Shown here piece by piece: positions 1 to 61,933 of a stretch of DNA of 61,933 nucleotides. The notes under the pieces were generated by a model, which was given only the letters and a program-made list of their open reading frames with translations, was not told the DNA's origin and made no database searches. Source of the stretch: Gemmatimonas sp. (lineage in GTDB: Bacteria > Gemmatimonadota > Gemmatimonadetes > Gemmatimonadales > Gemmatimonadaceae). Positions within the stretch are counted from its first letter, which is position 1; every line of letters starts with the position of its first letter. The stretch lies in contig NZ_JAJTHI010000011.1 of the NCBI RefSeq assembly GCF_021298855.1, forward strand, positions 1 to 61,933, given 5' to 3'. The translations under genes were made by a program, and so were the position numbers.

Positions 1-299
1 CGCGCGGTGGAGACCACATCGGTGGCGACCGTCTTCGTGGTCTGCGCCACGTTGTTGAGCACGCCCATGGCCTTGTTGAGAAATCCCACGGCCTCGGTCA
101 CGGTACTGGCCGCGAGTCCGCCGGCCCGCAGCGTGTCCTCCACGCCGTCGGTGAATTTCTGGAACACGTTGGTCACCGCGGCGGGCTTCTCCGCGTACTT
201 CGATTCGAGAAACTCCACGTAGTCGAGCACCTGATACAGGCGCTCGTCTGACAGGGTCTCGAGCTTGCGATTGATGCGATCGCGAACGTACGGATTCAT
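1..299 (-). CDS. Partial hypothetical protein with DUF2281-like N-terminus
   Basis: The reverse strand opens with ATG at 299 and stays open to the window edge, so about 99 residues are visible and the C-terminus is missing. It begins MNPYVRDRINRKLETL and has the segment LYQVLDYVEFLESKY, which resembles the short DUF2281-type helix seen in small bacterial accessory proteins. The rest is helical, rich in Ala, Thr and Val, with no membrane segment or catalytic motif that I recognise. It lies 39 bases downstream of an M15-type peptidase gene on the same strand and may be the last gene of that transcript. Function unknown. Confidence 0.6.
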   Translation of the reverse strand, partial: MNPYVRDRINRKLETLSDERLYQVLDYVEFLESKYAEKPAAVTNVFQKFTDGVEDTLRAGGLAASTVTEAVGFLNKAMGVLNNVAQTTKTVATDVVSTA

Positions 300-338
300 G
301 GGCTCCTCGTGGCGTGCCGTGTGGCGTGCCCTACGTGG

Positions 339-1331
339 TCATCCACGCCAACGTTTCCGCTCGCCACGCGCGTCGATGTGGCAGTAGGGCGTGGCATACC
401 GGCGACTGCTGTACACGCCCAGACCGCCGGCCAGCTCGGGGTGCGCCCGCTCGACCCAATCCACCGCCTGCTCCACCCGGTACGCATCGAACAGGGTGAG
501 CTCTCCGTCGCCGTCGGCATCAATGGCGACATCGGCAGCGTCTCCATACAAGTGGCGCGAGTCGCGCGCGGAGCCCTCCACCCCGGCGTTGTGCAACGGT
601 GTGCGGAAGCCGCTGTGCACCTCCAGCATGAACGAGGCGCTCTCCTCACCACGACGCCGAGCCAATTCGCGCAGCACCAGTTCGATCTTGTCGAGCACGC
701 GCGGATCGACGGCCACGTACTTGGGCCACATGGTCTGCCGGTCGTGCGTGACGAAGTCGCGCACGCGCAGGTGCTTGGTGAGCGGCAGGTCGAGGTGTTC
801 CTCGTGCACTTCGGCGAAGCCCAGCGGCTTTTCCGCCGCTTCATCGCGCGACCACTCGGCGGGGTAGCGTCCAATCTGGTAGCCGTTGAGGGTGCTCCCC
901 AGCTTGAGTTCGAAGGGCACCATCACCGCCAGCCGCGGCTCCTCGAGACGCTGCGTGACGCCATGGCGCGTGACCTCGAGCTCGTAAATGCCGGGGGTGA
1001 GCGGCGCGAGCAGCGTGTCGCCCTCGAGGGGACGCACGACGTCGCCCGACTCGCCACTGCCGACGGCCACCCACTGATACTCGAACCCGAGCGACCCCGA
1101 CGCCCCGCGGATCTCGAGCGGCAGCGCAACCCGCTCGCCGGCGCGCACGAAGTGCATCTTGATTTCGCCACTCACCCCCCGCGCCGCGGCTCCCACTTCC
1201 ACCCGGGGCACGGCGCGGCGGAAGCTCTCGGCCGACGAGTCGGCGAAGAGCTCACCGGGCGGCTGGTAGAGCACGGCCGCCGTGATGGCAATGAGACCGC
1301 TCAGCACGAGCGCTGTACGGCGCTGGATCAT
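339..1331 (-). CDS. M15-type peptidoglycan peptidase with EF-hand-like loop
   Basis: A 330-residue envelope protein. An N-terminal membrane anchor (about residues 7-22) is followed by a beta-rich region and, from about residue 240, an M15 D-Ala-D-Ala carboxypeptidase-like domain. The metal-site motifs SGFRTPLHN, SRHLYGDAAD (His about 260, Asp about 264) and YCHIDARG (His about 318) are all present, so it should be an active zinc peptidase acting on murein peptides. Between the last two motifs is a calcium-loop-like DADGDGELTLFD. The ATG at 1331 is chosen because GGGAGGTG lies 4 bases upstream; the longer open frame has no such site. It is a tandem paralogue of the next gene upstream, with 25 bases between them. 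Confidence 0.85.
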   Translation of the reverse strand: MIQRRTALVLSGLIAITAAVLYQPPGELFADSSAESFRRAVPRVEVGAAARGVSGEIKMHFVRAGERVALPLEIRGASGSLGFEYQWVAVGSGESGDVVRPLEGDTLLAPLTPGIYELEVTRHGVTQRLEEPRLAVMVPFELKLGSTLNGYQIGRYPAEWSRDEAAEKPLGFAEVHEEHLDLPLTKHLRVRDFVTHDRQTMWPKYVAVDPRVLDKIELVLRELARRRGEESASFMLEVHSGFRTPLHNAGVEGSARDSRHLYGDAADVAIDADGDGELTLFDAYRVEQAVDWVERAHPELAGGLGVYSSRRYATPYCHIDARGERKRWRG

Positions 1332-1356
1332 GGCGCACCTCCCAGGATGGCGCCGC

Positions 1357-2358
1357 TCACTGCGCCCCCCACCGCGCGCGACTGCCGCGCACATCGATGT
1401 GCACGAAGGGCCCGTGTGCACTCGTGGCCTTGTACACGCCAATGCCGCCCACCAGCTCCGGATGCGCGCGCTCCACCCGCTCGGCCGCCTGGGCCAGCAC
1501 GCGGGCGTCGTGCGTATCGACACGCCCATCCGCATTGAGATCGCTCATCCAGTCGCGCGCGCCGTTCACGACGTACACATCGGCGGCATCACCGTACTGG
1601 TGGCGGCTGTCGTTGGCCCGACCGCCGGTCCCCACGCCCTGCTGGTTGTATTGCGGCGTACGGAAGCCGGACATGACCCGCAGGGTGGCCGCGTGCACGC
1701 CCATCGTGCGCAGCTCCTGCAAGACCAGTTCGAGCTTGTCCACGAGCGGCTCGCGCAGGACGAGGTACTTGGGCCACACGCCCGTCTGATCCTTGGTGAG
1801 GAAGTCGCGCAGACGGAAATGCTCGGAGATGGGCGTATCCGCGTTGCCGGCGGTGACTTCCAGGAACCCCTCAGGATTGCCGTAGCTGCCGCCGCGCGCC
1901 CGCTTTTCGGCCGGAAAGAAGCCAATGCGATAGGCGCCGATACGCCCGCGCACCTTGTCGGCGAAGGGGCGCATGGTGATGAAGTGAAAGGCGCCCGTTG
2001 AGTCGTTGGCGGCATATACCCCGGGCCGCGTGGCGGCCGAGTCCCCGAAGAGCTGACGCAGCACCGGAATGCTGGCGGCGCGATGCGGGGCGAGGAACCG
2101 GGCCCGAAGCTTGCGGCTCACCCCACGGAGGGTGTCGAGCCCCGGGAACGACGCGGCCCGCGGCACGTCCGCCCGGACAGTGGGCGACAGGTCGCGGGCT
2201 GTCGTGGCCGCCATGCCCGTGGGGCGCACGACCACCGCAAGCGCGGCAACGGTCAGGGCCACGACCAATGCCCCGCGGCGGCGCGGATGCGCGCCCCGCC
2301 CGACCGGTACGACGGGATTGGCTGAAGACGCCTGGGCGTCGGAGGATGTCTGAATCAC
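1357..2358 (-). CDS. M15-type peptidoglycan peptidase, tandem paralogue
   Basis: A 333-residue paralogue of the gene just downstream, starting at a GTG. A basic, disordered N-terminus leads into a membrane segment (ALVVALTVAALAVVV, about residues 30-44). The C-terminal M15-like domain has SGFRTPQYN, SRHQYGDAADV and FVHIDVRG, so the zinc ligands are intact. It also carries a calcium-loop-like DLNADGRVDTHD in the same place as its neighbour. Murein D,D- or L,D-peptide cleavage in the periplasm is the expected activity; the exact bond cannot be read from sequence. Duplication followed by divergence of the N-terminal half is the simplest history. An AT-rich candidate -10 lies about 70 bases upstream. 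Confidence 0.85.
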   Translation of the reverse strand: MIQTSSDAQASSANPVVPVGRGAHPRRRGALVVALTVAALAVVVRPTGMAATTARDLSPTVRADVPRAASFPGLDTLRGVSRKLRARFLAPHRAASIPVLRQLFGDSAATRPGVYAANDSTGAFHFITMRPFADKVRGRIGAYRIGFFPAEKRARGGSYGNPEGFLEVTAGNADTPISEHFRLRDFLTKDQTGVWPKYLVLREPLVDKLELVLQELRTMGVHAATLRVMSGFRTPQYNQQGVGTGGRANDSRHQYGDAADVYVVNGARDWMSDLNADGRVDTHDARVLAQAAERVERAHPELVGGIGVYKATSAHGPFVHIDVRGSRARWGAQ

Positions 2359-2428
2359 GAGTTCGGAGATGGCGCCCGGTCACGAACGACGGCTGCCCCA
2401 TGGCAGACGACCCAGCGCCCGTGCTGGA

Positions 2429-2434
2429 AATATA
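2429..2434 (-). promoter_or_regulatory. Candidate -10 (TATATT) for the M15 gene pair
   Basis: Reverse strand TATATT matches TATAAT at five of six positions in an otherwise GC-rich gap between the L,D-transpeptidase stop and the M15 gene start at 2358. No convincing -35 TTG is present 16-18 bases upstream, so this is only a candidate. Confidence 0.3.
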
Positions 2435-2508
2435 CTCGACCCCGATCCGTCCGTTCACCCGGCGAGGATGAACGCCTACGGAAATCGCATCTGTAAGTGT
2501 GTGTGGCT

Positions 2509-3402
2509 TCAGTAGATGAAGACCGGGGTCCCAACGGCCACGCGGTGGTACAGCTCTGCAATGTCTTCGTTCCGCAGCCGCACGCATCCGTGGCTCACCG
2601 CCTGCCCCACCGACGCCGGGTTGTTGGTGCCGTGCAGGGCGTAGCCGTCCCCCAGATAGAGTCGGTAATGGCCAAGCACGTCCGCATACTTGCGCTGGTT
2701 TGTTCCGAATGGCGGAATAATGATCTGGCCATCGGCAACGATCTCACGGCCGTCCGTGGCCGCCAGCGGGCGGACTGCACCATCGGCGGTCACACGCACG
2801 ACATCGTTCCCCTTCACGGTGATGAGCCCGCCGTCGCGCAGCGGCAGGGGCTTGCCGCGCACCAGCTGGGTGAGACCGAGCCGCCGCTTGTTGGCCTGCT
2901 CCTGATAGTGCCAGTCGGGCGGGATCCAGGCGGGGGCGGAGTCGCGACGCTGCACCACCAGCCGGCCGCGCGGCGTTTCGAAGCGCAGGACCTTGGTGCC
3001 GCCTCGTACGACCAACTGCTTCCCCGAACCGGTGGCCACCCGCGCCGTGAAGAGCACACTGTCGCCGCGCTTGTACCAGAGGCGACGGTCGGTGATGGAC
3101 ACCACGATGTACGAAGAGTCCGCCGGCACCGGGGGTGTGGCGGCCAATTCGGCACGCAGGCTGTCGGCGCTGAGTCCGGCCTGCAGGGTGAGCTGTTCGA
3201 GGGCCTCGGAATTGTCGTTGAACACCAGCCGTGCCACGTCGCGCTCGAAGCGCGTGCGCAGGGTGATGACGGTCAGCCACCCGGTGAACCCGAGGGTCAG
3301 TCCGGTAAGCGCCAGAAGCCAGAGCGGCGTGCCGCGCCAGCCACGTCGCAGCGCGCGTGACCGGGCCCGACCTTCCGCGGGGTGTACCGCGCGCGTGGTC
3401 AT
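2509..3402 (-). CDS. L,D-transpeptidase (YkuD domain), membrane anchored
   Basis: A 297-residue protein with one N-terminal membrane helix (about residues 25-50) and a periplasmic YkuD catalytic domain starting near residue 95 (SYIVVSITDRRLWYKRGD). The active-site region has YALHGTNNP and VSHGCVRLRNEDI, with the catalytic Cys and its His both present. Such enzymes form 3-3 crosslinks in peptidoglycan or attach proteins to it. The start ATG at 3402 lies two bases past the stop codon of the upstream paralogue-like gene (TGA-C-ATG), so translation is probably coupled. Together with the two M15 peptidases downstream it forms a small cell-wall remodelling group. Confidence 0.9.
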   Translation of the reverse strand: MTTRAVHPAEGRARSRALRRGWRGTPLWLLALTGLTLGFTGWLTVITLRTRFERDVARLVFNDNSEALEQLTLQAGLSADSLRAELAATPPVPADSSYIVVSITDRRLWYKRGDSVLFTARVATGSGKQLVVRGGTKVLRFETPRGRLVVQRRDSAPAWIPPDWHYQEQANKRRLGLTQLVRGKPLPLRDGGLITVKGNDVVRVTADGAVRPLAATDGREIVADGQIIIPPFGTNQRKYADVLGHYRLYLGDGYALHGTNNPASVGQAVSHGCVRLRNEDIAELYHRVAVGTPVFIY

Positions 3403-3403
3403 G

Positions 3404-4063
3404 TCAGTAGAAGTACACCCGGGTACCCGGGGTCAGGTTTTCGCGAATGGCCTGCAAGTCACCGGCATCGAGGCGCACGGAGCCGGGCATCACATAACTG
3501 CTGTCGGCAAGCGGCCCGATTCCGGGCACGGCGTACAACAGGGTTCCCCCCGTGGTCACGATCGCGTGCGTCCCGGTCCATCCGGGCGCCGCCCGCTCGG
3601 CCACAGGGGGCAGACCGCGGTCGGCCCACAGCCAGTCCGGCAGGGACCACGCGTCGGCCGCGCCAAGCAGGCGCTCGATGCGGCGCACCCCCCGGGGAAC
3701 GACCACGCGAACGGTATCGGCGCCGCTTCCCACCCGCCGCTCCGGGCCAATGCGGGCGGGCATCGTGCGCAGCCGCGCGCCCCCCCGGTCGAGGGCCACG
3801 TAGCCCGAATCCGTGTTCACCGCCAGGTGGATGCCGCCGTCGCCCCGGGCCTGCCGCCGCATGATTTCGATCATGAGGGTGGCCTGGTCGACATTCGCCG
3901 CCATGATGGCATCGGCACGCTGCTGCTCGAGTTCCGACATGCCGGCCCGCAACCGCGCCGTCTCCTCCCGGTAGCGTGCGCGCCGCCACAGCAGCAAACC
4001 ATCCAGGAGGAGCAACGTCACCAATGACAGGGCCAACAGCAACGTCCGACGACGAACACGCAT
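3404..4063 (-). CDS. Catalytically dead L,D-transpeptidase-like protein
   Basis: A 219-residue protein with an N-terminal membrane helix (about residues 5-22), a coiled-coil-like stretch (ARLRAGMSELEQQRADAI) and a C-terminal domain that aligns with the end of the downstream L,D-transpeptidase. Its last segment is MPGSVRLDAGDLQAIRENL and then TPGTRVYFY, against SHGCVRLRNEDIAELYHRV and then AVGTPVFIY in the active enzyme. The catalytic His is replaced by Pro and the Cys by Ser, so transpeptidation is not expected. It may be a binding or regulatory partner of its neighbour. ATG at 4063 is preferred over a GTG at 4087 because the hydrophobic segment then starts in the usual place. No strong ribosome site is seen. 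Confidence 0.7.
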   Translation of the reverse strand: MRVRRRTLLLALSLVTLLLLDGLLLWRRARYREETARLRAGMSELEQQRADAIMAANVDQATLMIEIMRRQARGDGGIHLAVNTDSGYVALDRGGARLRTMPARIGPERRVGSGADTVRVVVPRGVRRIERLLGAADAWSLPDWLWADRGLPPVAERAAPGWTGTHAIVTTGGTLLYAVPGIGPLADSSYVMPGSVRLDAGDLQAIRENLTPGTRVYFY

Positions 4064-4192
4064 GATCCGGCACGGTTTAGATTGCACCGGCTGACCCCAC
4101 CGCCCTCGCGGTGGCCCCCGATGCCCGACGAACGTACCGCCCCGGCCGGCATGCGGCCTGAGCGGTCACCCTGAAGCATATCCCGGAGACCG

Positions 4193-5752
4193 ATGTCTGC
4201 ACGCGTAGATCGCGCGGTGGCGCTCATCATTCTAGATGGGTGGGGGTACCGCGAAGAATGTGAGGCGAACGCGATCTGCCTCGCCGACACGCCCAACTGG
4301 GACCGCATCTGGTCGCACGGCTCCCGCACGCTGCTGACCGCATCGGGGAAGGCGGTGGGGTTGCCCGAAGGCCAGATGGGCAACAGCGAAGTGGGGCACC
4401 TCAACCTCGGCGCGGGGCGCGTGGTGATGCAGGACCTCGTGCGCATCGGCAGCGCCATCGAGACCGGCCGCTTTTTCGAGAACCCCGCGCTGCTTCAGGC
4501 GTGCGCGCATGTGCGCTTCAATCACGGCACCCTGCACCTCCTGGGCCTGTTGGGCGACGGTGGGGTGCATGCGTTCCAGGCGCACCTGTATGCCCTGGTG
4601 GAGCTGGCGGTGCAGCAGCAGGTGCCGCGGGTGGTGCTGCACGCCCTGCTCGACGGACGCGATACCCCACCGCAAAGCGCGCTGGGGTTCCTGCGCGAGA
4701 CGCTCGCCACGATTGCGGGCAAGGCCCAGTTGGCCAGTGTGTGCGGTCGCTACTACGGCATGGACCGCGACAACCGGTGGGAGCGCACGCAGCGCTGGTA
4801 CGACGCGGCGGTGCGTGGCCAGGCCCCGGTGGAGCCGGACGCACTGGCCGCGCTCGAGCGCTCGTATGCGGCGGGGGTGCACGACGAGTTCGTGACGCCG
4901 TGGGTCATGCCGGGTCCGGACGGTAGCGCGCTGGCGCCCATGGTCGATGGCGATGCCCTCGTGAGCTTCAATTTCCGCAGCGACCGCATGCGCCAATCCC
5001 TGCGCGCGCTCGCGTTTCCCGACTTCGACGGGTTCGACACGGGGCCGCGGCCGCTGGTGCAGATCGTCACCATGACGCAGTACGACGACACGTTCCCGTT
5101 TCCGGTGGCGTTCGGCCCGCAATCGATGAACAACCTGGTGGGCGACGTCATTGCCAAGGCGGGGCTGACGCAGCTGCGCACGGCGGAGACGGAGAAGTAC
5201 CCGCACGTGACGTTCTTCTTCAACGGCGGCCACGAGCAGCCGCTCCCCGGCGAAGACCGGCGCGTGGTGCCAAGCCCCAAGGTGGCCACCTACGACCTGC
5301 AGCCCGAGATGAGCGCCGGGGCGGTGTGCGCCGTGCTCTGTGACGCGCTGGCCAACCGCACGCATGACTTCATGCTGTGCAACTTCGCCAATACGGACAT
5401 GGTGGGGCACACCGGGTCGCTCGAGGCGGCCATCACGGCCGTGGAAGCCGTGGATGCCTGCCTCGGTCAGGTGCTGGAGGCCGCAGCTGCCGGCGGCGCG
5501 CGGCTCATCATCACGGCCGATCATGGCAACGCGGATCTCATGATCGATCCGGTCACGCACCAGCCGCACACGGCACACACCACCAATCCGGTCCCCCTGG
5601 TCATCCTCGATCCCGACGAGACCGCGCCGCTGCGCAGCGGGGGCGCCTTGTGCGACGTGGGGCCCACGGCGCTGGCGCTGCTCGGGCTTCCCCTGCCTCC
5701 CGACATCACCGGTCGCGATCTTCGCGTCCGTCCTTCCGATTCTCCGTCCTGA
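4193..5752 (+). CDS. gpmI: 2,3-bisphosphoglycerate-independent phosphoglycerate mutase
   Basis: A 519-residue cytoplasmic glycolytic enzyme that interconverts 3- and 2-phosphoglycerate using two metal ions and a serine nucleophile. It opens with ALIILDGWGYREE and has MGNSEVGHLNLGAG, which contains the phosphorylated Ser, then LLDGRDTPPQSA, and the C-terminal metal site GNADLMIDP with preceding ITADHGNAD. Length is normal for the family. GGAG lies 5 bases upstream of the ATG. It is the first gene of a tightly packed plus-strand run: its TGA overlaps the ATG of the next gene (TGATG). Confidence 0.97.
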   Translation: MSARVDRAVALIILDGWGYREECEANAICLADTPNWDRIWSHGSRTLLTASGKAVGLPEGQMGNSEVGHLNLGAGRVVMQDLVRIGSAIETGRFFENPALLQACAHVRFNHGTLHLLGLLGDGGVHAFQAHLYALVELAVQQQVPRVVLHALLDGRDTPPQSALGFLRETLATIAGKAQLASVCGRYYGMDRDNRWERTQRWYDAAVRGQAPVEPDALAALERSYAAGVHDEFVTPWVMPGPDGSALAPMVDGDALVSFNFRSDRMRQSLRALAFPDFDGFDTGPRPLVQIVTMTQYDDTFPFPVAFGPQSMNNLVGDVIAKAGLTQLRTAETEKYPHVTFFFNGGHEQPLPGEDRRVVPSPKVATYDLQPEMSAGAVCAVLCDALANRTHDFMLCNFANTDMVGHTGSLEAAITAVEAVDACLGQVLEAAAAGGARLIITADHGNADLMIDPVTHQPHTAHTTNPVPLVILDPDETAPLRSGGALCDVGPTALALLGLPLPPDITGRDLRVRPSDSPS

Positions 5753-6468
5753 TGCGCTCCATGCATGTATTCCCCGTTCGTTCCGGTGCGGCGGTGGCAG
5801 CCGCCCTTGCCTTCCTGCTGCCCGTCGCGGGGAGTGCGCAAGTGGGATACCTGCCCGAGAAGAGTCCCTACGAAGACTTCAAGATCGGCCAGTCGGCGAC
5901 ACTCCTGGGCGGATGGCTGGCCGTGAGGCCCGATCCCGCCAATGTCGCCCCGGCGCCGAGTTGGCTGGCCGGCGTGCGGTACGACATCGGCGTGGGCGGC
6001 CCGGCCTCGCTGTTCGCGCGGTATGTGTTTTCGCCGAGTGAGCGCAACGTGCTGGTGCCGACCAATCCGCGGGCCACACGGGTCGTGGCCACGCCGGGCA
6101 CCACGACGCACCTCATCGATGCCGGGCTCGATGTGTCACTCACGGGACGCAAGACCTGGCGGCATCTCATGCCATCGGTGAATGTGGGCGCGGGACTGGC
6201 CAGCGACTTCGCCCGCGCCGACACCGGCGGCTACCAGTTCGGCACCAAGTTCGCGTTCAACTACGGCTTCAGCCTGCGCTACCTGCCCCGCCGTGGCCCG
6301 CAGCTGCGCCTCGACGCCGTGAACTACCTGTGGCAGTACCAGTATCCCGACCGCTACTTCGTGAAGGCGGCCGACACCACGAGCATCCTCACCGACACCC
6401 GCCGACGCGAAGCGTGGCGTGCCAATTGGGCGCTCACCGCCGGTGTCACGTTCCCCCTGTTCCGGTAG
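5752..6468 (+). CDS. Secreted outer-membrane beta-barrel-like protein
   Basis: A 238-residue protein with a clear signal peptide (MRSMHVFPVRSGAAVAAALA, with cleavage likely after GSAQ). The mature part has alternating hydrophobic and polar strands, aromatic strand ends and a terminal Phe-rich strand (TAGVTFPLFR), as expected for a small outer-membrane barrel. No specific family is recognised. Translation is coupled to gpmI through TGATG; an in-frame ATG three codons on (5761) is an alternative start. The next gene follows after six bases. Confidence 0.75.
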   Translation: MRSMHVFPVRSGAAVAAALAFLLPVAGSAQVGYLPEKSPYEDFKIGQSATLLGGWLAVRPDPANVAPAPSWLAGVRYDIGVGGPASLFARYVFSPSERNVLVPTNPRATRVVATPGTTTHLIDAGLDVSLTGRKTWRHLMPSVNVGAGLASDFARADTGGYQFGTKFAFNYGFSLRYLPRRGPQLRLDAVNYLWQYQYPDRYFVKAADTTSILTDTRRREAWRANWALTAGVTFPLFR

Positions 6469-6474
6469 GCCGGC

Positions 6475-6903
6475 ATGCCCCGCACGTCGCTCACCCGTCG
6501 CGTGACCTTCGCCGCCGCCCATCGGTACCGTCGCCCCGACTGGAGCGACCAGGAGAACGCCGAGGTGTTTGGCGCCTGTGCCCACCCGCACTACCATGGG
6601 CACACGTATGTGTGTGACGTCACCGTGGCCGGACCGGTGGACGAGGAGACGGGATTTCTCGTGGATCTCGGCTTCCTCGACCACGTGCTGCAGCGGGAGG
6701 TGCGCGACCGGTTCGACCATCGCAACATCAATCTCGATGTGCCGGAGTTTGCCGACGGCAAGATGATCCCCACGGGAGAGTTGCTGTCGCGCTTCATCTG
6801 CGAGCGGGTGCAGGCCGCGCTGGCGCACACTACCGCCCGGGTGATCAAGGTGCATCTGGCCGAGGATGCCACGTTGAGCAGCTGCTACGAGGTGGACGCC
6901 TGA
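6475..6903 (+). CDS. queD: 6-pyruvoyltetrahydropterin / 6-carboxytetrahydropterin synthase family
   Basis: A 142-residue T-fold enzyme acting on dihydroneopterin triphosphate, in queuosine or pterin synthesis. The zinc ligands are visible in FAAAHR and HYHGHTY, the catalytic Cys in GACAHPHYHGH, and the conserved FDHRNIN and a C-terminal Glu-containing strand (VIKVHLAEDA) are present. Length is typical. No other queuosine gene (queC, queE, queF) is in view, so QueD rather than a pterin synthase is an assumption. Its TGA overlaps the ATG of dacB. Confidence 0.85.
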   Translation: MPRTSLTRRVTFAAAHRYRRPDWSDQENAEVFGACAHPHYHGHTYVCDVTVAGPVDEETGFLVDLGFLDHVLQREVRDRFDHRNINLDVPEFADGKMIPTGELLSRFICERVQAALAHTTARVIKVHLAEDATLSSCYEVDA

Positions 6904-8465
6904 TGCGGCGCCTGCTCGCCGTGACGCTGTGCGCCGGTGCCGCCACGGCCTGTGCGGCGCGACCGCCGCAGGCGGTGCTCGAGCCGCATCAGCCGGAGCC
7001 GGTGGCCCCCTACATGATGCCGGTGGCCACGGTGCCGGCCCCCACCCTGCGGGACCGGGTCCGCCATACCGTGGACTCCGTCGTGGCAGCCCCCATGTGG
7101 CGCAACGCCCGCCTGGGCATCCTGATTGTCGACCCCGAGTCGGGGGACACGCTCGCCAGCCACGATGCCGACCGGTTGTTCATGCCCGCCTCCAACCAGA
7201 AGCTGCTGACCGGCGCCATTGCGACGACGCTGCTGGGGCCCGACTTCCGGTGGCGCACGCCGGTGTTGCTGCACGGGGTGCAGCGCGGCGCCACGTGGCA
7301 TGGCAACGTGTACTTGCAGGGAAGCGGTGATCCGAGCATCAGCGACGCCCTGCGCGGTGGTCGTGCCAGTTCGGCGTTCGACGCGGCCCTGGATGCGCTC
7401 TCGGCACGTGGGGTACGCCGCATCGCCGGACGCGTCCTCCCCGTGGGTGATGCGCTCCCCGGGCTGAGCACCGGCTTCGGGTGGGCCTGGGACGATTTCG
7501 ACGCGGCCTACAGTGCGGCGATCGACGAACTGCTGTACAACGAAGGGGAGCTGTACGTCACCGTGCATGCCGGTCGTCGTGTGGGGGCTCCGGTACGGGT
7601 GCAGACCGCCCCCACGCGGCGCTACCCGGCGGTGGTGGTGGATGCCGTAACGCGCGACAGCGCCCCGCTCCCCGCCGGCACCCGCCCGCCGCGCCTGCAG
7701 GCGGCCTACGACAGTATCGGCCGGGCGCTGATCGTGTCGGGGACGCTCGCGCTGGGCGACAGCGCGCGGTTTACGGTGGCGTATCGTCACCCCAACGATG
7801 CCGTCGTGGCGGCCTTCACCGAATCGCTGGCCGAACGCGGCATCACGGTGCAGCAGAAGCGGCTGGCCAGGCGCGACACCGCGTCGCGGGCACTCGACAC
7901 GCTGGCCGTGATCACCTCGCCGCCCTTTGCCGACGTGCTGCGACGCATGGAGAAACCCTCGCAGAACCAGATGGCCGAACTGTTCTTTCGCACGGTGGCC
8001 CTGCAGCAAACGGGCAACGGGTCGGCCGACAGTGCGCAAGCCGTCGGGGCACGCGCGCTGGCCGCGTGGGGGGTGACGGCGAACGACGCCGCGTATCGTG
8101 ATGGCAGCGGGCTTTCGCGCCACGACTACGTGACGCCGCGCGCGATCGTGAAGGTGCTCGACGCCATGCGCCGTTCGCCGCACTTCACGCTCTTTCGTGA
8201 CGCGCTCCCGATTGCCGGCGTGGACGGCACCATTCGGAGCCGCATGCGTGGCACGCCGGCCGAAGGCAATGTGCGCGCCAAGACCGGCACGCTCGACAAG
8301 GCGCGCGCGCTCAGTGGCTACGCGACCACCGCCAACGGGCGGGTGCTGCTCTTCTCCATGATGATGAACAACTTCACGGTGCCCACCCGTGAGGTGGAGC
8401 GCGTGCAGGATCTGCTCGCGGCGATGCTCGCGGGCGGCACGCTCGCGGCAGGACGCGGTTCGTGA
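6903..8465 (+). CDS. dacB: D-alanyl-D-alanine carboxypeptidase/endopeptidase (PBP4, S13 family)
   Basis: A 520-residue penicillin-binding protein of the S13 family that trims or cuts murein crosslinks in the periplasm. All three active-site motifs are visible: SxxK in PASNQKLLTG, SxN in KPSQNQMAELFF, and KTG in VRAKTGTLDKA, with the conserved DGSGLSRHDY between the last two. The N-terminus is a signal peptide; a Cys at residue 17 (AATACAA) gives a weak lipobox, so it may be a lipoprotein. The start overlaps the upstream stop (TGATG), and the end overlaps the moeA GTG by four bases. Confidence 0.93.
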   Translation: MRRLLAVTLCAGAATACAARPPQAVLEPHQPEPVAPYMMPVATVPAPTLRDRVRHTVDSVVAAPMWRNARLGILIVDPESGDTLASHDADRLFMPASNQKLLTGAIATTLLGPDFRWRTPVLLHGVQRGATWHGNVYLQGSGDPSISDALRGGRASSAFDAALDALSARGVRRIAGRVLPVGDALPGLSTGFGWAWDDFDAAYSAAIDELLYNEGELYVTVHAGRRVGAPVRVQTAPTRRYPAVVVDAVTRDSAPLPAGTRPPRLQAAYDSIGRALIVSGTLALGDSARFTVAYRHPNDAVVAAFTESLAERGITVQQKRLARRDTASRALDTLAVITSPPFADVLRRMEKPSQNQMAELFFRTVALQQTGNGSADSAQAVGARALAAWGVTANDAAYRDGSGLSRHDYVTPRAIVKVLDAMRRSPHFTLFRDALPIAGVDGTIRSRMRGTPAEGNVRAKTGTLDKARALSGYATTANGRVLLFSMMMNNFTVPTREVERVQDLLAAMLAGGTLAAGRGS

Positions 8466-9787
8466 CGGCAGGCACGGGGATGGGTCCGGCGTCGGGGCTC
8501 TCCTTTGCCGACGCACTGGCGGCGGTGCTGGCCGCGGTGGGCGGGCGCGCCACTCCCACGGAGCGCGTGGGCGTGGCGGACGCGTTGGGCCGCGTGCTGG
8601 CCCAGGACATCACGAGTCGGCTGGCGCTCCCCGCGTGGGACAATGCCGGCATGGACGGCTATGCCGTGCAGCGTGCCGATGTGCTGGGCGCCACGGCTGC
8701 GTCACCGCGTGTCCTGCCGGTGATCGGCACCAGCGTGGCCGGCAGCGATCCCACCGGCCTGCCATGGGTGCAGCAGGGAACGGCCATGCGCATCATGACG
8801 GGCGCCCCGCTGCCGCCCGGCGCCGACGCGGTCGTTCGCCTCGAGGATTCGGACCGGGGTGAAGCCACGGTGTGCATCACGAGTGATCGCGATGTACAGG
8901 GGCGCGGCAATGTCCGCCCACGCGGCGAGGACATTGCGGCCAACGCGGTGCTGTTCGGGCGTGGCACGTCGTTGCGGGCCGCGCATCTGGGCGCCCTCGC
9001 GTCCATAGGCGCGGCAGCGCTCCCGGTGTTTCGGCAGCCGCGGGTCACGATCGTGTCGAGCGGCGATGAGCTGGTGCTGCTCGATCGCTTCGACGAGGTG
9101 CTGGCGGGGCACCGCCTGGTATCGTCGAGCAGCTATGCGCTGCCGGCGCTGCTGCGCGGAGCGGGGGCACAGGTGACCATGGCCCCGCTGGTCTCCGACT
9201 CGCTCGAGGCCCTCACGGCGGCACTCGCCGACGCGCTCGACACCGGATGCGACCTGCTGGTGACCACCGGCGGCGTGTCGGTGGGGGCGCACGATTACAC
9301 GCGGGATGCGCTGGCGGCACTGGGAGGCACCCAACGGTTCTGGCGGGCCCGCATTCGCCCTGGCGGCCCAATTGGCACCGGCATGGTACGCGATGTGCCC
9401 TGGCTGGGGTTGCCGGGCAATCCGGTATCGACGCTGGTGACGGGGGTGCTGTTCGCGTGGCCGCTCATTCGGGCGCTGGGTGGGCACGCCGGTGTCCACC
9501 ACGCACGCATCCCGGTCCGCATGACAGACCGGGCCGATACGCCGGCCGCGCTGCGCTACTTCCTGCGCGTGGCACTCGGCGTTGGCAGCGATGGGCTGCT
9601 GGAGGCTCGGCTCTCGGGCGCGCAGGGATCGAATCTGTTGCGGTCCATGGCGCTCGCCGACGCGCTGCTCGAGGTGCCCGAGGAAATGACCCGCGTGGAG
9701 GCCGGCACCATGATGCACGCCATCCTGCTTCCCGACGCGCCCCCGCTGTTGCCCACGGCCCCGGCCCCGCCGGACACCGCCTCGTGA
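8462..9787 (+). CDS. moeA: Molybdopterin molybdenumtransferase
   Basis: A 441-residue MoeA protein, which inserts molybdate into adenylylated molybdopterin in the last step of molybdenum cofactor synthesis. Typical motifs are PAWDNAGMDGYAV, IMTGAPLPPGADAVV, the MoCF-type segment VTTGGVSVGAHDYT and LPGNPVSTLV. It starts at GTG 8462, overlapping the dacB stop (GTGA). It ends in another GTGA overlap with the methyltransferase gene. No other moa/mob gene is in the window. Confidence 0.95.
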   Translation: MTAGTGMGPASGLSFADALAAVLAAVGGRATPTERVGVADALGRVLAQDITSRLALPAWDNAGMDGYAVQRADVLGATAASPRVLPVIGTSVAGSDPTGLPWVQQGTAMRIMTGAPLPPGADAVVRLEDSDRGEATVCITSDRDVQGRGNVRPRGEDIAANAVLFGRGTSLRAAHLGALASIGAAALPVFRQPRVTIVSSGDELVLLDRFDEVLAGHRLVSSSSYALPALLRGAGAQVTMAPLVSDSLEALTAALADALDTGCDLLVTTGGVSVGAHDYTRDALAALGGTQRFWRARIRPGGPIGTGMVRDVPWLGLPGNPVSTLVTGVLFAWPLIRALGGHAGVHHARIPVRMTDRADTPAALRYFLRVALGVGSDGLLEARLSGAQGSNLLRSMALADALLEVPEEMTRVEAGTMMHAILLPDAPPLLPTAPAPPDTAS

Positions 9788-10500
9788 GCGACGCCGCGCA
9801 TCCCTTGCGCGCCTTGCACGGCGCGGCGCTCGACGCGGCCTTCACGCAGAAGTGGACGACCGACTTCGAGACGGTGCCGGTGGGGTCGGGCGCACAGGCC
9901 CGAACCTTCACCCTGTTCAAGCCGGCCAATGCCGATCACCTGATCAGCGAAGCCGACTACGTCATGGACGAGCGGCTCCCCTACTGGGCCGACCTCTGGC
10001 CATCGGCGCGCGTGCTGGCCGGCGCCCTGCTGTCCATGCGTGGCGAGGGGCGCACCCTGCTGGAACTGGGGTGCGGTCTTGGGCTCGACACCACGGCCGC
10101 CATGGCCGCCGGCTTCTCGGTCACCGCCACCGACTATTACGAGGACGCCATTCACATGGCGCGTGGCAATGCGGCGCGCAATCTCGGCCGGGAGCCGCAG
10201 GCGCGGCTGGTGAACTGGCGTGCCTGGCCCGACGACCTCGGCACGTTCGACGTGGTCATCGCGGCCGACGTGCTGTACGAGAAGGAGTACGCCTCGCTGG
10301 TGGGCGCGTGTGTGGCGCGCGCCCTCGCGCCGCAGGGCGAGGCGATCATCGCCGACCCCGGTCGGCTCGCTCTGCCCGCGTTTCTGGAGCACCTGCCGAC
10401 GGTGGGGCTCGAACTGGTGCACCGGTCGCACACGCCCTACGAGAACGGGGCCGTGAAACAGGTGGTGCAACTGCTGCATCTGCGGCACATGGCGCGCTGA
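9784..10500 (+). CDS. Class I SAM-dependent methyltransferase (Methyltransf_16-like)
   Basis: A 238-residue Rossmann methyltransferase. The SAM-binding glycine motif is LLELGCGLGLDTTAA, followed by the acidic strand end TATDYYEDAI and the post-motif FDVVIAADVLYEKEY. The upstream signature LPYWADLWPSARVLA is typical of the family that includes predicted nicotinamide- and lysine-methyltransferase-like proteins (METTL-type). Its substrate cannot be told. The GTG start overlaps the moeA stop by four bases, making it the last gene of the six-gene run. Confidence 0.85.
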   Translation: MSDAAHPLRALHGAALDAAFTQKWTTDFETVPVGSGAQARTFTLFKPANADHLISEADYVMDERLPYWADLWPSARVLAGALLSMRGEGRTLLELGCGLGLDTTAAMAAGFSVTATDYYEDAIHMARGNAARNLGREPQARLVNWRAWPDDLGTFDVVIAADVLYEKEYASLVGACVARALAPQGEAIIADPGRLALPAFLEHLPTVGLELVHRSHTPYENGAVKQVVQLLHLRHMAR

Positions 10501-10674
10501 CGGGCCCGGCGCCGGCCCCCCAGCCGTCGTCTACCGTCTCTCCCACCATGGCGCCTTGGGGCACCCCTGCGACAGTCCGTGTGGCGCCCCCCCCACGGTT
10601 TGCCCTGCCATGACGGCATTCCCGAGGCACATGACCGGGCGCTCCGTTGGCATCATCCTTCCGTACGGGAGGGC

Positions 10675-10920
10675 ATGCGCCCAGACCGAATCTCGCCCTT
10701 CCGCGGCCCGCTCATCGTGGTCATGACCTTCCTGTGCGCGCTGCTCGCGCTGTACCCGGGCGCGGCACGGCGCGGGCGGCCGGCACCGACCGCAGCCCGC
10801 GCCGTGCCCCCGAACGACGGTGCCGTCGACCTGTCGTTCAAGCGCCCGCCACGCGACACACCCTCCCGCCCCTCCGGGACGGTCGCCAGGGCCACGACCA
10901 AGGAGCCGCCGGGGCGCTGA
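10675..10920 (+). CDS. Small hypothetical single-pass membrane protein
   Basis: An 81-residue frame starting at an ATG with GGGAGGG just upstream. It has one hydrophobic helix (about residues 12-25, LIVVMTFLCALLALY) and a basic, Pro/Thr/Arg-rich tail. It faces the convergent etfD gene, whose stop lies 10 bases away. No family recognised; the ribosome-binding site and membrane helix are the only support. Confidence 0.4.
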   Translation: MRPDRISPFRGPLIVVMTFLCALLALYPGAARRGRPAPTAARAVPPNDGAVDLSFKRPPRDTPSRPSGTVARATTKEPPGR

Positions 10921-10929
10921 GGCCGGCGG

Positions 10930-12969
10930 TCAGCGCAACCGCGCGGCCACCACTTCGGAGATGTCCAGCACCGGCACCTCGCTGCCGGCCCCGGTCACGC
11001 CGTCGGTGATCATCGTCATGCAGAACGGGCACGCCACGGCAATCTGATCGGCGCCGGTGGCCAGCAGCTCTTCGCTGCGCTCGACGTTCACGCGCTTGCC
11101 CACGTTCTCCTCCATCCACATGCGCCCGCCGCCGGCGCCGCAGCACAGGCCGCGACTCTTCGTGCGCGCGGGCTCCACCAGCTCCATGATGGGGAGCGCC
11201 TTCTTGAGCGTGTTGCGCGGCGCATCGTACACCTCGTTGTAGCGCCCCAGATAGCAGGAATCGTGGTACGCCACCTTGAGCCGCTGCCCGTGCTCGGTGT
11301 CGAGCGGCACGCGCCCCTCGTTGAGCAGCCGCTCGATGTACTCGGTGTGGTGAATGACCTCGTAATGCCCGCCCAGATCGGGGAACTCCTTCCCCATCTG
11401 ATGGAAGCAGTGCGGACAGAAGGTCACCACCGTCTTGATCTCGTAGCCATTGAGCGTTTCGATCACGCCCTTGGCCATCATCTGGTAGAGGTATTCGTTG
11501 CCCATGCGACGCGCCGGGTCGCCGTGGCAGGTTTCTTCCTGGCCGAGGATGGCGAACTTCACGTTGGCCGCCTGCAGAATGCGCGCGAACGCCACCGTGA
11601 TCTTCTTGCTGCGATCGTCGAACGAGCCGGCGCAGCCCACCCAGAAGAGCAGATCGGGCTTCTCGCCGCTGGCCGCCATTTCGGCCATGGTGGGGATGTT
11701 CATTCCCTCGGCCCACTGCTCCCGATCGGCCGCGCTGAAGGCCCACGGGCTGCCGTTGCGCTCGAGGCTCGTGAGCGCGGGCTGCAGTTCGTCGGGGAAG
11801 CGCGACTCCATGAGCATGAGATCACGGCGCAGCTCGTTGATGATATCGAGCTGATCGATGCTCACCGGGCACTCCTGCACGCAGGCGCGGCAGCTGGTGC
11901 AGGCCCACAGCTCTTCCTCGGTGATCCAGCTGTCGAGCAGCTTCTTGTCCAGCACCGCCTGCTGTTCGGCGGTGGCGGTACCACCGCCGGCGGCCACGGC
12001 GTCGAGCACGGTGGCCTTCTCGGTGAGGCGCGCCCGCGTCTTGACCACGATCATGCGCGGCGACAGCACCTTGCCCGTGATGTTGGCCGGGCAGGCGGCA
12101 GTGCAGCGCCCGCACTCGGTGCACGAGTACCCATCGAGCAGGGCCTTCCAGCTCAGGTGCTCCACATCGCTCGCCCCGAACTGCTCGGCGTCCTCCGCCT
12201 CGAGGTCCATGGGCCGCATGGCCCCCACGCGTCCCGGCCCGTCGGTGTTGGAGAACCACACGTTGATGAGCGACGTGAGGACGTGCAGGTGCTTGGACTT
12301 GGGGAGATGATTGAGGAACCAGAGAATGCCGAGGGCGTGCAGCCACCAGGAGACCCGCGCCATGGTGTGCGCCGTCTCCACGCTCATCATGCCGGCGAAG
12401 AGCGGCAGGAAGCCGCGGGTGACGATGTGCCCCGATTGCGAGGCGCCGGGCTGCATCTGCTCCCCGATGTACAGCAGCAGCAGTGTGATCATGAGCCCGG
12501 CAATGACGCTCAGGATGAGCACGGCCTCGCCGCTGTGTACCGCATCGACCGTGAACCGGCGCGGGCGAATGACGAGGCGTCGGTACAACAGGTAGAACAC
12601 GGGGAACAGCACGAACACCGCGAACAGCTCCTGCGACGCCACGAAGGCCGTGTAGAGCACGTCGGGGAGGAGCACGTTCCAGGTGAAGGGCGTGTAGAGC
12701 CCCTGGATCATGATCTCGATGGTGCCCAGCCCCAGCACGCAGAACCCCCAGAACACCAGGGCGTGCATCATGCCGCCCAGGGGGTCGCGCAGGATCTTGG
12801 TCTGCGCGAGGCCGATGAGCAGGAAGTTCTTCGTGCGGATATCCGGGTGATCGGTGCGATCCTCGGGCTTGGCCAGCTTGAGCCATCGAACGAGCCGCTG
12901 GGCCTGCTGGCTGAACATCCAGAGGGCGCCGGCGAGGATCACCGCGAAGACGTAGTTCTGCAGGGTCAT
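10930..12969 (-). CDS. etfD: EtfD-type membrane Fe-S oxidoreductase
   Basis: A 679-residue fusion of a heme-type membrane domain and a heterodisulfide-reductase-like domain. Residues about 1-240 hold about six membrane helices like a nitrate-reductase gamma subunit. Two ferredoxin-type clusters follow ([12 protein letters not shown] and [12 protein letters not shown]). Then come two CCG-type cysteine domains (WVGCAGSF with CPHCF, and [11 protein letters not shown] with ACPFC). Such proteins pass electrons from electron-transfer flavoprotein to membrane quinone. The gene follows etfB-etfA on the same strand, which supports the EtfD assignment. A hairpin and its own promoter-like motif separate it from etfA. 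Confidence 0.9.
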
Positions 12970-12975
12970 GGCGCG

Positions 12976-13004
12976 AAGCTAGGCCGTGGAATGGGCCGCG
13001 ACAA
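12976..13004 (-). promoter_or_regulatory. Promoter-like TTGTCG-N17-TAGCTT before etfD
   Basis: On the minus strand a -35-like TTGTCG (13004-12999) and a -10-like TAGCTT (12981-12976) are 17 bases apart. Only six bases separate the -10 from the etfD ATG at 12969, so a transcript starting here would be leaderless or nearly so. The same -10 form occurs before etfB; the TAGGTT variant occurs before susC and atpZ. Confidence 0.5.
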
Positions 13005-13048
13005 GCGCGGCGGGGAGGCACGGAAGGGAGGAGGCACGGGGAACGCAG

Positions 13049-13081
13049 CGGGCCCCACCGCCTTGATGGCGATGGGGCCCG
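13049..13081 (-). terminator. Strong hairpin after etfA
   Basis: Nine base pairs (CGGGCCCCA / TGGGGCCCG), one mismatch, four further pairs and a five-base loop. It lies 31 bases past the etfA stop and before the etfD promoter-like site. No long T tract follows on the minus strand, so it may be an attenuating or 3'-protecting structure rather than an intrinsic terminator. Confidence 0.45.
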
Positions 13082-13111
13082 TCCTGTCCGACTGCGCGTG
13101 CCAAGGGGACG

Positions 13112-14101
13112 TCAGCCCTGCGCGCGCGCCGCCTTGACCGCCGCAGTGAGGGCCGGCATGACCTCGAACACGTCCCCCACGATGCCGTAATCGGCAATCT
13201 TGAAGATCGGGGCGTCCTTGTCCTTGTTGATCGCCACGATGGTCTTGGAGGTGCGCATGCCGGCCAGATGCTGGATGGCCCCCGAGATGCCCACGGCGAT
13301 GTAGAGGTTCGGACTCACGTTCCGGCCCGTCTGCCCGATCTGATCGGAGTGCGGCCGCCAGCCCTCGTCGGTCACCGCGCGCGTGGCCCCGACCGCCGCG
13401 TTGCCGAAGGCGTCGGCCAGCTCGTCGCACAGCGTGAAGTTTTCCGGCGCCTTGAGCCCGCGACCGCCGGCCACGATGACCGGCGCGTCGTTGAGGTCGA
13501 TCTTGCCGGTGTTGCCCTGCTTGAGCTCGACCACCTTCACCCGTGAGGCCGACGGATCGGTGGCGCTCGTAATGGCTTCGGTGGCCAGCGGCTTCGCATT
13601 CGCCACCGGCTGGAAGGCGGCGGGACGCACCGACAGCACCGCCGGCGAGCCGGTGAGCGTGAGCGTGGCGATGGTCTTGCCGTTCATGTTGAAGTGCTGC
13701 CCCACCACGTTCCCGCCTTCCACCGTGAAGCCGGTGAGGTCGGGGGCGAGGCCGCTACCCAGCTTGGCGGCCACGCGCGGCGACAGGTCACGCCCCTGCG
13801 CGGTGGCGCTGAACACCGCGAAACCGTACGTGCCACCCGACAGCCGCTGCGCCAACGTGGCCGCCAGCGCCTCGGGGTTGTACTGCGCGAAGCCGGCATG
13901 TTCGAGCACGAGCACACTGTCAGCGCCGTGCTCAGCGAGCGCACCGGCCTTGCCACCAATGCCGGCCTCGCCGGCCAGCACCGCGTGCACGCTGCCGCCG
14001 CCGGACAGATCGGCGAGCTGACGCCCGGCCGTCACGGCCTCCAGCGCCACCTTGCGCAGGTCGCCCGCACGGACTTCGGCAAAAACAAGAACGTTGGCCA
14101 T
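13112..14101 (-). CDS. etfA: Electron transfer flavoprotein alpha subunit
   Basis: A 329-residue FAD-carrying subunit of electron transfer flavoprotein. It opens with [20 protein letters not shown], and the C-terminal FAD-binding domain is clear ([58 protein letters not shown]). EtfAB accepts electrons from acyl-CoA dehydrogenases and similar enzymes. A glutaryl-CoA-dehydrogenase-like gene at 20.7-21.9 kb is a possible donor. It starts two bases after the etfB stop. Confidence 0.96.
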
Positions 14102-14103
14102 GG

Positions 14104-14859
14104 TCAGAGCACCTTCGCTTCAGTCTGGAGGAGACGGACGAGTTCGGGCACCGCCGCCGCGCTGTCGCCGAGAATACGGCCAGCGGCGCGCTCGGGCGGG
14201 AGCACCATCTTCGTGACCGACACCTTGATGTCACCCAACTGCGCCGGCTTCACATCGAGCGGCTTCTTCTTGGCCGCCATGATGCCCTTGAGGCTGGGCA
14301 GGCGCTCCTTGTTGAGCCCGTCGTCGATGGTGAGCAGCGCCGGGAGCGGGAACTCCACCACCTCGCTGGCGCCTTCGAGCTGACGCTCGGCGCGGCCGGT
14401 GCCGCCGCTGATCTCCAGCTTGCACACGTTGGTCACGCAGGGCAGGTCGAGCAGCTCGGCCACCATGGGCCCCGTCATCTGGTTCATGGAGTCGATGGCA
14501 ATGCGCCCGAAGAGCACCAGATCGTAGCCACCCTCCCTGAGCTCGGCCGCCAGCGCGCGCGCCACGGCCAGGCCGTCGGCCGGCACCGCCGCCGCCTGCA
14601 ACAGCACGCCGCGGTCGGCCCCCATGGCCAGCGCCTTGCGGATCTGCTCCTGCGCCGCATCGGGGCCGAGGCAGATGGCGACCACTTCGCCGGTGTTGTT
14701 GTTCTTCTCCTTGAGCTGCAACCCCGCCTCGATGGCCCAGAGGTCGAAGTCGTTCACGTCGTACTTGAGCCCCGCCTCGTCCACTCGCGTGCCGTCGGCC
14801 GCGATCGCGAACTTGGTTTCCATCACGGGGACGCGCTTGATGCACACGGCGATCTTCAC
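14104..14859 (-). CDS. etfB: Electron transfer flavoprotein beta subunit
   Basis: A 251-residue AMP-binding subunit of electron transfer flavoprotein. The N-terminus is MKIAVCIKRVPVMETKF, followed by VNDFDLWAIEAGLQL, the recognition-loop region and GRIAIDSMNQMTGPMVAELL. Length is normal. It is the first gene of etfB-etfA-etfD, with a TTG-N18-TAGCTT promoter-like element 51-81 bases upstream. Confidence 0.96.
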   Translation of the reverse strand: MKIAVCIKRVPVMETKFAIAADGTRVDEAGLKYDVNDFDLWAIEAGLQLKEKNNNTGEVVAICLGPDAAQEQIRKALAMGADRGVLLQAAAVPADGLAVARALAAELREGGYDLVLFGRIAIDSMNQMTGPMVAELLDLPCVTNVCKLEISGGTGRAERQLEGASEVVEFPLPALLTIDDGLNKERLPSLKGIMAAKKKPLDVKPAQLGDIKVSVTKMVLPPERAAGRILGDSAAAVPELVRLLQTEAKVL

Positions 14860-14910
14860 CGCGGTCGCTCCGTTCGAATGTCAGGTAGGATTGGGAGACT
14901 ACGTGTCCGC

Positions 14911-14940
14911 AAGCTAAGGGACGGGGACAGAGGGGGGCAA
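14911..14940 (-). promoter_or_regulatory. Promoter-like TTGCCC-N18-TAGCTT before etfB
   Basis: On the minus strand, TTGCCC (14940-14935) is followed after 18 bases by TAGCTT (14916-14911). The expected start lies about 45 bases before the etfB ATG at 14859. The arrangement matches those before etfD, susC and atpZ. Confidence 0.45.
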
Positions 14941-14956
14941 TGCGCCGCGACCGTCC

Positions 14957-14980
14957 GAAAACAGCGCGGGTCGGACCCGC
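14957..14980 (-). terminator. Hairpin with T tract after susD
   Basis: On the minus strand GCGGGT-CCG-ACCCGC (14980-14966) is followed by GCTGTTTTC. The stem is short but all but one pair is G-C, and the run of T makes an intrinsic terminator for the susC-susD transcript plausible. It lies about 75 bases past the susD stop. Confidence 0.45.
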
Positions 14981-15053
14981 CCGCAGGCACGTCCGACCCG
15001 TCCGTCCCACGGGGCACCGGTACGGCGACCGGTTCCCGTTTACTCTGCCCGGC

Positions 15054-16292
15054 TCAGCGCCCGAAGTTCGGATTGGCCAGCTTTTCGGCGTCCGGCAACG
15101 GCCAGCAGCGCTGGTCGCCGTACACGCCGCCCTTGGCGTACAGCGCCCCGGCCGCCGGCACCTGCGGCAGGTTGAAGCGCTTCACGTCGAACCAGCGGTT
15201 CCCCTGCAGGAACAGCTCGCGCCGGCGCTCTTCCGCCACCGCGGCATCCACGTTGGCCGATTCCTGAGCGGTGAGCGGCGGCAGCGCCACGCCCGTACGG
15301 GCCCGCAGCGTGTTGAGAATGGCCACCCCGGCGGCCCCGCCCCGCGCTTCGGCCAGGATGAGCTGCGCCTCGAGACCCGTGGCAATCGGGTACGTGGCCA
15401 CCAGGCTGCTGTACTTGTTCTGGTTCCAGAGCCGATTGATCTGGTCCGGCGCCGTACGGTTGAGGTCCGTGACCGACACGCGGGGATCGTTCAGCGTGCG
15501 ATAGGCCGGCGCCACGCTGGTGGCGTTGGACTGGTTCACCTGCTGGAAGATGCGATTGTTGCGGCGGCCAATGGTGGCGTCGGCGGTGGCGTTGTACACG
15601 AAGCCCACCGGTACCCGGGCGGCATCGTCGGCCGCGCCGGGCTTCGCCCCCTTGTTGATGCGCGCGCGCGCCCGGCCCACGTAGGCCAGGTTGAGCACGT
15701 TGGCATCGCCGGCGGTGGTAGCGGCGGCAATGGCCCGCGTGAAACGCACCTCCGCCGAATCGAACAGCTGCGTGGGCGTGAGCGCACTGCCCAGACCAAT
15801 GACGCCCTCACAGAAGCCTTCGCCGAGCAGCAGCAGGCTGAAGCCCGCCATGGCCGAGTTCAGGGCAATGAGCCGCTGCCGGTTGGGCACCTGCGCATCG
15901 GTCCACTCGGAGAGCCGCTGCACCGCCTGGTCGTTGGTGTACCGGGCCGTATTGATGGGCGTGTACACGCCAATGCCCTCGCAGCCGCTCGTGGAGTAGA
16001 GCGCATCCACGGCCTCCACGTTGCGGCGGTCGTAGTTCCAGCGCGCCGCCGTTTGCGTGGCGTCCACGAGCTCACCGGCGGCCAGGCCGCTGGCCACCAC
16101 GTAGCCGCCCAGGGCGCATTCGTAGTCGGCCACGGCGCTGGCCGAAATGAGTGCCGCGTTGGCCGGCACCAGAAATGCTTCTTCGGCCAGACGGCTGGGG
16201 GTCTGTACCGTGAGCAGGCGATCGAAATTGCCGCAGGCGGCGGTGAGGCCGAGCGACGCGACCGCCGTCAGGACCTTCATCGTGTTTCGCAT
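15054..16292 (-). CDS. SusD/RagB-type outer-membrane lipoprotein
   Basis: A 412-residue protein with a lipoprotein signal (VLTAVASLGLTAACGNFDRL, Cys about residue 20). Its helical, TPR-rich layout and C-terminal EERRRELFLQGNRWFDVKR fit the SusD family, which sits on top of a SusC channel and binds the substrate. The start at 16292 is chosen because it puts the signal peptide at the N-terminus. It follows susC after five bases, so the two are one unit. The ligand cannot be inferred: no glycan hydrolase or protease lies directly beside the pair. Confidence 0.88.
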   Translation of the reverse strand: MRNTMKVLTAVASLGLTAACGNFDRLLTVQTPSRLAEEAFLVPANAALISASAVADYECALGGYVVASGLAAGELVDATQTAARWNYDRRNVEAVDALYSTSGCEGIGVYTPINTARYTNDQAVQRLSEWTDAQVPNRQRLIALNSAMAGFSLLLLGEGFCEGVIGLGSALTPTQLFDSAEVRFTRAIAAATTAGDANVLNLAYVGRARARINKGAKPGAADDAARVPVGFVYNATADATIGRRNNRIFQQVNQSNATSVAPAYRTLNDPRVSVTDLNRTAPDQINRLWNQNKYSSLVATYPIATGLEAQLILAEARGGAAGVAILNTLRARTGVALPPLTAQESANVDAAVAEERRRELFLQGNRWFDVKRFNLPQVPAAGALYAKGGVYGDQRCWPLPDAEKLANPNFGR

Positions 16293-16297
16293 GATGG

Positions 16298-19200
16298 TCA
16301 GAAGTTGAAGTTGACGGTGGTCACGAACTGACGAAGCTGCGGCAGCACGTTCTGCTCCCACTGACCGAAGGCACCACCGCGGGTGCCGCCGTTGAACGAC
16401 GCCTCGGGCTCGATGCCCGGGAAGTTCGTCCAGAGCCCCAGGTTGCGGCCGGCCACGGTGATGGACGCGCGCGTGGCGCCCACACGACGTGCGAAGTTGC
16501 CGGGCAGGGTGTACGTGGCCGAGAGCTCGCGGAAACGCGCGAAGCTGGCGTCGTGAATGAGGTGATGCGTGAACGCGGTACCCGCCTGCACGGCGGCCAG
16601 CTGCGCCCGATCGGTGACCTCGTCGGGGTAGTACAGCTCACGGCAGAGCACGAACGCGCCGCAGCGCACGCGGTAGTTGCCGTCGAGCTTCTTGTAGCCA
16701 CCGCGCCAGTCGACGAAGGCGTTCACGCGGAGGTGCTTGAACATCGTGAGACCGGCCGAGAACGAGCCTTCCTGCATGGGCACCGAGTTGCCGAGGAAGA
16801 CGCGCGGCGCCTGCGCGCAGGCCACGGTGCCGCCCGCCCCGTTGTCGCAGAGCACGTTCGTGGCGCGGCGGGTGGTGGCGTCGTAGTCGGCGCTCACGAT
16901 GCGGCGGTCCCACCAGGCACCCGGCGCATAGCCCACGCGGTGCCCGATGTTGCTGGACAAGGACACGAACTGGGTGGACCCACCCAGTGACGCGATGTTG
17001 TAGGCGGTCGTGGAACCGCTCAGCGTGAGATCGAGCGACAGGTTGTCGCGGCGCAGCGGCGTGCCGCGCACCACCCACTCGAGCCCCTGCCGATCCACCT
17101 GGCCGGCGTTGAACAGCTGGAAGCCGGGGAAGCCGTTCGACGGCGGGGCCTGGCGCGACAGAATGGCGTCACGGGTGGAGCCGCCGAAGTACGTGACCTC
17201 CATGCCCACCCGGTCATTCCACAGCCCCGCGTCGAAGCCCAGTTCGAGCTCGGTGCTGCGCTCCGGGCCCAGGTCGGCGTTACCGGCCGAGGAGGGGGTA
17301 AGAAAGCCGCCGGCCGCCGTGTACGTGCGAATGGCGTCGAAGGCGCCCGGCTGGAGCCCCGAGGCACCGTACGCAGCGCGCAGGCGCAGCTGGTTCATGA
17401 ACGCCGGAATGGGGAGCGACGGCTCCTCGCTCACCACCCAGGAGGCGCTGAGCTTGGGATACGTGACAGCATCGAAGTTGGTGCCGAAGGCCGAGTTATC
17501 GTCGGTCCGCACCGCCGCCGTGACGAAGAGGCGATCGTTCCAGACGAACTGCTGCTGGATGAACGCGCCCACGGTGTTGTTCTGCGTAAGCTCGTCGCCG
17601 CCCACGTTGCGAATGCTCGCCGACGAGATGGAGGTGAGCCCCACGGCGGGGAACGTCGCCCCGCTGATGGCACGGAAGCGCGTCTGGCGCAGATAGATCT
17701 GCCCACCAACCGACGTCACGCTCTTGAGCGCCGACGACGGCTGGAATTCGGCGTTGGCGACGTAGTCGTACGACGTGAGCGTCACGTCGCGCGTGCTGGC
17801 CGAGATGGCGCCGGCGGTCGGCAGCCCCGACCCGGCGAACGCCGCATACGTGGCGGCGATGAGGTCGTTGCGCGGCGTCCGGTCCTCGTTGTTCTCGGCC
17901 AGCCGGTCGAGCCCCACGATGAGCCGGTGGTTGAGCCACTTGGCCGGGCGGTTGGTGAACTGGAAGCTGCCGGTGAAGCGGTCGGCGTCCTGGAAGACGT
18001 CGTACGCCTCGTAGTAGGCGTTGGGCGGCCCCGAGCGGAAGCCCAGCTGCGGATTGCCCGGGGTGCGGGAGTTCACCCCCACACCGCCATACAAGAACGA
18101 GGGAGACGAGAAGAGCGTGCCCCAGACGGCCCCGCCGCCACCCGACTCGAACGGCAGGTACGTGCGCCCCGTGGTGTAGCCGAGGCTCGTCTGCACGTCG
18201 ACGCTGGGCGACGGGTTGGCCTGCAAGTTGACGCGCAGATTGGTGCGACGGAGACGATTGACGCGTTCGGCGCCCTGGTTCTCCTCGTACCCGCCGCCCA
18301 CGTAGTAGCGCACGGCGTTGGTGCCACCGGACACCGACATCTGGATGTCCTGCAGCTGCCCGCTGGTGAACACATCGTTGCCGAAGCGCGCGTTGAGCGA
18401 GTCGTTGAGCTGGCGCGTGGAGATGCTCACCGTATCGAGCGCCGTGGCGCTGCCGGCGCGCGGCACGGTGCCGTAATTGTCGTCGAAACGATTGAGCCAG
18501 TTGGGCACCCAGCTGGAACCGCCGCGGGCGGTCAGGTTCCATACCGGGCGGCCGGCGGCACCCTTCTTGGTGATGATCTGGATGACGCCGTTGGAGGCTT
18601 CGGTGCCGTAGAGCGTGGCCGCGGCCGGGCCCTTGATGACTTCGATGCTTTCGATGTCATCGGGGTTGAAGTCGTTCCAGCGCGAGATCGAAGCCGAGCC
18701 GAACCCCTGATTGCTCGGCCCGGAGGCCTGCGTGTTGTCGACGCGCACGCCGTCGACGTAGATGAGCGGATCGTTGGCGAGCGACAGCGAGGACGCGCCG
18801 CGCACGCGGATGCGCGACCCCGTGCCGACCTGGCCGGAGCTGGCGACGATACTCACGCCGCTCGCACGACCATTGAGAAGTTCCTGGAACGAGTTGACCG
18901 GCTGAGTGGCCACGATTTCGGCCGCATTCACGGTGCTGACGGCGTTGCCGATGGCGCGCTTCTCGGCCACACCGGCCGTTCCGGTCACGACCACCGACGT
19001 GAGCTCCATGGCGCGCTCGGAGAGGGCAATGCGCACATTGGCGTCGCCAATGGTGGCCCCCACGGTGCGCGGCTGGAAACCGATGCGCCGCACGGTAATC
19101 TGGACCTGTCCGGTGCCGGTGAGCCCGGCCAACCGGAAGCGGCCGGCGTTGTCGGAGGTGGTGCCCACGTTGCGCCCTTCGACCGCGATCTGGGCGTCGC

Positions 19201-19372
19201 CAATGGGCGATCCGTTCTTGTCGTTCACGACCGTACCGGCAATGGTGCCAGTACCCTGCGCGTGCAGGGGGGCGCGTGGGGCCAGACTCGCTGCCACGAG
19301 CCCGAGCGCCACACCGAGGGTGCGCGACCGGACCGCGACCAAGCGGGCGGCGGAGTGCAGCATGTGCGTCAT
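16298..19372 (-). CDS. SusC/RagA-type TonB-dependent outer-membrane transporter
   Basis: A 1024-residue TonB-linked transporter. The order is a signal peptide ending near LHAQ, a carboxypeptidase-regulatory-like domain (GTIAGTVVNDKNGSPIGDAQ), a plug domain (about residues 120-230, with the family stretch PLIYVDGVRVDN and IESIEVIKGPAAATLYGTEA) and a large beta-barrel. It imports oligomers with its SusD partner, which follows directly. An ATG at 19363 is better spaced from GGAG than the first ATG and may be the true start. A promoter-like TTGTCT-N16-TAGGTT lies 38-65 bases upstream. Confidence 0.93.
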   Translation of the reverse strand: MTHMLHSAARLVAVRSRTLGVALGLVAASLAPRAPLHAQGTGTIAGTVVNDKNGSPIGDAQIAVEGRNVGTTSDNAGRFRLAGLTGTGQVQITVRRIGFQPRTVGATIGDANVRIALSERAMELTSVVVTGTAGVAEKRAIGNAVSTVNAAEIVATQPVNSFQELLNGRASGVSIVASSGQVGTGSRIRVRGASSLSLANDPLIYVDGVRVDNTQASGPSNQGFGSASISRWNDFNPDDIESIEVIKGPAAATLYGTEASNGVIQIITKKGAAGRPVWNLTARGGSSWVPNWLNRFDDNYGTVPRAGSATALDTVSISTRQLNDSLNARFGNDVFTSGQLQDIQMSVSGGTNAVRYYVGGGYEENQGAERVNRLRRTNLRVNLQANPSPSVDVQTSLGYTTGRTYLPFESGGGGAVWGTLFSSPSFLYGGVGVNSRTPGNPQLGFRSGPPNAYYEAYDVFQDADRFTGSFQFTNRPAKWLNHRLIVGLDRLAENNEDRTPRNDLIAATYAAFAGSGLPTAGAISASTRDVTLTSYDYVANAEFQPSSALKSVTSVGGQIYLRQTRFRAISGATFPAVGLTSISSASIRNVGGDELTQNNTVGAFIQQQFVWNDRLFVTAAVRTDDNSAFGTNFDAVTYPKLSASWVVSEEPSLPIPAFMNQLRLRAAYGASGLQPGAFDAIRTYTAAGGFLTPSSAGNADLGPERSTELELGFDAGLWNDRVGMEVTYFGGSTRDAILSRQAPPSNGFPGFQLFNAGQVDRQGLEWVVRGTPLRRDNLSLDLTLSGSTTAYNIASLGGSTQFVSLSSNIGHRVGYAPGAWWDRRIVSADYDATTRRATNVLCDNGAGGTVACAQAPRVFLGNSVPMQEGSFSAGLTMFKHLRVNAFVDWRGGYKKLDGNYRVRCGAFVLCRELYYPDEVTDRAQLAAVQAGTAFTHHLIHDASFARFRELSATYTLPGNFARRVGATRASITVAGRNLGLWTNFPGIEPEASFNGGTRGGAFGQWEQNVLPQLRQFVTTVNFNF

Positions 19373-19409
19373 CTCCAGGGGATTGAGGAGGAAACCACTG
19401 TTGCGGCGG

Positions 19410-19437
19410 AACCTATGCGCGCAAACATCGGAGACAA
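19410..19437 (-). promoter_or_regulatory. Promoter-like TTGTCT-N16-TAGGTT before susC
   Basis: On the minus strand TTGTCT (19437-19432) and TAGGTT (19415-19410) are 16 bases apart. The -10 continues as TAGGTTCCGCCG, identical over 12 bases to the element before atpZ. Confidence 0.45.
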
Positions 19438-19560
19438 GCGTGCGGTCACACCTTCCTGCGGCTGGGCACGCATCAGGCCGGGTGGGCGGTGGGTCTCCAC
19501 GGCAAGGGAGGCGGCAGGGGGCTGGCGGTCAGGAAGCGGGAAGCAGGGGGCACCAACGCG

Positions 19561-20535
19561 TCAGGGCGAGAGACGCGTCAAGGTGCGCTCTGTACGCACC
19601 ACGCGCAGGCGCCGGCCATCGAGCGACACGCGCATCTCCGACGGTGAGACCGTTTCCACGATGCGCAGTGGCACCGCCAGCAACTCCGCGCCCTCGGCGT
19701 ACCGGCCGACCATGCGCGCCTGCCCCGGTGCGCCTTTCGGCGGGCGCAGATAGTCCAGCGTGTCGCTGTGCAGGCGGCCGGTGCGCTGGTCCACCACATA
19801 GCGTCCGATCAGCTGCGGGCCGGCCAGATCCTCACGCGGCATGAACCGCACGACGCTCAGGCTGTCCGGGGCGTACTCGGTGATGCTCAGGCAGTGCGTC
19901 TCGAGAAACCGGTTGCTGGTGAGGTCACGCAGCGACGGGCGCCGCACGACCCAGTCGCCGTCGATGCGCTCCATGGCACGTCCCGCCTCGTACGGCCGGT
20001 TGGACGGCAGGACCGGCATGGTCACCGTGTCGCTCTCCCCCTCCAGACGCCGCCCGTCTTCGGTCTCGAGGATCGTTTCCACGGCGAACGAGAAGCCCGT
20101 GCGCTCCTGACTGGCCAACTCGCGGCGTTCGGCATACTCGGCAAACACCGTGCGGACCGCCTCGACCACGCCGGCGGATGCCTGGGCCGCCACGTCCTGC
20201 GCCGTACACCGCGCGGCGTCCTCCACGCGATAGGCCGAGAGCAGCGCGGGTAGGCGTGACATCACGATGCGATCGGCGGCATTCGTGCTGCGCGCCGGCC
20301 GATACCCGATGCGACGGGCGAGCCACGGGCCGTCCGCAGGTCGGGCTTGCCGGGCCATGCCGGCGGCGTCGGTGACCACGCGCTGCCCCGAGGGCGATTC
20401 GAGAATCGCGTACGGCACCGCGCCGCCAAGGCTGTCCACCACCTGGATTTGCGCCAGGGCCGGGCGTGGTACGATGCCGGCGAGCCCCGCCAGCGCCAGC
20501 AGCGCGCCTACGACATACGCACGACACACGGGCAT
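19561..20535 (-). CDS. Secreted hypothetical protein with regulatory-like N-terminal domain
   Basis: A 324-residue protein with a signal peptide (AYVVGALLALAGLAGIV, cleavage near PALAQ). The first mature part, VVDSLGGAVPYAILESPSGQ, looks like a carboxypeptidase-regulatory or CarboxypepD_reg-like beta-sandwich. The rest is beta-rich with no catalytic motif that I recognise. It lies upstream of susC on the same strand with 188 bases between, so a joint transcript is possible but not shown. Cys pairs (RCTAQ, ETHCLS) could form a disulfide. Confidence 0.65.
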   Translation of the reverse strand: MPVCRAYVVGALLALAGLAGIVPRPALAQIQVVDSLGGAVPYAILESPSGQRVVTDAAGMARQARPADGPWLARRIGYRPARSTNAADRIVMSRLPALLSAYRVEDAARCTAQDVAAQASAGVVEAVRTVFAEYAERRELASQERTGFSFAVETILETEDGRRLEGESDTVTMPVLPSNRPYEAGRAMERIDGDWVVRRPSLRDLTSNRFLETHCLSITEYAPDSLSVVRFMPREDLAGPQLIGRYVVDQRTGRLHSDTLDYLRPPKGAPGQARMVGRYAEGAELLAVPLRIVETVSPSEMRVSLDGRRLRVVRTERTLTRLSP

Positions 20536-20625
20536 GCCCCACCACTGGTTGCTTCACATTGGGTGCGTCCCCTACCACGGGGCCACGGCGGCACAGCCTG
20601 CATGGCCCCGGGGACCGCGGGCGTG

Positions 20626-20655
20626 AACGGCAACGCCCCGGCCCCCGTTGCCGTT
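20626..20655 (-). terminator. Hairpin after acyl-CoA dehydrogenase gene
   Basis: A perfect 10-bp stem (AACGGCAACG / CGTTGCCGTT) with a 10-base G+C loop starts five bases past the stop codon. There is no clear T tract, so termination strength is uncertain. Confidence 0.45.
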
Positions 20656-20660
20656 GGCCG

Positions 20661-21899
20661 TTACTTGAAGGCGTTCAGCCCGGTAATGGCCTGACCCAGA
20701 ATGAGCGAGTGCACATCGTGCGTGCCTTCGTACGTGTACACGCTCTCCAGATTGGCCATGTGCCGCATGGCGGCGTACTCGGCCAGGATGCCGTTGCCGC
20801 CCAGCAGGCGCCGTGTTTCCCGCGCAATGTTGGTGGCAATGTCCACGTTGTTGCGCTTGGCCAGCGACACCTGGGTGGGGGTGAAGTTGCCCGCGTCCTT
20901 GAGGCGGCCCAGGTGCAGCGACACGAGCTGCCCCTTCACGAGTTCCGTGAGCATGTCGGCGAGGCGTACCTGCTGAATCTGGAAGCCGCCGATGGGCTTG
21001 TCGAACATGATGCGCGTCTTGCCGTAGCTGACCGCTTCCTCGAAGCACGCCATGGCCGCGCCGAGCACGCCCCACGAGATGCCGTAGCGGGCCTGCGTGA
21101 GGCACATGAGCGGGCTCTTCAAGCCCTTCGACAGCGGGAGGATGGCGTCGGCGGGGACGTGCACATCGGTGAGCACCAATTCCGAGGTGTGACTGGCCCG
21201 GAGCGACAACTTGCCGTGCTGATCCTTGGCGTGGAATCCGGGCAACGCGGTATCGACGACGAAGCCGCGGATGCTGCTGTCATCGGTGCTGTCGCCGGTC
21301 TTGGCCCAGATGATCGCGATGTGCGCCTTGGAGCCATTGGTGATCCACATCTTGCCGCCGTTCAGAACCCAGCTGCCGTCGGCCTGCTGACGCGCCCGCG
21401 TGATCATGCCGGAGGGGTTCGATCCGTAATCGGCCTCCGTAAGGCCGAAGCAGCCGATCATCTCCGCCTTGGCCAGCTTCGGCAGATAGTGGCGCTTCTG
21501 CTCTTCACTGCCGAACGCGAAGATCGGGTACATCACCAGCGCGCCCTGCACCGAGGCGAACGAGCGGATGCCACTGTCGCCACGTTCGAGTTCCTGCATG
21601 ATGAGCCCGTACGCGACACTCGAGAGCCCCGCGCAGCCATACTCCTCCGGCAGGTTCGCCCCGAGCACGCCCAGTTCGGCGAGCTCGGGGATCAGCTCGT
21701 CCGGGAAGCGCCCCTGCACGTAACAGTCGCCGATGATCGGCAGGATCTTCTCGTTGACGAACGCGCGGATCGTGTCACGAATGGCGCGCTCTTCTTCGGT
21801 GAGCGCCGCATCGATGTTGAACAGGTCGCCCGGGTGAGCGGTGAGTTCCACGGACGGGAGCGCAGGGATCGCGCTCGCCAGCAGGGTATCGAGGGCCAT
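20661..21899 (-). CDS. gcdH: Acyl-CoA dehydrogenase, glutaryl-CoA dehydrogenase-like
   Basis: A 412-residue flavoenzyme. Family motifs are GCFGLTEADYGSNP, WVLNGGKMWITNGS, CLTQARYGISWGVLG and the catalytic-base region YTYEGTHDVHSL. The stretch IRSFASVQGALVMYPI contains the Arg typical of glutaryl-CoA dehydrogenases, so oxidative decarboxylation of glutaryl-CoA to crotonyl-CoA is the best guess. Electrons would go to EtfAB, encoded 6 kb away. No lysine or tryptophan degradation gene is beside it, so the physiological substrate remains open. Confidence 0.9.
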   Translation of the reverse strand: MALDTLLASAIPALPSVELTAHPGDLFNIDAALTEEERAIRDTIRAFVNEKILPIIGDCYVQGRFPDELIPELAELGVLGANLPEEYGCAGLSSVAYGLIMQELERGDSGIRSFASVQGALVMYPIFAFGSEEQKRHYLPKLAKAEMIGCFGLTEADYGSNPSGMITRARQQADGSWVLNGGKMWITNGSKAHIAIIWAKTGDSTDDSSIRGFVVDTALPGFHAKDQHGKLSLRASHTSELVLTDVHVPADAILPLSKGLKSPLMCLTQARYGISWGVLGAAMACFEEAVSYGKTRIMFDKPIGGFQIQQVRLADMLTELVKGQLVSLHLGRLKDAGNFTPTQVSLAKRNNVDIATNIARETRRLLGGNGILAEYAAMRHMANLESVYTYEGTHDVHSLILGQAITGLNAFK

Positions 21900-22023
21900 T
21901 GGGCGCTGCGGGAGAGGGGGAAAAGGTCGACCCCCCTAATGTAGCAAGGCGTACGGCAAGGGAGGCACCCGGGCAAGCCCGAGCTTGGTTGCGGTGAGCG
22001 CCTTTGCACGATAGCAGGGACGA

Positions 22024-22623
22024 GTGGTTTCCTGGTTCTCATCGTCCCTTCCACTCTCCCGCACCGAGCCGGCCAGACTCCGTACCACAGCGCTGCTTCC
22101 CTGGTCTTTGCCGCCTGTTCGGGTGGCGGCGGAGACGACGCGGGCCCCATCACCGCGCGCCCCAACGCCCACCATTGGCGTCACCACCGCGGCCAGCGCC
22201 CTCACCGTGACGCAGGGAACGAGCGGCACCGGGGGCGCATGGAATGCCGTGACGCCCAGCGGGACCACCACCCGTGTGTATTCGTTCAACATCAGCGGCC
22301 GGGCGGGCCGCGTGGCGTATGCCATTCCGCAATCGGGGCGCGGAACGGTAGGTGTTTCCTTCTTCCAGCAGGCGCAGACGTCGAACACGTGGACGGTCAC
22401 CATGTCGCGCAGTTACTCCGGCAGCGGCGCAACCTGGACGCTCGCGGTGCCCAATGTCGCCGGCGTGAGCGGCTTCAACACAGCGTGGGGGCTCGCCAAC
22501 GCCAGTACGAACTGGTCGCTGACGGGGCTTGGTGGACTCTTCGCCCCGGGGAACAACGCCCTGGGGTTTGGCGAAGGCGGCACGTTCCGATCGGCCGCTC
22601 GCACCGGCACCGTGTCGCCGTAA
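22024..22623 (+). pseudogene. Decayed partial copy of the downstream Ig-repeat lipoprotein
   Basis: The 3' two thirds of this stretch is readable and clearly related to the end of the next gene: NTWTVTMSRSYSG..ATWTLAVPN and GFNTAWGLANAS match NTWTVSVSRGYTG..ANWTLAMPD and GFNTAWGLGSGS. The 5' part has the lipoprotein signal in another frame: LVFAACSGGGGDDAG is read from 22098 in the third frame, while LRTTALL before it and PTPTIGVTTAA after it are in the first. A compensating pair of single-base shifts around the lipobox, no in-frame ATG near the signal and loss of most Ig-like repeats all point to a remnant. It could be a short expressed protein with a false start, but that is less likely. 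Confidence 0.6.
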
Positions 22624-22821
22624 CGGCAACCGGCGTCGTGCGACGGTGAAGTCGGGGCGCCAGTGCCCGGGCAGTGGCGCCCCGCGCTGCTTTTCGCGCT
22701 CCGTGTGTTTGCGTGCAGTGTGCGCTGCGTCACGATCGTGACCAACCGGGGGATCTCGCCGCCGCGCCCGTTTCCGTCAGATTGCTTCGCGTTGGTTTCC
22801 GGCCCGTTCTCCCTTCCCTGC

Positions 22822-25029
22822 ATGCGCCGCACTCTCGCCCTGTTCAGCGTGCTGCTTGCCGCCTGTGGCGGGGGCAGCGACTCCCCTGCCCCGGTGACGC
22901 CGCCCCCCGCCCCCAGCATTGCGCTGGCGCTCGCACCGTCGGCCGCCACCGCCTCGCGCGGTGCCACCACCACCACCACCGTGACGCTCACGCGCGGCGG
23001 CAACTACGCGGGGACGGTCACGCTGGCGGCCGAGGGGGTACCCAACGGGGTGCAGGTCACGTTTTCCCCTGCGTCGCTCACCACGTCGGTGACCAGTGCC
23101 ACGGTCGCCATTGCCGTGGGCGCCACGGCCGCCGTAGGCACGTCGTCCTTCACGATCACGGGAACCGGCGCGGGCGTCGCGACCACGAGCATCCCGTTCG
23201 CCCTCACGGTTGCCACGCCCCCCGGCGTCACGGTGTCGGCGATCACGGCACAGCAGCTGTCGCAGGGCACCTCATCGGCCACCGCCATTCCGCTGGTGCT
23301 GACACGCACCGGCGGGCTGGCTGGTGACCTCACGCTGGCGCTGGAGGGGGCGCCGACGGGGCTCACGGCAACCTTCACCCCGAACCCGGTCGCGGGCACC
23401 GGCGCGCAGATGACGTTGAACGCGGCCGCCACCACCGCGCCCGGCAGCTACGCGCTGGCGGTGCGTGCTACGGGCGCAGGGGGGGCGAGCGGTACGAGCC
23501 CATTCACCCTCACGATCACCGCAGCCGAAGCGGGCAGCGTGAGCATCAACACCGTGCCCGCGACGCTCTCGGTGGTGCAAGGACAGACGGCACTGACCAC
23601 GGTGAACATCGCGCGCGCCGGCGGGTTCACCGGCACCGTGACGCTCTCGGCCAGCGGCTTGCCGGCGGGGACGACGGCCACGTTCACGCCGGCGGTAGCC
23701 GCCGGCACGCAGGCGCAACTGGGCCTTGTGGTGGGGGCCGCGACGCCGGCGGGCAGCTACCCCGTGACCGTGCGCGCACAGGGCGCGGGCGTGCGGGAGG
23801 CCACCACCACGCTCACCCTCACCGTGACCCCTGCCAGCAGCGGCGGCAATACGGTGAACTGGACCTTCTGTGCGCCCGAGCGGTTCCCGGTCTGGTTTGC
23901 CTATCAGACGGGCACGAGCGGCGCGTGGACCGCGCTGACGCCGACGGGGAGCAGCACGCGCGCGTACGCCGTGCCGGCCAGCACCGTGGGGGCGGTGGCC
24001 TACGCCATACCGCGCGCGGGGGGCGGTGCCGATGTGTTCGTGAGCTACCTGACGGCCGCGGAGCTGGGCTTCCAGGCGAGCAACGAGTGCGTGGGGAGCC
24101 GCCGCACCAAGTCGCTCACGGGCACCGTGACGAACGTGCCGGCCGGCGCGCTGTCGTTCGTGAGTGTTGGTGGCAGCGGCACACTCATCGCGAGCCCGGC
24201 CACGACCTTCACCCTGTCGGGGGTGGCCGATGGCCTCACCGATCTCGTGGCCTTTCGCAGCGCGCCCAGTGTGGGCAACGTGGGCGTTCAGGCCGACCGG
24301 GGCATCCTGCGGCGTAATGTGGACTACACAGCGGGCAGCAGCATCCCGACGCTCGACTTCAACGGCAACGAATCGTTTGCGGTCGCGACGGCGAATGTGT
24401 CGGTGCTGAACGCCGGCGGTGATCAGGTGTCACTCGCCACGCTCCTCCTGACCACCAATGGCGTGGCGGGGCCCCTGACCACAGCCACTCAGCCGGTGGC
24501 GATTGCCACGCAGCGCGTCTTCGGCGTACCGCGCGCGCAACTGCTCAATGGCGACCAGCATCAGATCCAGGCGGTCGCCGTGAACAGCGCCGGGCCCACC
24601 ACGTCCACCCGATCCGTGACGCAGTTCAATCGCGAATTGAGCGATCGCACCGTGGCCCTCGGTGCCGTGCTGCCCACCTTCGTTCCCGCCATCGCGGCCA
24701 CCGCGCCGTATCGCCGGCTCTCGCTGAGCGGGCTGTGGCAGGCGGACTATGGTGATGTGATGGCCGTGCAGTATCTGCAGCAGCCCAACACGTGGACGGT
24801 ATCCGTGTCGCGCGGCTACACAGGCGGCAGTGCGAACTGGACGCTCGCGATGCCCGATCTGTCGGGCGTTGCCGGATTCAATACCGCCTGGGGGCTGGGC
24901 AGTGGGTCCACCGGCTACACGGTCATTGGCAGCGGTGGGACGCAGGGTGGGTTGAGCGGCGGCGGGGGCACCTTTGCCGAAGGGGCCAGCTTCCGGCAGG
25001 CGTTGCGCACGGGGACGCTCCCGCCCTGA
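22822..25029 (+). CDS. Large Ig-repeat lipoprotein
   Basis: A 735-residue surface lipoprotein. The ATG at 22822 gives MRRTLALFSVLLAACGGG, a textbook lipobox with Cys at residue 15. Three Ig-like or BACON-like beta-sandwich repeats follow (about residues 30-130, 135-230 and 235-335), each with a GxTGTVTL..GLPxG..ATFTP pattern and a closing GTxxxxLTVT strand. Then come a unique domain with two Cys and a C-terminal domain ending GTFAEGASFRQALRTGTLPP. Adhesion or surface display is likely; no enzyme motif is seen. A decayed partial copy lies directly upstream. Confidence 0.8.
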   Translation: MRRTLALFSVLLAACGGGSDSPAPVTPPPAPSIALALAPSAATASRGATTTTTVTLTRGGNYAGTVTLAAEGVPNGVQVTFSPASLTTSVTSATVAIAVGATAAVGTSSFTITGTGAGVATTSIPFALTVATPPGVTVSAITAQQLSQGTSSATAIPLVLTRTGGLAGDLTLALEGAPTGLTATFTPNPVAGTGAQMTLNAAATTAPGSYALAVRATGAGGASGTSPFTLTITAAEAGSVSINTVPATLSVVQGQTALTTVNIARAGGFTGTVTLSASGLPAGTTATFTPAVAAGTQAQLGLVVGAATPAGSYPVTVRAQGAGVREATTTLTLTVTPASSGGNTVNWTFCAPERFPVWFAYQTGTSGAWTALTPTGSSTRAYAVPASTVGAVAYAIPRAGGGADVFVSYLTAAELGFQASNECVGSRRTKSLTGTVTNVPAGALSFVSVGGSGTLIASPATTFTLSGVADGLTDLVAFRSAPSVGNVGVQADRGILRRNVDYTAGSSIPTLDFNGNESFAVATANVSVLNAGGDQVSLATLLLTTNGVAGPLTTATQPVAIATQRVFGVPRAQLLNGDQHQIQAVAVNSAGPTTSTRSVTQFNRELSDRTVALGAVLPTFVPAIAATAPYRRLSLSGLWQADYGDVMAVQYLQQPNTWTVSVSRGYTGGSANWTLAMPDLSGVAGFNTAWGLGSGSTGYTVIGSGGTQGGLSGGGGTFAEGASFRQALRTGTLPP

Positions 25030-25063
25030 TGGGGCACCCGTGCACGAACGCGGCGACGACGGG

Positions 25064-25085
25064 CGCGCGCTATGCTCAGCGCGCG
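25064..25085. terminator. GC-rich hairpin between convergent genes
   Basis: CGCGCGC and GCGCGCG form a 7-bp stem around an eight-base loop in the gap between the lipoprotein stop (25029) and the SprT-like stop (25076), overlapping the end of the latter. It could serve either strand. No T tract. Confidence 0.3.
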
Positions 25086-25909
25086 TGTGCCTGTCGCTCG
25101 CGCCGGCGTTCGAGTGGCGTGACGTCGCGCCGCGCCGCGGGCGTAATGCCCACCTCGCGCGCCTTCCGGCGAAACTCGGGGCCATGATCGACCGGGCGTC
25201 CGGTCTCGTGCTGCCACTGGTGCACCATTTCGTGCAGCAGGGTGTGCATGGCTTCCCGCCAGCCATGCCGCACGATGTGGGTGCGTGACATGACGATTTC
25301 CGCCGCCAGGTGCCGCGAGCCGGGGTCGTAGTGCCCGAGCCGCGTGGCCATTCGACCGGAGAGCCGCAGCGGAATGCTCTTGAGGGTGCCGCCAAACCAC
25401 TGCGCGTTGAGCTGGCGATGCGCCTCGGTGAGTTGCGTGAGCAGCGCCGCATCGCCGGGGCGTGCCGGCTCCTGTCGCCGGGCCACCGGCGCCCGCTCCA
25501 CATCGTGCGCCAGAATGACCTCGCGGGCCGCCAGGCGCTCGGCCCTGGTGCGGGCCGTGGCGAAGGCCACGATGGCCCGCAACACCGTCTCGGGCGCTTC
25601 GGAATAGCCTTCATGCACGCGCAGGGTGCGCCCAATGAGCGACACCATGACGGTGCGTGTCCGCATGAGGACCAGCTGCTCCACACCGCGCAGCCCCATG
25701 TCCTGGAGGCGCGAGAAGAGCACGGCGGTGCGTGCCCGCAGCGCCGACCGGCCGCGGACCTGACGTCCCCTGTCCGACTCCGGCAGCTGCGACGACGACG
25801 GCGACGGTGACGGTGACGGTGACGACGATGGCGAAGACGACGGCACGGCGGGGGCCGGGGCCGGCGCCTCGGTGAAGAACCCGAGTTGCAGATCGTCGAA
25901 GAGGGACAC
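25076..25909 (-). CDS. SprT-like zinc metalloprotease domain protein
   Basis: A 277-residue protein. The C-terminal domain has the HExxH zinc motif in MHTLLHEMVHQWQHETG and a third ligand downstream (DHGPEFRRKARE), as in SprT/Spartan-like domains, preceded by LTEAHRQLNAQWFGGTLKSI. The N-terminal third is a Ser-Pro low-complexity linker encoded by a GAC/GGT-type repeat. The GTG at 25909 (VSLFDDLQLGFF) is chosen because nothing before it looks like protein. Eukaryotic relatives cut DNA-protein crosslinks; here the role is unknown. It diverges from the kinase gene, 111 bases apart. Confidence 0.8.
   Translation of the reverse strand: MSLFDDLQLGFFTEAPAPAPAVPSSSPSSSPSPSPSPSSSQLPESDRGRQVRGRSALRARTAVLFSRLQDMGLRGVEQLVLMRTRTVMVSLIGRTLRVHEGYSEAPETVLRAIVAFATARTRAERLAAREVILAHDVERAPVARRQEPARPGDAALLTQLTEAHRQLNAQWFGGTLKSIPLRLSGRMATRLGHYDPGSRHLAAEIVMSRTHIVRHGWREAMHTLLHEMVHQWQHETGRPVDHGPEFRRKAREVGITPAARRDVTPLERRRERQAHAR
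25790..25845. repeat. Short tandem repeat (GACGGT-type) inside the SprT-like gene
   Basis: GACGAC units are followed by repeated GACGGT and then GACGACGATGG, encoding the alternating Ser-Pro linker on the minus strand. Length variation by slippage would stay in frame because the units are multiples of three. Confidence 0.7.
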
Positions 25910-26020
25910 GACAGCAACTTGGACGTGCCCCCCCGTTCGGGCAACGCCCACGCCACGGTCCGCCGGTCTCCCGACCCCAACCCTTTGCCAAGCGCCACCC
26001 GACGCACCTACCCTTCTTGC

Positions 26021-27895
26021 ATGACACCGCCCTCCGCGACTCCGCTTCCCCCCGCCCTGACGACGAGCTTCGACACCGTGCGCCTCCTGGGTACGGGCGG
26101 CATGGGGGCCGTGTGGCTGGTGCGTGACCGCTTCCTCGACCGTCTGGTGGCCCTGAAGGTGCTGCGGAGCGAACACGCCGACCCGGCAATGCGGGAGCGG
26201 TTCCTGCGCGAGGCGCGCACCAGCGCCCGTCTCGAGCACCCCCACATCATCGACGTCTATCGCGCCGACGAGACCGACGGGGTGGTGTGGTTCACGATGC
26301 GGTACATCAACGGCGAGTCGCTGGGTGATCGACTCCGGGATCGCGGCGCGCTGCCCGTGGCGGAGACATTGCGCATCCTGCGGGAGGTCTCGTGGGGGCT
26401 GGCCTACGCGCATGCCCGCGGAGTGGTGCACCGCGACATCAAGCCCGACAACATCCTGCTCGACCGTGAATCGGGGCGGGCGGTCATCACCGATTTCGGC
26501 ATCGCGCGTGACGCCACGTACGACTCATCGCTGACGCTGCTGGGGAACGTGCTGGGCTCGGTGCACTACATGAGCCCCGAGCAGGGCGTGGACGAGGTGG
26601 TGGATGGTCGCAGCGATGTCTATGCGTTGGGGTGCGTGGCGTATCACATGCTCACGGGCGCCCCGCCGTTCGAGGGGACGGCCCAGTCGGTGTTGGTGGC
26701 GCACGTGACAAAGCCCGCGCTCTCGCTGGTGGGCACGCCCACGGTGCCAACCGGGCTCGCGGCGCTCATCGACAGCTGCCTCAGCAAGGCCCCCGACGAC
26801 CGCCCCGCGACCGCGGATCTGCTGGCGAGCACGTTCGACGACCTGCTGCGGGAAGTGGAAGCGGCCCAGCAGGCGCAGGCCGACGCGTCGCCGGCTGGAG
26901 TCCTTTCGGAAGACGAGGCGCGGCTGGTGTGGCAGCGCGCGGCGCAATTGCAGGCCGAGGCGGCCCATCGCATGGAACGGCACGCGGCCCTCGAGGGCGC
27001 GCGCGTGGCGCGGAGTGGGTCCAACCGGCCGGCGGACGACCGGCGGCCCTCATCGTCCGCGGATGTGCCGCTACCTGACGAGTCCTATCGGGTGCGAGAC
27101 GTGGAAGCGGCCGCGGTGGAAGCCGGGATTTCGCGGCAGTACGTGGCGATTGCGTTGGCCGAGCTGCGGGCCGGGGGAACGTCGACTGCGCTGGCGGCCC
27201 CGGTCTCCGACCGTGACGACCGACGCATGACCCGGCTGCTGGGCACGACCGACCGCGCCATTTCGGTGTCGCGGGTCATTCCGGCCTCACCCAAGGCCAC
27301 GCTGCAGGCGCTCGGCGCCGTGTTCACGAGTGCGCCGCACCAGTTCACCCTGCAGGACACGATCAACGGGCACCCACTCGACGGCGGCATCATGCGCTTC
27401 AAGGTGCCGCGCCTGCTGGAAGCCTATGCGAATCCCTTCGTCGGCTTTGCGTCGGAGAAGCAGCTTCGCTTCCGGCTCGAGCAGATCGAGCTGTTCGACG
27501 TCAACGTGACGCTGCATCCGCGCGGTACCGCCGCCACCCCGGCCTGCGAAGTGGTGCTCACCGGCGACCTGCGGGCCGGGCTCGCCCGCAACGTGGCCCT
27601 CGATCTGGTCCTGATGGCCATGACCGGCGTGTTCGCGTTTCTCGGCACTGCCGTCGGATTGGGCGCGACGCTGGGCGTCCCCGTGCTCAGCGCCGCCCCA
27701 CTCATTGCGGGAGCCGGGGCCGCGGTACTGGCGGGGGCCGCCGAAGGGGCCTGGTATCGGTGGCTGTTCCGCAGGGCGCTGAAGGGCACGATGGACGAGT
27801 TGCAGCAGCTGCTGCAGCAGATCGAGCGGCAACTCGCCCAGCAGGCGCTCTTCAGCGGGGAGCCGGTACTCCCGGAGCGGAGCGAGCCGCGGTGA
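26021..27895 (+). CDS. Ser/Thr protein kinase with novel membrane C-terminus
   Basis: A 624-residue protein. The kinase domain (about residues 14-275) has GTGGMGAVW, the VALKVL lysine, VVHRDIKPDNILL, ITDFGIA and MSPEQ, so it is complete and probably active. After an Ala/Gln-rich linker there is a short helical module (YRVRDVEAAAVEAGISRQYV), a beta-rich domain (about residues 400-525) and two hydrophobic segments (about 526-580) before a Gln-rich coiled tail. The C-terminal half is not a known sensor type to me. The last 44 bases overlap the convergent metallophosphoesterase gene. Confidence 0.88.
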   Translation: MTPPSATPLPPALTTSFDTVRLLGTGGMGAVWLVRDRFLDRLVALKVLRSEHADPAMRERFLREARTSARLEHPHIIDVYRADETDGVVWFTMRYINGESLGDRLRDRGALPVAETLRILREVSWGLAYAHARGVVHRDIKPDNILLDRESGRAVITDFGIARDATYDSSLTLLGNVLGSVHYMSPEQGVDEVVDGRSDVYALGCVAYHMLTGAPPFEGTAQSVLVAHVTKPALSLVGTPTVPTGLAALIDSCLSKAPDDRPATADLLASTFDDLLREVEAAQQAQADASPAGVLSEDEARLVWQRAAQLQAEAAHRMERHAALEGARVARSGSNRPADDRRPSSSADVPLPDESYRVRDVEAAAVEAGISRQYVAIALAELRAGGTSTALAAPVSDRDDRRMTRLLGTTDRAISVSRVIPASPKATLQALGAVFTSAPHQFTLQDTINGHPLDGGIMRFKVPRLLEAYANPFVGFASEKQLRFRLEQIELFDVNVTLHPRGTAATPACEVVLTGDLRAGLARNVALDLVLMAMTGVFAFLGTAVGLGATLGVPVLSAAPLIAGAGAAVLAGAAEGAWYRWLFRRALKGTMDELQQLLQQIERQLAQQALFSGEPVLPERSEPR

Positions 27896-28727
27896 GCTGC
27901 ATGGCTCCCCGCGTGAACGCGCCATCCCGATAGCTCCACGCCTGCACGGTGACCGTCTCGGCACTCGCCTCGATCACGTTCAGGGCACTCGGGCGCCTGC
28001 CCCGCATGCGGCTGGAGAGCGTGTTGGCGGCACTCACCAGCACACGATCGGCCACCAGCTCCACCCGCTCTTCATGGTCGTGCCCCGTGCAGACCACATC
28101 CACCGGCATGGTGGCGAGGGTATCGAGCACACGCCGCGGCTGCTTGAGCCCCCAGCGGTTGGAGAGTCGGCCGCGCACGACGTTGTGATGCACCACGAGG
28201 AGGCGCAGGTCGCGCGGCGGCGCGGCGGCAAGGCGGGCGTGTGCCTGCTGCAGTTGCGCGTCGGTGAGCCCGCCCTTCACGCGCCAGTCGCGCGGATACC
28301 AGGTGAGTGACTCGGGGTGGGTGCCCCACGCCGAGTTGAGCCCCACCATGGTCACCCCCGGCACCTGGACGGTGGGTTCGGTGTCCTCGCAGATGTATTC
28401 GCGATAGCGCGCATGCAGACGTGCGAACTCGCCGAATCCGAAGGGCGCGTGCCACCAGGCCGTATCGTGGTTGCCGGGCACCGTGATGACGGGCGCGACC
28501 GCGCGAAACTGCGCCACGATCTCGCGCGCCTGCTCGAACTCGTGCACCCGGGCGCGCTGCGAGAAGTCCCCCGACACCACGATGGCGTTCCAGCGCTGCG
28601 CGCGGGCCAGCACCAGGGCGGCGTCCACATGGGCCTGAACGAAGGGGTGCCCGCAGTGGATGTCCGACAGGTGCAGCACCCGCACGGTGGCCGGCGTGGA
28701 GAGCGCGGGCTCAGCCAAGCTTCGCAA
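27852..28727 (-). CDS. Calcineurin-like metallophosphoesterase
   Basis: A 291-residue two-metal phosphoesterase. Motifs in order are VLHLSDIHCGHP, VVSGDFSQRA, VPGNHDTAW, LLVVHHNVV and CTGHDHEERV, so all metal ligands are present. The family includes 3',5'-cyclic-nucleotide phosphodiesterases and DNA or lipid A-precursor hydrolases; the substrate here is unknown. The likely start is a TTG at 28727 that overlaps the upstream dehydrogenase gene by 17 bases. The 3' end overlaps the kinase gene on the other strand. Confidence 0.85.
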   Translation of the reverse strand: MRSLAEPALSTPATVRVLHLSDIHCGHPFVQAHVDAALVLARAQRWNAIVVSGDFSQRARVHEFEQAREIVAQFRAVAPVITVPGNHDTAWWHAPFGFGEFARLHARYREYICEDTEPTVQVPGVTMVGLNSAWGTHPESLTWYPRDWRVKGGLTDAQLQQAHARLAAAPPRDLRLLVVHHNVVRGRLSNRWGLKQPRRVLDTLATMPVDVVCTGHDHEERVELVADRVLVSAANTLSSRMRGRRPSALNVIEASAETVTVQAWSYRDGAFTRGAMQLTAARSAPGVPAPR

Positions 28728-29724
28728 TCACGGCGTCGGCGAACGCGTCGGTGCCCGCGGTGCCACCCAGATCGCGCGTGAGCACACGCCCCTCCCGGAT
28801 GGTGCTCTCGAATGCGTCGCGAATGCGTGTCGCGTTGTCGCGGTCGCCGATGTGCTCGAGCATCATGCAGGCCGCGAGGATGAGCGCCCCGGGGTTGGCG
28901 ATGTTCTTGCCGGCGATATCGGGGGCCGTGCCGTGCACCGCCTCGAAGATGGCCGTGTTGCGCCCGATGTTGGCGCCTGGCGCGAGCCCCAGCCCACCCA
29001 CCAGCCCGGAGATCTCGTCGGAGAGGATATCCCCGAAGAGGTTCGTGGTGACCACGACGTCGAACTGTTCGGGGCGCATGACCAGGTGCATGGCCATGGC
29101 ATCGATGATGCGCTCCTCGAACAGGATGCGCCCCTCGTACTCGCGGGCCACCATGCGCCCCACGTCGAGGAAGAGCCCCTGCGAGTACTTGAGGATGTTG
29201 GCCTTGTGCACCAGGGTGACCTTCTTCCGCCCGTGGGCCAGGGCGTACTCGAAGGCGTAGCGCACGATGCGCTCGCTCCCCTGCCGGGTAATGATGGCCA
29301 CCGACTCGGCCGCCGCCCGCGGGTCGTCGCCGATGCGCACGTAGTGCTCGACGCCGATGTACAGCCCCTCGGTATTCTCGCGCACCAGCGTGATGTCGAT
29401 GTTCTCGAAGCGGCCAGGCACGATGGTGCGCGCCGGCCGCACGTTGGCGTAGAGATCGAACGTCTTGCGCAGCGCCACGTTGATGGAGCGGAACCCCTCG
29501 CCGACCGGCGTTTCGAGCGGCCCCTTGAGCGCCACCCGTGTCTGCTTGATGGAATCGAGCGTGGCGTCGGGAATGGGGTCGTTCCAGCGGGCCACCCCCG
29601 CCATGCCGGCCACCTGCCGGTCCCAGGCGATATCGCACCCGGCCGCGTCGAGGATGCGAACCGTGGCGTCGGCAATCGAGGGACCGATGCCGTCGCCGGG
29701 GATGAGCGTGACGGGTGTGGGCAT
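28711..29724 (-). CDS. NAD-dependent isocitrate dehydrogenase type (IDH/IMDH family)
   Basis: A 337-residue decarboxylating dehydrogenase. It opens with PVTLIPGDGIGPSIADATV and has SINVALRKTFDLYANVRPA, where the Ser and Asn pattern favours isocitrate over isopropylmalate. VVTTNLFGDILSDEISGL and AVHGTAPDIAGKNIANP follow. Length fits the short NAD-type isocitrate dehydrogenases. No leucine-pathway genes lie nearby. ATG at 29724 gives the standard N-terminus. Confidence 0.88.
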   Translation of the reverse strand: MPTPVTLIPGDGIGPSIADATVRILDAAGCDIAWDRQVAGMAGVARWNDPIPDATLDSIKQTRVALKGPLETPVGEGFRSINVALRKTFDLYANVRPARTIVPGRFENIDITLVRENTEGLYIGVEHYVRIGDDPRAAAESVAIITRQGSERIVRYAFEYALAHGRKKVTLVHKANILKYSQGLFLDVGRMVAREYEGRILFEERIIDAMAMHLVMRPEQFDVVVTTNLFGDILSDEISGLVGGLGLAPGANIGRNTAIFEAVHGTAPDIAGKNIANPGALILAACMMLEHIGDRDNATRIRDAFESTIREGRVLTRDLGGTAGTDAFADAVIAKLG

Positions 29725-29810
29725 CACGAAGAATAGCCACTCCCGGCAGCGGGCCGATAGGAACGGGGAGTCCGACAGCGGGACAACGCCCCCCCGTGGC
29801 TGCGCGTTCA

Positions 29811-29840
29811 TTGACAAGCCGCCGCCCCATGCTGCATATG
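29811..29840 (+). promoter_or_regulatory. Promoter candidate TTGACA-N18-CATATG before cstA
   Basis: A perfect TTGACA (29811-29816) stands in a GC-rich gap, 18 bases before CATATG (29835-29840). A start near 29847 would leave a leader of about 25 bases to the cstA GTG. Confidence 0.4.
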
Positions 29841-29872
29841 GGCACGTCGGTTCCCACCTTTCCCCCCTCCGC

Positions 29873-31945
29873 GTGACTCGACTGCTGAAAGTCCTCCCCT
29901 GGCTGGCCCTGGCCGCCCTCGGCGCGGGTTCCCTGGCCTTCGTGGCCGTGAACCGTGGTGAGCAGGTCAGCGCGGCCTGGCTGCTGACCGCTGCCGTGTG
30001 CACGTACCTCATTGGGTACCGGTTCTACAGCCGCATCATTGCGCACGACATCTTCAACCTCGACGCCGAGCGGGCCACGCCCGCCGAGCGGCTCGAGGAC
30101 GGGCGCGACTACGTGCCCACCAACAAGTGGGTGGTATTCGGGCACCACTTTGCCGCCATTGCCGGCCCCGGCCCGCTCGTGGGGCCGACCCTGGCCGCCC
30201 AGTTCGGTTTCCTTCCGGGAGCGATCTGGATTCTGGTGGGGGTGGTGCTGGGAGGCGCCGTGCAGGACTTCGTGATCCTGGCCGCCTCCGTCCGTCGCGA
30301 CGGCAAGTCGCTGGGACAGATGGCGAAGGAGGAGATCGGCACGGTGGCCGGTAGCACGGCCCTCATCGCCGTGCTGGGCATCATGATCATCCTCATCTCG
30401 GTGCTGGCGCTGGTGGTGGTGAATGCGCTGCGCGACAGCCCCTGGGGCACCGTCACGATCGGCCTCACCATTCCCATCGCGCTGCTCATGGGGCTGTACA
30501 TGCGCTACGTGCGCCCGGGCGCGGTGCTCGAGACCACGGCCATCGGTCTCGTGCTGCTCGGCGTGTCGCTGTGGGCCGGCAAGTGGGTATCGGAGTCGGC
30601 GGTGTGGGCGCCCGTCTTCACGCTCGACGGCACGACGCTGTCGATCGCCATCATGATCTATGGCTTCGCGGCCTCGGTGTTGCCGGTGTGGCTGCTGCTG
30701 GCGCCGCGCGACTACCTGTCGGCGTTCGTGAAGGTGGGGGTGGTGGTGGCCCTGGCGATCGGCATTCTGTGGGTGCTGCCGCCGCTCGAGATGCCGGCGG
30801 TCACCAAGTTCGTGGACGGCACGGGCCCCGTGTTCTCCGGCAAGCTCTTCCCGTTCGTGTTCGTCACCATTGCCTGCGGCGCGATTTCGGGGTTCCACGC
30901 GCTCATTTCCAGTGGTACCACGCCCAAGATTCTCAAGCGCGAGTCCGATGCCCGCCTCATCGGCTACGGCTCCATGCTCACGGAGTCGCTGGTGGCCACC
31001 ATGGCGCTCATTGCGGCCTGCGTGCTCACCCCGGGCATCTACTTCGCGATCAACTCGCCCGCCGGCGTGATCGGCACCACGGCCATGGCCGCCGCCGATA
31101 CGATCAACAACTGGGCCCTGTTCAAGCCCATCACGGCCGCGGAACTCGATGCCCTGGCGAAGGCCGTGGGGGAGAACTCGCTGCTGTCGCGCACGGGTGG
31201 GGCACCGTCGTTGGCGGTGGGCATGGCGCACCTGTTCTCGCAGGCGCTGGGCGGCGAAGCCACGATGGCGCTCTGGTACCACTTCGCCATCATGTTCGAG
31301 GCGCTGTTCATCCTCACCACGCTCGACGCCGGCACGCGGGTGGGTCGGTTCATGCTGCAGGACATGCTGGGCAACATCTGGAAGCCGCTTGGCAAGGTCT
31401 CGTCGTATCCCGCCGGCATCTTCGCCAGCGCGCTGTTCGTGTGCATGTGGGGCTACTTCCTGTACCAGGGCGTCACCGACCCGCTCGGCGGCATCAACTC
31501 GCTCTGGCCGCTCTTCGGCATTTCCAACCAGCTGCTGGCCACGGTGGCGCTGTGCGTGGGCACCACGGTCATCATCAAGATGGGGAAGGCGCGCTACGCC
31601 TTCGTGACGCTGCTGCCCATGGTGTGGCTGGTGATCGTGACGATGACGGCGGGGCTCACCAAGATCTTCTCCAGCGACCCGAAGCTGGGCTTCCTGTCGC
31701 ACGCCGCGCTCCTCAAGCAGCAGATCGCGTCGGGCACGTTGCCGGCCAACATCAAGACCGTGGAAGCGGCGCAGCGCATGATCTTCAATGATCAGCTCGA
31801 CGCGGGTGTCGCCGCCTTCTTCCTGGTGTCGGTGATCGTCATTCTGGGGGCGTCCATCAAGGAGTGGCTGGCCGTGACGAGCGGCCGCAAGGCCACGGTG
31901 TCGAGCGAGACGCCGTTCGTGCGCACCCAGCTCACGGGCGCGTGA
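29873..31945 (+). CDS. cstA: CstA-type carbon-starvation transporter
   Basis: A 690-residue integral membrane protein with many hydrophobic helices. Signatures include YRFYSRIIAHDIFNLD, RATPAERLEDGRDYVPTNKW, VFGHHFAAIAGPGPLVGPTLA and SSGTTPKIL. Members take up pyruvate or peptides during carbon starvation. The GTG at 29873 is used because it places the first helix at the N-terminus. A ybdD-type gene follows directly, the usual partner arrangement. Confidence 0.93.
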   Translation: MTRLLKVLPWLALAALGAGSLAFVAVNRGEQVSAAWLLTAAVCTYLIGYRFYSRIIAHDIFNLDAERATPAERLEDGRDYVPTNKWVVFGHHFAAIAGPGPLVGPTLAAQFGFLPGAIWILVGVVLGGAVQDFVILAASVRRDGKSLGQMAKEEIGTVAGSTALIAVLGIMIILISVLALVVVNALRDSPWGTVTIGLTIPIALLMGLYMRYVRPGAVLETTAIGLVLLGVSLWAGKWVSESAVWAPVFTLDGTTLSIAIMIYGFAASVLPVWLLLAPRDYLSAFVKVGVVVALAIGILWVLPPLEMPAVTKFVDGTGPVFSGKLFPFVFVTIACGAISGFHALISSGTTPKILKRESDARLIGYGSMLTESLVATMALIAACVLTPGIYFAINSPAGVIGTTAMAAADTINNWALFKPITAAELDALAKAVGENSLLSRTGGAPSLAVGMAHLFSQALGGEATMALWYHFAIMFEALFILTTLDAGTRVGRFMLQDMLGNIWKPLGKVSSYPAGIFASALFVCMWGYFLYQGVTDPLGGINSLWPLFGISNQLLATVALCVGTTVIIKMGKARYAFVTLLPMVWLVIVTMTAGLTKIFSSDPKLGFLSHAALLKQQIASGTLPANIKTVEAAQRMIFNDQLDAGVAAFFLVSVIVILGASIKEWLAVTSGRKATVSSETPFVRTQLTGA

Positions 31946-31970
31946 TGTACGCGACGTGGAGTCGGCGCTG

Positions 31971-32210
31971 ATGCCCGCTGCTCCCGTCGGGACGGGGGCT
32001 TCGCCGTCCGCGTCGCCCGTTCGTCGTTGGCTCGCCGCCTGGCGGCGGGCCGCGGCGGTGGTGCGACGCATGATCGGCGTGCCCGACTATGACACCTACC
32101 TCGTGCACATGCGGCACCGCTACCCGGGGTGCGCACCGCTCGACCGTGAGACGTTCGAACGCGAGCGGCTCACGGCGCGCTACAAGGCCACCGGTTCTCG
32201 CTGCTGCTGA
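31971..32210 (+). CDS. ybdD: YbdD/YjiX family small protein
   Basis: A 79-residue protein of the family normally encoded after cstA. The core RRMIGVPDYDTYLVHMRHRY and the ending RYKATGSRCC are diagnostic. Its role in CstA-type transport is not known in detail. A GTG at 31956 is an alternative start. The last 31 bases overlap the end of the convergent MFS gene. Confidence 0.88.
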   Translation: MPAAPVGTGASPSASPVRRWLAAWRRAAAVVRRMIGVPDYDTYLVHMRHRYPGCAPLDRETFERERLTARYKATGSRCC

Positions 32211-33406
32211 GGGGGGGCACTGCCGGTCGCGGCCATCCACGCCGCGGCCGCCAGCGCCACGGTGGCGCCCATGCCGAAGGCGGTGCTGGCCGACCAGCCA
32301 TCCCATACCGCGCCGAAGAGCACACTGGCCGGCAGCGCCGCCACGCCCACCACACCGTGATACCAGCCGAACGCGGTGCCCCGCCGCCCCGCCGGTACGA
32401 GGTCGGCGACCAACGCCTTCTCGGTGCCCTCGGTGAGTCCGAACACCACGCCGTACGTGGCAAAGAGCGCCCACGCGTGCCACTCGGCGGTCGCGAGGGC
32501 AAAGCCGGCGTAGACCGCGGCATAGAGCAGCCATCCGGCAATGAGCAGCGGTCGTCTGCCGACCGTATCGGAGAGTGCCCCGCCGGGGGTGGAGGCGGCG
32601 CTCTTCACCAGATGCAGTACGACCCACAGCAGCGGGATGAGGGCGGTGGACACCCCCAGCTGCGAGGCGCGCAGCAGGAGGAACGCGTCGGTGGAGTTGC
32701 CCAGCGTGAAGAGCACGATGGGGGCCATGCTGCGCCAGAAGTCGCGCGGCAGCGGTGCGGCCGCGGGCCGCGGCGCCACCGGGCGGGGCGGCGTCTCGAG
32801 GGGGCGCTCGCGGACCCACACGGCGGCCACCAGCACGGCCAGCGCGCCCGGCACGGCGGCCACCCAGAACACGTCACGCACGGGCATCCCCGCCCACTGC
32901 AGACAGGCCAGGGCCACCAGCGGGCCCACCACGGCACCAGCATGGTCGGCGGCGCGGTGGAAGCCGAACGCGCGCCCCCGTTGGCGGGCAGGCACCGATG
33001 CGGCCAGCAGCGCATCGCGCGGCGCCCCGCGTATGCCCTTCCCCACCCGGTCGGTGAGCCGAATGGCGAGCACCTGCCCTCCCGTCTGGGCCACCGCCAC
33101 CAGGGGCCGCACCAGTGAGGCGAGCGCATACCCGGCCACGATGAGCGGCTTGCGGCGAGCGACCCTGTCCGACCACCATCCACTGGCCACCTTGAGCAGC
33201 GCCGCCACCGCCTCCGCGGCGCCCTCGATTACCCCCACCATGCGCACCGACGAGCCCAGCGTGCCCACCAGAAAGAGCGGGAGAAGCGGGGCGATGATTT
33301 CGCTCGAGGCGTCGGTGAGGAAGCTCACGACGGCGAGCGCGAGGACGTTCCCGCGTGGGCGCCACGCGGCATCGGCAAGATCGTGGTGAGGGGCGGCTGA
33401 TGGCAC
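32180..33406 (-). CDS. Major facilitator superfamily transporter
   Basis: A 408-residue protein with about 12 membrane helices. The loop-2/3 motif RLTDRVGKGIRGAPRDALLA and its second-half counterpart GALSDTVGRRPLLIAGW are typical of MFS drug- or sugar-efflux-type carriers. The GTG at 33406 is the only start that keeps helix 1 (NVLALAVVSFLTD). Its 5' end overlaps the divergent peptidase gene by up to seven bases. The substrate is unknown. Confidence 0.88.
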   Translation of the reverse strand: MPSAAPHHDLADAAWRPRGNVLALAVVSFLTDASSEIIAPLLPLFLVGTLGSSVRMVGVIEGAAEAVAALLKVASGWWSDRVARRKPLIVAGYALASLVRPLVAVAQTGGQVLAIRLTDRVGKGIRGAPRDALLAASVPARQRGRAFGFHRAADHAGAVVGPLVALACLQWAGMPVRDVFWVAAVPGALAVLVAAVWVRERPLETPPRPVAPRPAAAPLPRDFWRSMAPIVLFTLGNSTDAFLLLRASQLGVSTALIPLLWVVLHLVKSAASTPGGALSDTVGRRPLLIAGWLLYAAVYAGFALATAEWHAWALFATYGVVFGLTEGTEKALVADLVPAGRRGTAFGWYHGVVGVAALPASVLFGAVWDGWSASTAFGMGATVALAAAAWMAATGSAPPQQQREPVAL

Positions 33407-34596
33407 AGGGACCTCGAGGCGCCGATGGCATGTCGGCGGCCGGTGATGCGTGGGGCTCTGCGCTCACCGATGTTGCCGTGGCGCACCGGAGCTGGACACT
33501 CGACCAGCAGATCCGGTTGACGCAGACGCCCGCTCCTACCGGCAACGAAAGTGCCCGGGCGCGTCTGGTGCAACTGGCACTGCGGCGCGCCGGCGCCTCC
33601 ACCGTGCGCCTCGATGCGGCCGGGAACGTCTGCGTTGTGCTCGGCGAGGGAACGCGGCCCCCGCTGGTGTGCATGGCGCATCTCGATGCCGTGTACGAAG
33701 ACGGCGCCCCGATGGACCTGGTGCCGGTGCACCGCGACGGCCCCGTCATCCGTGCCCCCGGCATTGGCGACAACGGACGCGGGCTGGCCGCACTGCTCAC
33801 ACTGGCTCGGCTCCTGCGCGCGCCGGAGCTCGCCGCACGCCTGACGCGCCCCGTCCACCTGGTGGCCACCGTGGGCGAGGAGGGAGACGGCAACCTGCGC
33901 GGGGCGCGCGCCTGGTTCGACGACGCCGCCCGGCAGGGGATGACGCCGCACGCCGTGATTGCCATCGATGGGCCGGGGGACGAGTCCATCGTGCATCACG
34001 CGGTCGGCTCGCATCGTCTGCGCGTCACCCTGCACGGAGAAGGTGGACACAGCTGGGTGCAGGCGGACGCGGCCAATCCCATTCACGCGTTGGGCGGGTT
34101 CATTGCGGCGGCCGCCCGTCTTGGCAACGTACGATCCCGCGACGCGGTCGTGCATGTGACGCGCATGCACGGCGGGGAATCGCTCACCGCCATTCCGCAG
34201 CAGGCGTGGGTGGAGATCGATGTGCGCGGCACCTCCTCCGCGCGCATCGAACAGGTACGTCACGATCTGCGGCGACTCGTGGCGTGGCATACGCTGCCAG
34301 GGTTGCGGGCCGAGGTCACGGTGCTGGGTGACCGGCCGGCAGGGACACTCGATGCCGCGCACCCGCTGGTCGAGGCGGCCGCGCACGCCACGGCCCGTGT
34401 GGGGTGCACCCCACGCTCGGCGGTCGCGAGCACGGACGCCAATGTGCCACTGGCGCGCGGCATCCCGGCCATTGCCGTTGGTGCCGGTGGACGCGGCGGT
34501 GGTGCACACTCCCGCCACGAGTGGTACGACGACGCCCATGGCGCACGCGGCATTGAGCGACTGCTGCGCCTCGTGCTGTTGCAGGCGGCGGGGTAA
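33400..34596 (+). CDS. M20-family metallopeptidase
   Basis: A 398-residue M20 peptidase or deacylase. Metal-site motifs are VCMAHLDAVYED, IGDNGRGLAALLTLA and VGEEGDGNLRGARAWF, with a dimerisation domain (GEGGHSWVQADAANPIHAL) and a C-terminal His-containing end (AHSRHEWYDDA). The set resembles peptidase T-like or acylase enzymes. GAGGGG lies 8 bases before the ATG at 33400; ATG 33430 is an alternative that avoids overlap with the divergent MFS gene. Confidence 0.88.
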   Translation: MAQGPRGADGMSAAGDAWGSALTDVAVAHRSWTLDQQIRLTQTPAPTGNESARARLVQLALRRAGASTVRLDAAGNVCVVLGEGTRPPLVCMAHLDAVYEDGAPMDLVPVHRDGPVIRAPGIGDNGRGLAALLTLARLLRAPELAARLTRPVHLVATVGEEGDGNLRGARAWFDDAARQGMTPHAVIAIDGPGDESIVHHAVGSHRLRVTLHGEGGHSWVQADAANPIHALGGFIAAAARLGNVRSRDAVVHVTRMHGGESLTAIPQQAWVEIDVRGTSSARIEQVRHDLRRLVAWHTLPGLRAEVTVLGDRPAGTLDAAHPLVEAAAHATARVGCTPRSAVASTDANVPLARGIPAIAVGAGGRGGGAHSRHEWYDDAHGARGIERLLRLVLLQAAG

Positions 34597-34599
34597 CGG

Positions 34600-35988
34600 C
34601 TACTCGGCGAGGTGGGTGGCGGCGTCGAGCAACTCGAGGGCCGGTGCGCTGGGGGCCGTGCGGAAGAACACCGACCGGTGTGACGCGTTCGGATGGACAC
34701 GCAAGTACTTGTCGCGCCATCGCGCGGCGAAGCGCTCGGCATCGACAGCGGGCACCATGGCCCACACCGCGCCGCCGAATCCCGCACCGAAGGCGCTGGC
34801 GGCCGTGGCCCCAAGGTCCCGCGCATACCGCTGCAGGTGCACCGTTTCGGCGATCTGATTCTCGAGCGCGCGCTCGGCGCCTGCCTGTGATTTGTCCACC
34901 AGCCGCCCGAACTGCGTCAGCTGCCCGGCCGCGAGCGCCTCGGCCGCCTGCGGCACAATGACGAACGTTTCGTCGAAGAACTGCCCGAGCCGCGCGGTGA
35001 GGTGGCCCGCCGAGAACTCCGCATCGGCGGCGGCTTCGGCAGCCGTGAGCAGCGGCGCGGGCACCTCATCAAGCGGCGTGTCGCCGGCGGCGGCAACAAA
35101 CGCCTCGCGCAGCGTGCGCACCGGCAGCTGTCCGGTGGCGTTCCACGCGTCCACCAACCGGCGTGCCGTGCGGGCCGCCCGGTTGTAGCGCTCCTTGGCC
35201 GCACCGGTCTTGGCCGCCACGACGCCACTGACGCCGATCACGAAGGTGTGGGTGGCAGGCCACCCGACCGATTGCTCGAAACGCACCGGCGCCCACGAGA
35301 AGACATCCAGCCGTGCCCGCTCGCAGCAGAGAATGGCCGTCTGATCCTGCGCGCCACCCATGGTCCCCACCCCCTTCTCGCCGGAGAGCACGCCATAGTC
35401 CATGCCGTTCTCCAGCGCCCCCACATAGCCGGCAAGCGCCGCGCGGTCCGTGATGGCCTCGCGCCAGAGCGGATGCGATTCCAGATCGCCGAGCGCGGCG
35501 AACGCCAGCGTGAGGCCGACGGTCAGCGCGCTGGAGCTGGAGACACCGGCCGCCGGGGGCAGGTTGCTGGCCAGGGAGATGTCGGCGCCCTGCAGGCGGT
35601 CGCCGAAGTTGCGCTGCAGCCGGTTGAGCACCGTGCGCGGATAGATCACCCACGGAGCCGCCCCGCGCGCATTCGCATCGAGTGACAGCGAGATCGCCTC
35701 GCGACGGCGCGCGTCGCGCAGCACGACGTGCCGGTCGTCGCGCGGGCGCGCCACCAGGACGATGCCGCGCTCGACGGTGCACAGCAGCGAGCGGCCACCG
35801 GCATAGTCCACGTGCTTGCCCAGCACTTCGATGCGACCGGGGATGATCCAGCTGCGTCGTCCGTCCCGTGGGATACCTGCCTCATCGAGGACCCGGTGGG
35901 CATCGCGCAGCAGCGCCCGATACGCCTCGGCGGCGGCCACCGGAAACGCCGCGTCGGCAAGGGACCGGCGCACGAACAGTTCGTTCAC
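34600..35988 (-). CDS. GHMP-family sugar kinase, galactokinase-like with altered sugar site
   Basis: A 462-residue GHMP kinase. The N-terminal signature reads IIPGRIEVLGKHVDYAGG where galactokinases have GEHxDYNxG, so the sugar-contacting Glu is Lys here. The ATP loop LPPAAGVSSSSALTVGL and the GAGFGGAVWAMVP motif are intact. It should phosphorylate a sugar at C1, but not necessarily galactose. The GTG start is one base past the stop of a nucleotidyltransferase gene, which could use the sugar-1-phosphate product. It is the last gene of a four-gene minus-strand group. Confidence 0.82.
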   Translation of the reverse strand: MNELFVRRSLADAAFPVAAAEAYRALLRDAHRVLDEAGIPRDGRRSWIIPGRIEVLGKHVDYAGGRSLLCTVERGIVLVARPRDDRHVVLRDARRREAISLSLDANARGAAPWVIYPRTVLNRLQRNFGDRLQGADISLASNLPPAAGVSSSSALTVGLTLAFAALGDLESHPLWREAITDRAALAGYVGALENGMDYGVLSGEKGVGTMGGAQDQTAILCCERARLDVFSWAPVRFEQSVGWPATHTFVIGVSGVVAAKTGAAKERYNRAARTARRLVDAWNATGQLPVRTLREAFVAAAGDTPLDEVPAPLLTAAEAAADAEFSAGHLTARLGQFFDETFVIVPQAAEALAAGQLTQFGRLVDKSQAGAERALENQIAETVHLQRYARDLGATAASAFGAGFGGAVWAMVPAVDAERFAARWRDKYLRVHPNASHRSVFFRTAPSAPALELLDAATHLAE

Positions 35989-35989
35989 G

Positions 35990-36799
35990 TCAGGGCCGGG
36001 GCTCGATGTCCTGCAGCCGTGCCGCCACCGCGGCAATGTCGCCGCGATGCGACAGGTCGAGCACGGGCGCCGCGAGGCGTACCGCCCGCACCGGGACTCC
36101 GTCCCGTACCGCCATGGCGACCGCCTCCGGCAACTCGTATTCGCCCCGCACCGAGCGCGGAACCCAACGGCACGCATTCACGATTGCGGGGGTGACGGCC
36201 CACAGGTTCATGCCCACCCATCGCGCCGCCTCCGAGCCCAGATCGAGTGTGTCGCCCGGCTTCTCCACGATGCCGTGCAGGTATCCGTCGTCTCCCACCT
36301 CGAGCACGGCAAAGGCGCGCACGCGCTCCGCATCGATATTGCCCGCGCGGACCAGCACGTCACGATCGAACGCCACCACGCCTGCCGTTGCCTCGGCCGC
36401 CAGCAGGCGGAATGCCTCCACCGGGTAGTAGTTGTCGGCATTGAGCACGAGGAACGGCTCCTCGCCGATGACGTCAGCGGCGCTGGTGACGGCGTTTGCG
36501 GTGCCGATGGGCTCGGCTTGGACGGCAAACCGGATACGGGTGCGGACCGGCGGCGCCTCCTCCACGAAGTGGCGACGCATGCCCTCATGCTCGGGGCCGA
36601 TGACCAGCATGACGTCGGTGATCCCCGCGTCCGCGAGGGCCGAGACGACGTACTCGAGGAACGGGCGCCTGATGGGAATCATCCCCTTCACGCCGGATTC
36701 GGCGGCTGCCGATTGCGTTGCGCTCAGCGCGGCGTCGGCATCGGCGCGGCGCATGCGGGTGCCAAGCCCTCTGGCCATGATGACGGCGGTACGAATCAT
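35990..36799 (-). CDS. Sugar-phosphate nucleotidyltransferase
   Basis: A 269-residue NTP_transferase-fold enzyme. The nucleotide loop is AVIMARGLGTRMR; other sites are the acceptor-side LVLNADNYYP and VAFDRDVLVRAGN. It probably makes an NDP-sugar from the kinase product next door; base and sugar specificity cannot be read. It lies 34 bases after the GH109-like gene and one base before the kinase gene. Confidence 0.85.
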   Translation of the reverse strand: MIRTAVIMARGLGTRMRRADADAALSATQSAAAESGVKGMIPIRRPFLEYVVSALADAGITDVMLVIGPEHEGMRRHFVEEAPPVRTRIRFAVQAEPIGTANAVTSAADVIGEEPFLVLNADNYYPVEAFRLLAAEATAGVVAFDRDVLVRAGNIDAERVRAFAVLEVGDDGYLHGIVEKPGDTLDLGSEAARWVGMNLWAVTPAIVNACRWVPRSVRGEYELPEAVAMAVRDGVPVRAVRLAAPVLDLSHRGDIAAVAARLQDIEPRP

Positions 36800-36833
36800 G
36801 GTGCGGAACGCAGCGGGTGGGAACGCGCAGGAC

Positions 36834-38237
36834 TCAGCCGGCCGCGATCGCCGGGCCCTGCGGCGCCGTGCTCGTCCGCCATGCGCCGCGCGTGAAGTCG
36901 GGAAACTTCACCGGCGCACTGCCCTTCCGGATGGACTGTTCGCAGAGGGCATACGGCACACTCCACGCCGCGGCATCGTACACGTCGAAATCCGGCGCCA
37001 CCCCTTCGCGCATGCACTGCACCAGCCGATAGGCCATGATGAAGTCCATGCCGCCGTGCCCCCCGTTCTTGCGCGCAAGTTCCCCCACTGCGGCCCAGAG
37101 CGGATGCTGGTACTTCTGACGGAACTCGGCAAAGGGGGTCCAGCGATGGCCACCGGGCTGGCCGTCGATGTACAGACGCGGGGGATAGTCGTTGAAGGCG
37201 GCCTTGGAGCCCTGCAGGTTGTTGAGGCGTGAGTAGGGGCGCGGGCTCGTCACGTTGTGCTGCAGCAGGATGGTCCGTCCCTTGGCCGTCTTGATGAGCG
37301 AGGTGTTCACGTCGCCCGTCTTGTACGACTCCCGCCACTTGGGGCTGTCGCGGGGCTCATGCTGCTCGCGCCATTCGGTCAGCCCCGCTTCCGGCGACGA
37401 CATGGAGACCACGTACTCGAACCGGTCACCGCGGTGAATGCCCAGGTACTGCGCCACGGGACCGAGCCCGTGCGTGGGATAGAGATTGGTGTCGCGTTCG
37501 GTGTGCGGCTGACGCCGCCACAACCCCTCGTCCCGATTCTCGAAGAGGATGTCGCGCAGGTCGTGATTGTACGCCGCCTCGGCGTGCAGCAACGTGCCGA
37601 AGACCCCTTCGCGCACCATGCGCAGCACGGTGAGTTCGCTCTCCCCGTAGCAGCAGTTCTCCATCATGAGGCAATGCCGCCGCGTCTTTTCGGACAGCTC
37701 GACCAGCTCCCAGGCCTGTTCGGTGGTGAGCGCAATGGGCACTTCGCTGCCGCAGTGCTTGCCGGCCAGCAGAGCGGCGCGCATGACCGGCGTGTGCCAC
37801 GGCCACGGCGTCGCGGTGTAGACGAAATCGATATCGGCCCGCTGCACGAGCCGCTCGAAGTCACGCTCCCCGTTGGTGAACACCGCCGGCGCCGGCCGGC
37901 CGGCCTTCGTGCACAGGGCGACGGCCATCTGCGCCTTCTCGGCGACGATGTCGGCCACCGCCGTGATCTCCACGCCGTCAATCGCGAGCAGTTCCCCGAG
38001 CACGCTGCGCCCGCGCAACCCGGTGCCCACGATGGCCACGCGCACCCTGTCGTGCTTCTCGAAGGGGATCCCGAGCATCGTGCCGTTTCCGGCGGGGGAC
38101 GGTGGTACGAGGTCGGCGCGCCATGCATCGGTACTGGCAAGCAGCTGCGCCGGGGTGGCCGTGACGGCGGCAGCGGCTGCCGCCGCGGCACCGGCCAGGA
38201 GGTCACGCCGCGAGAGGGGAGTGCGCGATTCGCTCAT
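36834..38237 (-). CDS. Gfo/Idh/MocA oxidoreductase, GH109-like, Tat-exported
   Basis: A 467-residue protein. A twin-arginine signal (SRRDLLAGAAAAAAAAV) precedes an NAD-binding Rossmann fold (VRVAIVGTGLRGRSVLGE) and a C-terminal substrate domain. DTNLYPTHGLGPVAQYLGIH and the following GDRFEYVVSMSS are characteristic of the GH109 glycosidases, whose founders remove alpha-linked N-acetylgalactosamine by an NAD-dependent mechanism. Export with a bound cofactor fits Tat. A plain Gfo/Idh/MocA dehydrogenase is the alternative. Its ATG overlaps the stop of the upstream nucleotidyltransferase by four bases. Confidence 0.8.
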   Translation of the reverse strand: MSESRTPLSRRDLLAGAAAAAAAAVTATPAQLLASTDAWRADLVPPSPAGNGTMLGIPFEKHDRVRVAIVGTGLRGRSVLGELLAIDGVEITAVADIVAEKAQMAVALCTKAGRPAPAVFTNGERDFERLVQRADIDFVYTATPWPWHTPVMRAALLAGKHCGSEVPIALTTEQAWELVELSEKTRRHCLMMENCCYGESELTVLRMVREGVFGTLLHAEAAYNHDLRDILFENRDEGLWRRQPHTERDTNLYPTHGLGPVAQYLGIHRGDRFEYVVSMSSPEAGLTEWREQHEPRDSPKWRESYKTGDVNTSLIKTAKGRTILLQHNVTSPRPYSRLNNLQGSKAAFNDYPPRLYIDGQPGGHRWTPFAEFRQKYQHPLWAAVGELARKNGGHGGMDFIMAYRLVQCMREGVAPDFDVYDAAAWSVPYALCEQSIRKGSAPVKFPDFTRGAWRTSTAPQGPAIAAG

Positions 38238-39223
38238 CCTTCGCCCCGGATCTCCGAGTGATCACCGATGCTGAGGCTTCCGGCCACGCCCTCCACCCGG
38301 ACATGATCGCCCAGGAAGCAGTCGTGGAGGGACGCGTTGGTGATGGTGACCTGATCACCGGCCACGGTGTCGCGCACCGTGCTTTGGCGCACGACGCTGC
38401 CCTTGCCGAGCGAGACGTTGGGGCCGACGGTCGCGTGTTCGATCGTGCAGCCCTCCTCGATGTACACGGGTTCCACAATCGTGGCGCCCTCGCCCAGCGC
38501 GGCGGGACGACGGGCGCGTCCCTTTTCGAGCATGACGCGGTTCGTATCCAGAAACGTTTCGAGCTGTCCGGCATCGTACCATCCGTCCACATCGACCACG
38601 CGGAGCTTCGCGCCCTGGTCGATCATGTACTGGAAGGCGTCGGTGAGATACCACTCCCCCTTGTTGGGCGGCGTGGTGAGGACGTGGGCGATGCCTTCGA
38701 GCAGGAGTTGCCAGTTGCGGATGTAGTAGAGGCCGATGTTGGCGCGCTTGCTGATGGGCTCTTTCGGCTTCTCGACGATGCGGGTCATGTGCCCATTCGC
38801 ATCGGTCACCACGACGCCGAAGCGCTGATAATCCTCGACTTCCTTGGTCCAGATGATCCCGTCGTCGGTGCAATCCTTGAGCAGGCTGAGATCGGCGTCG
38901 AAGATGGTATCGACGAAGATGATGAGCACCGGCGCATCGATGAGCGCCCTCGCGCGCGCGACCGCGCCGGCGGTGCCGTCCTGCACATCCTGCTCGATGA
39001 ACACCGACGGCACGTCGTAGGCGGCGGCGGCAAAGGCCTCGACCTTTTCCTTGAGGTGCCCGGTGATGTACACCACCTGTTCGACATTGCCGAGCTGCAT
39101 CACGTCGTCCATCACGTAGCTCATGACGGGGCGGCCGGCCACCTTGAGCATGGGCTTGGGTACGACGTGCGTGTGCGGCCGCAGTCGCGTGCCTTTGCCG
39201 GCGAGCGGGATGATCACTTTCAT
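38234..39223 (-). CDS. NTP-transferase with left-handed helix tail (RmlA/GlmU-like)
   Basis: A 329-residue protein with a nucleotidyltransferase domain (MKVIIPLAGKGTRLRPHT, VPKPMLKVAGRP, IIFVDTIFDAD, VEKPKEPISKRANIG, WYDAGQLETFLDT). A short left-handed beta-helix of hexapeptide repeats starts near residue 245 (ATIVEPVYIEEGCTIEHATV). It is the first gene of the sugar-nucleotide operon. It activates a sugar-1-phosphate with UTP or dTTP; the helix tail may bind regulators or have acyl- or aminotransfer remnants. Confidence 0.87.
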   Translation of the reverse strand: MKVIIPLAGKGTRLRPHTHVVPKPMLKVAGRPVMSYVMDDVMQLGNVEQVVYITGHLKEKVEAFAAAAYDVPSVFIEQDVQDGTAGAVARARALIDAPVLIIFVDTIFDADLSLLKDCTDDGIIWTKEVEDYQRFGVVVTDANGHMTRIVEKPKEPISKRANIGLYYIRNWQLLLEGIAHVLTTPPNKGEWYLTDAFQYMIDQGAKLRVVDVDGWYDAGQLETFLDTNRVMLEKGRARRPAALGEGATIVEPVYIEEGCTIEHATVGPNVSLGKGSVVRQSTVRDTVAGDQVTITNASLHDCFLGDHVRVEGVAGSLSIGDHSEIRGEG

Positions 39224-39368
39224 GACGGCAGTCTGGGGGAGGGAGTCGGCGCCGCGCGTCGCCGTGCGCGGCCTTCAGCGTGGGGCAGTGCGGTGGCAAT
39301 GCCCCAAAATGCAGAACGGCGACACCCCGGGGGAAGGGTAGCGCCGTATCGACTTTGCACGCCTTGGC

Positions 39369-39384
39369 GCCCCGCGTTCGGGGC
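39369..39384 (-). terminator. Short GC hairpin after cupin gene
   Basis: GCCCCG-CGTT-CGGGGC forms a six-pair all-GC stem 18 bases past the cupin stop. No T tract; weak support. Confidence 0.3.
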
Positions 39385-39401
39385 CCCCAGCGGTTTGCGC
39401 C

Positions 39402-39779
39402 TCAGGGGGCGCTGGTACCTTCCCGGCCGTAGCGATCCTTGATGCGCACCACGTCGTCGAGCTCGGGCGTACTGGCCTCGAGCACGTCACAATCGGTGAC
39501 CGCTTCCATGTAGTGGATGGTGCCCGGCGTGATGTGAAACGACTGTCCGGCCACGAGGGCCTGATCCTGCAGCTCCGGCTCGCCCGGACGCTGCACCCAG
39601 TACTTCATCTCGCCCTGCAGCAGGTAGACGGTTTCGTCCTTGCGCTCATGGTACTGCACGGAGAGCGCGTGGCCTGCCTTGATGTGGAGGATCTTGCCGA
39701 CGTAGCGGTCGGTATGAGCCCAGATCGTTTCGTGCCCCCACGGTTTCGGCACGTGACGGACATCGACATAACCACTCAT
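39402..39779 (-). CDS. Cupin, mannose-6-phosphate-isomerase type II-like
   Basis: A 125-residue single cupin. VPKPWGHETIW, the metal-binding SVQYHERKDETVYLLQGEM (His, Glu) and SFHITPGTIHYMEA match the C-terminal cupin of mannose-1-phosphate guanylyltransferase/isomerase enzymes. It may act on a sugar phosphate used by the neighbouring operon. It lies between that operon and atpH, 44 bases after the atpH stop, where the F1 genes would normally be. Confidence 0.8.
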   Translation of the reverse strand: MSGYVDVRHVPKPWGHETIWAHTDRYVGKILHIKAGHALSVQYHERKDETVYLLQGEMKYWVQRPGEPELQDQALVAGQSFHITPGTIHYMEAVTDCDVLEASTPELDDVVRIKDRYGREGTSAP

Positions 39780-39816
39780 CAGCGTTTCCGGGGGCGGCGA
39801 TAATGGAGGCTGCCGA

Positions 39817-39833
39817 GCGCCGCTCAGCGGCGC
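39817..39833 (-). terminator. Hairpin with the atpH stop codon in its loop
   Basis: GCGCCGC-TGA-GCGGCGC on the minus strand: a perfect 7-bp stem whose three-base loop is the atpH stop codon. It marks the end of the F0 operon. No T tract follows, so its role could be mRNA stability rather than termination. Confidence 0.4.
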
Positions 39834-40381
39834 CCGGTACCCATGCGTGCGCGCAGCGTGGCCAGCCTGCGGCTCACCGAGCCGTCCATGACGGTGTCGC
39901 CCATGCGAACGACCACACCACCGAGAATGGTGGGATCGACGGTCACGTGGGGAACCACCGTGCGCCCGACCACCTTCGAGAGCCGCTGACCGATCATGGC
40001 CGTTTCGTCGTCACCGGCCGGGCGCGCGAGCGTGACCCTGGCGTGCACGATGCCCTGGGACGCATCGAGCAGCGTGTCGTACTCATCGGCAATGACGGGC
40101 ACGAGCATCTGCCGCCGGTTGCGTACGAGTTGCTGCAGGAAGCGGAGGAAATGCCGGGGCACCCGATCGCCGAGGGCCTTGCTGAGCAGCGCCGACTTGG
40201 CGTCGGCGGCAATGCGCGGGGACTCGAGGAAGCGCGACAGGGTGATGTCGGTGGTCATGGCCGTGGCGACCTGCCGCAGCATGATGCCCCACCCCGCCGG
40301 ATCCTCGGCCGTGCGCGCCAGCGTCAGCAGCGCCTCGGCGTAGTTGCGGGCAACCGACTCGCCCTGTACGCCGGCGGGCAT
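39824..40381 (-). CDS. atpH: ATP synthase F1 delta subunit
   Basis: A 185-residue OSCP/delta subunit that links the F1 head to the b-subunit stalk. SVARNYAEALLTLARTAEDP at the start and VRMGDTVMDGSVSRRLATL at the end are typical. Its ATG overlaps the atpF stop (TGATG). It is the last ATP synthase gene here; atpA, atpG, atpD and atpC do not follow. Confidence 0.93.
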   Translation of the reverse strand: MPAGVQGESVARNYAEALLTLARTAEDPAGWGIMLRQVATAMTTDITLSRFLESPRIAADAKSALLSKALGDRVPRHFLRFLQQLVRNRRQMLVPVIADEYDTLLDASQGIVHARVTLARPAGDDETAMIGQRLSKVVGRTVVPHVTVDPTILGGVVVRMGDTVMDGSVSRRLATLRARMGTGRR

Positions 40382-40980
40382 CAGCGGGCCGCCTGCTGAT
40401 CGAGCGAGGCCAGGAAGCTCTCGACGATCTTGCGGTTGCCGGCGGAGTCGAGGTTCTGCTCGATGACGCGCGAGGCGCCGGCGATGGCGAGATCCACGGC
40501 TTCCTTGCGCAGGTCGGCGATGGCCGCCGCCTTTTCGCCCTCGATGGTGCGACGGGCCTGCTCGATCATCTCTTCCTGCTGCTGCTTCGTCTGGGCGAGC
40601 AGGTCGGCACGCATCTTCTCGGCGGTGGCCCGGCTGTCGGCGATGATCTGCTGCGCCTCGCTGCGGGCGGCCTCGAGCTGCGCGCGCTGCTGGGCCAGCG
40701 CGTCTTCCGTGGCGGCACGGTCACGCTTCGCGCCCTCGATCGCGTCTTCGAGTGCCTTTTCGCGCGCCTCGACGGCGGCGAAGAGCGGCTTGAAGGCGAA
40801 CTTGGACAACACGAACAGCAACAGCACGAAGATGATGAGCGTCCACGCCATCACGCCCACGTTCGGATCGAGCAGATTCGGCGGGCCGCCCTCGGCGGAC
40901 TCGGACGCCAGCGCCGGCGTGGCGGAGATCATCAGGGCGGCGGCAAGTGCACCGACGCGGCGGGCAGAAAGAGCGAACAT
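40381..40980 (-). CDS. atpF: ATP synthase F0 subunit b
   Basis: A 199-residue stalk subunit. The N-terminus is extended by a signal-like segment (MFALSARRVGALAAALMISA) ahead of the membrane helix (NVGVMAWTLIIFVLLLFVLS), followed by a long charged coiled coil. The same type of N-terminal extension is seen on subunit a, so both may be processed or carry an extra helix. ATG at 40980 is used. Confidence 0.9.
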   Translation of the reverse strand: MFALSARRVGALAAALMISATPALASESAEGGPPNLLDPNVGVMAWTLIIFVLLLFVLSKFAFKPLFAAVEAREKALEDAIEGAKRDRAATEDALAQQRAQLEAARSEAQQIIADSRATAEKMRADLLAQTKQQQEEMIEQARRTIEGEKAAAIADLRKEAVDLAIAGASRVIEQNLDSAGNRKIVESFLASLDQQAAR

Positions 40981-41045
40981 GGAAGAGTCCACGAAGAGAG
41001 AGAGTGCGGCGGGGCGCCCGGGAGGACGCCCCGCACGCGGACACA

Positions 41046-41324
41046 TCAGAACGTGATCTTGCCCTGAATCAGGAAGCCCACGACGACGCCGAACAGCGCG
41101 GCGCCTTCGACGAGGGCGGCCAGGATGAGGGCGGCCGTCTGGATCTTGCCAGCGGCTTCGGGCTGACGCGCCATGCCTTCCACGGCCGACCCACCGATGC
41201 GGCCGATGCCCATGCCGGCACCGATGACCGCGCCGCCGGCGGCGATGCCGGCGCCGATCATCGCGAGACCCTTCGGATCCTGCACCACCGGAGCGGCGGC
41301 CTGGAGGAAACCCATGATTTCCAT
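41046..41324 (-). CDS. atpE: ATP synthase F0 subunit c
   Basis: A 92-residue hairpin of two membrane helices forming the rotor ring. The carboxylate is the Glu in ILAALVEGAALFGVVV; the loop is ARQPEAAGKI. The Gln and Ser/Thr-Tyr residues of sodium-binding rings are absent, which favours protons. It lies between atpB and atpF. Confidence 0.93.
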   Translation of the reverse strand: MEIMGFLQAAAPVVQDPKGLAMIGAGIAAGGAVIGAGMGIGRIGGSAVEGMARQPEAAGKIQTAALILAALVEGAALFGVVVGFLIQGKITF

Positions 41325-41518
41325 CGTATGACTCCAAGAAGAAAGTCTGTGGTTGCTGCGCTCCCGACGGACACTCAGGTCCGCGTTTTCCGCCAACGAA
41401 CCCGGAGGCTCAGCGGAGTTCACCGGTCGCTCGACCGGCTACACGATCCTCGGCCCGGGAGTAGGGCGTGGGACGTTGGAGAAACTCAATGCGACAAACG
41501 CGGAACTCGCCGCCGCGG

Positions 41519-42502
41519 TTAGTGGTGCGCTTCGCGAATCTGCCCGATGAAGACCGAGGCGAGCAGCGTGAAGATGAAGGCCTGCAGGAACGCGACGAAG
41601 AGTTCGAGCATGCTGATGGCAGTGGCCATGAGCACCGGGACCGGTGCCAGCGCCCAGCTCTTGAACGTGAAGATGATGCCGATGAGGGCAAGCAACACGA
41701 TATGGCCGGCCGTCATGTTGGCGAACAGACGGATCGTCAGGGCGAACGGCTTGGACAGCTTGCCCACGATTTCGACCGGCGTCATGACGAAGAACATGAG
41801 GACGCGCATGACGAGCGGCAGATCCTTGTTCCAGTAGAAGATCGTGTTGAGGTATCCGAGTCCATTGGCGCGGACACCGGCCACTTCCACGACGACGGCG
41901 GTGATGATGGCGAGCATCGCCGTCACCGCGATGTTGCCGGTCGCCGTTGCCCCCCACGGCAGCATGCCGAGCAGGTTGCAGACGAGGATGAAGAAGAAGA
42001 GCGTGAGGGCGAAGGGCACGAAGCCGTCGCCATGGTGCCCCACGTTCGGCAGCACCACCTCATTGCGGAGATAGAGCGCCATGGCTTCGATCGCGCCGGC
42101 AAAGCCGCTGGAGCGGCCCTTGGTGGCGTGCTGCTTCCGCGAGGTGTTGCCCGCCACGATGAGCAGGAGCGAGACGATGACCGCCGCCAGCAGCATGAAG
42201 ACCACGTGCTTGGTGGGCGAGAGATCGATGGCCATGCCGCCAATGTGGATCGGCTCCCACTGCGGCAGCTCGACTTCCGCCGCGAGATGCGAATTGAGTG
42301 CGGGAATCTCGAGATGGCGACTGTCGGTGATGTGCGGCGTGATGAAATCCACCGGCTTCTCACCCGCCGGGGCGGCGGAATGCGCGGCGGCCTCGGCGCC
42401 ATGCTCCTGCGCGCCCGCCACGAGCGGCGCCGCCGCGACGGTTGCCGCAGCGAGCGTGAAGACACGAATGACACGCGACAACGAACGGAGCATGTGCTGC
42501 AT
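41519..42502 (-). CDS. atpB: ATP synthase F0 subunit a
   Basis: A 327-residue stator channel subunit. After a signal-like N-terminus (VIRVFTLAAATVAAAPLVAG) and a periplasmic segment there are about five to six helices. The essential Arg is in PFALTIRLFANMTAGH; NTIFYWNKDLPLVMRVL precedes it. The N-terminal extension is longer than in E. coli and resembles those of Bacteroidetes-type operons. Confidence 0.92.
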   Translation of the reverse strand: MQHMLRSLSRVIRVFTLAAATVAAAPLVAGAQEHGAEAAAHSAAPAGEKPVDFITPHITDSRHLEIPALNSHLAAEVELPQWEPIHIGGMAIDLSPTKHVVFMLLAAVIVSLLLIVAGNTSRKQHATKGRSSGFAGAIEAMALYLRNEVVLPNVGHHGDGFVPFALTLFFFILVCNLLGMLPWGATATGNIAVTAMLAIITAVVVEVAGVRANGLGYLNTIFYWNKDLPLVMRVLMFFVMTPVEIVGKLSKPFALTIRLFANMTAGHIVLLALIGIIFTFKSWALAPVPVLMATAISMLELFVAFLQAFIFTLLASVFIGQIREAHH

Positions 42503-42511
42503 CCGGAGAGT

Positions 42512-42907
42512 TCAGTTCAGGAAGAGCGGCTCGACCAGGGTCGAGACGAAGTAGAACACCACGAGGGAGATGAGCGCCGGCCCCGACACGAGCCCCAGCG
42601 CCTTGATGCCGAGAAACGCCCAGAAGAGGAGCGAGGCAAAGCGCAGCAGCACGCCCAGCCCCCACCCTGCAATGACCTGCTCGCGCGCCACCAGCCGCGC
42701 GACGACGAACGTGAAACTCTGTACGGCGAACGCCAGCCACGCGCTCGCCCGCACCGCACTGGCCGCCGCCGCATCGGTCCAGATGAGCCGCTGCATCACC
42801 AGCATGGCGACGACGATGATCGTGCCCTGTGCGGCCGTGAACCCGAGCAGTGCCCGGCCCATCCTCATGGGTACAGCGGCGGCCGGCGGCATGGCGTGTT
42901 GCGTCAT
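42512..42907 (-). CDS. atpI: AtpI-like four-helix membrane protein
   Basis: A 131-residue membrane protein with four hydrophobic helices, placed between atpZ and atpB, the usual place for an AtpI-type assembly factor. The sequence itself is divergent; position is the main evidence. Its ATG overlaps the atpZ stop by four bases. Confidence 0.7.
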   Translation of the reverse strand: MTQHAMPPAAAVPMRMGRALLGFTAAQGTIIVVAMLVMQRLIWTDAAAASAVRASAWLAFAVQSFTFVVARLVAREQVIAGWGLGVLLRFASLLFWAFLGIKALGLVSGPALISLVVFYFVSTLVEPLFLN

Positions 42908-43179
42908 GTTGTCGGCGAGTCGTTGTCCCGTGAGTCCGAGCGTTTCGGCGCGGTAAGTCGCCGATAGCTCAAATAGAAGCTGCCACCTCCTCCCAGCAGC
43001 ACACCGCCCAGCAGAAAGAGTGGCGTACTGTCGAACCGGCGATCGAGCCACCCGCCGATCCAGACGAAGAGCAGGATGGCGCCAAAGAACTGCGTGCCCA
43101 ACCCCGCCAACGCCCAGGGCGACACGTCGCCGTCCGCTGGCCTGGATTCACGCGTTGGCTTTTCGGGGCTGTCTGCCAT
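42904..43179 (-). CDS. atpZ: AtpZ/AtpI-family small membrane protein
   Basis: A 91-residue protein with two membrane helices: WALAGLGTQFFGAILLFVWI and a second with TPLFLLGGVLLGGGGSFYLS. This is the F0F1-ATPase-associated AtpZ (PF09527-type) pattern. It heads the operon; its promoter-like element ends only ten bases before the ATG. Confidence 0.85.
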   Translation of the reverse strand: MADSPEKPTRESRPADGDVSPWALAGLGTQFFGAILLFVWIGGWLDRRFDSTPLFLLGGVLLGGGGSFYLSYRRLTAPKRSDSRDNDSPTT

Positions 43180-43189
43180 TCGCCGGCGG

Positions 43190-43218
43190 AACCTAGACGC
43201 TTGTGAAATTTTTCGCAA
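43190..43218 (-). promoter_or_regulatory. Promoter-like TTGCGA-N17-TAGGTT before atpZ
   Basis: On the minus strand TTGCGA (43218-43213), 17 bases, TAGGTT (43195-43190), then CCGCCG as before susC. With the ATG at 43179, a leader of only about three to five bases is expected. Confidence 0.5.
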
Positions 43219-43309
43219 GCGAACCTTTTGACCGAAACCGCACGAACACCGAATATCGGAAGACCGCTCCGAAGGCCAATACCCACCGTCACTTAGCGGG
43301 TCACCGGGG

Positions 43310-43328
43310 TGTCAATTCACTCTTGACA
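43310..43328. repeat. Inverted repeat TGTCAA-N7-TTGACA
   Basis: A perfect 6-base inverted repeat in the atpZ / BsuPI-gene divergent gap. Each arm is also a consensus -35 (TTGACA), one for each strand. The plus-strand arm has TAACGT 17 bases on. It may be an operator or back-to-back -35 elements. Confidence 0.5.
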
Positions 43329-43451
43329 GTCTGAAGGGTAGTTAATAACGTGGCGCAGTATCGAAATGTGATGCTCAATCGTCCAACCGTATGCAGGATC
43401 TACGGATTGGCATTGTGGCATCGCTCCCCCGACATTTCGCCCCGTTCCCTG

Positions 43452-43901
43452 ATGCTTTCACGCATCACCGTTCCACTGCTGGCTGCTGCCGGACTCGTCT
43501 TTGCGTGCGGTCCCCGCACCCCGAGCCCGCTGGCCAGCGCGCGTCCCAAGGCCGGCGCCGACCAGGGAGTGATCTCCCACGTCATGGTGGATACGGCCAA
43601 CGGGACGGTTCGCTTCGCGATCGAAGTGGCGAACGAGTCGCCCAAGCGGGTGGAGCTCACTTTCCCCGACGGGCGCACGCACGACTTTGCGGTGCTCGAC
43701 AGCACGGGACGCGAAGTGTGGCGCTGGAGCGAAGGGCGCCTGTTCACGCAGGGGATGCAGAACCGGCTGCTCGACGCCCGCGACCGCACGGTGTACGACG
43801 AACGGTGGCGGGCGCCGGGGTCCGGGCGCTACACCCTGGTGGCGCAGCTGCACAGCGAGAACTATCCGGTACGACAGCAGGTGGAATTCGCCCTGCGCTG
43901 A
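43452..43901 (+). CDS. BsuPI-domain lipoprotein
   Basis: A 149-residue lipoprotein. The signal ITVPLLAAAGLVFACGPRTP has Cys at residue 17. The rest fits the intracellular proteinase inhibitor BsuPI-type beta-sandwich (RFAIEVANESPKRVELTFPD, FAVLDSTGREVWRWSEGRLF). Protease inhibition in the envelope is possible but unproven. It is followed by moxR after 115 bases. Confidence 0.78.
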   Translation: MLSRITVPLLAAAGLVFACGPRTPSPLASARPKAGADQGVISHVMVDTANGTVRFAIEVANESPKRVELTFPDGRTHDFAVLDSTGREVWRWSEGRLFTQGMQNRLLDARDRTVYDERWRAPGSGRYTLVAQLHSENYPVRQQVEFALR

Positions 43902-44016
43902 ACGGCGTGCCGCACATCCGCGGCCGCGCGGCTAGATTCCCGGTCACCACAACGGACGCCCCGCGGCGTCCGTTACTGTTTGCGACAGTGGCCACGCGAC
44001 CCTCCACCCCACCCCC

Positions 44017-45015
44017 GTGACCTCGACCTCCGAGACCGCCGCGCCGGACAGCCAGGATCTGCAGTTACTCGACCGGCTCGCCCAGGCGCGCCGGCAGCTG
44101 ACGGCACAGATCGCTCAACGGATCGTTGGCCAGTCGCACGTGGTGGATGACCTCGTGACCGCCTTGCTCGCCGGCGGTCACGCGGTGCTTGTGGGCGTGC
44201 CCGGGCTCGCCAAGACGCTGCTGGTGCAAACGGTGGCGCAGGCGCTCGACCTCAGCTTCTCGCGCGTGCAGTTCACCCCCGATCTCATGCCGAGTGACAT
44301 CACCGGCACCGAGCTGATGGAGGAGGAGCCGGGCACGGGGAAGCGGGCGTTCCGTTTTGCGCCCGGTCCGGTGTTCGGCAATATGGTGCTGGCCGACGAA
44401 ATCAATCGTGCCCCGCCAAAGACGCAGGCTGCGCTGCTGCAGGCCATGCAGGAGCGTACCGTTACGGTGGCGGGGCGCACCTATGAGCTGCCGCGCCCCT
44501 TCTTCGTGCTCGCCACGCAGAACCCGGTGGAGCAGGAAGGCACGTATCCGCTGCCGGAAGCGCAGCTCGACCGCTTCATGTTCGAGCTGAACATCGGCTA
44601 TCCGACGCGCGAGGAAGAGGAGCAGATCGTGCGCGCCACCACGGGCGATAGCCAGGGCACGATCACACCGGTGCTGGGCGGCGAGGAACTGCTGCGGCTG
44701 CAGCGTCTCGTGCGGCGGCTGCCGGCGCCGCCAAGCCTGGTGAGCTATGCGGTGGCGCTCGTGCGCAGCACGCGCCCCGATGCGCCGGAGGCCACAGCGA
44801 AGGTGAAGAAGTACGTGAGTTGGGGAGCGGGGCCGCGTGCCTCACAGTACCTGGTGCTGGGTGCCAAGGCGCGTGCCGCGATGGACGGCCGCGCGATGCC
44901 CGACATTGCTGATGTGAAGAGCGTGGCCAGGAGTGTGCTGCGGCACCGCTTGGTGGTGAATTTCCAGGCCGAGGCCGATGGCATTCCCACCGAGTCGCTC
45001 ATCGAACTGCCGTAA
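44017..45015 (+). CDS. moxR: MoxR-family AAA+ ATPase
   Basis: A 332-residue chaperone-like ATPase. Walker A is GVPGLAKTLLVQ, Walker B is MVLADEINRAPPKTQAALLQ, and the family signature FVLATQNPVEQEGTYPLPEA is present. These usually work with DUF58/VWA proteins on metal-enzyme or envelope maturation; no such partner follows here. The GTG at 44017 gives the expected N-terminus. Confidence 0.92.
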   Translation: MTSTSETAAPDSQDLQLLDRLAQARRQLTAQIAQRIVGQSHVVDDLVTALLAGGHAVLVGVPGLAKTLLVQTVAQALDLSFSRVQFTPDLMPSDITGTELMEEEPGTGKRAFRFAPGPVFGNMVLADEINRAPPKTQAALLQAMQERTVTVAGRTYELPRPFFVLATQNPVEQEGTYPLPEAQLDRFMFELNIGYPTREEEEQIVRATTGDSQGTITPVLGGEELLRLQRLVRRLPAPPSLVSYAVALVRSTRPDAPEATAKVKKYVSWGAGPRASQYLVLGAKARAAMDGRAMPDIADVKSVARSVLRHRLVVNFQAEADGIPTESLIELP

Positions 45016-45024
45016 GGAGCGGCA

Positions 45025-45064
45025 CCGCCGCGCGGTATCCGCCGCGCGGTATCCGCCGCGCGGT
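45025..45064. repeat. Three tandem copies of a 14-base unit
   Basis: CCGCCGCGCGGTAT is repeated nearly three times directly after the moxR stop; the third copy ends in GGT. Each unit holds the palindrome CCGCGCGG. It lies in a 302-base gap (45016-45317) that otherwise holds only the hairpin at 45095-45123 and no gene that I can support. Confidence 0.8.
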
Positions 45065-45094
45065 CGGCATGACATGGTACGGGCGACTGTTACG

Positions 45095-45123
45095 CGGGCG
45101 GCACTCCTGGCGAGTGCCGCCCG
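45095..45123 (+). terminator. Perfect 12-bp hairpin downstream of moxR
   Basis: CGGGCGGCACTC, five-base loop CTGGC, GAGTGCCGCCCG. The long perfect stem is the strongest in the region. It is followed by TCGTGTCTTGG rather than a T run, so factor-independent termination is likely but imperfect. Confidence 0.5.
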
Positions 45124-45317
45124 TCGTGTCTTGGCGGATCGCGCTTCACGGCTGGCACGCGCGCCTCGCGCTCGCGTTCTGACACGTCATTGGCGATGAG
45201 GCCGGGGCTGCCCACGCGACCATTCCAGATGACGCAGCGCTGACAGCACCGCTCGAAGTTGCGGCTCGTCCCACCGTGCTGCATCCTGTCTCTGTCGTCG
45301 GCCGCCGAGCCGGAACC

Positions 45318-48300
45318 ATGCCACTGTCTTCCACCCTGCCGGACCTGACGGACATCGCGAGCGCCGTGCCCGATACCGACGAGGACGCCCTGCACGCCGT
45401 TTCCATTCAGCTGCAGACCTTGGGAGCGTCGCGTGTGCTGCTGGGTGAGCAGGTGCTGGGGATGCACAACGCCCTGCTGTTCCTGCTGGTGTTGCGCATG
45501 GCGTACACCCCCGGCATGGCGGTGGCGCGCGACACGCTGGTGCAGGAGTTCTGGCCCGATCAGGAGGAGTCACGCCAGCGCGGGAACTTGCGGCAGGCGT
45601 TGTACAAGCTGCGCACGATGGGGGTGCGCACGGCGCTGCGTGGGGATGTGGTGCACCTCGACCCCACGCAAGTCCGGCGGAACTTCGCGCTGGCGCCAAG
45701 CGCCGACCACTTCGATCGCGATATCACGCGCGGCACGGAACCGTATGGCAGCTTTCTGCCCGGTGTAACGCCACCGACGGCGCTGCTGCAGGAGTGGCTC
45801 GACGTGACGCGCGAGACGCTGCACGGAGCGATGCGTCGGGTACTGGTGGACGTCCTGCGTCAGCGCCGGGAGCGCGCCGACTGGAAGGGGACGCAGATGG
45901 TGGCGGCGTGGCTGCTGCAGCTGGATCCGCTCAACGAGGACGCGACGCTGGCGCTGGCGGAGTGTGCGGCGCTGTCGGGGTCGAAGGCGGAAGCCGTGGC
46001 CATCCTGGACCGGTATCTGCAGGAGCTGGGCCCGGCCGCCGGCGATATTCGCCTGCCGGCGACCCTGCTGCGGCGGCGCTTCGTGGAGGCGCCCACGCGT
46101 CGGCGCGCGGTGGCGCTGGTGACGGACAAGCATTTCCATGGCCGTGACGTGGAGTTGAGCGAACACACGATGTCGCTGCGCCGCGCGCGCTGGCACGACG
46201 GCAGCGCCGTGCTGCTGCATGGTCCGCCGGGCATGGGCAAGACTCGGCTGATGCTGGAGCTCCTCAAGGTGGCCCAGGTGGAGGGGTACCGTGAGGTGGT
46301 GATGGAGTGTCGGGAGAGCATTACGACGCGTCCGTTGGGGGCGCTGATCGAAGCGCTGCCCGACCTGTTGAGTGCCCCCGGGGCCGCCGGTTGTGCGCCG
46401 GAGAGCCTCACGGTGCTGCGCAAGCTGCTGGGGCCCAACCCCATGGCCGTGGGAACGGAGGAGGCGGCGGAGGCGGCGGAGGCCGACCCCGTGTCACACG
46501 ACGCGCTGTCGGTGACGGAGCGGGTGGAGCTGGCGATTCGCACCATGCGGGCGCAGTCGATTCGTCACGCGGTCGTGGATCTCTTTGCGGCGGTGTCGGA
46601 GGAGCGTCCGATCTTCCTGCTGGCCGAGGATGTGAACTGGCTGGATGACGCGTCGTGGGAGGTGCTGGCGGACGTGATCCAGCGCGTGAACGAGATGCGG
46701 GTATACATCGTGCTGACCTCGCGTTTCGCGACGATTCGCGAAGAGCGACCGGCGCGCCTGCCGACGCCGCTCACCTACCGTCGCCTGCTGCCGTTGACGG
46801 AAGACGCGCTCGTGTCGCTGGTGCGCGGCGCGGCGGACGAGCATGGCGTGTCGGTGCCGGAGGATGTGGAGCGGTGGATCATCCGCGGGTGCGAGGGGAA
46901 TCCGTTGATGTTTCGAGCGTTGCTTGAACACTGGGCCGCCACCGGGAACGCAGATGGGATCCCCCCCTCGCTGAATGCGCTTATCGATCAACGCATCGAC
47001 CGGTTACATGCACACGCTCAACAAGCACTCAACGCGATCAGTCTACTCGGTGCGTTTGCTTCCCTTGAGCGCATTAGGGTAGTGCTTGAGTACCCCGTTC
47101 ACGAACTAGTTCTTTCGCTAGATCAGCTAGAGCTATCCGGCTGTCTGTCAACGAGTAACGCTGGCCTTGTCGTAACCCACAGTCTCGTCAAGCAGGCAGC
47201 ACTCCGTCGAATGTCCCCTCTAATCGAGGCCGCACTACGAGCATCAATTGGCGAGAAATTGGAGGCAGAGTACCTGCGTACTGGCGATTCCGTGACATTA
47301 CATGAGGCGCTGATGCATGTGGAGTTCAGCGGAAGACCGGAAGTACTCCACCAGTTTATCTCCAAATACGACGAGTCTCTCATCGAAGGAGGTCGGCCTA
47401 TTGGCGTAAAGCGCGCGATAAACACCCTCCTCTTTACAACACCGCGCCTGTTCGATGATCGACGCTTTGTGATTCTGCAGCGACGTCTAGACACTCAAGC
47501 AGGAGCATACCGCAGCGCAGTAAGCAGCTATCTCGGGACGATTGAGATGCCTACAGATATTCGTAAGCACAGCGTTCCTGATATCGAAGAACTAATCGCT
47601 ATTGCGGCCTCCGCACTTCGTGCAGACCCATCGATCGATCGGGAGGAACTGGCTAGGTTTTCCAGCGACGTTGCGAATCAAGCGCGTCTGCCTCTAGCGA
47701 CCCGCATACGAGCAGCAGAGGTTGGCCTAACCATCACCGCAAACACCTGCGACAGCAACACCGCAGCGATCTGCTATTCTGCGCTTCAATCGGAGTTACA
47801 AGGAAGCGAATACCCGGACGCTTCTTTGCGCCTTAGGATTTTGTATCACGCCATCTTCGGTGAACTATCTACCGCAGTAGCCGTTGCGCGAGAGATTGTC
47901 GATCGTTGCGAACGCAGGCCGTCCTCCACTACGGTTGCAGAAGACCTCAGCAGAGCTGCGTTCGCCTTCAGACTCTGTGGAGACTGGGAAAAGGCGACTT
48001 CGCTCTTCTCGAAGCACTTCGAGATGGCAGAGCAACTTGGCGCTCGGCGTCTAGGACTGTATTCCGCGTGGCAAATCGCTCAGATCGAGCTAGAGCGAGG
48101 CGATCGGTCTCGCGTTCTGTTCTGGAACAAGAAGCTTGCCGAGATCGTCGCGGAGGAGAACGACCCGATTTCCACGTGCTTCGTCATTGGTCACTTCTGC
48201 CGATGCGCAATCGACGAGAAAGATCAATCATCAGCGCGCCGCTACCTCGAAATCGCCAAAGCTGGTCAGCCGAAGCTTCCTGCGGTGAAAGCCTCTGCCT

Positions 48301-48575
48301 ACGTGATTGCACTTGAACTAGGGTGCGAGCTCTTGAAAAAAGACTGGGAACCCAACGATGCGCTCTTGGAAGTAGCAATCCAGCGTCATCGGCGGACCTG
48401 CCGATTCGCTACTTCTGACTTTCTTACGGCGGTTCTCGCGGAAGCCATGCACCGACGTGGGTACAAGCTACACGCCGCCGAAATGATCGATGACTATACG
48501 AAGAACGCGCGACGAGAACGGGGTCCTCTATCGCGCGCACTGACTCTGATTGCGAATAAGCTTGCCTCTTCCTAG
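45318..48575 (+). CDS. BTAD-AAA transcriptional regulator, compositionally chimeric
   Basis: A 1085-residue regulator. Residues about 20-110 form a winged-helix output-like domain (FWPDQEESRQRGNLRQALYK), about 110-245 a BTAD-type helical domain, then an AAA/STAND ATPase with Walker A LLHGPPGMGKTRLMLEL and Walker B FLLAEDVNWLDDASW. From about residue 620 there is a TPR-like helical array to the end. Such proteins are signal-dependent activators. From near 46960 the base composition falls from about 73% to 48% GC on counted lines while the frame stays open, so the 3' half has a different origin. A GTG at 45276 is an alternative start. Confidence 0.85.
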   Translation: MPLSSTLPDLTDIASAVPDTDEDALHAVSIQLQTLGASRVLLGEQVLGMHNALLFLLVLRMAYTPGMAVARDTLVQEFWPDQEESRQRGNLRQALYKLRTMGVRTALRGDVVHLDPTQVRRNFALAPSADHFDRDITRGTEPYGSFLPGVTPPTALLQEWLDVTRETLHGAMRRVLVDVLRQRRERADWKGTQMVAAWLLQLDPLNEDATLALAECAALSGSKAEAVAILDRYLQELGPAAGDIRLPATLLRRRFVEAPTRRRAVALVTDKHFHGRDVELSEHTMSLRRARWHDGSAVLLHGPPGMGKTRLMLELLKVAQVEGYREVVMECRESITTRPLGALIEALPDLLSAPGAAGCAPESLTVLRKLLGPNPMAVGTEEAAEAAEADPVSHDALSVTERVELAIRTMRAQSIRHAVVDLFAAVSEERPIFLLAEDVNWLDDASWEVLADVIQRVNEMRVYIVLTSRFATIREERPARLPTPLTYRRLLPLTEDALVSLVRGAADEHGVSVPEDVERWIIRGCEGNPLMFRALLEHWAATGNADGIPPSLNALIDQRIDRLHAHAQQALNAISLLGAFASLERIRVVLEYPVHELVLSLDQLELSGCLSTSNAGLVVTHSLVKQAALRRMSPLIEAALRASIGEKLEAEYLRTGDSVTLHEALMHVEFSGRPEVLHQFISKYDESLIEGGRPIGVKRAINTLLFTTPRLFDDRRFVILQRRLDTQAGAYRSAVSSYLGTIEMPTDIRKHSVPDIEELIAIAASALRADPSIDREELARFSSDVANQARLPLATRIRAAEVGLTITANTCDSNTAAICYSALQSELQGSEYPDASLRLRILYHAIFGELSTAVAVAREIVDRCERRPSSTTVAEDLSRAAFAFRLCGDWEKATSLFSKHFEMAEQLGARRLGLYSAWQIAQIELERGDRSRVLFWNKKLAEIVAEENDPISTCFVIGHFCRCAIDEKDQSSARRYLEIAKAGQPKLPAVKASAYVIALELGCELLKKDWEPNDALLEVAIQRHRRTCRFATSDFLTAVLAEAMHRRGYKLHAAEMIDDYTKNARRERGPLSRALTLIANKLASS

Positions 48576-49903
48576 GCTACGGCAGGCGTTCGGACCTTCT
48601 TTCGAATCGACTCCATCATTTGCGTTAGGGAGAGAATCTTTCCGGAATCCGAATAGTCAAAGAGGCGGTTGAAATCAGGCGACTGAAGCAGCGCGTCACA
48701 GATATCCGGATCAAATTGTGTCCCCCGAAACTTTGCCAGCTCTGCACGCACCTCAGTCTCACCCAATGCCTTTCTGTACGGGCGGTCGGTTGTCATGGCA
48801 TCGATGGTGTCGGCGAACATGATGATCCGCGAGGCCAAAGGTATTTCCCGTCCTTTCAGCCGGTCAGGGTACCCCGTTCCGTCCCAGTTCTCATGATGGT
48901 GACGAACTGCGGGTACGATGTCCTGTAGCTCGGAGATCTTCGCAACCAGTTCTGCGCTCTTTACAGGGTGCAGCTCCATGATGGCACGCTCCTCCGGGGT
49001 GAGCCTTCCAGGCTTCATCAAGATCGGAGCGAAGACTTCATGGATCTTTCCGACGTCATGGAGCAGCGCAGCTTTAGAGACCTTTTCGATCTCTTTGGCT
49101 GGAAGACCGATCACCTCGGCGATGATCCGGGAGAATCGTCGAACTCGCTGTGAGTGACCGGAGGTGTACGGATCCCTAAATTCAACGGTCTGCACGAACA
49201 GTTCGAGCAATTCCTTATTTGTGGTCTCTAACTGGTGCTTGGACTGGTAGGTGAGCCGGAGTCCGATGATCAAGGCACAGAGAGTTAACACTCCCCAACC
49301 GCCCCAATCCACGTAAGCGCGCGCAAATCCGTAAACGACGAACACTGCGACAACGTCGTAAAGCACCCCCGCGACGTTGCCTTCGTACCAAAGCCTGATG
49401 ATGCTCTTGCCTTCCGCAAGTCCGACGGCTGCTGCGACAGCGAGGGTGTTCAGCAGCAGGAAGGCAACGACCGCAACGACGTGAGGTAGGGCACGGAACG
49501 TTGGATCAACCTGTAGTGCCTTCCCACCCAGAGCGCCATAGACGGCAATAGATACGCAACCTGCAAAGACAATCTGTCCAACGTTGAACGCTCGCTTGAG
49601 CGCCATCTTTGGCCGGAAGAACTCAGCAATGAGCCAACCGGCTCCGACCATGGCGACCGTGGCCCAAGACGGGTAGAGCACGAACGCGGTCAGGAATGGA
49701 ATAAACGAAACCGCACCGAAAGTACTGCCACGTACTCGATAACTGAGCGCACTGCCGAGTATTGAAACCGCAGTCAACCAAGCGGAGCCTACGAGCAGCT
49801 TGAGCTCGACACTTGGTTGGTACCAATACAAGCCGACAAGCGCTGCCGCAGCAGCGGCAACGATCGCATAAACGTACGCGACTACGCTTGTCTTCATGGA
49901 CAT
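48572..49903 (-). CDS. Membrane HD-GYP domain protein
   Basis: A 443-residue protein. About seven membrane helices (residues 5-220) form a MASE-like sensor. After a short coiled linker (TTNKELLELFVQTVEFRD) comes an HD-GYP domain with ALLHDVGKI and HHHENWDGTGYPDRLKG, plus the supporting FADTIDAMTTDRPYR. HD-GYP domains hydrolyse cyclic di-GMP or related dinucleotides. The stop overlaps the end of the convergent BTAD-AAA gene by four bases. A 23-residue peptide gene lies 37 bases upstream on the same strand. Confidence 0.9.
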   Translation of the reverse strand: MSMKTSVVAYVYAIVAAAAAALVGLYWYQPSVELKLLVGSAWLTAVSILGSALSYRVRGSTFGAVSFIPFLTAFVLYPSWATVAMVGAGWLIAEFFRPKMALKRAFNVGQIVFAGCVSIAVYGALGGKALQVDPTFRALPHVVAVVAFLLLNTLAVAAAVGLAEGKSIIRLWYEGNVAGVLYDVVAVFVVYGFARAYVDWGGWGVLTLCALIIGLRLTYQSKHQLETTNKELLELFVQTVEFRDPYTSGHSQRVRRFSRIIAEVIGLPAKEIEKVSKAALLHDVGKIHEVFAPILMKPGRLTPEERAIMELHPVKSAELVAKISELQDIVPAVRHHHENWDGTGYPDRLKGREIPLASRIIMFADTIDAMTTDRPYRKALGETEVRAELAKFRGTQFDPDICDALLQSPDFNRLFDYSDSGKILSLTQMMESIRKKVRTPAVA

Positions 49904-49940
49904 GGTTTTAGAGACGCCCCGTCAACCTTCTCAACTCAGG

Positions 49941-50012
49941 TCAACCCCAAATCTTGAGGTCAGCGTGCAGCATCGACCAAAGTGCATTCACGAGCTGGGC
50001 CATGAATTCCAT
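49941..50012 (-). CDS. 23-residue microprotein with near-perfect ribosome site
   Basis: The minus strand has AAGGGAGGTGA, six bases, then ATG and a 23-codon frame ending in TGA. The ribosome site matches eight of nine bases of AGGAGGTGA and is the strongest in the window. The product starts MEFMAQLVNALW and ends in DLKIWG: hydrophobic, with two Trp, three Met and likely an amphipathic helix. It lies 37 bases before the HD-GYP start, so it may be a leader peptide, a secreted signal or a small membrane partner. No other gene is seen in 49904-50204; a plus-strand frame there lacks a ribosome site. Confidence 0.55.
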   Translation of the reverse strand: MEFMAQLVNALWSMLHADLKIWG

Positions 50013-50204
50013 CGAACGTCACCTCCCTTCGGGTCAGTCACGTGTGCCCCGCTCGGGACCCCACGTGCTCGATCTAGGTTGGCTCCGCTCCTACTGCTTG
50101 GCCTGCCCGCTCAGCTCCGCTCTAGACGGCTGACGGGGACGTTTGGGATGTCGTCGTGTCGATGACGAATAAGGGTGATGTGTATGGACGCGTGCGTCCG
50201 CGCT

Positions 50205-51125
50205 CTACCGATCGAGGTGCACCCACCGGTTGGTCGCGTCGAGTACGCTCAACACCGCACTCGTTTCCGCGCTCTCCCGGATCTCGCAGCTACCCGTGAG
50301 ACAGACCGGCTCGCGACCGATACGCGCCGATACGCTCACGAACACGAACTCACGATCGAAGGCCTCGATGAGCTTGGCGCCCTCCAGCGACAGGCTCCGC
50401 TCGCCCCCCACCGTGGACTTCATGGCTGTACCGATGGCCAGCAACGTCGCCCGCGCCGCCAACTCGATGCGCGATCGCTCCGATTCCTGCCCCTCGGCCT
50501 CACCGAAATACTCCTGCCCGTCTCGCGACAACGTCACGCGGCACAGTACCCCGCGCGAACGCGAACGCCGCACCTCGACATCCTCGAAAATCAGCAGCCG
50601 ACGGCCAGCCGACAGGTCGGGAGCCGTCGCCACCCCTAGGGACGATCGAGCGCGCCCAAAGGTACCAGACGTGAACTCGGCGGGGACGACATCCGGCGTC
50701 GCCGCCGGTGCACCCGCGGCAGCCGACCCGCCGGAGGGGGTGCCTCCAGCTACGAACGGCATGGGCGCGGACGGGGTGCCCGCCGCCGGCGCCCCGCCGG
50801 CGATGGCACTCAATCCCGCAACCGCCGAGGACTCAGGCGCCGTGTCCATGGCCCGCGGCGCATCGAGCGTGGTCGCCACCGAAACCTTCCGGTGGTTCAC
50901 CCGCAACCCCAGCTGCGCCATCAGCGCGCTCTCGATGTTGCGCACCGTGTTCTTGGGCGGAACCTGGTCGGTGGTGAGCACGTGGATCTCCTCCACGGCC
51001 CCCGACTCGCCCGGCACAATTCGCACCGAAATGACCCCCGGCAGGGTCGCAATGAGCTCCTCGGCGCGACGGAGCGGCAGCACACTGCCGGCGATGGCAC
51101 CGGGGGCCGCCGACGGGGTGCTCAT
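50205..51125 (-). CDS. Hypothetical two-domain protein
   Basis: A 306-residue cytoplasmic-looking protein. An N-terminal alpha-beta domain (VLPLRRAEELIATLPGVISV, NTVRNIESALMAQLGLRVN) is joined by an Ala/Gly/Pro-rich linker (about residues 105-165) to a C-terminal domain (DVEVRRSRSRGVLCRVTLSR, ARATLLAIGTAMKS). The two domains look like small, possibly ligand-binding folds; I do not recognise a family with confidence. Composition is back to the high GC of the chromosome. Confidence 0.65.
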   Translation of the reverse strand: MSTPSAAPGAIAGSVLPLRRAEELIATLPGVISVRIVPGESGAVEEIHVLTTDQVPPKNTVRNIESALMAQLGLRVNHRKVSVATTLDAPRAMDTAPESSAVAGLSAIAGGAPAAGTPSAPMPFVAGGTPSGGSAAAGAPAATPDVVPAEFTSGTFGRARSSLGVATAPDLSAGRRLLIFEDVEVRRSRSRGVLCRVTLSRDGQEYFGEAEGQESERSRIELAARATLLAIGTAMKSTVGGERSLSLEGAKLIEAFDREFVFVSVSARIGREPVCLTGSCEIRESAETSAVLSVLDATNRWVHLDR

Positions 51126-51285
51126 GCCGATGTTGACGGGAATGGACAGATCAGGCTCCGGTGCAAGGGCAGACCGGTAGGAAGGGTCCGGCTTTCAATG
51201 GGGCCAATATGTGGCCAGGATCGGTTTCCGGCAAGGTTCAAGCGCGTCCAACGTCTTGTCCCGCATGAAGGTAACCCGCCCCACC

Positions 51286-52943
<1,658 letters not shown>

Positions 52944-52947
<4 letters not shown>

Positions 52948-54056
52948 GCCTTCCCCGGGCGCTTGTAGAACGGGAGCGTCACCACGCGAGCGGGAATCAT
53001 CTTGCCACGAATCTCCACGTCGAAGGTGGTGCCCTCCACCGCCGCGGCGGTGGGGAGGTAGCAGGTACCGACCGGAATGCCGAGGGTGGGGCTCATGGTG
53101 CCGCTGCACACCTCGCCCACCCGCACGCCGCCGTAGTACACGCCGTAGCCGTGACGCGGAATGGCGCGCTCGTCGAAGGTGAAGCCCACCAGCTTGCGGT
53201 CGGTGCCGTCCTGATGCTGGCGCACGAGCACGTCCTTGCCAAGGAACGGCTCGCTCTTGGCGAGTTTGACGAGCCAGTTGAGCCCCGCATCCAGCGGCGT
53301 GGTGTGGTCGTCGAGTTCGTTGCCGTAGAGCGCCATGCCCGCTTCCAGCCGCAGCGAGTCGCGGCAGCCGAGTCCTGCGGGGGTCACCGCGCCGGCCGCC
53401 ATGATGGCGCTCCACACGTGCGCCGCCTGCGCCTGGTCGACGTACAGCTCGAAGCCCAGTTCGCCCGTGTAGCCGGTGCGCGAAATGATGGCCGGCACGC
53501 CCGCGATCTGGCCTTCGGTGAACCAGTAGTACTTGATGCCGTCCAACGGCACACTGGCCAGCGACGCCACGATGGCCGGCGCCTGCGGCCCCTGCACCGC
53601 CAGCAGCGCGGTGTCGTCGCTGATGTCGGTGAGCGTGCAGTCGAAGCCCGCCAAATGCGCGCGCAGATGCGCCAGATCCTTGTCGCGATTGCTGGCGTTG
53701 ATGACCAGCATGAGATGGTCGGCAAAGCGGTACACGAGCAGGTCATCGACAATGGTGCCGTTGGCGCGCAGCAGCGTGCTGTACTGCACCTGCCCCACGG
53801 CCAGCGCGGCCACATCGTTGCTGGTGACGCTGTTCACGAAGCGGATGGCGTCGGGCCCCTTCACGAGCACCTCGCCCATGTGCGACACGTCGAACATGCC
53901 GCAGGCTTCGCGCACGGCCTTGTGTTCCACGGTGATGCCGGTGGGGTACTGCACCGGCATTTCGTAGCCGGCGAAGGGCACGATCTTGGCGCCGAGGGCA
54001 ACGTGAATATCGTGGAGCGGCGTGCGCTTGAGCGCGCCGGAATCGATGGCAGTCAT
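52944..54056 (-). CDS. gcvT: Glycine cleavage system T protein (aminomethyltransferase)
   Basis: A 370-residue tetrahydrofolate-dependent enzyme that releases ammonia and methylene-THF in glycine cleavage. [50 protein letters not shown] and [12 protein letters not shown] are family signatures. gcvH and gcvP are not in the window. It is co-transcribed with the sigma-54 activator gene (GTGA overlap). Confidence 0.95.
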
Positions 54057-54070
54057 GGGCAGGAAAGAAG

Positions 54071-54100
54071 CGGGGTGCGGCCGTGATTGGCCGCACCCCG
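54071..54100 (-). terminator. Perfect 12-bp hairpin before gcvT
   Basis: CGGGGTGCGGCC, six-base loop, GGCCGCACCCCG, followed on the minus strand by CTTCTTTCC. It lies between the peroxiredoxin gene and gcvT, 15 bases before the gcvT start, and separates the two units. No glycine riboswitch fold is visible. Confidence 0.5.
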
Positions 54101-54159
54101 GAAAGATGCCCGCTCTGGCAGTCGCGTGCCAGCCATTGCGGCAGCCCTCGTGCCGCGGA

Positions 54160-54624
54160 TCAGCCGATGACGGCCATGACCGCTTCGGCGTGGCCGGCGG
54201 GCTTCACCTTCTCGAACACGTGGGCAATGACGCCCTCGGGGTTGATGACGAAGGTGGTGCGCTCGACGCCCATGTATGTGCGTCCGTACATGCTCTTTTC
54301 CTTCCAGATGCCATAGGCCTGCAGCGCGACCTTGTCCTCGTCGGCGAGCAGTGTGAAGGGCAGTTCGTACTTGGCCTTGAACTTCTGGTGGCTCTTGACG
54401 GAATCGGGGCTGATGCCGAGCACGACGGCCTGGTGCTTGCCCTTCCTGAATTTCGGGAAGAGATCGCGAAACTCGCACGCCTCGGTGGTACAGCCGGAGG
54501 TGTCGTCCTTGGGGTAGGCATACAGTACCACCCACTGGCCGCGCAGCGAGGAGAGCGTGAGCGGCTCACCGGAGTCGGTGGGGAGGGTGAAGTCGGGGGC
54601 GGGCTGACCGGCAGCGCTGGGCAT
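54160..54624 (-). CDS. bcp: Bcp-type thioredoxin-dependent peroxiredoxin
   Basis: A 154-residue peroxiredoxin. The peroxidatic Cys is in KDDTSGCTTEACEFRD, with the second Cys five residues later as in the CxxxxC form of Bcp proteins. PAPDFTLPTDSGEPLTL at the start and RTTFVINPEGVIAHVFEKV at the end are typical. It follows argF after 17 bases, so both share a transcript. Confidence 0.93.
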   Translation of the reverse strand: MPSAAGQPAPDFTLPTDSGEPLTLSSLRGQWVVLYAYPKDDTSGCTTEACEFRDLFPKFRKGKHQAVVLGISPDSVKSHQKFKAKYELPFTLLADEDKVALQAYGIWKEKSMYGRTYMGVERTTFVINPEGVIAHVFEKVKPAGHAEAVMAVIG

Positions 54625-54641
54625 AGGGAAGGGACGAAGGT

Positions 54642-55580
54642 TCAGAGGGGAACGTGGCCCATGAGCGCGGCCATGATGGCCTTCTGGATGTGCAGACGAT
54701 TTTCGGCCTCGTCCCACACCACGCTCTGGGGGCCGTCGATCACGTCGGCGGTCACTTCCTCGCCGCGGTGCGCCGGCAAACAGTGCAGGAAGATCGCGTG
54801 ACTCCGGGCGCGGGCCATGAGGTCACCGTCCACCTGATACAGGGCGAACGCCAGCGCCCGCTTGGCCTGTTCCTCCTCCTGCCCCATGGAGGCCCACACA
54901 TCGGTGGTCACGACATCGGCGTTGGCGACCGCCTCGCGCGGGTCGCGCAGCAGCTGCACGTTGGCCCCCTGCGACGCGGCGTGGGCCAGGAACTGCTCGT
55001 CGGGGTCATACCCCGCGGGGCAGGCGAGGCGCAGGGCAAAGCCCAGGTGCGCGGCGGCCTCGATCCAGGAGTTGGCCATGTTGTTGCCGTCGCCGATCCA
55101 GGCGACCGTCTTGCCGCGGATGTCGCCGAGATGCTGCTGCACCGTGAGCACGTCGGCGAGGATCTGGCAGGGGTGCGACAGGTCGGTGAGGCCGTTGATG
55201 ACCGGAATGTCGGCGTACTGCGCCAGCTCGATGACATCCTGATGCGCGAAGGTGCGGATCATGATGCCGTGCACGTAGCGGGAGAGCACGCGAGCCGTGT
55301 CGCCAATGGGTTCGCCGCGGCCGATCTGCACGTCGCGCGGCGACAGGAAGTGCGCGGTGCCGCCCAGTTGAATGGCGCCCACCTCGAACGACATGCGCGT
55401 GCGGGTGGATGACTTCATGAACAGCATGGCCAACGCCTTGCCGGCGAGCGGCTTGTCGGCGTAGGCGCCCACACGCATGCGTTCAGCGAGGGCGAGCAGC
55501 GCGAAGGTGTCCGCCGGGGAGAAGTCGGCGATGTTGAGGAAGTCGCGGTGCGGGCGGTCGGCCCCGGACGGTACGTGCAT
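54642..55580 (-). CDS. argF: Ornithine carbamoyltransferase
   Basis: A 312-residue enzyme of arginine synthesis that makes citrulline. The carbamoyl-phosphate loop is KSSTRTRMSFE; the ornithine-side motifs are INGLTDLSHPCQILAD, WIGDGNNMANS and FLHCLPAHRGEEV. Length fits the family. The ATG at 55580 is chosen; an attenuator-like structure lies upstream. Other arg genes are not in view. Confidence 0.93.
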   Translation of the reverse strand: MHVPSGADRPHRDFLNIADFSPADTFALLALAERMRVGAYADKPLAGKALAMLFMKSSTRTRMSFEVGAIQLGGTAHFLSPRDVQIGRGEPIGDTARVLSRYVHGIMIRTFAHQDVIELAQYADIPVINGLTDLSHPCQILADVLTVQQHLGDIRGKTVAWIGDGNNMANSWIEAAAHLGFALRLACPAGYDPDEQFLAHAASQGANVQLLRDPREAVANADVVTTDVWASMGQEEEQAKRALAFALYQVDGDLMARARSHAIFLHCLPAHRGEEVTADVIDGPQSVVWDEAENRLHIQKAIMAALMGHVPL

Positions 55581-55631
55581 GGATATGCGGCCCAGGCTGG
55601 GACGGCCACTGCTGGCGGGCGCCCCGGTGGG

Positions 55632-55664
55632 AAAAAACAGACGGCGCGACTGAAGGCCGCGCCG
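55632..55664 (-). terminator. Intrinsic terminator in the argF leader
   Basis: Minus strand CGGCGCG, nine-base loop, CGCGCCG, then TCTG and six T. This is the most classical terminator of the window. It lies 52 bases before the argF ATG, on the argF strand, with only a divergent gene upstream, so it must act on the argF leader transcript or on a short RNA. Confidence 0.6.
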
Positions 55665-55678
55665 GGTGAACCGGGAAA

Positions 55679-55756
55679 TTATGCGTTCGTGAAAGCCAGG
55701 GGAACGGGGGCGATGGACCGCCCGGCGCCCGCGCCGGCGCGGTAGCTTTGAGCCAT
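55679..55756 (-). CDS. Possible 25-codon leader peptide before argF
   Basis: ATG at 55756 opens a frame of 25 codons that ends in TAA 15 bases before the terminator hairpin. It has Arg codons at positions 6 and 13. Codons 5-9 contain a 14-base palindrome (55729-55742), half of which (CCGCGCCG) can pair with the 5' arm of the terminator (CGGCGCGG). There is no strong ribosome site, so coding is uncertain. Confidence 0.35.
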   Translation of the reverse strand: MAQSYRAGAGAGRSIAPVPLAFTNA

Positions 55757-55809
55757 CGGCCGCGGCCCTGCGTCTGCCCCCGCTGATCCCCCTCGGTGCC
55801 CACCTGACC

Positions 55810-57894
55810 ATGCTCCGTCTCGCTCCGCTGGAGCCGTGCCTGCGCATCGCCGCAGGCGTCACGGCCGTGCTTGCCCAACTACTGTCGTGGGCGCCCCCTG
55901 CTGCCGCCCAGTCGGCCCCGGTGCCGCTCCCCCCTGCGCCCGCGACCCACGAGGTCACCATCGACCATGAGGTGCTTATCCCCATGCGCGACGGGACACG
56001 GCTGGGGGCCACCATCGTTCGCCCCCGCGCGCCGGGGCGCTACCCGGTCGTGGTGCGCTACGAGCCGTACGGGCGCACCGTCATGACCTACTTCGCCGAG
56101 CGCGGCTACGTGACGGTGCTGGCGGAGGGGCGCGGCACCGGCAGTTCCGGCGGCATCATGGCCGACTACTTCGATGCGATCTCGTTTCGCGACGGCTACG
56201 ATGTGGTGGAATGGGCGGCCGCGCAGCCATGGTCCACTGGCAAGGTGGGGCTCTGGGGGATCTCCTACGGCGCCATCAACGCCACGCGCATTGCCGCCCT
56301 GCGGCCGCCGCATCTCGCCGCCGTCGCCGTCAACAGTTCGTACGCCAACTTCTTCGGCGATCATTTCTTCCCGGGGGGCGTGCGCTCCAACCATCCGTAC
56401 GTCTGGCACGGCGGCGGGAACATGTTGTCCACGATGCTGCGCGGCCCGGTCTATCCCGGTGCGGACGGCCAGCCGGTGCTCGACCTCGAACGGTGGCGCC
56501 AGCGGATCCGCGACAACAAGTGGGAGGGGTATTACACGCCGCAGTGGACGCACGACCAGTACGATGCCTACTGGGAGGAGAAGGACCTGCGGAGCAAGTA
56601 CGCCACCTACGAGGTCCCCACGCTGCAGGTGGGCAACTACTTCGATCACGCCCGCAATCATGACGAGGCGTACCTCACCTACCAGGTCCTCAAGGCCAAG
56701 GGGATTCCGCAGCAGCTCATCGTGGGCCCGTGGACCCACGGCGGGGGCGGTCCCGCCCACACCATCGATTTTCCGCGCACCGCGCTCATGTGGTTCGACC
56801 AGTTCCTGCGCGGGATCGACACCGGCATCACCCGCGAGCCGCCGGTCACGCTGTTCGTGATGCGGCAGAACATGTGGCGCACCGAGGACACCTGGCCCAT
56901 CGCGCGGACGGTGCCCACCACGTTCCAGTTGGGCGGCGACGGGACCCTCGCCACGGCACCGCCGCGGGACACCTCCTCACGGCGCTTCGTCTATCGCCCC
57001 TGGGTGGGGAGCGCCGCGGGCCCCTACGGCACCTGGTTCAACGCGCAGTACGACGAGTACCTCGTGCTCCCCGACCAGCGGGCGGACGAGGGGGAGTCGC
57101 TGACCTTCACCACCGATCCGCTGAGCGCCGACGTGGAATCCACGGGGATGCCCGAGATCAGCTTCCTGGCCACGTCCACGGCCACGAACACCGACTTTTC
57201 GATCAAGCTCAGCGACGTGTTCCCCGACGGACGCTCGGCGCTGGTGACGCGCGGATGGATCAACTCCGCGCACCGCGAGTCCAATGTGAATCCGCGCACC
57301 CCGGGCGAATGGCGCGTGGCCCCCACCAGCGCCATCACGCCAGGGGTGGCCGCCCGGTACCGGGTCACGCTGCAGAACGTGTCGTACCGGTTCCGGAAGG
57401 GGCACCGGCTGCGCGTGACCATCGCCTCCAGCGACTGGCCGTCCAACTGGCCCAACCCGCTCCCCGCCACCAACACCGTGCACGTGGCGCAGGGGGGCAC
57501 CATTGGCGTGTCCACCTTCACGCTGCCTGTGGTTCCCGCGTCCCCGACCCCGCGTCCGGCGCCGCGCCTCGCGTTGCGAACATCGGACGCGCCGCGAGCG
57601 CCCTCCCCCAACGGCCCGCGGATCCAGATCGTGCATGATCTCTCGACCAGCACGGTGTCCTACCAGTCGGACCGCCGCAGCGAACGGGCGGTCCCGGGCG
57701 GGACGATGGAGCAGGTGGAAGTCTGGCGCGTGGACGTGACCAAAGCCCCGCCGTACCGGCAGGTGATCGACTACGCCAACACCCAGACGCTCAGGCGCCC
57801 CGGGTTCCCGGACCTGCGCGTCACGTGGCGTGTGCGTACCGATTCGGCCGGACCGAAGGCGACCGTGGAGTGGTTCGAGCGGCCGATCCCCTGA
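55810..57894 (+). CDS. CocE/NonD-type hydrolase, secreted
   Basis: A 694-residue alpha/beta hydrolase with a signal peptide (RIAAGVTAVLAQLLSWAPPA, cleavage near AAAQ). The nucleophile elbow is GLWGISYGAI, the oxyanion region MRDGTRLGATIVRP, the His motif VGPWTHGGGG, and a C-terminal jelly-roll domain follows (LRVTIASSDWPSNWP). Relatives are X-Pro dipeptidyl peptidases and acyl-peptide or cocaine-esterase-like enzymes. Substrate unknown. It diverges from argF. Confidence 0.9.
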   Translation: MLRLAPLEPCLRIAAGVTAVLAQLLSWAPPAAAQSAPVPLPPAPATHEVTIDHEVLIPMRDGTRLGATIVRPRAPGRYPVVVRYEPYGRTVMTYFAERGYVTVLAEGRGTGSSGGIMADYFDAISFRDGYDVVEWAAAQPWSTGKVGLWGISYGAINATRIAALRPPHLAAVAVNSSYANFFGDHFFPGGVRSNHPYVWHGGGNMLSTMLRGPVYPGADGQPVLDLERWRQRIRDNKWEGYYTPQWTHDQYDAYWEEKDLRSKYATYEVPTLQVGNYFDHARNHDEAYLTYQVLKAKGIPQQLIVGPWTHGGGGPAHTIDFPRTALMWFDQFLRGIDTGITREPPVTLFVMRQNMWRTEDTWPIARTVPTTFQLGGDGTLATAPPRDTSSRRFVYRPWVGSAAGPYGTWFNAQYDEYLVLPDQRADEGESLTFTTDPLSADVESTGMPEISFLATSTATNTDFSIKLSDVFPDGRSALVTRGWINSAHRESNVNPRTPGEWRVAPTSAITPGVAARYRVTLQNVSYRFRKGHRLRVTIASSDWPSNWPNPLPATNTVHVAQGGTIGVSTFTLPVVPASPTPRPAPRLALRTSDAPRAPSPNGPRIQIVHDLSTSTVSYQSDRRSERAVPGGTMEQVEVWRVDVTKAPPYRQVIDYANTQTLRRPGFPDLRVTWRVRTDSAGPKATVEWFERPIP

Positions 57895-57935
57895 GGGCTG
57901 CTGCCGACCCCGGGCGGCATCTGGCCCATCGGAAG

Positions 57936-58352
57936 TCAGTCGGGAGACGCGGCGCCGGCCGTGATCGCGGCGTTCACCACCCACACCACCGCCAGCCCAA
58001 CCAGCGTGGCAACGATGTCGCCGGGGTCGAAGAACAGCGCCCGACTGGACCGTTGCCCGAACTCCCAGAGCACGAGTCCCACCCCCGACAGGCCTGTGAG
58101 CCACGCCAGGGCGCGCCGCCGCGCCGCCGAGGTCGGGCGGCGTTCGTTCTCCCACCAGGCGAGCAGCACGAATGGAATGGCCACCGCAGCGGCCGCATTG
58201 GGGAGGACGCCCATCAGCTCCTGCACGATCGGCGGCCCACCCACGCGGTGCGCACGTGCCCAGTGCACCAGACTCAGCACGCCGAGGGCCCCGATTCCGG
58301 TGATCGCGTCTCGCGTGGCCACCGGCCACCGCCGACGTGCGGGGGTGGTCAT
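57936..58352 (-). CDS. Hypothetical membrane protein
   Basis: A 138-residue protein with about four membrane helices (IGALGVLSLVHWA, VAIPFVLLAWW, LTGLSGVGLVLWE, IVATLVGLAVVWVVNAAI). No family recognised. Its ATG overlaps the stop of the GNAT gene by four bases. Confidence 0.7.
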   Translation of the reverse strand: MTTPARRRWPVATRDAITGIGALGVLSLVHWARAHRVGGPPIVQELMGVLPNAAAAVAIPFVLLAWWENERRPTSAARRRALAWLTGLSGVGLVLWEFGQRSSRALFFDPGDIVATLVGLAVVWVVNAAITAGAASPD

Positions 58353-58786
58353 GCGACCGCCGACGGCGCCGCCGCCCGATACACCGCGGGGTCGTGCCGC
58401 TCCATGAAGCGTGCCGGCGCGGCGAGGGGCGTGAACCCGAACCGTTCGTAGAGTCCGTGGGCATCGCGGGTGACGAGCAGCAGACGACGCAGCCCCTGCA
58501 CCTCGGGGTGCCCGAGGAGCGCGGCCAGCAGCTGCCGCGACACCCCCTGCCCCCGATAGTCGGGGAGGACGTAGACGTCGGCGAGATAGGCGAAGGTGGC
58601 CCGGTCGGTGACGAGGCGGGCGAAGCCGACCTGCGCGCCGTGGTCGAAGGCGGCCACGCACAGCGAATGCGCGATGGCGCGGCGCAGCACGTCGAGCGGG
58701 ATGTCCTGCGCCCAGTACGAAGTGCGCAAGAACCGATGGGCGGCCTCGACATCGATGCGCGCCGGATCGAAGGTGATGTCCAGCAT
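58349..58786 (-). CDS. GNAT-family N-acetyltransferase
   Basis: A 145-residue acetyltransferase. The acetyl-CoA loop is VYVLPDYRGQGVSRQLLAALL, and LYERFGFTPL gives motif B. The start at 58786 matches the family N-terminus (MLDITFDPARIDVEAAHRFL). A GTG at 58975 that overlaps the kinase stop (GTGA) would add 63 residues without a recognisable domain. It lies between the kinase and the membrane-protein genes. Confidence 0.8.
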   Translation of the reverse strand: MLDITFDPARIDVEAAHRFLRTSYWAQDIPLDVLRRAIAHSLCVAAFDHGAQVGFARLVTDRATFAYLADVYVLPDYRGQGVSRQLLAALLGHPEVQGLRRLLLVTRDAHGLYERFGFTPLAAPARFMERHDPAVYRAAAPSAVA

Positions 58787-58971
58787 GGGCCCGAGGGTGG
58801 CGGAGGGGAGGCGAGGGAACGTCGTCGAACGGAATCCCTCATGCGCCGCGTCACTCTCGCGACGTGCCTGGAGATCGGCCAACCCCTCGGCAACGAGTTC
58901 GGCGCCCGCGAGGTCAGGGCAGCGCGCGAGGAGCGACAGGTGACCCGCCGCGCGACGTACCGACGCCGCGC

Positions 58972-61626
58972 TCACCGCGCCGCCTGGCGCTGGCGGTACA
59001 GCGCTTCCAGCTCGTGCACCAGCACGATCCGGCTGATCTCGCCGGCTTCGACGAACACGAAGCGGCTGCCGTCGGGGGCCACGTCGAAGTTCGTGTGTGG
59101 GGTGGCAGGGGAGTAGCGATCGATCGGAAAGCGCGTGGTCGCCTCAGTGATGCGCAGCGCTGCCCCGGGCTCGACCCGCGCGATACCCATGCGCTCGCCG
59201 CGTCCGTCGATCATGCGGAAGTACAGCGTACGGCCGTCGCGCGACCAGAGTGGCTCGCTACCGCCATTGGGTGTGACGGTCACGGCGGGCCCGGCGCCAT
59301 CGGCCGGGCGAACGTAGACGCGCGAGCGACCGCCGACATCGGACGCATAGGCCAACCAATGCCCGTCCGGGGAGATGGCGCCGGAGATCTCGTCCGAGGC
59401 GGCCTCGCCGTACAGGATGGAGGCGGGGCCGCGCCCCGCCGCGCCGATCCGCAGCACGTCCATGTTGCTGCGCCCGGCGGGGACGGCCGACACGAGAAGA
59501 TCGCCGCTTTCCGGGTGCCAGCCGGTGGGCGCCCCGGCGAGGGGACCGGTGTACAGCGACTCGGGGCGCGCAGCGGCGTCGAGGGTGCCGCGACGCAGGC
59601 CCAGCGGCCCCGACTCGTCGGACAGGAACACGAAGCTCCGTCCGTCGGGGGCCCAGATGGCGTCGTGGCCGTTGCGGGCGGTGGTGACACGGGTAGGGAC
59701 CCCGCTCGCCACGTCAATGGCCCACACGTTTCGACCGTCTTCGCCGGAGAGGTCGGCCAGCAGACGACGGCCGTCGGGGGAGAAGGTGGGCCGATGCCAT
59801 TCGCCGGAGCGGGAGGTCACCGGCGTGGCGCCCCCCTCGGTGTCCACCAGCACCAGGCGGGTCAGGTCTCGGCCGCCATACACCACCAGCGGATACCGCC
59901 GCGCCGCTGCCAGCTGCGTGGAGCCGTTGCCGCCCACCTGAAAGACCCCGCGCGCCACGGTGACCGGCGCCCCGGTCACCGTACCGCGCTGCTCGTCGAA
60001 CGGCACCAGCTGCACGTCGCCACCGGCCAGCTGTAGGGCGAGAAAGCCGGCGGTAATGCGCGCGGCCGCCACCTGCGCGTCGAGCACCGTGGTCATGGCC
60101 CCGCTGGCCAGGTCGAGCACTGCCAACGTTCCGGTCTTGGCCGAGTTGCCGCCGCGTACGACCAGCGCGCGGCGCCCGCCGGCCAGCACCGCCTGCACCC
60201 AGACGCCGGGGTCGGGGACCTTGACCAGCGTGGTGAGGGTGCGCGTGGCGGGGTCGAGCCGTTCGACGGTGAGGAAATCGCCGCGCGAGAGCACCAGGGT
60301 ACCGTCGTCGGACCAGGCCACGAAGTTGAAGGTCCCGTCCACGAGGGGGCGCAGGTCGGCGGCGCCTCCCCGCAGCGGGATGACCACCAGCCGGCCGCTG
60401 GGATTGTTGGCCGCCAGCCACCGGCCATCGGGGGACGGAGTGGGCGCGGTCAGGTCTTCCGTACCGGGGATGAGGGTCGCGCTGTCTTCGTCGATGCGCT
60501 GGATGTAGAGGCGCGAGACGGGGTCGTCGTTCCCGGTGCGGGCGGTGTAGATCACCTCGCGCCCATCGTCGGTGATACCGAGGGCGCGGTCGCCGAGCGA
60601 ACGGGCGAAGCTCAGGCGGGGTGGGACGAGCAAAGCCCCCTGCACCGGCACTCGGGTCCCGTCATCGCGGGGGCCGTGGCGCCCCATCCACCACGCGCCG
60701 GCGGCCAGCACGGCGGCGGCGGCGATACCCGCGACTGCCCGCCACCGGCGGCGAGCCCTCACCGGTGCGCGAACCGCTTCACCCCGCACGGTGTGGGCGT
60801 CGCCCAGCGCCCGCGCGAACTCGGCGCAGCTGGCAAACCGGTCGGCCGGGAGCTTCTCGAGCGCGCGGCCCACCGCCGCGGAGAGGGCGGGCGGCACCGA
60901 TGCCCGCTGCTCATGCACCGGCCTGGGACGCTCGATCATGAGCCGCGCCATTACCGCCGCCACCGAGGGGCCGGTAAAGGGGGGCGCGCCGGCGAGCATC
61001 TCGTAGAGCACCGCCGCCAGCGCGTACTGGTCGCTGCGCCCATCCAGCGCCTTCTCGGCGCCAGCCTGCTCGGGGCTCATATAGGCGGGGGTGCCCAGCG
61101 ACAGCCCCGTCTGCGTGATGCGCTGCCCACCGGCCTGTTGCACGGCCAGCGCGATGCCGAAGTCGGCCACCAGCGCATGGCCATCCTGCAGCAGGATGTT
61201 CTCGGGCTTGATGTCGCGGTGCACGATGCCGAGGGCATGCGCCGCCTGCAGCGCCTCGGCCACCTCGGTGGCCATGCGCACCGCGTCGGCAATCGGCAGC
61301 TGCGTTTCGCGCTCGAGCCGCGCGCGCAGCGTTTCGCCGCGCACGTAGGGCATGACGTAGTACAGCAGCCCGTCGGCCGCGCCGCTGTCGAGCAGCGGCA
61401 GGATGTGCGGGTGCTGCAGCTTGGCGGTGGTCTTGATTTCGCTCAGGAACCGCTCGGCGCCCAGCGCGGCGCCGAGGTCCGGGTGCAGCACCTTGATGGC
61501 CACATCGCGCTCGTGGCGCAGGTCGTGGGCGAGGAACACGGTGGCCATGCCGCCGGCGCCGAGCTCGCGCTCCACGCGGTAGCGGTCGGCAAGGGCGGCG
61601 GTGAGGCGGGCAAGCGCGGTCGTCAC
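58972..61626 (-). CDS. Ser/Thr protein kinase with PD40 propeller
   Basis: An 884-residue membrane kinase. The kinase domain (about residues 15-275) has ELGAGGMATVFLAHD, the VAIKVL lysine, VHRDIKPENILL, VADFGIAL and YMSPEQAG. A membrane helix (about 295-312) leads to a large outer domain of PD40/WD40-like beta-propeller repeats (e.g. FSPDGRRLLADLS, SPDGHWLAYASDV, RDGRTLYFRM). This layout suggests a surface sensor. The GTG at 61626 overlaps the stop of the upstream gene by four bases. Confidence 0.9.
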   Translation of the reverse strand: MTTALARLTAALADRYRVERELGAGGMATVFLAHDLRHERDVAIKVLHPDLGAALGAERFLSEIKTTAKLQHPHILPLLDSGAADGLLYYVMPYVRGETLRARLERETQLPIADAVRMATEVAEALQAAHALGIVHRDIKPENILLQDGHALVADFGIALAVQQAGGQRITQTGLSLGTPAYMSPEQAGAEKALDGRSDQYALAAVLYEMLAGAPPFTGPSVAAVMARLMIERPRPVHEQRASVPPALSAAVGRALEKLPADRFASCAEFARALGDAHTVRGEAVRAPVRARRRWRAVAGIAAAAVLAAGAWWMGRHGPRDDGTRVPVQGALLVPPRLSFARSLGDRALGITDDGREVIYTARTGNDDPVSRLYIQRIDEDSATLIPGTEDLTAPTPSPDGRWLAANNPSGRLVVIPLRGGAADLRPLVDGTFNFVAWSDDGTLVLSRGDFLTVERLDPATRTLTTLVKVPDPGVWVQAVLAGGRRALVVRGGNSAKTGTLAVLDLASGAMTTVLDAQVAAARITAGFLALQLAGGDVQLVPFDEQRGTVTGAPVTVARGVFQVGGNGSTQLAAARRYPLVVYGGRDLTRLVLVDTEGGATPVTSRSGEWHRPTFSPDGRRLLADLSGEDGRNVWAIDVASGVPTRVTTARNGHDAIWAPDGRSFVFLSDESGPLGLRRGTLDAAARPESLYTGPLAGAPTGWHPESGDLLVSAVPAGRSNMDVLRIGAAGRGPASILYGEAASDEISGAISPDGHWLAYASDVGGRSRVYVRPADGAGPAVTVTPNGGSEPLWSRDGRTLYFRMIDGRGERMGIARVEPGAALRITEATTRFPIDRYSPATPHTNFDVAPDGSRFVFVEAGEISRIVLVHELEALYRQRQAAR

Positions 61627-61933
61627 TGCTTCGATCCGTTCGACACTACGTGATCCCGCCAATTGAGATACAGGTCGAGCGTGGGGGGGGTGGGACGCAG
61701 GGCACCGTCGGTCATGATGACCACGAACTGCTGCCCGTCACGCCGCACATCGTAATTGACACCGGCGCGGAGGTTGTTGCTCAGCACGCGAACGGGGCGC
61801 CGGAAGAGCGTGCGTTCCGTGCCGATCTGCGGTGCTGCGGCAGCCAGCGTGACATCGACGGACATCAGGCGGGTCATCTTGCCGCCGGCATCGCGGCGCA
61901 GGAAAAACAGCTCCTTGCCATCCCCGCGCCACC
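61623..61933 (-). CDS. Partial C-terminus of a PD40-type (probably kinase) protein
   Basis: The last 102 codons of a gene that runs off the window. WRGDGKELFFLRRDAG is a PD40 blade, and YDVRRDGQQFVVIM with LYLNWRDHV is the usual end of kinase-propeller proteins. It overlaps the next gene by GTGA, so the two kinase-type genes probably form a coupled pair. Confidence 0.7.
   Translation of the reverse strand, partial: WRGDGKELFFLRRDAGGKMTRLMSVDVTLAAAAPQIGTERTLFRRPVRVLSNNLRAGVNYDVRRDGQQFVVIMTDGALRPTPPTLDLYLNWRDHVVSNGSKQ

Follow-up and report, generated by a model that had tools for sequence, protein, structure and literature searches.

How does one uninterrupted reading frame come to have two base compositions? 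In the window analysed here, a stretch of 61,933 nucleotides from a Gemmatimonas species, the GC content falls abruptly in the middle of the gene for a 1085-aa regulator. The first-pass annotation of this DNA proposed that the signal-sensing half of the regulator had been replaced by foreign DNA, which also brought the convergent HD-GYP gene and a microprotein gene. The locus thus raises the questions of whether the low-GC block is foreign and of what its parts do together.

GC step inside the regulator frame

The GC content per 300 bp is 66-72% upstream of about 46,950, 53-57% from 47,000 to about 50,100, and 64-73% beyond. The drop from about 69% to about 55% lies at 46.91-46.99 kb, within the uninterrupted frame 45276-48575. 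The GC3 change point is at residue 546 (window position 46,911), where GC3 goes from 0.87 to 0.56 with a likelihood-ratio statistic of 129. Residues of the regulator are numbered here from the GTG at 45276; the earlier numbering is lower by 14. The ATG at 45318, proposed earlier as the start, looks right because the sister species carries a stop codon between the GTG and this ATG. A break in composition without loss of frame was confirmed, but its size had been overstated by hand counts (73% to 48%, as compared to about 69% to 54-55% measured here). The block 46990-50150 has a GC content of 0.555. In a 307-kb sample of the same genome, which served as background, 508 windows of 3 kb gave a mean GC of 0.691 with a standard deviation of 0.016, and none was below 0.60. 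The low GC of the block is therefore far outside the range of chance.

Exchange of the sensor half, HD-GYP gene and peptide as one block

The genome of the window (G000) was compared with that of its sister species (G015). The flanking proteins are 93-99% identical and the HD-GYP proteins 73%. Within the regulator, identity is 96% over residues 61-360 and 32% over residues 661-1090, with a change point at residue 554 (95% before and 38% after). DNA identity is about 86-98% (mostly 90-98%) left of 46,900, about 30-84% inside the block, and 90-100% from 50,000 on. By this measure, the whole cassette replaced relative to the sister species spans 46911-49998. In other close pairs, the left junction is at residue 389 (G001/G022), 716 (G017/G028) or 660 (G029/G024) of the regulator. 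The right junction in sister pairs always falls within about 100 bp of the ribosome-binding site of the peptide, where identity returns to 92-100%. In four divergent sister pairs, the membrane part of the HD-GYP protein is 44-88% identical versus 78-100% for its catalytic part. In two sister pairs, the GC changes where the identity does (546/549 vs. 554 and 387/390 vs. 389); the two change points are mismatched in G029/G024 (314/295 vs. 660) and G017/G028 (675/679 vs. 716).

Trees of the flanks agree with that of the N half of the regulator, and the sensor-half tree agrees with the HD-GYP tree on the key groupings. The latter two place G000 with G017 and G005, and G015 with G028/G003. In AU tests, the grouping of G000 with G015 was rejected by the sensor half (P = 1.8e-30) and by HD-GYP (P = 6.8e-10), and the grouping of G000 with G017 and G005 was rejected by the N half (P = 4e-8) and by the flanks (P = 2e-58). 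The trees were built under LG+G4 with no mixture model and the sensor-half tree is long-branched; only well-supported shallow groupings were used. Residue 21 of the peptide (T versus other) requires 7-8 changes on the flank and N-half trees and 3 on the sensor-half and HD-GYP trees, which indicates that the peptide type travels with the cassette. Covariation between peptide and receptor can be explained by linkage alone, both being inherited together, and partial Mantel tests within the inner group give weak correlations (r of about 0.24-0.37).

These data show that close relatives exchange, as a unit, one allelic cassette made up of the sensor half, the 23-aa peptide and HD-GYP, in the last mainly the membrane domain. 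The left junction is clade-specific and lies inside the regulator frame, and the right junction is constant, at the ribosome-binding site of the peptide. All cassette haplotypes keep a low GC. The earlier claim that the three parts moved together is thus supported by the identity steps in sister pairs, the trees and residue 21 of the peptide, and the two halves of the regulator, as had been supposed, do not share one phylogeny.

Alternative cassettes were also found within a single metagenomic bin of another genus (G109). Two of its contigs share a 238-bp stretch at 99.6% identity inside the NTPase-coding region. After this stretch, identity is about 45% in the sensor half and about 50-75% in HD-GYP, the peptides differ (MTYLTALICSLCLGGWITSA vs. 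MTYLVSLITFALGGWMVTTG), and identity is back to about 96% at the leader RNA. A GC step occurs at the same left junction. G109 is best read as two strains that differ in the cassette they carry at this locus. Several bins have contig breaks here, and only those of G109 were used as evidence of polymorphism.

The low-GC block as a resident of the family

The phylogenetic conflict between the two regulator halves is what one would expect if low-GC foreign DNA had recently been imported into this lineage, as the first-pass annotation held. However, regulator orthologues are present in nearly all Gemmatimonas genomes examined and in other Gemmatimonadaceae genera, and most of them drop from high to low GC in the same way, with GC low through the HD-GYP gene and high again beyond it. 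G020 and G010 have only a weak step inside the regulator. The GC4 of the HD-GYP gene tracks host GC4 across species, with a marked deficit (r = 0.58, P = 0.009), as expected of resident DNA; that of the sensor half shows no significant correlation (r = 0.27, P = 0.26). A recent foreign graft is contradicted by the orthologues, which share the step in many species and also outside the genus; the first-pass annotation had itself named such a shared shift as refuting, and we give an import of this kind very little credence. What stands of the replacement proposal is the separate history of the sensor half from the N half and flanks; the low GC is no evidence of foreignness. The replaced block was drawn from alternative alleles that circulate at this locus within the family and are just as low in GC, not from an unrelated low-GC donor. 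A break in composition within a gene thus need not signal recent foreign DNA. An assembly chimera is practically negligible as an explanation: the genome is a draft of 91 contigs, but three one-contig genomes of the genus (G020, G028 and G029) have the same organisation, the frame is open and synteny is conserved.

Low GC was also considered as a generic trait of such regulators. This was ruled out by 12 paralogous regulators in the genus, which have no GC step and maintain about 70-94% GC4 through the C-terminal half.

Predicted domains of the regulator and the HD-GYP protein

The conserved, high-GC N half of the regulator (45318-46910, plus strand) is predicted to comprise a winged-helix-like N-terminal domain, a helical (BTAD-like) region and a STAND NTPase. 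It matches Pfam AAA_16 (E = 5.9e-17). Aligned by VIA-align with STAND NTPase folds, the NTPase gave a Z score of 22.3 with 2qen (3.7 Å over 301 residues) and about 19 with plant NLRs. SARP regulators begin with an OmpR-like DNA-binding domain and a BTAD; here the N terminus is modelled by AF2 as a beta-alpha winged-helix-like domain plus helices, and the Pfam BTAD and Trans_reg_C families were absent at E 0.01. The swapped, low-GC sensor half (46911-48575, plus strand), delimited by the GC3 and identity change points, is predicted by AF2 to fold into a winged helix and a TPR superhelix (pLDDT 92.8). The model matches Rap (Z 20.5, rmsd 4.2, 315 residues) and MalT domain III (Z 20.1, rmsd 4.2, 324 residues) and, with lower scores, NprR (Z 17.5) and AimR (Z about 16). 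Unrelated TPR proteins reach similar Z scores, with APC/C subunits as high as Rap. The predicted fold is therefore compatible with peptide sensing, but it is generic and no proof of it. AAA_16, AF2 and VIA-align place the winged helix and TPR after a P-loop STAND NTPase, which is the domain order of MalT/AfsR-like regulators.

The HD-GYP gene (48572-49903, minus strand) lies in the swapped block and, as judged by Pfam and by identity, encodes a variable membrane domain (about residues 1-240) and a conserved HD-GYP domain. The latter matches Pfam HD_5 (E = 1.7e-35), and the motifs HDVGK and HHENWDGTGYP are intact in the translation. By its HD and GYP motifs, the protein is a predicted HD-GYP phosphodiesterase.

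The peptide ORF and its leader RNA

The peptide ORF (49941-50012, minus strand) encodes 23 aa, MEFMAQLVNALWSMLHADLKIWG, and the right recombination boundary lies at its 5' end/ribosome-binding site. An ORF with a strong Shine-Dalgarno sequence is found upstream of HD-GYP in nearly every relative with this stretch assembled. The peptides are 15-39 aa long across the family and very divergent in sequence. Trp is nearly always the last or next-to-last residue in the family and is within the last six in the few others. Within the genus, a pN/pS of 0.43 and the invariant Trp22 indicate purifying selection on the peptide. A scan of 148 family genomes for GGGAGGTGACGC-N1-8-ATG gave about 60 sites, and the reversed control pattern gave 1 among the matches listed.

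The ORF is enclosed in a conserved structured RNA (49913-50142, minus strand). The 5' strand of its P1 helix (about 50142-50127, CCCCGTC...) pairs with the 3' strand (about 49928-49913) in the gap between the peptide and HD-GYP. The P1 duplexes with their own partners have a mean energy of -25.5 kcal/mol, as compared to -19.4 ± 0.56 kcal/mol with shuffled partners (P = 2e-4). In the RNA core (50016-50090, minus strand), the GAGCGGAGCCAACC rod pairs with the Shine-Dalgarno sequence of the peptide, GGGAGGTGACGY; the rod has GA-rich internal loops and is capped by an apical hairpin that covaries by compensatory changes. Because the Shine-Dalgarno rod scarcely varies, covariation there is weak, and support for the RNA structure rests on P1 and the apical hairpin. 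The covariance model R1 has matches in 81 of the 148 family genomes, usually in one copy, and, in a 298-genome sample of the phylum, 0 matches outside the family. A search of Rfam gave no family-level match in the window stretch or 11 relatives. The RNA is next to this HD-GYP gene wherever checked.

The leader RNA contains four GAGCGG repeats. The genome of the window encodes a CsrA homologue within a 294-aa open frame (L214, C62:44386-44541); this homologue could bind the GGA repeats of the leader.

Possible functions of the cassette

We lean, with somewhat better than even confidence, to reading the locus as an allele-swapping, pherotype-like signal-receptor cassette of a peptide-linked regulatory system in the Gemmatimonadaceae, in which the exchange is seen directly in the comparisons and the signalling would be the function behind it. 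The peptide, from its tightly folded leader RNA, would be a signal or regulatory peptide, and both the TPR sensor half of the regulator and the membrane domain of HD-GYP would match its type. If so, all three would have to travel together, and the DNA-binding/NTPase half and the HD-GYP catalytic domain would stay constant. Divergent alleles would be unable to recombine internally, and the block would escape the process that keeps the flanks GC-rich (biased gene conversion or selection), such that the GC junction and the allele junction would coincide. Against this reading, the HD-GYP gene stands between the peptide and the regulator. A more specific form of it, which we put forward tentatively as short of an even chance, is a Gram-negative peptide-pheromone pherotype (kin-recognition) system. 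Here the Trp-ended peptide with its structured leader would be read by the STAND-TPR regulator and the membrane HD-GYP protein, and balanced alleles would be held as a non-recombining, GC-poor, supergene-like block.

The leader RNA may instead point to attenuation, which we regard as rather unlikely yet the strongest competitor. In this case the action of the peptide would be confined to cis: ribosomes translating the short ORF would open P1 just ahead of the HD-GYP start and so control HD-GYP translation, with variation in the peptide hitchhiking. The Shine-Dalgarno sequence is folded into the structured RNA, the 3' strand of P1 lies in the short interval leading up to the HD-GYP start, and HD-GYP has the peptide as the first cistron ahead of it. 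However, what is conserved at key places among about 40 divergent peptides is amino acids (Trp near the end), not codons, and the C-terminal residue is freely variable, unlike in known arrest peptides. Attenuation also leaves unexplained why the sensor half of the regulator is in the same exchanged block.

The match of the NTPase to STAND/NLR structures and the hypervariability of the sensor half would also suit an immune-type sensor, in which the variable half of the STAND regulator detects molecules from phages or competitors in the manner of NLR/Avs proteins, with an arms race driving diversity. We consider this improbable, since the locus has no defence-family match except weak P-loop/HD ones, it is syntenic between housekeeping-type genes across the genus, and a co-moving peptide and HD-GYP gene are not expected of such a sensor. 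Still less probable is a peptide that is antimicrobial or resembles a type I toxin, paired with matching immunity or regulation: the peptide is short, hydrophobic and Trp-containing, with a folded leader and long-range 5'-3' RNA pairing, but the locus is usually single-copy and syntenic family-wide with a regulator and a c-di-GMP-type enzyme, and the peptides often have acidic residues and are not obviously membrane-disruptive.

Comparison with known systems

The agr pherotype locus has a hypervariable block made up of the peptide, the signal-facing half of the receptor and a membrane protein. Our preferred reading, the pherotype-like cassette, gives the Gemmatimonadaceae locus a similar evolutionary layout to agr/comQXPA of Firmicutes: a single hypervariable block holds the peptide gene, the probable signal-facing receptor half and a membrane protein, next to a conserved output half, and a species can contain alternative types. 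The likeness is one of how the locus works and not of membership. No kinase family is among the Pfam matches of the locus proteins, so the pair of sensor histidine kinase and response regulator typical of those systems is missing here, as is a ComQ/AgrB homologue. In contrast to those systems, the locus has a one-component STAND-TPR regulator with the HD-GYP enzyme as a third partner, and is found in Gram-negative Gemmatimonadota. ComX has a Trp in its C-terminal region, and the N-terminal sensor of ComP is variable (PMC4008528).

The RRNPP receptors (Rap, NprR, PlcR, Rgg, AimR) have a TPR fold like that predicted for the sensor half, with the Z scores given above for Rap, NprR and AimR and similar ones for unrelated TPR proteins, and the peptide of 23 aa (15-39 aa in relatives) is within the propeptide range of 10-100 aa. 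RRNPP receptors are defined as 250-500 aa long, and RRNPP_detector was designed for Firmicutes and viruses and used on them (PMC10075063). The regulator here has 1085 aa with an NTPase, and the HD-GYP gene lies between receptor and propeptide genes, which in RRNPP systems are adjacent (-50 to 191 bp). The locus is therefore not an RRNPP member, by receptor length and gene adjacency, nor an agr/comQXPA member, by the lack of a kinase. The STAND NTPase, winged helix and TPR sensor resemble those of MalT/AfsR (SARP-STAND) regulators (MalT domain III; 8bob_C). We know of no MalT/AfsR regulator with an allele-swapping sensor cassette linked to a peptide gene. Leader-peptide and riboswitch-type leaders similarly have a structured leader, a sequestered Shine-Dalgarno sequence and a short ORF ahead of the regulated gene; the leader here differs in lacking an Rfam match and in its restriction to one family. 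No paper describing this locus was found in the library of literature searched.

If the proposed function is true, the locus would represent peptide communication or self-recognition in a Gram-negative phylum of soil and freshwater, and both the combination of its parts and the structured RNA would be new. Whatever the function, recombining flanks, presumably non-recombining alleles and a GC step at their boundary make the locus a natural setting in which to test whether GC in bacteria is raised by recombination.

Variants of the locus

Second copies of the leader RNA in G134 and G084 were considered as second loci and rejected, since they are contig-end overlaps of one locus (100% identity over 149 and 127 bp, respectively). 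In G084 (L229/L230) and G134 (L227/L158), the contigs stop at the leader RNA or shortly beyond it and share these exact overlaps of 127-149 bp, which suggests assembly branching at the right boundary of the cassette. A second RNA copy in G031 (L228, C207) differs in both its peptide, MQRLVALIMHVFSAETQSWW, and its flanks; it could represent a second locus or a contaminant. Adjoining the cassette in the window, positions 50205-51125 (minus strand) encode a conserved 306-aa protein with no match in Pfam, NCBIfam or PADLOC. In G007 (L047), a supposed tandem second regulator between the regulator and HD-GYP proved to be an IS21-type istA/istB insertion of about 3.1 kb between the two convergent genes, and all parts of the cassette are spared. 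In G009 (L083, 3439-9926), two full-length regulators stand in tandem beside a single HD-GYP gene and a single peptide; this may be an intermediate of a duplication.

What the first reader, a model, noticed from the sequence alone, without database searches (positions are those of the whole stretch)
49903..50012. Microprotein with the best ribosome site of the window, ahead of an HD-GYP sensor
A 23-codon gene with AAGGGAGGTGA six bases before ATG lies 37 bases before a seven-helix HD-GYP gene. A hydrophobic, Trp-containing peptide made in large amounts could be an exported signal read by the membrane domain, a membrane partner, or a leader peptide controlling HD-GYP. Such peptide-HD-GYP pairs are not a system that I know.
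Basis: partly seen in the sequence, partly recalled or inferred. Interest (0 to 1): 0.8.

Follow-up and report, generated by a model that had tools for sequence, protein, structure and literature searches.

The report
Conserved Trp-ended leader peptide before HD-GYP
A tiny gene of 23 codons, set inside a folded stretch of messenger RNA ahead of a membrane-bound signal-degrading enzyme, is kept throughout a whole class of soil and water bacteria (Gemmatimonadota), nearly always ends in tryptophan, and most likely acts as a built-in switch for that enzyme, which was not found described in the papers searched.

Summary
In detail: window 50012-49941 (minus) encodes MEFMAQLVNALWSMLHADLKIWG behind AAGGGAGGTGA, 37 nt before an HD-GYP gene. 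By itself the ribosome site is no better than chance for 62 kb, but comparison settles the matter. Nearly every scored locus of the orthologous HD-GYP gene in Gemmatimonadales (133 distinct peptides), and most of those checked in other orders of the class, has a 14-39-codon ORF in the same place. 103 of 115 peptides have Trp in the last two residues, usually in [AGS][DE]xxxWx-stop; dN/dS is 0.35 (0.25 at the C-terminus). The ORF lies inside a conserved structured leader absent from Rfam. A covarying hairpin (P4) caps a helix that pairs the ORF's ribosome site (P3), and a long-range helix (P1) joins the leader's 5' part to the stretch between the ORF's stop and the HD-GYP start. Usually one copy per genome, at this gene. 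Best reading: a cis-acting leader peptide whose C-terminal Trp slows termination, so that the ribosome at the stop keeps P1 open and HD-GYP on (TnaC-like logic). Structure and selection are shown; stalling is inferred. A secreted peptide sensed by HD-GYP is not excluded, but the sensor folds like an ECF S-component, which points to a small ligand.

The parts
49941..50012 (-). micro-ORF, 23 codons, MEFMAQLVNALWSMLHADLKIWG-stop; C-terminal ADLKIWG fits the family motif [AGS][DE]xxxWx
   Evidence: selection (dN/dS 0.35; Trp22 and Asp/Glu18 in 23 of 23)
50019..50029 (-). ribosome-binding site AAGGGAGGTGA of the micro-ORF
   Evidence: conserved
50125..50142 (-). 5' arm of long-range helix P1 (ACGTCCCCGTCAGCCGTC)
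   Evidence: self score 36.1, swapped 24.8 over 125 sequences
50105..50122 (-). conserved GAGCGGAGCTGAGCGGGC; first GAGCGRAG motif; may pair with the 5' arm as an alternative hairpin (P2)
   Evidence: by eye; not tested separately
50077..50090 (-). ultra-conserved GAGCGGAGCCAACC; 5' strand of helix P3, facing the ribosome site through G.A mismatches
50037..50068 (-). hairpin P4 (GCACGTGGGGTCCCGAGCGGGGCACACGTGAC), strongly covarying
   Evidence: 97.6% of cells paired against 72.4% shuffled; 8-53% for slid partners
50014..50027 (-). 3' strand of P3: GGGAGGTGACGTTC, overlapping the ribosome site
49914..49931 (-). 3' arm of P1 (AGAAGGTTGACGGGGCGT), starting 9 nt after the micro-ORF stop and containing the G-run before the HD-GYP start
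48572..49903 (-). HD-GYP phosphodiesterase gene, 443 aa (true start possibly 49897), catalytic motifs intact
49259..49903 (-). membrane sensor domain, weak Pfam match to MASE9, fold of an ECF transporter S-component

Best explanation
A conserved cis-regulatory leader of the HD-GYP gene. The leader folds into P1, P3 and P4 around the micro-ORF. P3 pairs the micro-ORF's ribosome site, so a signal that loosens P3 would let ribosomes in. The ribosome reads the short ORF and slows at the stop because of the C-terminal Trp (usually penultimate) with the acidic residue four before it. Sitting there it covers or blocks the P1 3' arm, whose G-run begins about 10 nt downstream, just before the HD-GYP start; HD-GYP is then made. 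Without translation P1 closes and HD-GYP stays off. Shown: conservation of the peptide frame, the RNA helices P4 and P1, the order of parts, usually a single copy at this gene. Inferred: stalling, the direction of control, and the signal.
For: Class-wide co-conservation of leader, ORF and gene. Trp in the last two residues in 103 of 115 peptides; where the length varies (14-39) the C-terminal motif keeps its distance to the stop. Purifying selection strongest at codons 17-23. P4 and P1 covary; P3-P4 and the whole leader fold better than shuffles (z -3.2 and -3.3). Stop to G-run: median 10 nt, within a ribosome's reach. HD-GYP lacks a classic ribosome site in 89 of 93 loci; a G-run lies a median 13 nt before the start in 64. 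N-termini can be hydrophilic (MTTTRWWTGILIWG), so only the C-terminus is constant, as expected of an arrest peptide. In TnaC an aromatic penultimate residue (R23F) clashes with the RF2 GGQ loop and strengthens arrest (PMC8429421; PMC10941005). One genome with HD-GYP interrupted by foreign DNA also has a frameshifted micro-ORF (L138).
Against: No ribosome profiling, toeprint or expression data. W is replaced by I/L/V or sits last in part of family f2, looser than most arrest peptides. P3 is nearly invariant, so covariation cannot prove it (outer pairs only weakly compensate). P1 also appears in 79% of minimum-energy folds with swapped 3' arms, so only the score test supports it. In family f2 the P1 3' arm is partly C-rich, so simple masking of an HD-GYP ribosome site is not general. 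L143 keeps leader and ORF but has lost most of HD-GYP.
Confidence: 0.5

Rival explanations
1. The peptide is a trans-acting signal: a short hydrophobic precursor whose C-terminal hexapeptide or heptapeptide (e.g. DLKIWG) is released and sensed by the membrane domain of the HD-GYP protein encoded next to it, like streptococcal ComS/XIP or SHP peptides.
For: Variable, mostly hydrophobic N-terminus and conserved C-terminus with an acidic residue and Trp; strict pairing with one receptor-like gene; ComS of S. mutans is a 17-aa precursor and type-II XIPs have a C-terminal WW motif (PMC5131902); peptide C-terminus correlates more with the sensor domain than with the catalytic domain (partial r 0.27 against 0.12; 0.16 against 0.00 for distant pairs).
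Against: The sensor folds like ECF S-components, known for vitamins and metal ions; no exporter or peptidase gene beside it was recognised; some N-termini are hydrophilic; the ORF is always locked inside the RNA fold, which a diffusible signal does not need; the correlation may only reflect a faster-evolving domain.
Confidence: 0.25
2. The RNA is the sensor (a riboswitch or RNA thermometer through P3/P4 and the GAGCGRAG motifs) and the micro-ORF only couples translation to HD-GYP; the peptide sequence is of little importance.
For: Ultra-conserved motifs and covarying hairpin; ribosome site in a predicted helix; reduced synonymous change in codons 2-9 (pS 0.30 against 0.62 in codons 17-23).
Against: Amino-acid selection at the C-terminus and the near-constant terminal Trp are not expected of a mere coupler; no Rfam match.
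Confidence: 0.17
3. A type I toxin-like gene: small hydrophobic peptide on an mRNA closed by 5'-3' pairing.
For: Short hydrophobic peptide and a long-range fold-back helix.
Against: Usually a single copy at one locus across a class; no promoter-like site found on either strand; followed by HD-GYP in all but rare cases.
Confidence: 0.04
4. Chance short ORF with a chance ribosome site.
For: The site alone is expected by chance in 62 kb.
Against: Conservation in over 130 distinct sequences with dN/dS 0.35 in 23 genus-like ones; the exact pattern strong site + ORF + TGG-stop was found 8 times in 395 genomes with no match in the control counts, and at least four of the 8 are HD-GYP-adjacent micro-ORFs.
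Confidence: 0.01

Closest known systems
TnaC leader peptide of the tryptophanase operon (E. coli)
   Same: Short ORF of about 24 codons ahead of the controlled gene; key C-terminal residues; bulky penultimate residue hinders release factor 2 (PMC8429421, PMC10941005)
   Different: No sequence relation found; terminal motif is [DE]xxxWx instead of W12-D16-P24; set inside a covarying RNA fold with a closing helix; precedes an HD-GYP enzyme; no known inducer
ComS/XIP and SHP pheromone precursors of streptococci
   Same: About 17-23 residues, hydrophobic, conserved C-terminus, Trp motif in some, encoded beside a partner (PMC5131902; SHP details from memory)
   Different: Partner is a membrane HD-GYP enzyme, not an Rgg-type regulator; different phylum; embedded in a structured leader
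Riboswitches and RNA thermometers that mask a ribosome site
   Same: Conserved helix pairs the ribosome site; covarying hairpin
   Different: No Rfam family matches; the masked site is that of a conserved peptide, not of the enzyme
HD-GYP phosphodiesterases with membrane sensors (MASE9-like)
   Same: HD and HHExxDGxGYP motifs intact; HD-GYP fold
   Different: Sensor domain folds like an ECF S-component; preceded by the leader and micro-ORF

Membership tests
Ribosome-arrest leader peptide (TnaC-like) | short translated ORF in cis directly upstream of the controlled gene | tested here: met
   position; coding-type selection
Ribosome-arrest leader peptide (TnaC-like) | conserved C-terminal residues at fixed distance from the stop | tested here: met
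   103 of 115 have Trp in the last two residues
Ribosome-arrest leader peptide (TnaC-like) | ribosome stalls and the downstream gene responds | not testable with these tools
   needs toeprint, profiling or reporters
ComS/SHP pheromone system | adjacent Rgg/RRNPP-type regulator as receptor | tested here: not met
   neighbours are HD-GYP, a gene without Pfam match, and a convergent AAA/TPR regulator
ComS/SHP pheromone system | export, processing and re-import of the peptide | not testable with these tools
   needs peptidomics
Rfam-described riboswitch or leader | match to a family at its gathering score | tested here: not met
   14 loci, none; window, nothing in the leader up to E 5
HD-GYP phosphodiesterase | HD and GYP motifs and fold | tested here: met
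ECF transporter S-component (fold of the sensor) | S-component fold | tested here: met
   the 22 best rows are S-component or CbiM-type chains, Z 12.5-9.3, next 6.9
ECF transporter S-component (fold of the sensor) | sequence relation and partner ECF module | tested here: inconclusive
   no PDB sequence match; partner genes not sought
Type I toxin-antitoxin | antisense RNA opposite the ORF | tested here: inconclusive
   no sigma-70-like promoter found, but promoters of this phylum may differ

The most novel reading that the evidence does not exclude
A class-wide family of Trp-ended micropeptides is the ligand or co-sensor of an S-component-fused HD-GYP enzyme, made under control of its own structured RNA: a genetically encoded peptide input to cyclic-dinucleotide signalling in a Gram-negative-type phylum.
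Probability: 0.2. Interest if true: 0.92.

Novelty: new variant of a known kind. Interest (0 to 1): 0.75.

Why it matters
Peptide or leader control of cyclic-dinucleotide breakdown was not found in the papers searched. This locus unites a conserved micropeptide, an RNA element absent from Rfam and an HD-GYP enzyme with a transporter-like sensor, kept across a whole class. It gives a directly testable system: either a new arrest-peptide switch with a terminal-Trp rule, or a peptide signal for HD-GYP. It also shows that a very short ORF, easily overlooked by gene finders, can be among the best-kept features of a locus.

Tried and rejected
Chance ORF: rejected by conservation. Trp-starvation attenuation: judged unlikely, since usually only one terminal Trp codon is present and it is replaced by Ile/Leu in part of family f2. 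General intrinsic terminator formed by P1: only 19 of 101 loci have four or more T in a row after the G-run, though the tract is pyrimidine-rich. P1 as simple masking of an HD-GYP ribosome site: not general, because in f2 the 3' arm is partly C-rich. Minimum-energy folds as evidence for P1: rejected, swapped arms give it in 79%. Covariation of P3: too invariant to tell. Peptide-sensor correlation: weak and confounded. Pfam and NCBIfam searches with the peptide: nothing. Literature: nothing on such a system.

Full report
Observation. The minus strand holds a 23-codon ORF (50012-49941, MEFMAQLVNALWSMLHADLKIWG) behind AAGGGAGGTGA and 37 nt before a 443-aa HD-GYP gene. The ribosome site is the best exact match in the window, but such sites are expected by chance in 62 kb. 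Taken alone the finding would be weak.

Conservation. The orthologous HD-GYP gene was sought in 199 related genomes. All 28 other loci of the first set have an ORF in the same place with GGGAGGTGA, mostly of 23 codons. Sixty more loci of the family and order were read, then 40 more regions, half of them from the sister family f2, and 65 named database loci, partly the same contigs, all of which have one. This gave 133 distinct peptides. In other orders of the class, with HD-GYP identity 36-42%, most loci checked still have one, often ending in Trp-stop (MWLLSLLFGGTLKW, MQLWALIALLAGKLDW, MLDSIFDFFGETLAVLARGLMNW). L098 in the family and L256, L257 and L259 in the class have none that was recognised. 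Named relatives are Gemmatimonas and Gemmatimonadaceae.

The peptide. Lengths run from 14 to 39, most often 23. Of 115 distinct peptides 91 have penultimate Trp and 12 have Trp last. The last seven residues fit [AGS][DE]xxxWx in many (ADLKIWG, GDTLSWG, AEGQNWT, ADTLIWG), while the N-terminal part is variable and mostly, not always, hydrophobic. In 23 genus-like sequences dN/dS is 0.35, and 0.25 over codons 17-23, where synonymous change is high (pS 0.62); Trp22 and Asp/Glu18 are present in all 23. This pattern is what a translated frame selected as protein would give. A pattern of strong ribosome site, ORF and TGG-stop occurs only 8 times in 395 genomes of the phylum with no match in the control counts; at least four of the 8 (G240, G241, G249, G406) are micro-ORFs already read beside HD-GYP.

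The RNA. The ORF lies in a conserved leader. Hairpin P4 (GCA...UGAC) keeps 97.6% of pairs through many double changes, against 72.4% in shuffles and 8-53% with slid partners. The motif GAGCGGAGCC[AG]ACC faces the ribosome site GGGAGGUGACGC through short helices separated by G.A mismatches (P3); 97% of cells pair but they hardly vary, and outer pairs compensate only weakly. In the window P3-P4 folds at -37.2 kcal/mol, z -3.2, and the whole leader at z -3.3. A long-range helix P1 joins the 5' C-run to the G-run after the ORF's stop: score 36.1 with the own partner and 24.8 with partners from unlike loci. Minimum-energy folding does not discriminate. The layout C-run, GAGCGRAG motifs, P4, ribosome site, ORF, G-run, HD-GYP is kept in other orders of the class (by eye). 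No Rfam family matches. A covariance model finds about one copy per genome in 110 of 395 genomes, almost all in the window's own family; those checked lie at HD-GYP except for the cases below and weak or contig-end matches that could not be placed (L130, L132-L134).

The enzyme. HD and GYP motifs are intact and the fold matches HD-GYP structures. The membrane domain, predicted alone with pLDDT 90, matches ECF transporter S-components and CbiM-type proteins well above other folds (Z 12.5-9.3, next 6.9), with only a weak MASE9 match by sequence and no PDB sequence match. The HD-GYP start lacks a classic ribosome site in 89 of 93 loci, but a G-run lies a median of 13 nt before it in 64; the G-run begins a median of 10 nt after the micro-ORF's stop.

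Natural exceptions. In L138 the HD-GYP gene is interrupted by foreign DNA and the micro-ORF is frameshifted; in L143 leader and micro-ORF are intact but the HD-GYP body is missing. These are single metagenome-assembled cases and carry little weight.

Mechanism. The ORF is always in cis, inside the fold, with its stop next to the P1 3' arm, and only its C-terminus is constant. This fits a leader peptide that pauses at termination. In TnaC the residue before the last clashes with the release factor's GGQ loop, and an aromatic residue there (R23F) strengthens arrest (PMC8429421; PMC10941005). A ribosome halted at this stop would hold P1 open and expose the HD-GYP start. The alternative is a peptide signal like ComS (PMC5131902); a weak correlation of peptide and sensor divergence does not decide, and the S-component fold favours a small ligand. 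Stalling, direction of control and the inducer are untested.

Novelty. Leader peptides and regulatory RNA folds are known kinds. This peptide family, this RNA and their link to an HD-GYP enzyme were not found in the libraries or papers searched.

Noticed in passing
window 49259-49903 (-): The membrane sensor of the HD-GYP protein has the fold of an ECF transporter S-component (FolT, ThiT, BioY, RibU, CbiM); this may be an unrecognised sensor type for small ligands.
   Followed up: partly
window about 50148-50170 (-): A palindrome of the type TCGTC-N7-GACGA lies about 25 nt upstream of the leader in the genus; possible operator or promoter element.
   Followed up: no
window 50205-51125 (-): The upstream gene (306 aa, ending VLDATNRW...) has no Pfam match, yet its end is seen upstream of HD-GYP in many loci of the order.
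   Followed up: no
L015 (G003), around 1178-1388 of the reverse complement: Two tandem copies of the leader and micro-ORF start separated by a run of N; either a duplication or an assembly join.
   Followed up: no
L143 (G326): Leader and intact micro-ORF (MAFIEAILSALRDTLIW) followed by a different short reading frame instead of HD-GYP.
   Followed up: partly
window 45276-48575 (+): Convergent gene for a 1099-aa AAA/TPR regulator next to the HD-GYP gene.
   Followed up: no
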